Assembly: GCF_001983105.1 (NCBI RefSeq)
Contig: NZ_MOMC01000027.1
Coordinates: 85,730-98,845 of the forward strand
DNA length: 13,116 bases
DNA from: Pseudofrankia asymbiotica
Lineage (GTDB): Bacteria > Actinomycetota > Actinomycetes > Frankiales > Frankiaceae
Direction: 5' to 3'
The notes below the pieces were generated by a model. It was not told the DNA's origin and did not search any database. It saw only the letters and a program-made list of their open reading frames with translations. Positions 1-13,116 of the stretch are shown in pieces. Positions within the stretch are counted from its first letter, which is position 1, and the number at the start of each line of letters is the position of its first letter. Position numbers and translations under genes: made by a program.

Positions 1-253
1 CGCGGGGGCGGCGCCCCTGGGCCGGGGTTCCGCGCTCACCGGTGGCCTCCGCCCGGCTGCTGACGCGCTCGGCCGGGCGAGGGCGGCTCAGTGGGGGACC
101 GGCGGTGGCTCGGCGGCGTGTGTCCCGCGGCGGACAGGAGCATGCTCCACGGGACGACCCGGGGAAGATGTTGTGTGGGCAACGAGTTTGCGCGGATGGT
201 GACGTCAGGCGCGATGAGACGGCCACCGTCCCGAGACGAGCATCGGAGTGACC
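1..253. other. Upstream stretch with no supported gene
   Basis: Several reading frames cross this stretch, but none shows a recognisable domain, a good ribosome binding site or a convincing end. Frames open from the left edge close at 61-63 and near 197-199, so the tail of an upstream gene cannot be excluded. It presumably holds the promoter of the VOC gene. The only symmetrical element I see is the perfect 8-base palindrome TGACGTCA at 200-207, about 46 bases before that gene's ATG, plus a small GTTG/CAAC stem near 171-184. Neither can be assigned a function. Confidence 0.4.
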
Positions 254-784
254 ATGAGCAGCGAACCTTCGGCGACGACGACCATCCCCGCCCCACGCGA
301 CCTGTCCACCCTGGCGGCGGCGCGGGCGGCGCTGCGCGACAGATACCTGGTGCCACCCGAGCAGCGGCCGGCCTCGTCCGCCCGGGGGGTGCACCACATG
401 GCCCTGATCAGCCGGGACGTCGAGACGACGATCAGGTTCTACCAGGACCTGCTGGGGTTCCCGCTCACCGAGCTGATCGAGAATCGTGACTACCCGGGCT
501 CGTCGCACTTCTTCTTCGACATCGGCAATGGCAACCTGCTCGCGTTCTTCGACTTCCCGGGCCTCGACCTCGGTCCCTACGCCGAGGTGCTCGGCGGTCT
601 GCACCACGTCGCGATCTCGGTCGCTCCGGACCGCTGGGAGCGGCTGGTCGCCAAGCTGGCGGAGGCGGGCGTCGAGCACGTCATCCACTCGAAGGTCTCG
701 GTCTACTTCAGCGACCCCGACGGCGCCCGTCTGGAACTGATCGCCGATCCGCTCGGCGCGATGTACGGAACCAAGGTGCTCTGA
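254..784 (+). CDS. VOC superfamily (glyoxalase/dioxygenase-like) metalloprotein
   Basis: A 176-residue protein with two beta-alpha-beta-beta-beta modules of the vicinal oxygen chelate fold. After a roughly 45-residue leader, module one starts at HHMALIS (His48) and runs through FYQDLLGFPL and FFFDIGNGN. Module two starts at LHHVAIS (His118) and ends at the signature SDPDGARLELIADP with Glu161. His48, His118 and Glu161 sit where the family's metal ligands are expected. The fourth position, at the end of module one (LLAFFDF), lacks the usual Glu. A two-His-one-carboxylate site would suit a dioxygenase better than a four-ligand glyoxalase I, but substrate and reaction are unknown. ATG at 254 is chosen because GGAG at 245-248 lies five bases upstream; GTG at 248 is the in-frame alternative and adds two residues. 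The gene appears to stand alone. Confidence 0.9.
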   Translation: MSSEPSATTTIPAPRDLSTLAAARAALRDRYLVPPEQRPASSARGVHHMALISRDVETTIRFYQDLLGFPLTELIENRDYPGSSHFFFDIGNGNLLAFFDFPGLDLGPYAEVLGGLHHVAISVAPDRWERLVAKLAEAGVEHVIHSKVSVYFSDPDGARLELIADPLGAMYGTKVL

Positions 785-1083
785 CGGTCCTGGGCCGGTG
801 TGCGCCGGCGACGAGCGGGCAGGGGGCCAGCCATGGCGGCGCGGCGCGGTGTTCGCGCGCCTGGCATCGTCGACGCTGGCGGGGCGTCGCGGGCGGGGGC
901 GACGCGGGCGAGGCGACGAGGGCGGTGGCCTGGTGGGCGGATGCCCCGCCCGCGCACTGTGTCGACGAAGGCCCTCGGCCGTGTGCGGCTCCGCCCTGGT
1001 GGCGGAATCGAGACTCCGACGGTCTTGACTACCCGATCGCCGGGGATCCTTCGTGGAGGCGGGGGCCAGTAGGGAGGCGGGGC
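785..1083. other. Noncoding gap before the acetyltransferase gene
   Basis: About 300 bases without a supported gene. Open frames cross it, including an upstream extension of the acetyltransferase frame to 925, but the extension has unstructured composition and no family match. A second hairpin, GGGCGG (935-940) with CCGCCC (946-951) and a five-base loop, could be structural or incidental. TTGACT at 1025-1030 resembles a -35 element, but no good -10 follows at normal spacing. GGGAGG at 1072-1077 is the ribosome binding site of the next gene. Confidence 0.4.
794..809 (+). terminator. Weak hairpin after the VOC gene
   Basis: GCCGG (794-798) pairs with CCGGC (805-809) around a six-base loop, ten bases past the stop codon. 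There is no T-run. Position favours a terminator, but a 5-bp stem is common by chance at this GC content. Confidence 0.25.
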
Positions 1084-1620
1084 GTGACCGTGGTGGAACC
1101 GGTGCCTGGCGAGGTCGTCACGTTCCTGGAGATGACCAGCCCTGACCAGCTGCGGGCCGGACGGGCCGCCCCCCGGCTCACGCTGGCGGCCACGGACGAC
1201 GAAGCGCTGGTCCGGACGACGATCGTGCGGGTCGGCGCGCCCTACCGCTGGCCAAGCGCCACCTGGTCGGACATGGCCTGGGCCGACTGGTTCGCGGATC
1301 CCCGCCGCCAGAGCTTCCTGGTGCGCGCCGACGGCGACGTCGCTGGAATCCTCGAGACAACGGTCCATCCGCCCTGGGAGGTGGAGATCGTCTCCTTCGG
1401 GCTCGTCCCCGAGTACGTCGCCACCGGCATCGGCGGTCACGCGCTCACCCTCGCCGTTCGCCTCGCCTGGAACCTCGACCATCCGACGCTGAACGGGGTC
1501 CAACGCGTCTGGCTGCACACCTCGACCCTCGACCACCCGAACGCCCTCGCCAACTACCGGGCCCGCGGCTTCCGCCCCTACCGCACCCAGACCCGCGGAC
1601 ACGTCCCGTCATCCGGGTAA
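1084..1620 (+). CDS. GNAT family N-acetyltransferase
   Basis: A 178-residue Gcn5-related acyltransferase, which would transfer an acetyl group from acetyl-CoA to an amine. The acetyl-CoA loop is VPEYVATGIGGHAL (residues 108-121), where TGIGG replaces the more usual RGxGxG/A. The following helix is LTLAVRLAWNL. Motif B is RVWLHTSTLDHPNALANYRA (141-160), followed by RGFRPY, the classic end of the fold. The first 40 residues are less typical. GTG at 1084 is preferred because GGGAGG at 1072-1077 lies six bases upstream; the frame stays open to 925 but that part has no family character. The target is unknown. No co-transcribed partner is visible, and the gene runs convergently towards the thioredoxin gene, 79 bases away. 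Confidence 0.88.
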   Translation: MTVVEPVPGEVVTFLEMTSPDQLRAGRAAPRLTLAATDDEALVRTTIVRVGAPYRWPSATWSDMAWADWFADPRRQSFLVRADGDVAGILETTVHPPWEVEIVSFGLVPEYVATGIGGHALTLAVRLAWNLDHPTLNGVQRVWLHTSTLDHPNALANYRARGFRPYRTQTRGHVPSSG

Positions 1621-1628
1621 CCCAGAGG

Positions 1629-1660
1629 GGCGACCGATGAGGGCCGACGGCCAGGTCGCC
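1629..1660. terminator. Possible shared terminator of convergent genes
   Basis: GGCGACC (1629-1635) pairs with GGTCGCC (1654-1660), and an inner GGCC-GAC-GGCC stem (1642-1652) stacks inside. It lies between the acetyltransferase and thioredoxin stop codons, so it could work in both directions. No T-run flanks it. Confidence 0.35.
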
Positions 1661-1699
1661 GGTCGCGCGGAAGACCGGGCGGACCCTCGCGAACGACCG

Positions 1700-2098
1700 T
1701 CAGTCGCCGAGAATGTCGTCGATGAACTTGCGCATCGCGGCACCGGAGCGGGCGCCGACGACCGAGGCGACCTGCTCGCCGCCGTGGAGGACCTGGAAGG
1801 TCGGCATCGCGAGAATGCCGTAGGCGCGGGCGGTCTCGGGCTCCTCGTCGCAGTTGAGGGACACGACGGTGAGCCGGCCGGCGTAGTCCGCGGCGAGCTT
1901 CTCCAGGATGGGCGCCATCATCCGGCAGGGCGGGCACCAGACCGCCCAGAAGTCGACGAGAACAGGCAGTGGGCTCGCCAGCACGACGTCGGCGAAGGAC
2001 GCGTCGGTGACGGCGACGACCGTCCCCGGGGTGGGCGGGTTCGCGACGGCGAGACCACCGCCGACGTCGCGGGTCACTTCGCCATGGGTCGATGTCAT
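1700..2098 (-). CDS. Thioredoxin
   Basis: A 132-residue thioredoxin-fold disulfide reductase, expected to act in the cytoplasm because there is no signal peptide. The active site is WCPPC (residues 54-58) after VLVDFWAV, with Pro in place of the Gly of classical WCGPC; WCPPC also occurs in actinobacterial thioredoxins. The cis-proline is in AMPTFQV (Pro99). A 25-residue N-terminal extension precedes the fold, and there is a third cysteine, Cys83, in SLNCDEEP. The ATG overlaps the stop of the MerR gene by four bases (ATGA), and GAGG lies nine bases upstream within the MerR coding end, so the two are very likely co-transcribed and translationally coupled. The likely role is reductive repair or redox signalling under MerR control. 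I give no gene symbol because high-GC genomes carry several such paralogues. Confidence 0.93.
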   Translation of the reverse strand: MTSTHGEVTRDVGGGLAVANPPTPGTVVAVTDASFADVVLASPLPVLVDFWAVWCPPCRMMAPILEKLAADYAGRLTVVSLNCDEEPETARAYGILAMPTFQVLHGGEQVASVVGARSGAAMRKFIDDILGD

Positions 2099-2673
2099 GA
2101 CAGATTTCCTCTTTTTCCAGAATAGGTCTTCACCTGGGACTGGGTCTGCTCGAAGGACAGGGCACAGGCAGGCGGCGCGGCCGGGACGGGCACGGCACGC
2201 ACGGCGTCCACCATCGGCGGCGCGCCGGGCACCCGCGGTTCGGGCGCAACCTCACCGGACGGCGCAACCTCACCGGACGGCGACGTGCCCGCGTCGGCCG
2301 GGCCGGTCACGTCGGCCGCCCGGCCCGCCAGTTCGTCGGCGAGCTGGCCGACCAGACCGGCGCGGATCTCGGCGAGCCGGGACACGCACGCGTCGATCTC
2401 GGCGATCTTCCGCCGGTAGACGGCGGCGGCGTCGGGGCAGGCGACACCGCGGTCGTGGCCGGATCGCAGGCAGTCGACGAACGGGCGGGTGTCGTCGAGG
2501 GTGAAGCCGATGGCGAGCAGTGACCTGATCTCGGCCACCAGCCGCAGGTCATCCTCGTCGAAGTCCCGGTACCCGTTCGCCCGTCGCCGGGCCGCGAGCA
2601 GGCCTTCCTGCTCGTAGTGCCGCAGCGCCCGCGGGCTCGTTCCCGCCCGCCGCGCCAGCTCCCCGATCCGCAT
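2095..2673 (-). CDS. MerR family transcriptional regulator
   Basis: A 192-residue regulator. The N-terminal winged helix-turn-helix is textbook MerR: MRIGELARRAGTSPRALRHY (1-20), then GLLAARRRANGYRDF (24-38) and the IRSLLAIGFTLDD helix (49-61). A dimerising coiled-coil region covers about 86-115. Three cysteines, Cys68, Cys79 and Cys96, flank or lie in that helix, a plausible thiol or metal sensor, though the ligand is unknown. The last 70 residues are Pro/Ala-rich and contain a duplicated SGEVAP motif encoded by an 18-base tandem repeat. The start at 2673 matches the family N-terminus; the frame is open to 2706. The thioredoxin gene overlaps its stop codon, suggesting autoregulation of a redox pair. 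A TAGCGT box at 2686-2681, seven bases before the ATG, hints at a leaderless transcript. Confidence 0.93.
   Translation of the reverse strand: MRIGELARRAGTSPRALRHYEQEGLLAARRRANGYRDFDEDDLRLVAEIRSLLAIGFTLDDTRPFVDCLRSGHDRGVACPDAAAVYRRKIAEIDACVSRLAEIRAGLVGQLADELAGRAADVTGPADAGTSPSGEVAPSGEVAPEPRVPGAPPMVDAVRAVPVPAAPPACALSFEQTQSQVKTYSGKRGNLS
2244..2283. repeat. 18-base tandem repeat inside the MerR gene
   Basis: The unit GCGCAACCTCACCGGACG occurs at 2244-2261 and again without change at 2262-2279, and a third copy begins at 2280. It lies in frame in the C-terminal tail of the MerR protein and produces the doubled SGEVAP peptide. Two identical copies suggest recent slippage duplication. Confidence 0.9.
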
Positions 2674-2680
2674 GAGCCCG

Positions 2681-2706
2681 ACGCTAAACCTTGCCGCCGA
2701 CGTCAA
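2681..2706 (-). promoter_or_regulatory. Candidate promoter of the merR-trx unit
   Basis: On the minus strand TTGACG (2706-2701) and TAGCGT (2686-2681) resemble -35 and -10 boxes. The spacer of 14 bases is short, unlike the long 19-20 base spacers of classical MerR-activated promoters. Only seven bases separate the -10 from the ATG at 2673, so the transcript may be leaderless. Confidence 0.35.
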
Positions 2707-2720
2707 CGCCAGCCCGAAAC

Positions 2721-2741
2721 TCCGGCGCGACGCCCGCCGGA
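2721..2741 (-). terminator. Probable terminator of the serine hydrolase gene
   Basis: TCCGGCG (2721-2727) and CGCCGGA (2735-2741) form a perfect 7-bp stem with a seven-base loop. It lies 18 bases past the hydrolase stop codon. Read on the minus strand it is followed by GTTTC, a short T-rich stretch. Confidence 0.5.
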
Positions 2742-2758
2742 CGGGCCGCGCCGGGTGG

Positions 2759-4021
2759 TCAGCCGCGGCTGACGGGGCCGGTGACCGCCTGGGTGACGAC
2801 GCGGCTGGCTTCGCCGGGGCCGAACGTGGGCGGCTTGGGGGCGGTCTCGGGGATGCCCATGCGGACGACGACCGTGTCGGAGCCCGGGTCGACCTGGACG
2901 ACCTGGTTGCCGAGGCCGATCGCCCAGAAGATGTCGTCCGGGGCGCCGGGCACGAGCCGGCCGCGGGTGGCCGTCTGGTTCCCGACCTGGGAGAGGTCGG
3001 TCGCGACCAGGGGATTGCCGATGAGGCCCTCGTGGTTGAGCCACCACAGGTAGCCGTAGGCCGCGTTCAGCTCGGTGGACGAGGTGCCGGTCGCGGCCCG
3101 CAGCCAGTCGGCCGAGACGATCTGCTTGCCGTGCCAGACCCCGTGGTCCAGGGCGAGCTGCCCGAAACGGGCCAGGTCGCGGCAGGTGGTGTGCAGGCCG
3201 GTGTACGTCCGCGCGTTGCCGGCCCCGTCGGGCGTCATCCTGGTGTCGGTCATGCCGAGCGGGCCGAACAGCCGGTCCTCGGCGAACGTGACCGGGTCCT
3301 GTCCGGTGGCGCCCTTCAGCACCTGTTGCAGGGTCTGGATCGCGGAGTTGTTGTAGGCCCATACCTGGCCGGGCGGGTTCGCCTGGTCCAGGCCGACCGC
3401 GAACCCGGTCTGGTCGGTCGCCTTGACGAGCTGGCCGTAGTCGAGGCCGACGCTCCAGCGCCGGCCCGAGTCGTTGCTGAGCAGGTCGCGGACGGTGACC
3501 GCCTCCGACGGCGTGCCGCGCCACGTCGGAATCCACGTCGAGGCGCTCTCGCTGATCTTCAGGTCGCCGTCGTCCTGGGCGATCCCGACGAGCGTGCTCG
3601 TCACGGACTTCGTCGCCGAGAAGACGTCCTGGGTGGTGTCCTTGTTGGTGCCGCGGAAGTACCACTCGCCGGCGATCTTCCCGCCGCGGACGACGAGGAG
3701 GCAGTTCGACTTGCCGGTCTCGGCCGTCTTCGCGATCTCGTCGAGCTTCGCCGGGTCGAGACCGACCGCCGCCGGGGCCACGGTCTCCCACTCGTCGCCC
3801 GGCTGGTGCGGCGGCGCCGAGGCCTGGCCGGACGCGTCCGCCCCGGTGGCGGTCGGGCGGGGCGGTTCCGACGCGGTGGCGGAGCCGCCGCTGCAGGCGG
3901 CGACGCCGAGCAGCGCCGCGGCCGCGAGTACCGCGGCCCCGGCTCCCGCCCGTCGCCGCGGAAACCTCCGTGTACGGGCGCCGACGAGCGCATGGTGGTG
4001 AGCTGACTGCTGGCGGCGCAT
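2759..4021 (-). CDS. Secreted lipoprotein serine hydrolase, class C beta-lactamase fold
   Basis: A 420-residue member of the beta-lactamase/penicillin-binding-protein-like family (PF00144 type). A basic n-region and hydrophobic stretch (AGAGAAVLAAAALLG) lead to a lipobox ending VAAC, with Cys43 as the lipidation site, so it should be anchored on the outer face of the membrane after a low-complexity linker (44-74). The nucleophile motif SATK (Ser135-Lys138) is clear, followed by RDLLSNDSG. The second motif is Tyr223 in AYNNS, YNN instead of the usual YSN. No KTG or HTG triad is visible near the C-terminus; WAIGLGNQ occupies that area, as in carboxylesterase or peptidase relatives. A penicillinase role is therefore not assured; an esterase, amidase or D-aminopeptidase is equally possible. 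ATG at 4021 has GAGG six bases upstream; TTG at 4045 is an alternative. Confidence 0.92.
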   Translation of the reverse strand: MRRQQSAHHHALVGARTRRFPRRRAGAGAAVLAAAALLGVAACSGGSATASEPPRPTATGADASGQASAPPHQPGDEWETVAPAAVGLDPAKLDEIAKTAETGKSNCLLVVRGGKIAGEWYFRGTNKDTTQDVFSATKSVTSTLVGIAQDDGDLKISESASTWIPTWRGTPSEAVTVRDLLSNDSGRRWSVGLDYGQLVKATDQTGFAVGLDQANPPGQVWAYNNSAIQTLQQVLKGATGQDPVTFAEDRLFGPLGMTDTRMTPDGAGNARTYTGLHTTCRDLARFGQLALDHGVWHGKQIVSADWLRAATGTSSTELNAAYGYLWWLNHEGLIGNPLVATDLSQVGNQTATRGRLVPGAPDDIFWAIGLGNQVVQVDPGSDTVVVRMGIPETAPKPPTFGPGEASRVVTQAVTGPVSRG

Positions 4022-4054
4022 CGGCGACCTCACGGAGTGGATCAACGAGGTGTG

Positions 4055-4082
4055 CGGCTAGATCGTCGCAGGCCGATGTCAA
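4055..4082 (-). promoter_or_regulatory. Promoter of the serine hydrolase gene
   Basis: On the minus strand a consensus TTGACA (4082-4077) is followed after 16 bases by TAGCCG (4060-4055), a plausible actinobacterial -10. Transcription would start near 4048, giving a leader of about 27 bases before the ATG at 4021, with room for the GAGG at 4031-4028. This also argues against the TTG start at 4045. Confidence 0.5.
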
Positions 4083-4095
4083 CATCAGGTAAGGC

Positions 4096-4105
4096 TTGCG
4101 CGCAA
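4096..4105. promoter_or_regulatory. Palindrome upstream of the hydrolase promoter, possible operator
   Basis: TTGCGCGCAA is a perfect 10-base palindrome whose near edge lies 13 bases upstream of the -35 element of the hydrolase gene. The position would suit an activator or repressor site, but no regulator can be named. Confidence 0.3.
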
Positions 4106-4141
4106 CCGACGTAAGCCGTCCGTAGCCGTGGAGCCGCCTGA

Positions 4142-4165
4142 CCTGGGGCCCGTGTTCCCAGGGCC
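4142..4165 (-). terminator. Hairpin after the small membrane protein gene
   Basis: CCTGGG (4142-4147) pairs with CCCAGG (4157-4162). An alternative overlapping stem is GGCCC (4147-4151) with GGGCC (4161-4165). It lies 20-45 bases downstream of the stop codon at 4186 on the minus strand. There is no clear T-run. Confidence 0.35.
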
Positions 4166-4185
4166 GAGCCGCTTCCTGGAACGGT

Positions 4186-4410
4186 CTAGGAGGCGTCGGG
4201 GTGGGCGCGGCGGTGGCGGGCGGCCCGGGCCGAGGCGGAGGACCCGTTGGGCGACGGCGCGGCGGTGCTCGCGGCGAGCCGGTTGTGCAGCCGTTCGCGA
4301 ACCTCGTCCGGGGTGTAGGCGCGCCGCGCGCGTTCCTTGCGGGCCACCATCGCGCCCGTGGTCGCCACTCCCACAACTCCGGCCAGACCGAGCACTTTCC
4401 ACCAACGCAT
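4186..4410 (-). CDS. Small single-pass membrane protein
   Basis: A 74-residue protein. It opens MRWWKVLGLAGVVGVATTGA and continues MVARKERARRAYTPDEVRER, so one membrane segment (about residues 5-23) is followed by a strongly basic cytoplasmic stretch and the conserved-looking YTPDEVRERLHNRL. From about residue 48 the tail is Ala/Ser/Arg-rich and poorly ordered. I recognise this as a small conserved actinobacterial type of unknown function; I cannot name a family. No ribosome binding site precedes the ATG. Instead TAGCCT (4422-4417) lies six bases upstream, so the mRNA may be leaderless. The gene is divergent from the cysteine hydrolase gene, 142 bases away. Coding status rests on the coherent N-terminal half, the start signal and the gap it fills. 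Confidence 0.75.
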   Translation of the reverse strand: MRWWKVLGLAGVVGVATTGAMVARKERARRAYTPDEVRERLHNRLAASTAAPSPNGSSASARAARHRRAHPDAS

Positions 4411-4416
4411 GCCACA

Positions 4417-4422
4417 AGGCTA
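4417..4422 (-). promoter_or_regulatory. -10 box for a leaderless small-protein mRNA
   Basis: TAGCCT on the minus strand is separated from the ATG at 4410 by six bases, the spacing at which transcription would start at the start codon itself. No good -35 is visible. Confidence 0.4.
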
Positions 4423-4540
4423 GAACTTCGCCCCCAGGCGAGGGCGCCAGTCCGCCACAGACCGCGGCGCGGGGCGGAAGAATCATGCGCCTGAGGCTGA
4501 CCAGCCTGTCCGGACGGGTCCGATGGCGGGCGGGCCGTCC

Positions 4541-4546
4541 TAGGCT
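4541..4546 (+). promoter_or_regulatory. -10 box for a leaderless hydrolase mRNA
   Basis: TAGGCT, a common actinobacterial -10 variant, ends six bases before ATG at 4553. With no Shine-Dalgarno sequence nearby this favours a leaderless transcript and decides the start at 4553 over GTG at 4547. No convincing -35 is present. Confidence 0.45.
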
Positions 4547-4552
4547 GTGAGC

Positions 4553-5545
4553 ATGTGTGCCATGCCGGTCAGCCTGGATGCCGCCGTGGAGGCGAGCCGT
4601 ACGGGTGACCTGTGGCTCTTCCGCGGCCGGACCCCCGCCGACCGGGCCATCCAGACGCTCACGAACAGCCCGGTCAACCACGTCGGGATGGCGCTCGTCC
4701 TCGAGGACCTGCCGCCGATGATCTGGCACGCCGAGCTCGGCAGGTCGCTGACCGACCAGTGGACCGGCGGCCGCCACCGCGGCGTCCAGCTGCACGACCT
4801 GCGCGACGCCGTCCAGGTGTGGGGCCAGCGCTACGGCCAGCGTGCCTGGCTGCGCCAGCTCGAGCCCGAGGTCTCCCACGAGGCGGAGGACGCGGCACTT
4901 CGGATCATCGCCCGTCTCGACGGCACCCCCTTCCCGTCGACGGCGCAGCTCGCCGGACGCTGGCTGCGGGGCCGGCTGCCGACGCTCGTCCGGCGCGGGG
5001 GAGGAGACGCCGAGGCCGCCGACGCGCCGGAGGCGCTGGTCTCCGACCCCACAGCCGAGCCCTGGCTCGCGCCCTTCCCCTGGCGCGACGAGTCCGCCGA
5101 CTCCGGCCGGCTGGTGGCCGGGTCCACCGGATCCACCGGCTCTACTGGCTCGATGGGCGCCAGGGGTTCCGCCGGCGTCGCGGGCCGCGCGGGCTCCGGG
5201 ACCTCACCGGTCGGTGTCGCTGACGGTGACGACGCGCGGCCGGGCCGCTGGTCACGGCTGCGTGGTCTGACCGTTCGGCGCGGCCCCGCCCGCACGGCGA
5301 GTCCCGCCGACGGCCCCACGGGCGACGAGGCCCGCGAGCCCGAGGAGGGGGAGGAGGGCCGTCCCGCCCTGGAGACCGCGTACTGCGCGGAGGTCGTCGC
5401 GATCACCTACCAGGCGATGGGCCTGCTGGCCTCCGGCCGCCGGCCGAGCTGGTATGACCCGGGCAGGTTCTGGAGTGGCGACGACCTCCCGCTCGCCCTC
5501 GGCTTCACCCTCGGCGCCGAGATCGCCGTCTCGATGCCGGACTGA
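4553..5545 (+). CDS. Permuted papain-like (YiiX/NlpC-P60 type) cysteine hydrolase
   Basis: A 330-residue protein that fits the circularly permuted papain-like fold of YiiX/YebB and LRAT-like NlpC/P60 relatives, in which the catalytic His precedes the Cys. DLWLFRGR (19-26) is the opening strand, NHVGMAL (42-48) gives His43, WHAELG (58-63) gives a possible third residue, Glu61, and YCAEVVAITYQ (277-287) gives Cys278, matching the family's CSE-like nucleophile motif. Such enzymes cleave amide or thioester bonds; the substrate is unknown. No signal peptide is present. Between the His and Cys halves lies an insert of about 120 residues (about 148-270) that is Gly/Ser/Arg-rich and holds eight perfect Gly-X-Y triplets (190-213). 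DUF2630 follows after 51 bases and is probably co-transcribed. Confidence 0.82.
   Translation: MCAMPVSLDAAVEASRTGDLWLFRGRTPADRAIQTLTNSPVNHVGMALVLEDLPPMIWHAELGRSLTDQWTGGRHRGVQLHDLRDAVQVWGQRYGQRAWLRQLEPEVSHEAEDAALRIIARLDGTPFPSTAQLAGRWLRGRLPTLVRRGGGDAEAADAPEALVSDPTAEPWLAPFPWRDESADSGRLVAGSTGSTGSTGSMGARGSAGVAGRAGSGTSPVGVADGDDARPGRWSRLRGLTVRRGPARTASPADGPTGDEAREPEEGEEGRPALETAYCAEVVAITYQAMGLLASGRRPSWYDPGRFWSGDDLPLALGFTLGAEIAVSMPD
5120..5191 (+). repeat. Collagen-like Gly-X-Y tract within the hydrolase gene
   Basis: Eight consecutive triplets (GST x3, GSM, GAR, GSA, GVA, GRA) encode residues 190-213. The first triplets come from a near-perfect 9-base DNA repeat, GGATCCACC-like, with synonymous drift in the later units. 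The tract sits in the variable insert, away from the catalytic motifs. Confidence 0.8.
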
Positions 5546-5596
5546 CCGCGGGGACAGGCCGTGGCCAGGCGTCGGGTGGCGTGGTTGGGTGGCGGC

Positions 5597-5842
5597 ATGG
5601 ATGAGAAGGGCGTTTTCACGCAGATCAACGCACTCGTCGCCGAGGAGCACGAGCTGCGGGCCAAGCGGGCGGCGGGGGAGGTCGACCCCGAGACCGAGCT
5701 CGAGCGGCTCCGCCACGTCGAGGAATCCCTGGACCAGTGCTGGGACCTGCTGCGCCGCCGCGAGGCGCTGCGCGACGCCGGTCTGGACCCCGACGAGGCC
5801 AAGGCGGCCGCGGTCGGCCAGGTCGAGGGTTACATCCAGTAG
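5597..5842 (+). CDS. DUF2630 family protein
   Basis: An 81-residue acidic, mostly helical protein that I recognise as DUF2630, a small actinobacterial family of unknown function. Diagnostic stretches are INALVAEEHELR (10-21), the heptad-like run ELERLRHVEESLDQCWDLLR (34-53) and RREALRDAGLDPDEA (54-68), with the terminal VEGYIQ. It is probably a short antiparallel helical hairpin in the cytoplasm. ATG at 5597 starts the family-like sequence; the frame is open to 5561 but the extra residues are not family-like. Only a weak GGTGG precedes the start, consistent with expression from the upstream hydrolase message. It is convergent with the oxygenase gene, leaving a 31-base gap. Confidence 0.9.
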   Translation: MDEKGVFTQINALVAEEHELRAKRAAGEVDPETELERLRHVEESLDQCWDLLRRREALRDAGLDPDEAKAAAVGQVEGYIQ

Positions 5843-5873
5843 CGAACGGCCCGGCGATCAACGTGGACGGGCG

Positions 5874-6893
5874 TCACGGGCTGACGTGCGGCGCGCGGCG
5901 CGCGGCGGCGGGCACGTAGTGGCGAGGGTCGTCGCGGCGGTCGGCGGGGGGCAGGTTGCGCGCCGGGGTCTCGACCGGCGCGGTGTCGGTGTCGGTGTCG
6001 GACGGGCGTGACCCGGTGGCGCGACGCCAACCGGCCCGAGCCCGCGGATGGAAGCGGCGACTGGGCGGGACGAGCCTCCAACCGAGGTGGACGGCGCGGC
6101 CGGCGAGGCGGAACAGCCGCTCGTCGGCCGCCGTCCATCGATACCCGAACCGGCGGCGCACCGCCTCGGGGAGCAGGCCGACCGTCAGCCAGGTGAACAA
6201 CAGGCGGAACGGCACTCGGGCCGCGCACCAGAGCGGCCACGGCAGCCATCCAAGCGCTGGAGGCCGGTCGAGGTCGCGCAGGTCGAGTACGGCGCGGGCC
6301 GCCGCGGTGTCCTCCAGGACCTCGGCGCACATCCGGTCCCAGTAGGTCACGAAACTCGGCCAGTCCGGCGGCACCGGGCGCATGCTCATCCCGTAGAGCC
6401 GGTACCAGGCGACGTGCTCCGCGTACAGCTGGTCGCGCTGCGCGTCCGTCAGCCCGGGGCCGAAACGCTCTGCCGTCAGCACCGTGAGCATGAAGAACGT
6501 GGCGTGCGCCCAGTAGAAGGTGTCCGGGTCCAGGGCGTGGTAGCGGCGGCCCTGGTCATCGACGCCGCCGATGGCGCGGTGGTAATCGCGGACTGTGCGG
6601 GCGGTCTCCGCGGCGCGCGGGCCGTCGTAGACGACCCCGCCGATCGGGTAGAGCGAGCGCAGCAGCCGCTGCCAGCGTTCCTCGAAGAACCGCGAGTGCC
6701 GCGCCACCCCGGCGCCGAGAGCCGGGTGCGCGTTCTGCATCGCCCCGGCCCACGGCGCGAGCAGCAGCGTGCGCCAGTCCCCGAAGTAACGCCAGGTCAG
6801 TGATTCCGGACCCAGCGGCGCCGGAGCGGGCTGGTCCCGCAACGGCGCAGACCCAGCGGCATCGGTCCCTGTCACGGCTTCCCTGTCAGTCAT
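5874..6893 (-). CDS. MpaB/DUF2236 family oxygenase
   Basis: A 339-residue protein of the ER-bound oxygenase mpaB/latex-clearing-protein family (DUF2236), whose characterised members are heme-containing oxygenases cleaving isoprenoid chains. Family marks in order: HPALGAGVARHSRF (56-69), VYDGPRAAETARTVRDYHRA (88-107) with Arg102 and His105 as likely heme-pocket residues, YHALDPDTFYWAHATFF (118-134), and YRLYGMSMRPVPPDW. A hydrophobic segment around WPLWCAARVPFRLLFTWLT may contact membrane. The C-terminus after about 300 is disordered, with a DTDTDT run from a repeated GGTGTC. No export signal is visible. ATG at 6893 overlaps the GPP34 stop (ATGA), so it is the last gene of the two-component operon. 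The substrate is unknown; a lipid or isoprenoid is inferred from the family and the GPP34 neighbour. Confidence 0.9.
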   Translation of the reverse strand: MTDREAVTGTDAAGSAPLRDQPAPAPLGPESLTWRYFGDWRTLLLAPWAGAMQNAHPALGAGVARHSRFFEERWQRLLRSLYPIGGVVYDGPRAAETARTVRDYHRAIGGVDDQGRRYHALDPDTFYWAHATFFMLTVLTAERFGPGLTDAQRDQLYAEHVAWYRLYGMSMRPVPPDWPSFVTYWDRMCAEVLEDTAAARAVLDLRDLDRPPALGWLPWPLWCAARVPFRLLFTWLTVGLLPEAVRRRFGYRWTAADERLFRLAGRAVHLGWRLVPPSRRFHPRARAGWRRATGSRPSDTDTDTAPVETPARNLPPADRRDDPRHYVPAAARRAPHVSP

Positions 6894-7540
6894 GTGCCGC
6901 CAGCATGGGCCGCCAGCGCCTCGGCCGGCGGACCGGCGAGGGCGGTCAGCGCGGCGATCCGCTCGGGCCACGTCCGCCGTTCCCGGGCGCTGACCAGCGT
7001 GATGACGTCGCCAGCGGCGGCGAGCGCGACCAGCGCGGCCAGCTCCCAGGGCAGCTCGGCGTCGGCGATCTCGCCGCGCAGCGCCCTGGACGCCTCACGG
7101 TTGAGCACACGAACAGTCTGCCGGTCCGGCGGCGACACGGACACGCTCGTGCGCCCCCTGCGTGGCAGCCCGTCCGGATGCGAACCGAGCGTCACCCAGC
7201 CGGCCGCCGCGAGCTCATGGCGCACCATCCGCACGGCTGGCGCCCGGTCGTGCCCGACCCAGTACGCCCACGGCCGGGCCGGCGAGGGCTCGGCCGCGAG
7301 CTGCCGGAACACCAGCCGGGACAGCTGGTCATCCGGCGGCGAGGCGGCGTCGGCCGGTGCCCCGGTGACCAGGGCGAGGCCGTGATCGTCCGAGAGCAGG
7401 CCGTCGTGGTGGAGCTGGGTCAGCGCCGCGGCGCGCAGCGTACGTCCCAGGCCGGGAACGCGGTACATCCGGCCCTTCTCCAGGTTGAACGCGAGCAGGT
7501 AAAGCCGCAGGGACAACGACCGAGGCAGGTTCAGGCTCAC
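6890..7540 (-). CDS. GPP34 (GOLPH3/Vps74-like) domain protein
   Basis: A 216-residue bacterial relative of Golgi phosphoprotein 3. It opens LPRSLSLRLYLLAFN (5-19) and continues with GLGRTLRAAALTQLHHDGLL (30-49), the helical signature of GPP34. Later come an RHELAAAGWV helix, a SVSVSPPDRQTVRVLN segment where the family's beta-hairpin lies, and ALVALAAAGDVI near the C-terminus. Eukaryotic GOLPH3 binds phosphatidylinositol 4-phosphate on membranes; actinobacterial members are common but their ligand is not established, so a membrane-lipid or headgroup adaptor role is inference. GTG at 7540 overlaps the sensor kinase stop codon (GTGA), and the stop overlaps the oxygenase ATG, so all are translationally coupled. 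GGAAG about ten bases upstream is a weak binding site. No signal peptide or membrane span is present. Confidence 0.87.
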   Translation of the reverse strand: MSLNLPRSLSLRLYLLAFNLEKGRMYRVPGLGRTLRAAALTQLHHDGLLSDDHGLALVTGAPADAASPPDDQLSRLVFRQLAAEPSPARPWAYWVGHDRAPAVRMVRHELAAAGWVTLGSHPDGLPRRGRTSVSVSPPDRQTVRVLNREASRALRGEIADAELPWELAALVALAAAGDVITLVSARERRTWPERIAALTALAGPPAEALAAHAGGT

Positions 7541-9198
7541 CCCGAGAGACTTCCAGGGCGAACGGCCCGCGGCGTGGTCAGTTCGCCGACAGGGCCCGCG
7601 CCCGCGCCGGGCCGGTCGGCGAGTGGCATGCGGATCGTGAACGCGGCTCCCCCCTCGGGGGCGGCGGCCGCGTGCGCGTGCCCGCCGAGTCGGGACGCGA
7701 GCCGGGCGACGAGCGCGAGGCCCAGCCCCGTCGAGACCGGCCGCAGGCCGCGGTAGCGCTCGTAGAGCGCCGAGCGCTCGAACGCCACGGCCAGGTCGTC
7801 GTCGGTGAGCCCAGGGCCGCCGTCGCGTACCTCCAGCACCGCGACCGCCGGTCCTGCGCCCTGCGGTCCTGCGCCCTGCGGTCCTGGGCCTGGGCCTGGC
7901 GGCCCCGCGCCGGCCGGTCCCGCGCCTGGCGGTCCCGCGCCGGCCGGTCCCGCGCCCGCGAGCTCGGCGCGGGCCGCGAGCACGATCGGCGCGCCGGCCG
8001 GGACCAGCCGCAGCGCGTTCTCGGCGAGCCCGTCGAGGATCTGGCGCAGCCGGACCGCGTCCGTCACGGCCATGACCGGCCCACCCGGCACCTCCACCCG
8101 CAGCTCGACGCCCTCGGCCGCGCAGCGCCGTCGCCAGACCTCGGCGGCGTCGGCGACGAACCTCGTCAGGTCGACGGGCGCGAGGTCGACGCGGAAGTCG
8201 TCGGCGTCGAGGCGGGCGAGGTCGAGCAGGTCCTGGACGAGCCGGTCCAGCCGCAGCGCCTCGTCGAGGATCACCCGGCCGGCGTCCGGGGTCTGCCCCG
8301 CCGGGGTGACGCCGTCGGCGAGCGCCTCGGCGAAGCCGCGGATCGCGGTCAGCGGCGTCCGCAGCTCGTGCGAGACCGAGAGCAGGAACTCCCGCTGGCG
8401 TGCCTCGCTGACCGTGAGCGCGGTGGCGAGCCCGCCGAGCGCGTCCGCCACGTCGGCGATCTCGGCCGGGCCACCGGACGGCAGCGCGAGCGCCAGGTCG
8501 ACGTCGCGCCGGCCGTGCGCCAGCTCGCGCGCGGCGGCGGCCAGGGCCCGCAGCGGCCGGGCCAGCAGGCGGGCGAGCAGCAGGCCGGCGACCGTCGCCA
8601 CGGCGAGCGCGATCACCAGCGCCACCAGCAGCCGACGCGACAGCGCGGACGTCAGCTCCTGAGCCTGCGAGGCGGGCTGGACGAGCACGATCGTCGAGCC
8701 GTCGGGCAGCGGCCGGGTCGCGATGACGACCCGGCGGCCCGCGGTGGTGCGCACGACGTCGGTTCGGTGGGTGCCGGCGAGCCGACGCAGCGTCGCCGCC
8801 GGCAGCGACGGCGCCCACCGCCCCCCGACGGGGCCCATCGTCGTGCGCACGGCACCGCGCGGGCCGAGGACCAGCAGGCTGACCTGCTGCGACCCGATCG
8901 CGCGGGTGACGCCCGCGCGCAGCTCGGCGGTCGCCTCCGGCTGCTCGTACAGGGCGACGACGAGGTCGGCCTGCCGGCCGAGCACCCGGCGGGCCTGCCC
9001 CTCGCCGACGTCGCCCAGCTGCCCGAGGAACACCGCCCCCGTGATGATCACTCCGAGCAGCGCGACCAGCGTCGTGGCCAGCGCGGTACGCCGCCCGAGC
9101 CCGCCGCCGCGGCCTCGCCGGCGACGCGCGCGGGCCGGATCGCGACGCGTGCGGGCCGGATGGCCGGCTCGCCAGCCGGGTGCGGGCGGGCTAGCCAT
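7537..9198 (-). CDS. HAMP sensor histidine kinase
   Basis: A 553-residue membrane kinase. An Arg-rich N-terminus precedes TM1 (about 38-59). An extracytoplasmic sensor of about 130 residues follows, then TM2 (about 190-211) and a HAMP linker starting ARPLRALAAAARELAHGRRD. The H-box FLLSVSHELRTPLTAI carries the phosphorylated His277. The catalytic domain has an N-box GLAENALRL (Asn394), a G1 box VRDGGPGL (about 457-464), FERS and G2 STGLGLALV. Between N-box and G1, residues 415-449 are a Gly/Pro/Ala repeat not normal for this domain. The N-box has ALR where many kinases have A-x-[RK/H], common in actinobacteria. ATG at 9198 lies inside the regulator's end (8-base overlap); no Shine-Dalgarno is needed if coupled. 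Partner: the upstream OmpR-type regulator. The signal is unknown. Confidence 0.94.
   Translation of the reverse strand: MASPPAPGWRAGHPARTRRDPARARRRRGRGGGLGRRTALATTLVALLGVIITGAVFLGQLGDVGEGQARRVLGRQADLVVALYEQPEATAELRAGVTRAIGSQQVSLLVLGPRGAVRTTMGPVGGRWAPSLPAATLRRLAGTHRTDVVRTTAGRRVVIATRPLPDGSTIVLVQPASQAQELTSALSRRLLVALVIALAVATVAGLLLARLLARPLRALAAAARELAHGRRDVDLALALPSGGPAEIADVADALGGLATALTVSEARQREFLLSVSHELRTPLTAIRGFAEALADGVTPAGQTPDAGRVILDEALRLDRLVQDLLDLARLDADDFRVDLAPVDLTRFVADAAEVWRRRCAAEGVELRVEVPGGPVMAVTDAVRLRQILDGLAENALRLVPAGAPIVLAARAELAGAGPAGAGPPGAGPAGAGPPGPGPGPQGAGPQGAGPAVAVLEVRDGGPGLTDDDLAVAFERSALYERYRGLRPVSTGLGLALVARLASRLGGHAHAAAAPEGGAAFTIRMPLADRPGAGAGPVGELTTPRAVRPGSLSG
7848..7959. repeat. Gly/Pro-coding tandem repeat within the kinase gene
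   Basis: A 15-base unit of the form CGGTCCTGCGCCCTG recurs, first as near-exact copies around 7852-7890 and then as diverged copies (CGGTCCCGCGCC type) to about 7959. Read on the minus strand it encodes a pentapeptide pattern GAGPx repeated about six times, in frame. It is best explained by slippage expansion. Confidence 0.8.
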
Positions 9199-10012
9199 CG
9201 GCGGTGTAGCCGACGCCGCGGACAGTGCGGATCGGTGAGGCGGCGCCGAGCTTGGCGCGGACCTGGGCGACATGGACGTCGACGGTGCGGGTCCCCGCCG
9301 CCGCCTGGTAGCCCCAGACCTGGGAGAGCAGGCGTTCTCGGGTGAAGACGAGCCCGGGGCGGGTGAGCAGCGCGGCCAGCAGGTCGAACTCGGTCGCGGT
9401 CAGCGCGACGGCCTCCCCGCCGGCCCGCACCAGGCGGCGGTCCAGGTCCAGCTCGACGGCGCCCGCGCGCAGCAGGCGGCTCGCCGGCCGGTCCGCCTGG
9501 TGGCCGGCCCGGCGCAGCACCGCGCGCAGCCGGGCCACCAGCTCGCGGGGTGAGAACGGCTTGACGAGGTAGTCGTCCGCGCCGAGCTCCAGGCCGAGGA
9601 TGCGGTCGACCTCGTCGTCTCTCGCCGTGACGAACAGGACCGGCGTCCAGTCGTCGCCAGCGCGCAGCGCCCGCACGACGTCGCGCCCGTCCAGCCCCGG
9701 CAGCCGGATGTCCAGGACGATCGCGACCGGGGCGAGCGCCCGGGCCGCCTCCAGCCCGGCCGCGCCGTCATGGCGGACCTCGACGCCGAACCCCTCCCTG
9801 GTCAGGTAGAGCCGGATCAGGTCGCAGATGTGCGGCTCGTCCTCGACCACCAGCACGAGTCCCGACGACCGCCGCGCCGCCGCGCCCGCCGCCTCCACCC
9901 CCACCCCCACCCCCGCCAAGGGCGCCGACGATTTCGCGGACGTCGAGGATCCGGGCGCGGGCGGCGCGGGCGGCGCGGGCGGTGTCGGCTGGATGGCCGG
10001 CGTCGACGCCAT
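9191..10012 (-). CDS. OmpR/PhoB family response regulator
   Basis: A 273-residue two-component response regulator. Residues 1-50 are an unusual Pro/Ala/Gly-rich leader (APPAPPAPPAPG type). The receiver domain starts VLVVEDE (acidic pair Glu57/Asp58), with phospho-acceptor Asp101 in VLDIRLPGLDG, Thr129 in LFVTARDDEVDR and Lys151 in YLVKPFSPREL. The C-terminal winged helix has TATEFDLLAALL, FTRERLLSQVWGY, RTVDVHVAQVRAKL and IRTVRGVGY, all typical of OmpR/PhoB. Phosphorylation by the overlapping kinase would control DNA binding, probably at its own promoter in 10013-10148. ATG at 10012 is the best start, with AGGTGGG ten bases upstream; the frame is open to 10171, but that stretch is antisense to the start of the DUF1800 gene. 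Most homologues begin directly at the receiver domain. Confidence 0.94.
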   Translation of the reverse strand: MASTPAIQPTPPAPPAPPAPGSSTSAKSSAPLAGVGVGVEAAGAAARRSSGLVLVVEDEPHICDLIRLYLTREGFGVEVRHDGAAGLEAARALAPVAIVLDIRLPGLDGRDVVRALRAGDDWTPVLFVTARDDEVDRILGLELGADDYLVKPFSPRELVARLRAVLRRAGHQADRPASRLLRAGAVELDLDRRLVRAGGEAVALTATEFDLLAALLTRPGLVFTRERLLSQVWGYQAAAGTRTVDVHVAQVRAKLGAASPIRTVRGVGYTADG

Positions 10013-10148
10013 CGGGAGGTTTCCCACCTGCCCAGTCTGCGGCGCCGCGTACCCTTCGCCGACCCCGGCCAGGCAACGGCTGGATTGTCTTACCGTTCTC
10101 GAACATGGCGGCCATGGCACGCTGACGGTCCGCTGGGACGGTCTGTCC
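10013..10148. promoter_or_regulatory. Divergent intergenic region, regulator operon versus DUF1800
   Basis: These 136 bases must hold outward promoters for both units. I find no convincing -35/-10 pair in either direction. A small inverted pair AACGG (10075-10079) and CCGTT (10093-10097), separated by 13 bases, is the only symmetrical element that could be a protein site, and it is weak. AGGTGGG serves the regulator start, and GGGACGG (10135-10141) serves the DUF1800 start with a seven-base spacing. Confidence 0.4.
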
Positions 10149-11537
10149 ATGGCCACCGCGCGTTCCGACATCGCGTTCCTCCACCGGCGGGCCGGGTTCG
10201 GCGCGAGCCCGGCCCAGCTCGACGCCGCCGTGGCCGGCGGATACGACGCGGCCGTCGACGCTCTGGTCGGCGTGGGCGCCCGCGCTGACGCGGACCCGGA
10301 GCCGCCGCCGACGTTCGCGCCGCTGCCCAGGCTGGCCGACGTCCGGACGGACCCCCAGGCACGGTCGACCTACGCCCAGATGGTGCGCCAGCAGGGGACC
10401 GAGCTGACCGGCTGGTGGGTGCGCCGGATGGTCGCCTCCGCCGACCCGTTCACCGAGAAGCTCACGTTCTTCTGGCACGGGCACTTCGCGACGTCGATCA
10501 CCAAGGTGCGGGTGGCGCAGGCGATGCTCGCGCAGAACGAGATCTTCCGGCGTTCCGGGAACGGCCCGTTCGACGCGCTCACTCTCGCGGTCGCCCGCGA
10601 CCCGGCGATGCTGGCCTGGCTCGACGCCGGGCAGAACCGCAAGGAGCACCCGAACGAGAACTTCTCCCGGGAGCTGATGGAGCTGTTCACGCTCGGCATC
10701 GGCAACTACACCGAGACCGACGTCCGGGAGGCGGCGCGCGCCTTCACCGGCTGGCGGGTGGACGCGAGCCGCACCGGTTTCCAACTGGCCGCGAAGCAGC
10801 ACGACGACGGGACGAAGACGGTCCTCGGCAAGACCGGCGACCTCGGCGGCGAGGACGTGATCGCCCTGGTGACCCACCAGCCGGCCTCGGCCCGGTGGGT
10901 CTGCGCCCGGCTTTTCAGCCGGTTCGCGGCGCCTGTCGAGCCCGACGCGAACCCGGCGGCCGACGCGATGCTGACGGCCTACGGCTCGGCGCTCGACGCT
11001 GGCGCCGCCGTCGCGGCCATGCTGCGCTCGCCGGCGTTCCTCGCGAGCCGGGGCAAGCTCGTCGCCCAGCCGGTCGAGTACGTCGTCACGACGCTGCGGG
11101 CGCTCGGCCTGCGGGTCACGCCGGCCGCCGATGGCTCCGCGGACGCCTCCGCCGGCGCTGGTGGAGGCGGCGGGGCAGGGACCGACGTCGCGGCCGGCAG
11201 CGGGGCACTGCCGCAGCGCGCGGTGCTGGCCGCGCTCGCCGGCCTCGGACAGGTGCCGTTCCAGCCGCCGAGCGTCGGCGGCTGGCCCGAGAACGCGGCC
11301 TGGCTGACGACGGCGTCCACCCAGGTGCGTACCAGGTTCGCCACGGCGGCCGCCGCGGCGGCGAACCTGGCCTCGATCGCCGACGAGCCGGCCGCCGGCA
11401 GGCCGGACGCCGTCGCCCACCTGCTGTCCCTCGACGGCTGGACCGCCCGCACCCGCGAGGCGATGACCGGCGCCGGCGGCAACCCGGCCCGCCTCGTCGC
11501 GCTGGCCCTGCTCTCACCCGAGTACCTGACCGTCTAG
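10149..11537 (+). CDS. DUF1800 family protein
   Basis: A 462-residue member of DUF1800, a widespread family of unknown biochemical function usually found beside DUF1501. Diagnostic parts are AFLHRRAGFGASPAQLDAAV (9-28), FFWHGHFATS (107-116), the block NENFSRELMELFTLG (169-183), EAARAFTGWRV (194-204), LVAQPVEYVVTTLRALG (304-320) and the FQPPSVGGWPENAAW region. A Gly/Ala/Ser-rich insert covers about 326-355. No signal peptide or membrane segment is visible, although the DUF1501 partner has a Tat signal, so it may stay in the cytoplasm or be exported bound to it. ATG at 10149 is chosen by the family-typical N-terminus and the GGGACGG upstream; the frame extends to 9828, but that part is antisense to the regulator. 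The DUF1501 gene follows after 69 bases. Confidence 0.93.
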   Translation: MATARSDIAFLHRRAGFGASPAQLDAAVAGGYDAAVDALVGVGARADADPEPPPTFAPLPRLADVRTDPQARSTYAQMVRQQGTELTGWWVRRMVASADPFTEKLTFFWHGHFATSITKVRVAQAMLAQNEIFRRSGNGPFDALTLAVARDPAMLAWLDAGQNRKEHPNENFSRELMELFTLGIGNYTETDVREAARAFTGWRVDASRTGFQLAAKQHDDGTKTVLGKTGDLGGEDVIALVTHQPASARWVCARLFSRFAAPVEPDANPAADAMLTAYGSALDAGAAVAAMLRSPAFLASRGKLVAQPVEYVVTTLRALGLRVTPAADGSADASAGAGGGGGAGTDVAAGSGALPQRAVLAALAGLGQVPFQPPSVGGWPENAAWLTTASTQVRTRFATAAAAAANLASIADEPAAGRPDAVAHLLSLDGWTARTREAMTGAGGNPARLVALALLSPEYLTV

Positions 11538-11606
11538 GACACCACCCTGGAAGCCCGGAGGCCACGGAATCTCGGCGGCCCGGAAACCACGAAGGAGGAG
11601 GGCCCG

Positions 11607-13004
11607 ATGCCGTTCGACCGGCGCCGGTTTCTGATCGCGTCCGGGGTGACCGGGGGGCTCGCCGCGGCCACCACCGCCGGCGTCGTGTCCTACCGGGAGC
11701 TGCACCACAGCGCCGCCCAGGAGCCGCTGGCCGGGGGCGGTGTCCTCGTCGTCGTCACCCTCTACGGCGGCAACGACGGGCTGAACATGGTGATCCCCGT
11801 CGAGGACCCGGCCTACCGGGCCGCGCGCGGCGAGCTGGCCTACTCCGCCGAGCAGGCGCTCCCGCTCACCGACGGTTTCGCGCTGCATCCCGCGATGACC
11901 GGGCTTCGCAAGCTGTGGGACGACCGTCGCCTGGCGATCATCCGGGGTGTCGGCTACCCGAAGCCGGACCACAGCCATTTCCGGTCGATGGCGATCTGGC
12001 AGACCGCCTCCCCGGGCACGACGTCGACGACCGGATGGCTCGGCCGCTGGCTCGACGCCCAGGCCAGGACCTCCACGGGCGGCACGCCGGGACCGGGCAT
12101 CTGGTCGGCACCGGCCGGCTCGTCGATACCGGGCAGCGCCGCCGCGCTGCGGGCGGTATCGGTCGGCCCGACGCTCGCCCCGCTGGTCGTCGGCGCGACG
12201 ACCGCCGCCGCGGCCGTCCCCACCGGCCCGTTCGCCGCGCCCGGCGGCGCGATCGGCCAGGAGTCGCGCCAGCTCTACCGCCCCGACCCGGCGGATGGCC
12301 CGCTCGCTGCCCGGGTCGCCTCGTCCGGCGCCGATCTGTTCACCGTCGCGGGCACGCTCGGCCCGGTGCTCGCGAACGAGACGGACCAGGACCAGGGCCC
12401 TGCCGGGCAGCTGGACGCCGGCGGAGGCGACGACACCGCCGCGACCCCGCCCGCCGCGTCGACCGCGTCGCCCTCGGCGTCGGCGGCGCCGACCGGGCCG
12501 ACCGGGCCGACCGCGGCGAAGGCCGGCGCGCTGGGGGCGCAGCTCGACGTGGTCGCCGCCTGCATCCGCGCCGGCGTGCCGACCAGGGCCTACTCGGTCA
12601 ACCTCGGCGGCTTCGACACCCACATCATGGAGAAGGCGACCCAGGCGAAGCTGCTCGGTGAGCTGGACGCCGCGCTCACCCGCTTCCAGGCCGCCGTCGG
12701 CGGCGACCCGCACGGGACGGCGGTCACGACGGTGGTCTACTCGGAGTTCGGCCGGCGGGTCGCGGCCAACGCCAACGACGGCACCGACCACGGCACCGCC
12801 GCCCCCGTTCTCGTCCTGGGCACGGGCGTCCGCGGCGGCTTCCACGGCGACGCCCCGAGCCTGACCAACCTGGACGACGGCGACCTGAGGTTCACCACCG
12901 ACTTCCGCTCCATCTACGCCACCCTTCTGGAACGCGTCCTCGGAACCGAGGCCGGCGTCGTGCTCGGCTCCAAGGAACGCTTCCCTCGCCTGGCCTTCCT
13001 CTGA
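11607..13004 (+). CDS. DUF1501 family protein with Tat signal
   Basis: A 465-residue DUF1501 protein, a family related to the alkaline phosphatase/sulfatase fold. The N-terminus MPFDRRRFLIASGVTGG has a twin-arginine motif (Arg5-Arg7) before a moderately hydrophobic stretch, so export by the Tat pathway is likely. Family marks: TLYGGNDGLNMVIP (51-64), GVGYPKPDHSHFRSMAIWQT (114-133), GWLGRWLD, GGFDTHI (334-340), YSEFGRRVAAN (378-388) and TDHGTAAP (393-400). The Asp and His residues in these could bind metal, as in related phosphatases; activity is unproven. Residues 259-305 are a low-complexity Asp/Ala/Pro/Thr insert. AAGGAGG at 11592-11598, eight bases before the ATG, is the best ribosome binding site in the window. 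It is probably co-transcribed with DUF1800. Confidence 0.94.
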   Translation: MPFDRRRFLIASGVTGGLAAATTAGVVSYRELHHSAAQEPLAGGGVLVVVTLYGGNDGLNMVIPVEDPAYRAARGELAYSAEQALPLTDGFALHPAMTGLRKLWDDRRLAIIRGVGYPKPDHSHFRSMAIWQTASPGTTSTTGWLGRWLDAQARTSTGGTPGPGIWSAPAGSSIPGSAAALRAVSVGPTLAPLVVGATTAAAAVPTGPFAAPGGAIGQESRQLYRPDPADGPLAARVASSGADLFTVAGTLGPVLANETDQDQGPAGQLDAGGGDDTAATPPAASTASPSASAAPTGPTGPTAAKAGALGAQLDVVAACIRAGVPTRAYSVNLGGFDTHIMEKATQAKLLGELDAALTRFQAAVGGDPHGTAVTTVVYSEFGRRVAANANDGTDHGTAAPVLVLGTGVRGGFHGDAPSLTNLDDGDLRFTTDFRSIYATLLERVLGTEAGVVLGSKERFPRLAFL

Positions 13005-13071
13005 TCGATCTTGGTGGGACCGGCCTGGGACGGCCCGTCGGCTGATCGCGTACCGAGGTCCCGGAGCCGCG

Positions 13072-13116
13072 TCAGCCAAGGTCGGCCGGGTCCACTCCAG
13101 CCCGGGCGACGGTCGG
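13072..13116 (-). CDS. Possible C-terminal end of a convergent gene
   Basis: On the minus strand the frame from the window edge reads PTVARAGVDPADLG and stops with TGA at 13074-13072. Composition and codon use are normal for this genome, and a convergent gene would explain the 67-base gap after DUF1501. Fifteen codons are far too few to name a family, and a short open frame in such GC-rich DNA is likely by chance. Confidence 0.3.
   Translation of the reverse strand, partial: PTVARAGVDPADLG

What the first reader, a model, noticed from the sequence alone, without database searches (positions are those of the whole stretch)
5874..10012. Two-component system fused by overlaps to a GPP34 protein and an MpaB-type oxygenase
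The four minus-strand genes overlap by 8, 4 and 4 bases (regulator/kinase, kinase/GPP34 via GTGA, GPP34/oxygenase via ATGA), so they should be made in fixed proportion. Bacterial GPP34 proteins have no established job; eukaryotic GOLPH3 reads a phosphoinositide on membranes. MpaB/Lcp relatives are heme oxygenases of isoprenoid-type substrates. The inferred system is a membrane-signal-responsive unit in which the GPP34 protein recruits or presents a membrane lipid to the oxygenase, either as lipid modification or as defence against membrane damage.
Basis: partly seen in the sequence, partly recalled or inferred. Interest (0 to 1): 0.7.

Follow-up and report, generated by a model that had tools for sequence, protein, structure and literature searches.

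The report
GOLPH3-like protein paired with heme oxygenase
In some soil and plant-associated bacteria a relative of the Golgi protein GOLPH3 sits directly in front of a heme enzyme that probably breaks carbon-carbon double bonds, and this pairing seems to have arisen at least twice, which suggests the two proteins work together; the signalling genes beside them here are only neighbours.

Summary
The four overlapping minus-strand genes are real: response regulator, histidine kinase, GPP34 protein, DUF2236/MpaB oxygenase (overlaps 8, 4, 4 bp). They are not one conserved unit. The regulator-kinase pair goes with divergent DUF1800-DUF1501 genes and is kept without an intact GPP34-oxygenase pair in five of seven kinase-bearing genus genomes. 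GPP34-oxygenase is a separate cassette between the kinase and a convergent DUF2630 gene: of eight genus genomes three keep both genes (one without the kinase), one keeps GPP34 only, one holds a deletion scar, three have neither there. The GPP34-oxygenase adjacency recurs: five Streptomyces genomes have the same order near ssrA, with a phylogenetically separate GPP34 clade (AU p = 0.0008), which favours two independent pairings. Both paired GPP34 groups lack the hydrophobic hairpin tip seen in 52 of 55 unpaired relatives. The oxygenase model matches t-anethole oxygenase and latex clearing protein and keeps their heme-site motif. Best reading: a GOLPH3-fold accessory subunit of a b-heme alkene-cleaving oxygenase, only locally placed beside this two-component system. 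Against: most Streptomyces oxygenases of this kind are unpaired. Substrate, lipid binding and contact are untested. No paper naming both families was found (two searches).

The parts
5874..6893 (-). MpaB/Lcp-type heme oxygenase (PF09995, DUF2236), 339 aa
6654..6668 (-). oxygenase residues R76-x-x-R79-S80, fitting the heme-pocket pattern R-x-x-K-T of Lcp and R-x-x-K-R of Nro1
   Evidence: R76, R79, S80 invariant in 35 of 35; R76 in 21 of 21; pattern from passages; mapping is by motif, not by coordinates
6579..6581 (-). oxygenase His105, candidate proximal heme ligand
   Evidence: invariant in 35 of 35 and 21 of 21; correspondence to Lcp His198 is inferred
6890..7540 (-). GPP34 (GOLPH3-fold) protein of the 'SLPA' type (my label), 216 aa
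7145..7192 (-). GPP34 residues 117-132: altered hairpin (mean pLDDT of its blocks 53 to 89) in place of the hydrophobic tip of unpaired relatives
7537..9198 (-). sensor histidine kinase (HAMP, HisKA, HATPase_c); belongs with DUF1800-DUF1501
9191..10012 (-). OmpR-type response regulator; conserved core begins near 9860, extension to 10012 unsupported
9828..11537 (+). DUF1800 protein, divergent neighbour conserved with the regulator-kinase pair in the genus
11607..13004 (+). DUF1501 protein, next to DUF1800
5597..5842 (+). DUF2630 gene, convergent with the oxygenase; far flank of the cassette

Best explanation
GPP34 and the oxygenase form a two-gene enzyme module. The oxygenase is a globin-fold, probably b-heme dioxygenase that cleaves a C=C bond in a hydrophobic alkene (isoprenoid-like or aryl-alkene). 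The GPP34 protein is its accessory subunit, most likely an adaptor or stabiliser that holds the oxygenase or its substrate, with the altered hairpin as a likely contact surface. In this genome the module sits at the 3' end of a resident two-component operon with which it is probably co-transcribed; that two-component system is an older, separate unit with DUF1800-DUF1501. Shown: anatomy, predicted folds, dissociation from the kinase, recurrent adjacency, absence of the hairpin tip. Inferred: heme binding, reaction type, physical contact, co-transcription. Unknown: substrate.
Against: GPP34 persists intact without the oxygenase in G004. GPP34 was found beside only 3 of the 17 oxygenase loci of the Streptomyces genus (one of them, G315, lies at a contig end). 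In G430 and G416 the oxygenase stays at ssrA without GPP34, so it does not always need GPP34. Of the four descendants in the regulator-kinase tree one lost the oxygenase and one both genes. In Streptomyces the two genes do not overlap but are 52 to 165 nt apart by my gene caller. The AU test group was named after an earlier tree had been seen, and GPP34 evolves faster than the oxygenase. Hydrophobic-residue counts of the hairpin overlap (paired 2-3; others mean 4.6, range 2-7). Foldseek alone gave Lcp only E 0.017 (probability 1.00) and no match at E <= 0.001 for the oxygenase. No co-fold or binding data.
Confidence: 0.5

Rival explanations
1. Chance or hitch-hiking neighbours: GPP34 and DUF2236 are both multi-copy families, and the oxygenase simply landed next to a GPP34 gene in two lineages; the four genes may share a transcript but no function.
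For: The eight genus genomes hold 2 to 6 PF09995 matches and 1 to 4 GPP34 matches each; most oxygenases of the kind are unpaired; the cassette decays readily. In Streptomyces the pair sits near ssrA, a known integration site (recalled).
Against: Two phylogenetically separate GPP34 clades are paired with the same oxygenase subfamily, in the same order and orientation, and both lack the hairpin tip. Chance adjacency is of the order of 0.1 or less per survey by my own rough arithmetic from copy numbers and genome sizes; no call tests this formally.
Confidence: 0.3
2. One reading: a four-gene membrane-signal unit in which the kinase senses membrane state and GPP34 presents a membrane lipid to the oxygenase.
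For: Overlapping genes, with overlapping junctions also in G006 (kinase-GPP34 GTGA; GPP34-oxygenase 8 bp). The arginine aligned with GOLPH3 R90 (recalled PI4P-pocket residue) is kept in 40 of 40 relatives, and in the G118 and G476 partners three of the four recalled pocket residues (W81, R90, R171) align with the same residue.
Against: The kinase pair goes with DUF1800-DUF1501 and lacks the intact GPP34-oxygenase pair in five of seven kinase-bearing genus genomes; G007 keeps the pair without a detected kinase; no kinase relative near the Streptomyces pairs. In the window protein only R90 of the four pocket residues is clearly kept. The hydrophobic hairpin tip is absent.
Confidence: 0.1
3. A single ancient GPP34-oxygenase pair inherited in both lineages, with GPP34 evolving fast and the oxygenase lost from the unpaired relatives of the Frankia-type GPP34.
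For: Same gene order; oxygenases of both lineages fall in one supported clade of 24 rows (98/92); within the Streptomyces pairs GPP34 is only 47-51% identical between subgroups where the oxygenase is 76-78%.
Against: The Frankia-type paired GPP34s group with six unpaired ones of a related genus (100/99), and a common clade of paired ones is rejected (p = 0.000784).
Confidence: 0.2

Closest known systems
GOLPH3/Vps74 family (PF05719), including S. coelicolor SCO4440
   Different: Belongs to the SLPA type, separate from the canonical actinobacterial type in the tree; hydrophobic hairpin tip replaced; partner is an oxygenase, whereas SCO4440 lies beside the D-Ala-D-Ala carboxypeptidase SCO4439. 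SCO4440 itself was not compared here.
t-anethole oxygenase of Stenotrophomonas maltophilia (PDB 8s1j) and MpaB-family oxygenases such as Nro1 of Gordonia
   Different: 13% identity to 8s1j; substrate unknown; the Nro1 passages that I saw name no GPP34 partner, and I saw no paper on 8s1j.
Latex clearing protein LcpK30 (5o1l/5o1m)
   Different: 14 to 15% identity; Lcp is extracellular (abstract start in the listing), whereas no secretion signal is evident here by eye (no signal-peptide program was run); the distal lysine position is arginine here if the motif mapping holds.
OmpR-type two-component systems (CreBC, MtrAB, CseBC)
   Same: Domain order and best NCBIfam profiles.
   Different: Below the cut-off of each of the 25 families shown for kinase and for regulator; neighbours are DUF1800-DUF1501.

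Membership tests
GPP34/GOLPH3 (PF05719) | Profile match above the curated cut-off | tested here: met
   56.3 bits versus 29.1
GPP34/GOLPH3 (PF05719) | GOLPH3 fold | tested here: met
GPP34/GOLPH3 (PF05719) | PI4P pocket W81, R90, R171, R174 (human numbering, recalled; a feature of the eukaryotic effector) | tested here: inconclusive
   By sequence alignment the window protein keeps R90 (as R36); W81, R171 and R174 fall on R27, A100 and V103, with arginines close by. In G118 and G476 W81, R90 and R171 are matched
GPP34/GOLPH3 (PF05719) | Hydrophobic membrane-insertion hairpin (role recalled) | tested here: not met
   Tip motif absent in sequence; lipid binding itself not testable here
MPAB_Lcp_cat heme oxygenases (PF09995) | Profile match above the curated cut-off | tested here: met
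   242 bits versus 23
MPAB_Lcp_cat heme oxygenases (PF09995) | Fold of t-anethole oxygenase/Lcp | tested here: met
MPAB_Lcp_cat heme oxygenases (PF09995) | Proximal His and R-x-x-K/R-T/S/R pocket pattern | tested here: met
   His105 and R76 invariant in 35 of 35 and 21 of 21; R79 and S80 in 35 of 35; mapping to Lcp by motif only
MPAB_Lcp_cat heme oxygenases (PF09995) | Bound b-type heme and C=C cleavage | not testable with these tools
   needs protein
OmpR-type two-component system | HisKA/HATPase kinase with receiver and Trans_reg_C regulator | tested here: met
Known equivalog (CreBC, MtrAB, CseBC, BaeSR) | Score above the NCBIfam equivalog cut-off | tested here: not met
   CreB 213 of 273, BaeS_SmeS 147 of 500, and the others shown also below (best 25 shown for each)
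Known anti-phage defence system | PADLOC profile match | tested here: not met
   0 matches for the 6 proteins scanned; the regulator was not scanned

The most novel reading that the evidence does not exclude
Bacterial GOLPH3-fold proteins are enzyme adaptors: this subfamily was recruited twice as the partner of a heme alkene-cleaving oxygenase, and in each case gave up its membrane-inserting hairpin tip for a protein-binding surface. This would mean that the adaptor role of eukaryotic GOLPH3, which holds Golgi glycosyltransferases (recalled), has a bacterial counterpart that can be studied with two small proteins.
Probability: 0.28. Interest if true: 0.75.

Novelty: new variant of a known kind. 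Interest (0 to 1): 0.52.

Why it matters
Bacterial GPP34 proteins are common in actinomycetes but have almost no known function; SCO4440 is the one with a phenotype that I met in the searches. A defined enzyme partner, two apparent pairings and a matching sequence change give a direct way to ask what a bacterial GOLPH3 fold does. It would also point to an accessory factor for MpaB/TAO-type oxygenases, which are of use for alkene and rubber cleavage.

Tried and rejected
Sequence search of the GPP34 protein alone against PDB gave only weak Trp-repressor matches (E 0.16 or more), taken as chance; profile A2 gave ribosomal L18 first and Vps74 at E 0.24, while the broader profile A4 finds GOLPH3 at 1e-25. 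The oxygenase alone and profile A3 found no PDB sequence relative; profile A5 found Lcp only weakly (E 0.005). The fold comparisons carry both assignments.

A pattern scan of viral contigs found no relative of this GPP34. Among plasmid records one, a 2.66-Mb Nocardia farcinica record, holds a 40% oxygenase relative. A survey of 250 genomes of the family of G256 found no oxygenase at E <= 1e-90; it says little.

First regulator-kinase species tree was faulty because my script took a single HMMER stretch of each kinase; that tree is discarded and replaced. The in-frame upstream translations are used.

Defence reading not supported: no PADLOC match among the six proteins scanned. G037 has a GPP34 gene about 2.5 kb from a 39% oxygenase relative; not contiguous, not counted as a pair.

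Samples that I chose: A2 holds 40 of 62 GPP34 hits; A3 holds 35 of the 120 listed oxygenase hits, of 1843 found; A5 holds the window and 20 of 27 extracted DUF2236 loci; the 64-row GPP34 tree holds only SLPA-type rows. Of the 48 oxygenase loci four are the same place fetched twice.

Full report
Observation. The window lies at G000 C97 85730-98845, a 9.4-Mb genome in 174 contigs. The four minus-strand frames and their 8-, 4- and 4-bp overlaps are exactly as reported. Pfam: oxygenase PF09995 242 bits; GPP34 PF05719 56 bits; kinase HAMP, HisKA, HATPase_c; regulator Response_reg and Trans_reg_C. The regulator start at 10012 is doubtful, since conserved sequence begins near 9860 and the upstream frame diverges. 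On the other strand lie DUF1800 (9828-11537), DUF1501 (11607-13004) and DUF2630 (5597-5842).

The two-component system is a separate unit. A kinase relative at E <= 1e-60 is found in 20 of 58 genomes searched, including 7 of the 8 genus genomes (all but G007, 93% complete). In six of those seven (the window, G001, G002, G003, G005, G006) the regulator-kinase pair lies beside DUF1800 and DUF1501; in G004 only a partial DUF1800 match is seen, at the contig end. In three genomes of a related genus (G008, G017, G023) the pair also lies beside DUF1501-DUF1800; in the other ten loci read (L128 to L137, some short) phmmer with the window proteins found neither. G001, G002 and G003 have neither GPP34 nor oxygenase between the kinase and the DUF2630 gene.

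The cassette. G004 (contig length as Frankia nepalensis) has an intact GPP34 there but no oxygenase; its PF09995 genes elsewhere are distant from this one (best 32% identity). G005 keeps about the first 27 codons of GPP34 and the last 24 bases of the oxygenase, with a deletion between, and about 226 bp of other sequence in the kinase 3' end. G007 (contig length as MAG HOG45C) keeps GPP34-oxygenase with DUF2630 still downstream, and on the other side a glyoxalase-family gene (same Pfam family as one in the window; not compared directly) and a GNAT gene 59% identical to that of the window, but no regulator-kinase pair was found there. The regulator-kinase tree puts G001-G003 outside (G004, (G000, G005, G006)) (99/98; G007 is not in it); the simplest history is one insertion, then loss of the oxygenase in G004 and of both in G005. 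So kinase and cassette dissociate in both directions.

Recurrence of the pairing. An oxygenase at E <= 1e-90 is found in 15 of 246 genomes of the genus of G118. That genus is Streptomyces: the G430 oxygenase is identical to the S. gobiensis protein P0115 and the contig lengths agree. Of 48 oxygenase-centred loci read with a GPP34 profile (44 different places), 17 of them from this genus, three have GPP34 directly upstream (G118, G476, G564). Searching 392 genomes of the genus with the G118 GPP34 gave 73 places in 70 genomes; 30 loci were returned and read: the five best (48-100% identity: G118, G476, G845, G564, G930) all have the oxygenase directly downstream, the other 25 (44% or less) do not. 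In all, 77 GPP34-centred loci were read and 6 hold both genes: those five and the window's own. The Streptomyces genes are in the same order and orientation but 52 to 165 nt apart by my gene caller, not overlapping. The pairs lie near ssrA (in G564 an MFS gene lies between); in G430 and G416 the oxygenase is at ssrA without GPP34. No relative of the window's kinase or regulator is found (E <= 1e-3) in the 16 kb around each of the five pairs.

In the first survey of 58 relatives, 38 have a GPP34 match and 46 an oxygenase-type match at E <= 0.001; comparing the listed places, the genes are contiguous in three (G000, G006, G007) and 2.5 kb apart in one (G037).

Phylogeny. In a tree of 64 SLPA-type GPP34 proteins the five Streptomyces paired ones form one clade (100/97) and the Frankia-type paired ones plus G004 another (100/99) whose sister is six unpaired proteins of a related genus (100/99). 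Holding all nine together is rejected (log-likelihood 72 lower, p-AU 0.000784), but the group had been seen in an earlier tree and GPP34 evolves faster than the oxygenase (48% versus 77% identity between G118 and G564). In the oxygenase tree of 68 rows the Frankia-type clade is sister to two mainly Streptomyces subclades: nine rows, none known to be paired, and twelve rows with five known paired (some rows there are database proteins, or a locus at a contig end, whose neighbours were not seen). Two independent pairings are favoured; one ancient pair is not excluded.

Mechanism. Most likely the oxygenase cleaves a C=C bond in a hydrophobic substrate and GPP34 is its accessory subunit; the altered hairpin would be a natural contact surface. 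In the five unpaired Streptomyces loci whose neighbours I read (L172, L173, L208 to L210) the oxygenase lies beside what look like the same regulator and transporter genes (TetR and MFS by Pfam in L208 only), which suggests catabolism or detoxification of a small hydrophobic compound. Co-transcription with the two-component system is inferred from the overlaps. Membrane-lipid presentation and defence are unproven.

Literature. Searches for GOLPH3 with MpaB and for GPP34 with DUF2236 found no paper; the library is open-access only. SCO4440 is the one bacterial GPP34 protein with a phenotype that I met (PMC12402492, abstract and passages; also PMC13238533, passages).

Verdict. The gene structure is real, the four-gene system is not a conserved unit, and the GPP34-oxygenase pair is a plausible and, as far as these two searches show, undescribed two-protein module.

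Noticed in passing
window 9191-13004; L063, L123-L127, L138, L139: Regulator-kinase next to DUF1800-DUF1501 is the conserved neighbourhood in genomes of two genera; these two DUF families could be the real output of this two-component system.
   Followed up: partly
L140, L170, L171, L206, L207, L174, L212: In Streptomyces the GPP34-oxygenase pair, or the oxygenase alone (G430, G416), lies near the tmRNA gene ssrA, downstream of genes that look by eye like ftsE, ftsX and smpB (not called by a profile; L212 neighbours not read).
   Followed up: partly
window about 7835-7955: Kinase carries a GAGPAGAGPP-type low-complexity repeat inside its ATPase region; the matched kinase length varies from 526 to 574 aa among the genus genomes.
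   Followed up: no
window 9828-9862: Predicted DUF1800 start lies head-to-head inside the 5' end of the regulator core; one of the two start calls is probably wrong.
   Followed up: partly
L187, L195, L201: Three unpaired Streptomyces GPP34 proteins also lack the hydrophobic hairpin tip; no oxygenase lies within the 1.5 kb read on each side, so another partner may exist.
   Followed up: partly
alignment A4: Two actinobacterial GPP34 types: the SLPA type has an arginine at the GOLPH3 R90 position (14 of 14 rows), the canonical type does not (0 of 9); the G118 and G476 partners also match W81 and R171.
   Followed up: partly
L126 (G005) between kinase and DUF2630 gene; read in L105: Deletion scar: GPP34 start and oxygenase end remain, and about 226 bp of other sequence stands in the kinase 3' end.
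   Followed up: yes
L172, L173, L208-L210: Unpaired Streptomyces relatives of the oxygenase have what look like the same TetR regulator and MFS transporter as neighbours (Pfam run for L208 only).
   Followed up: partly
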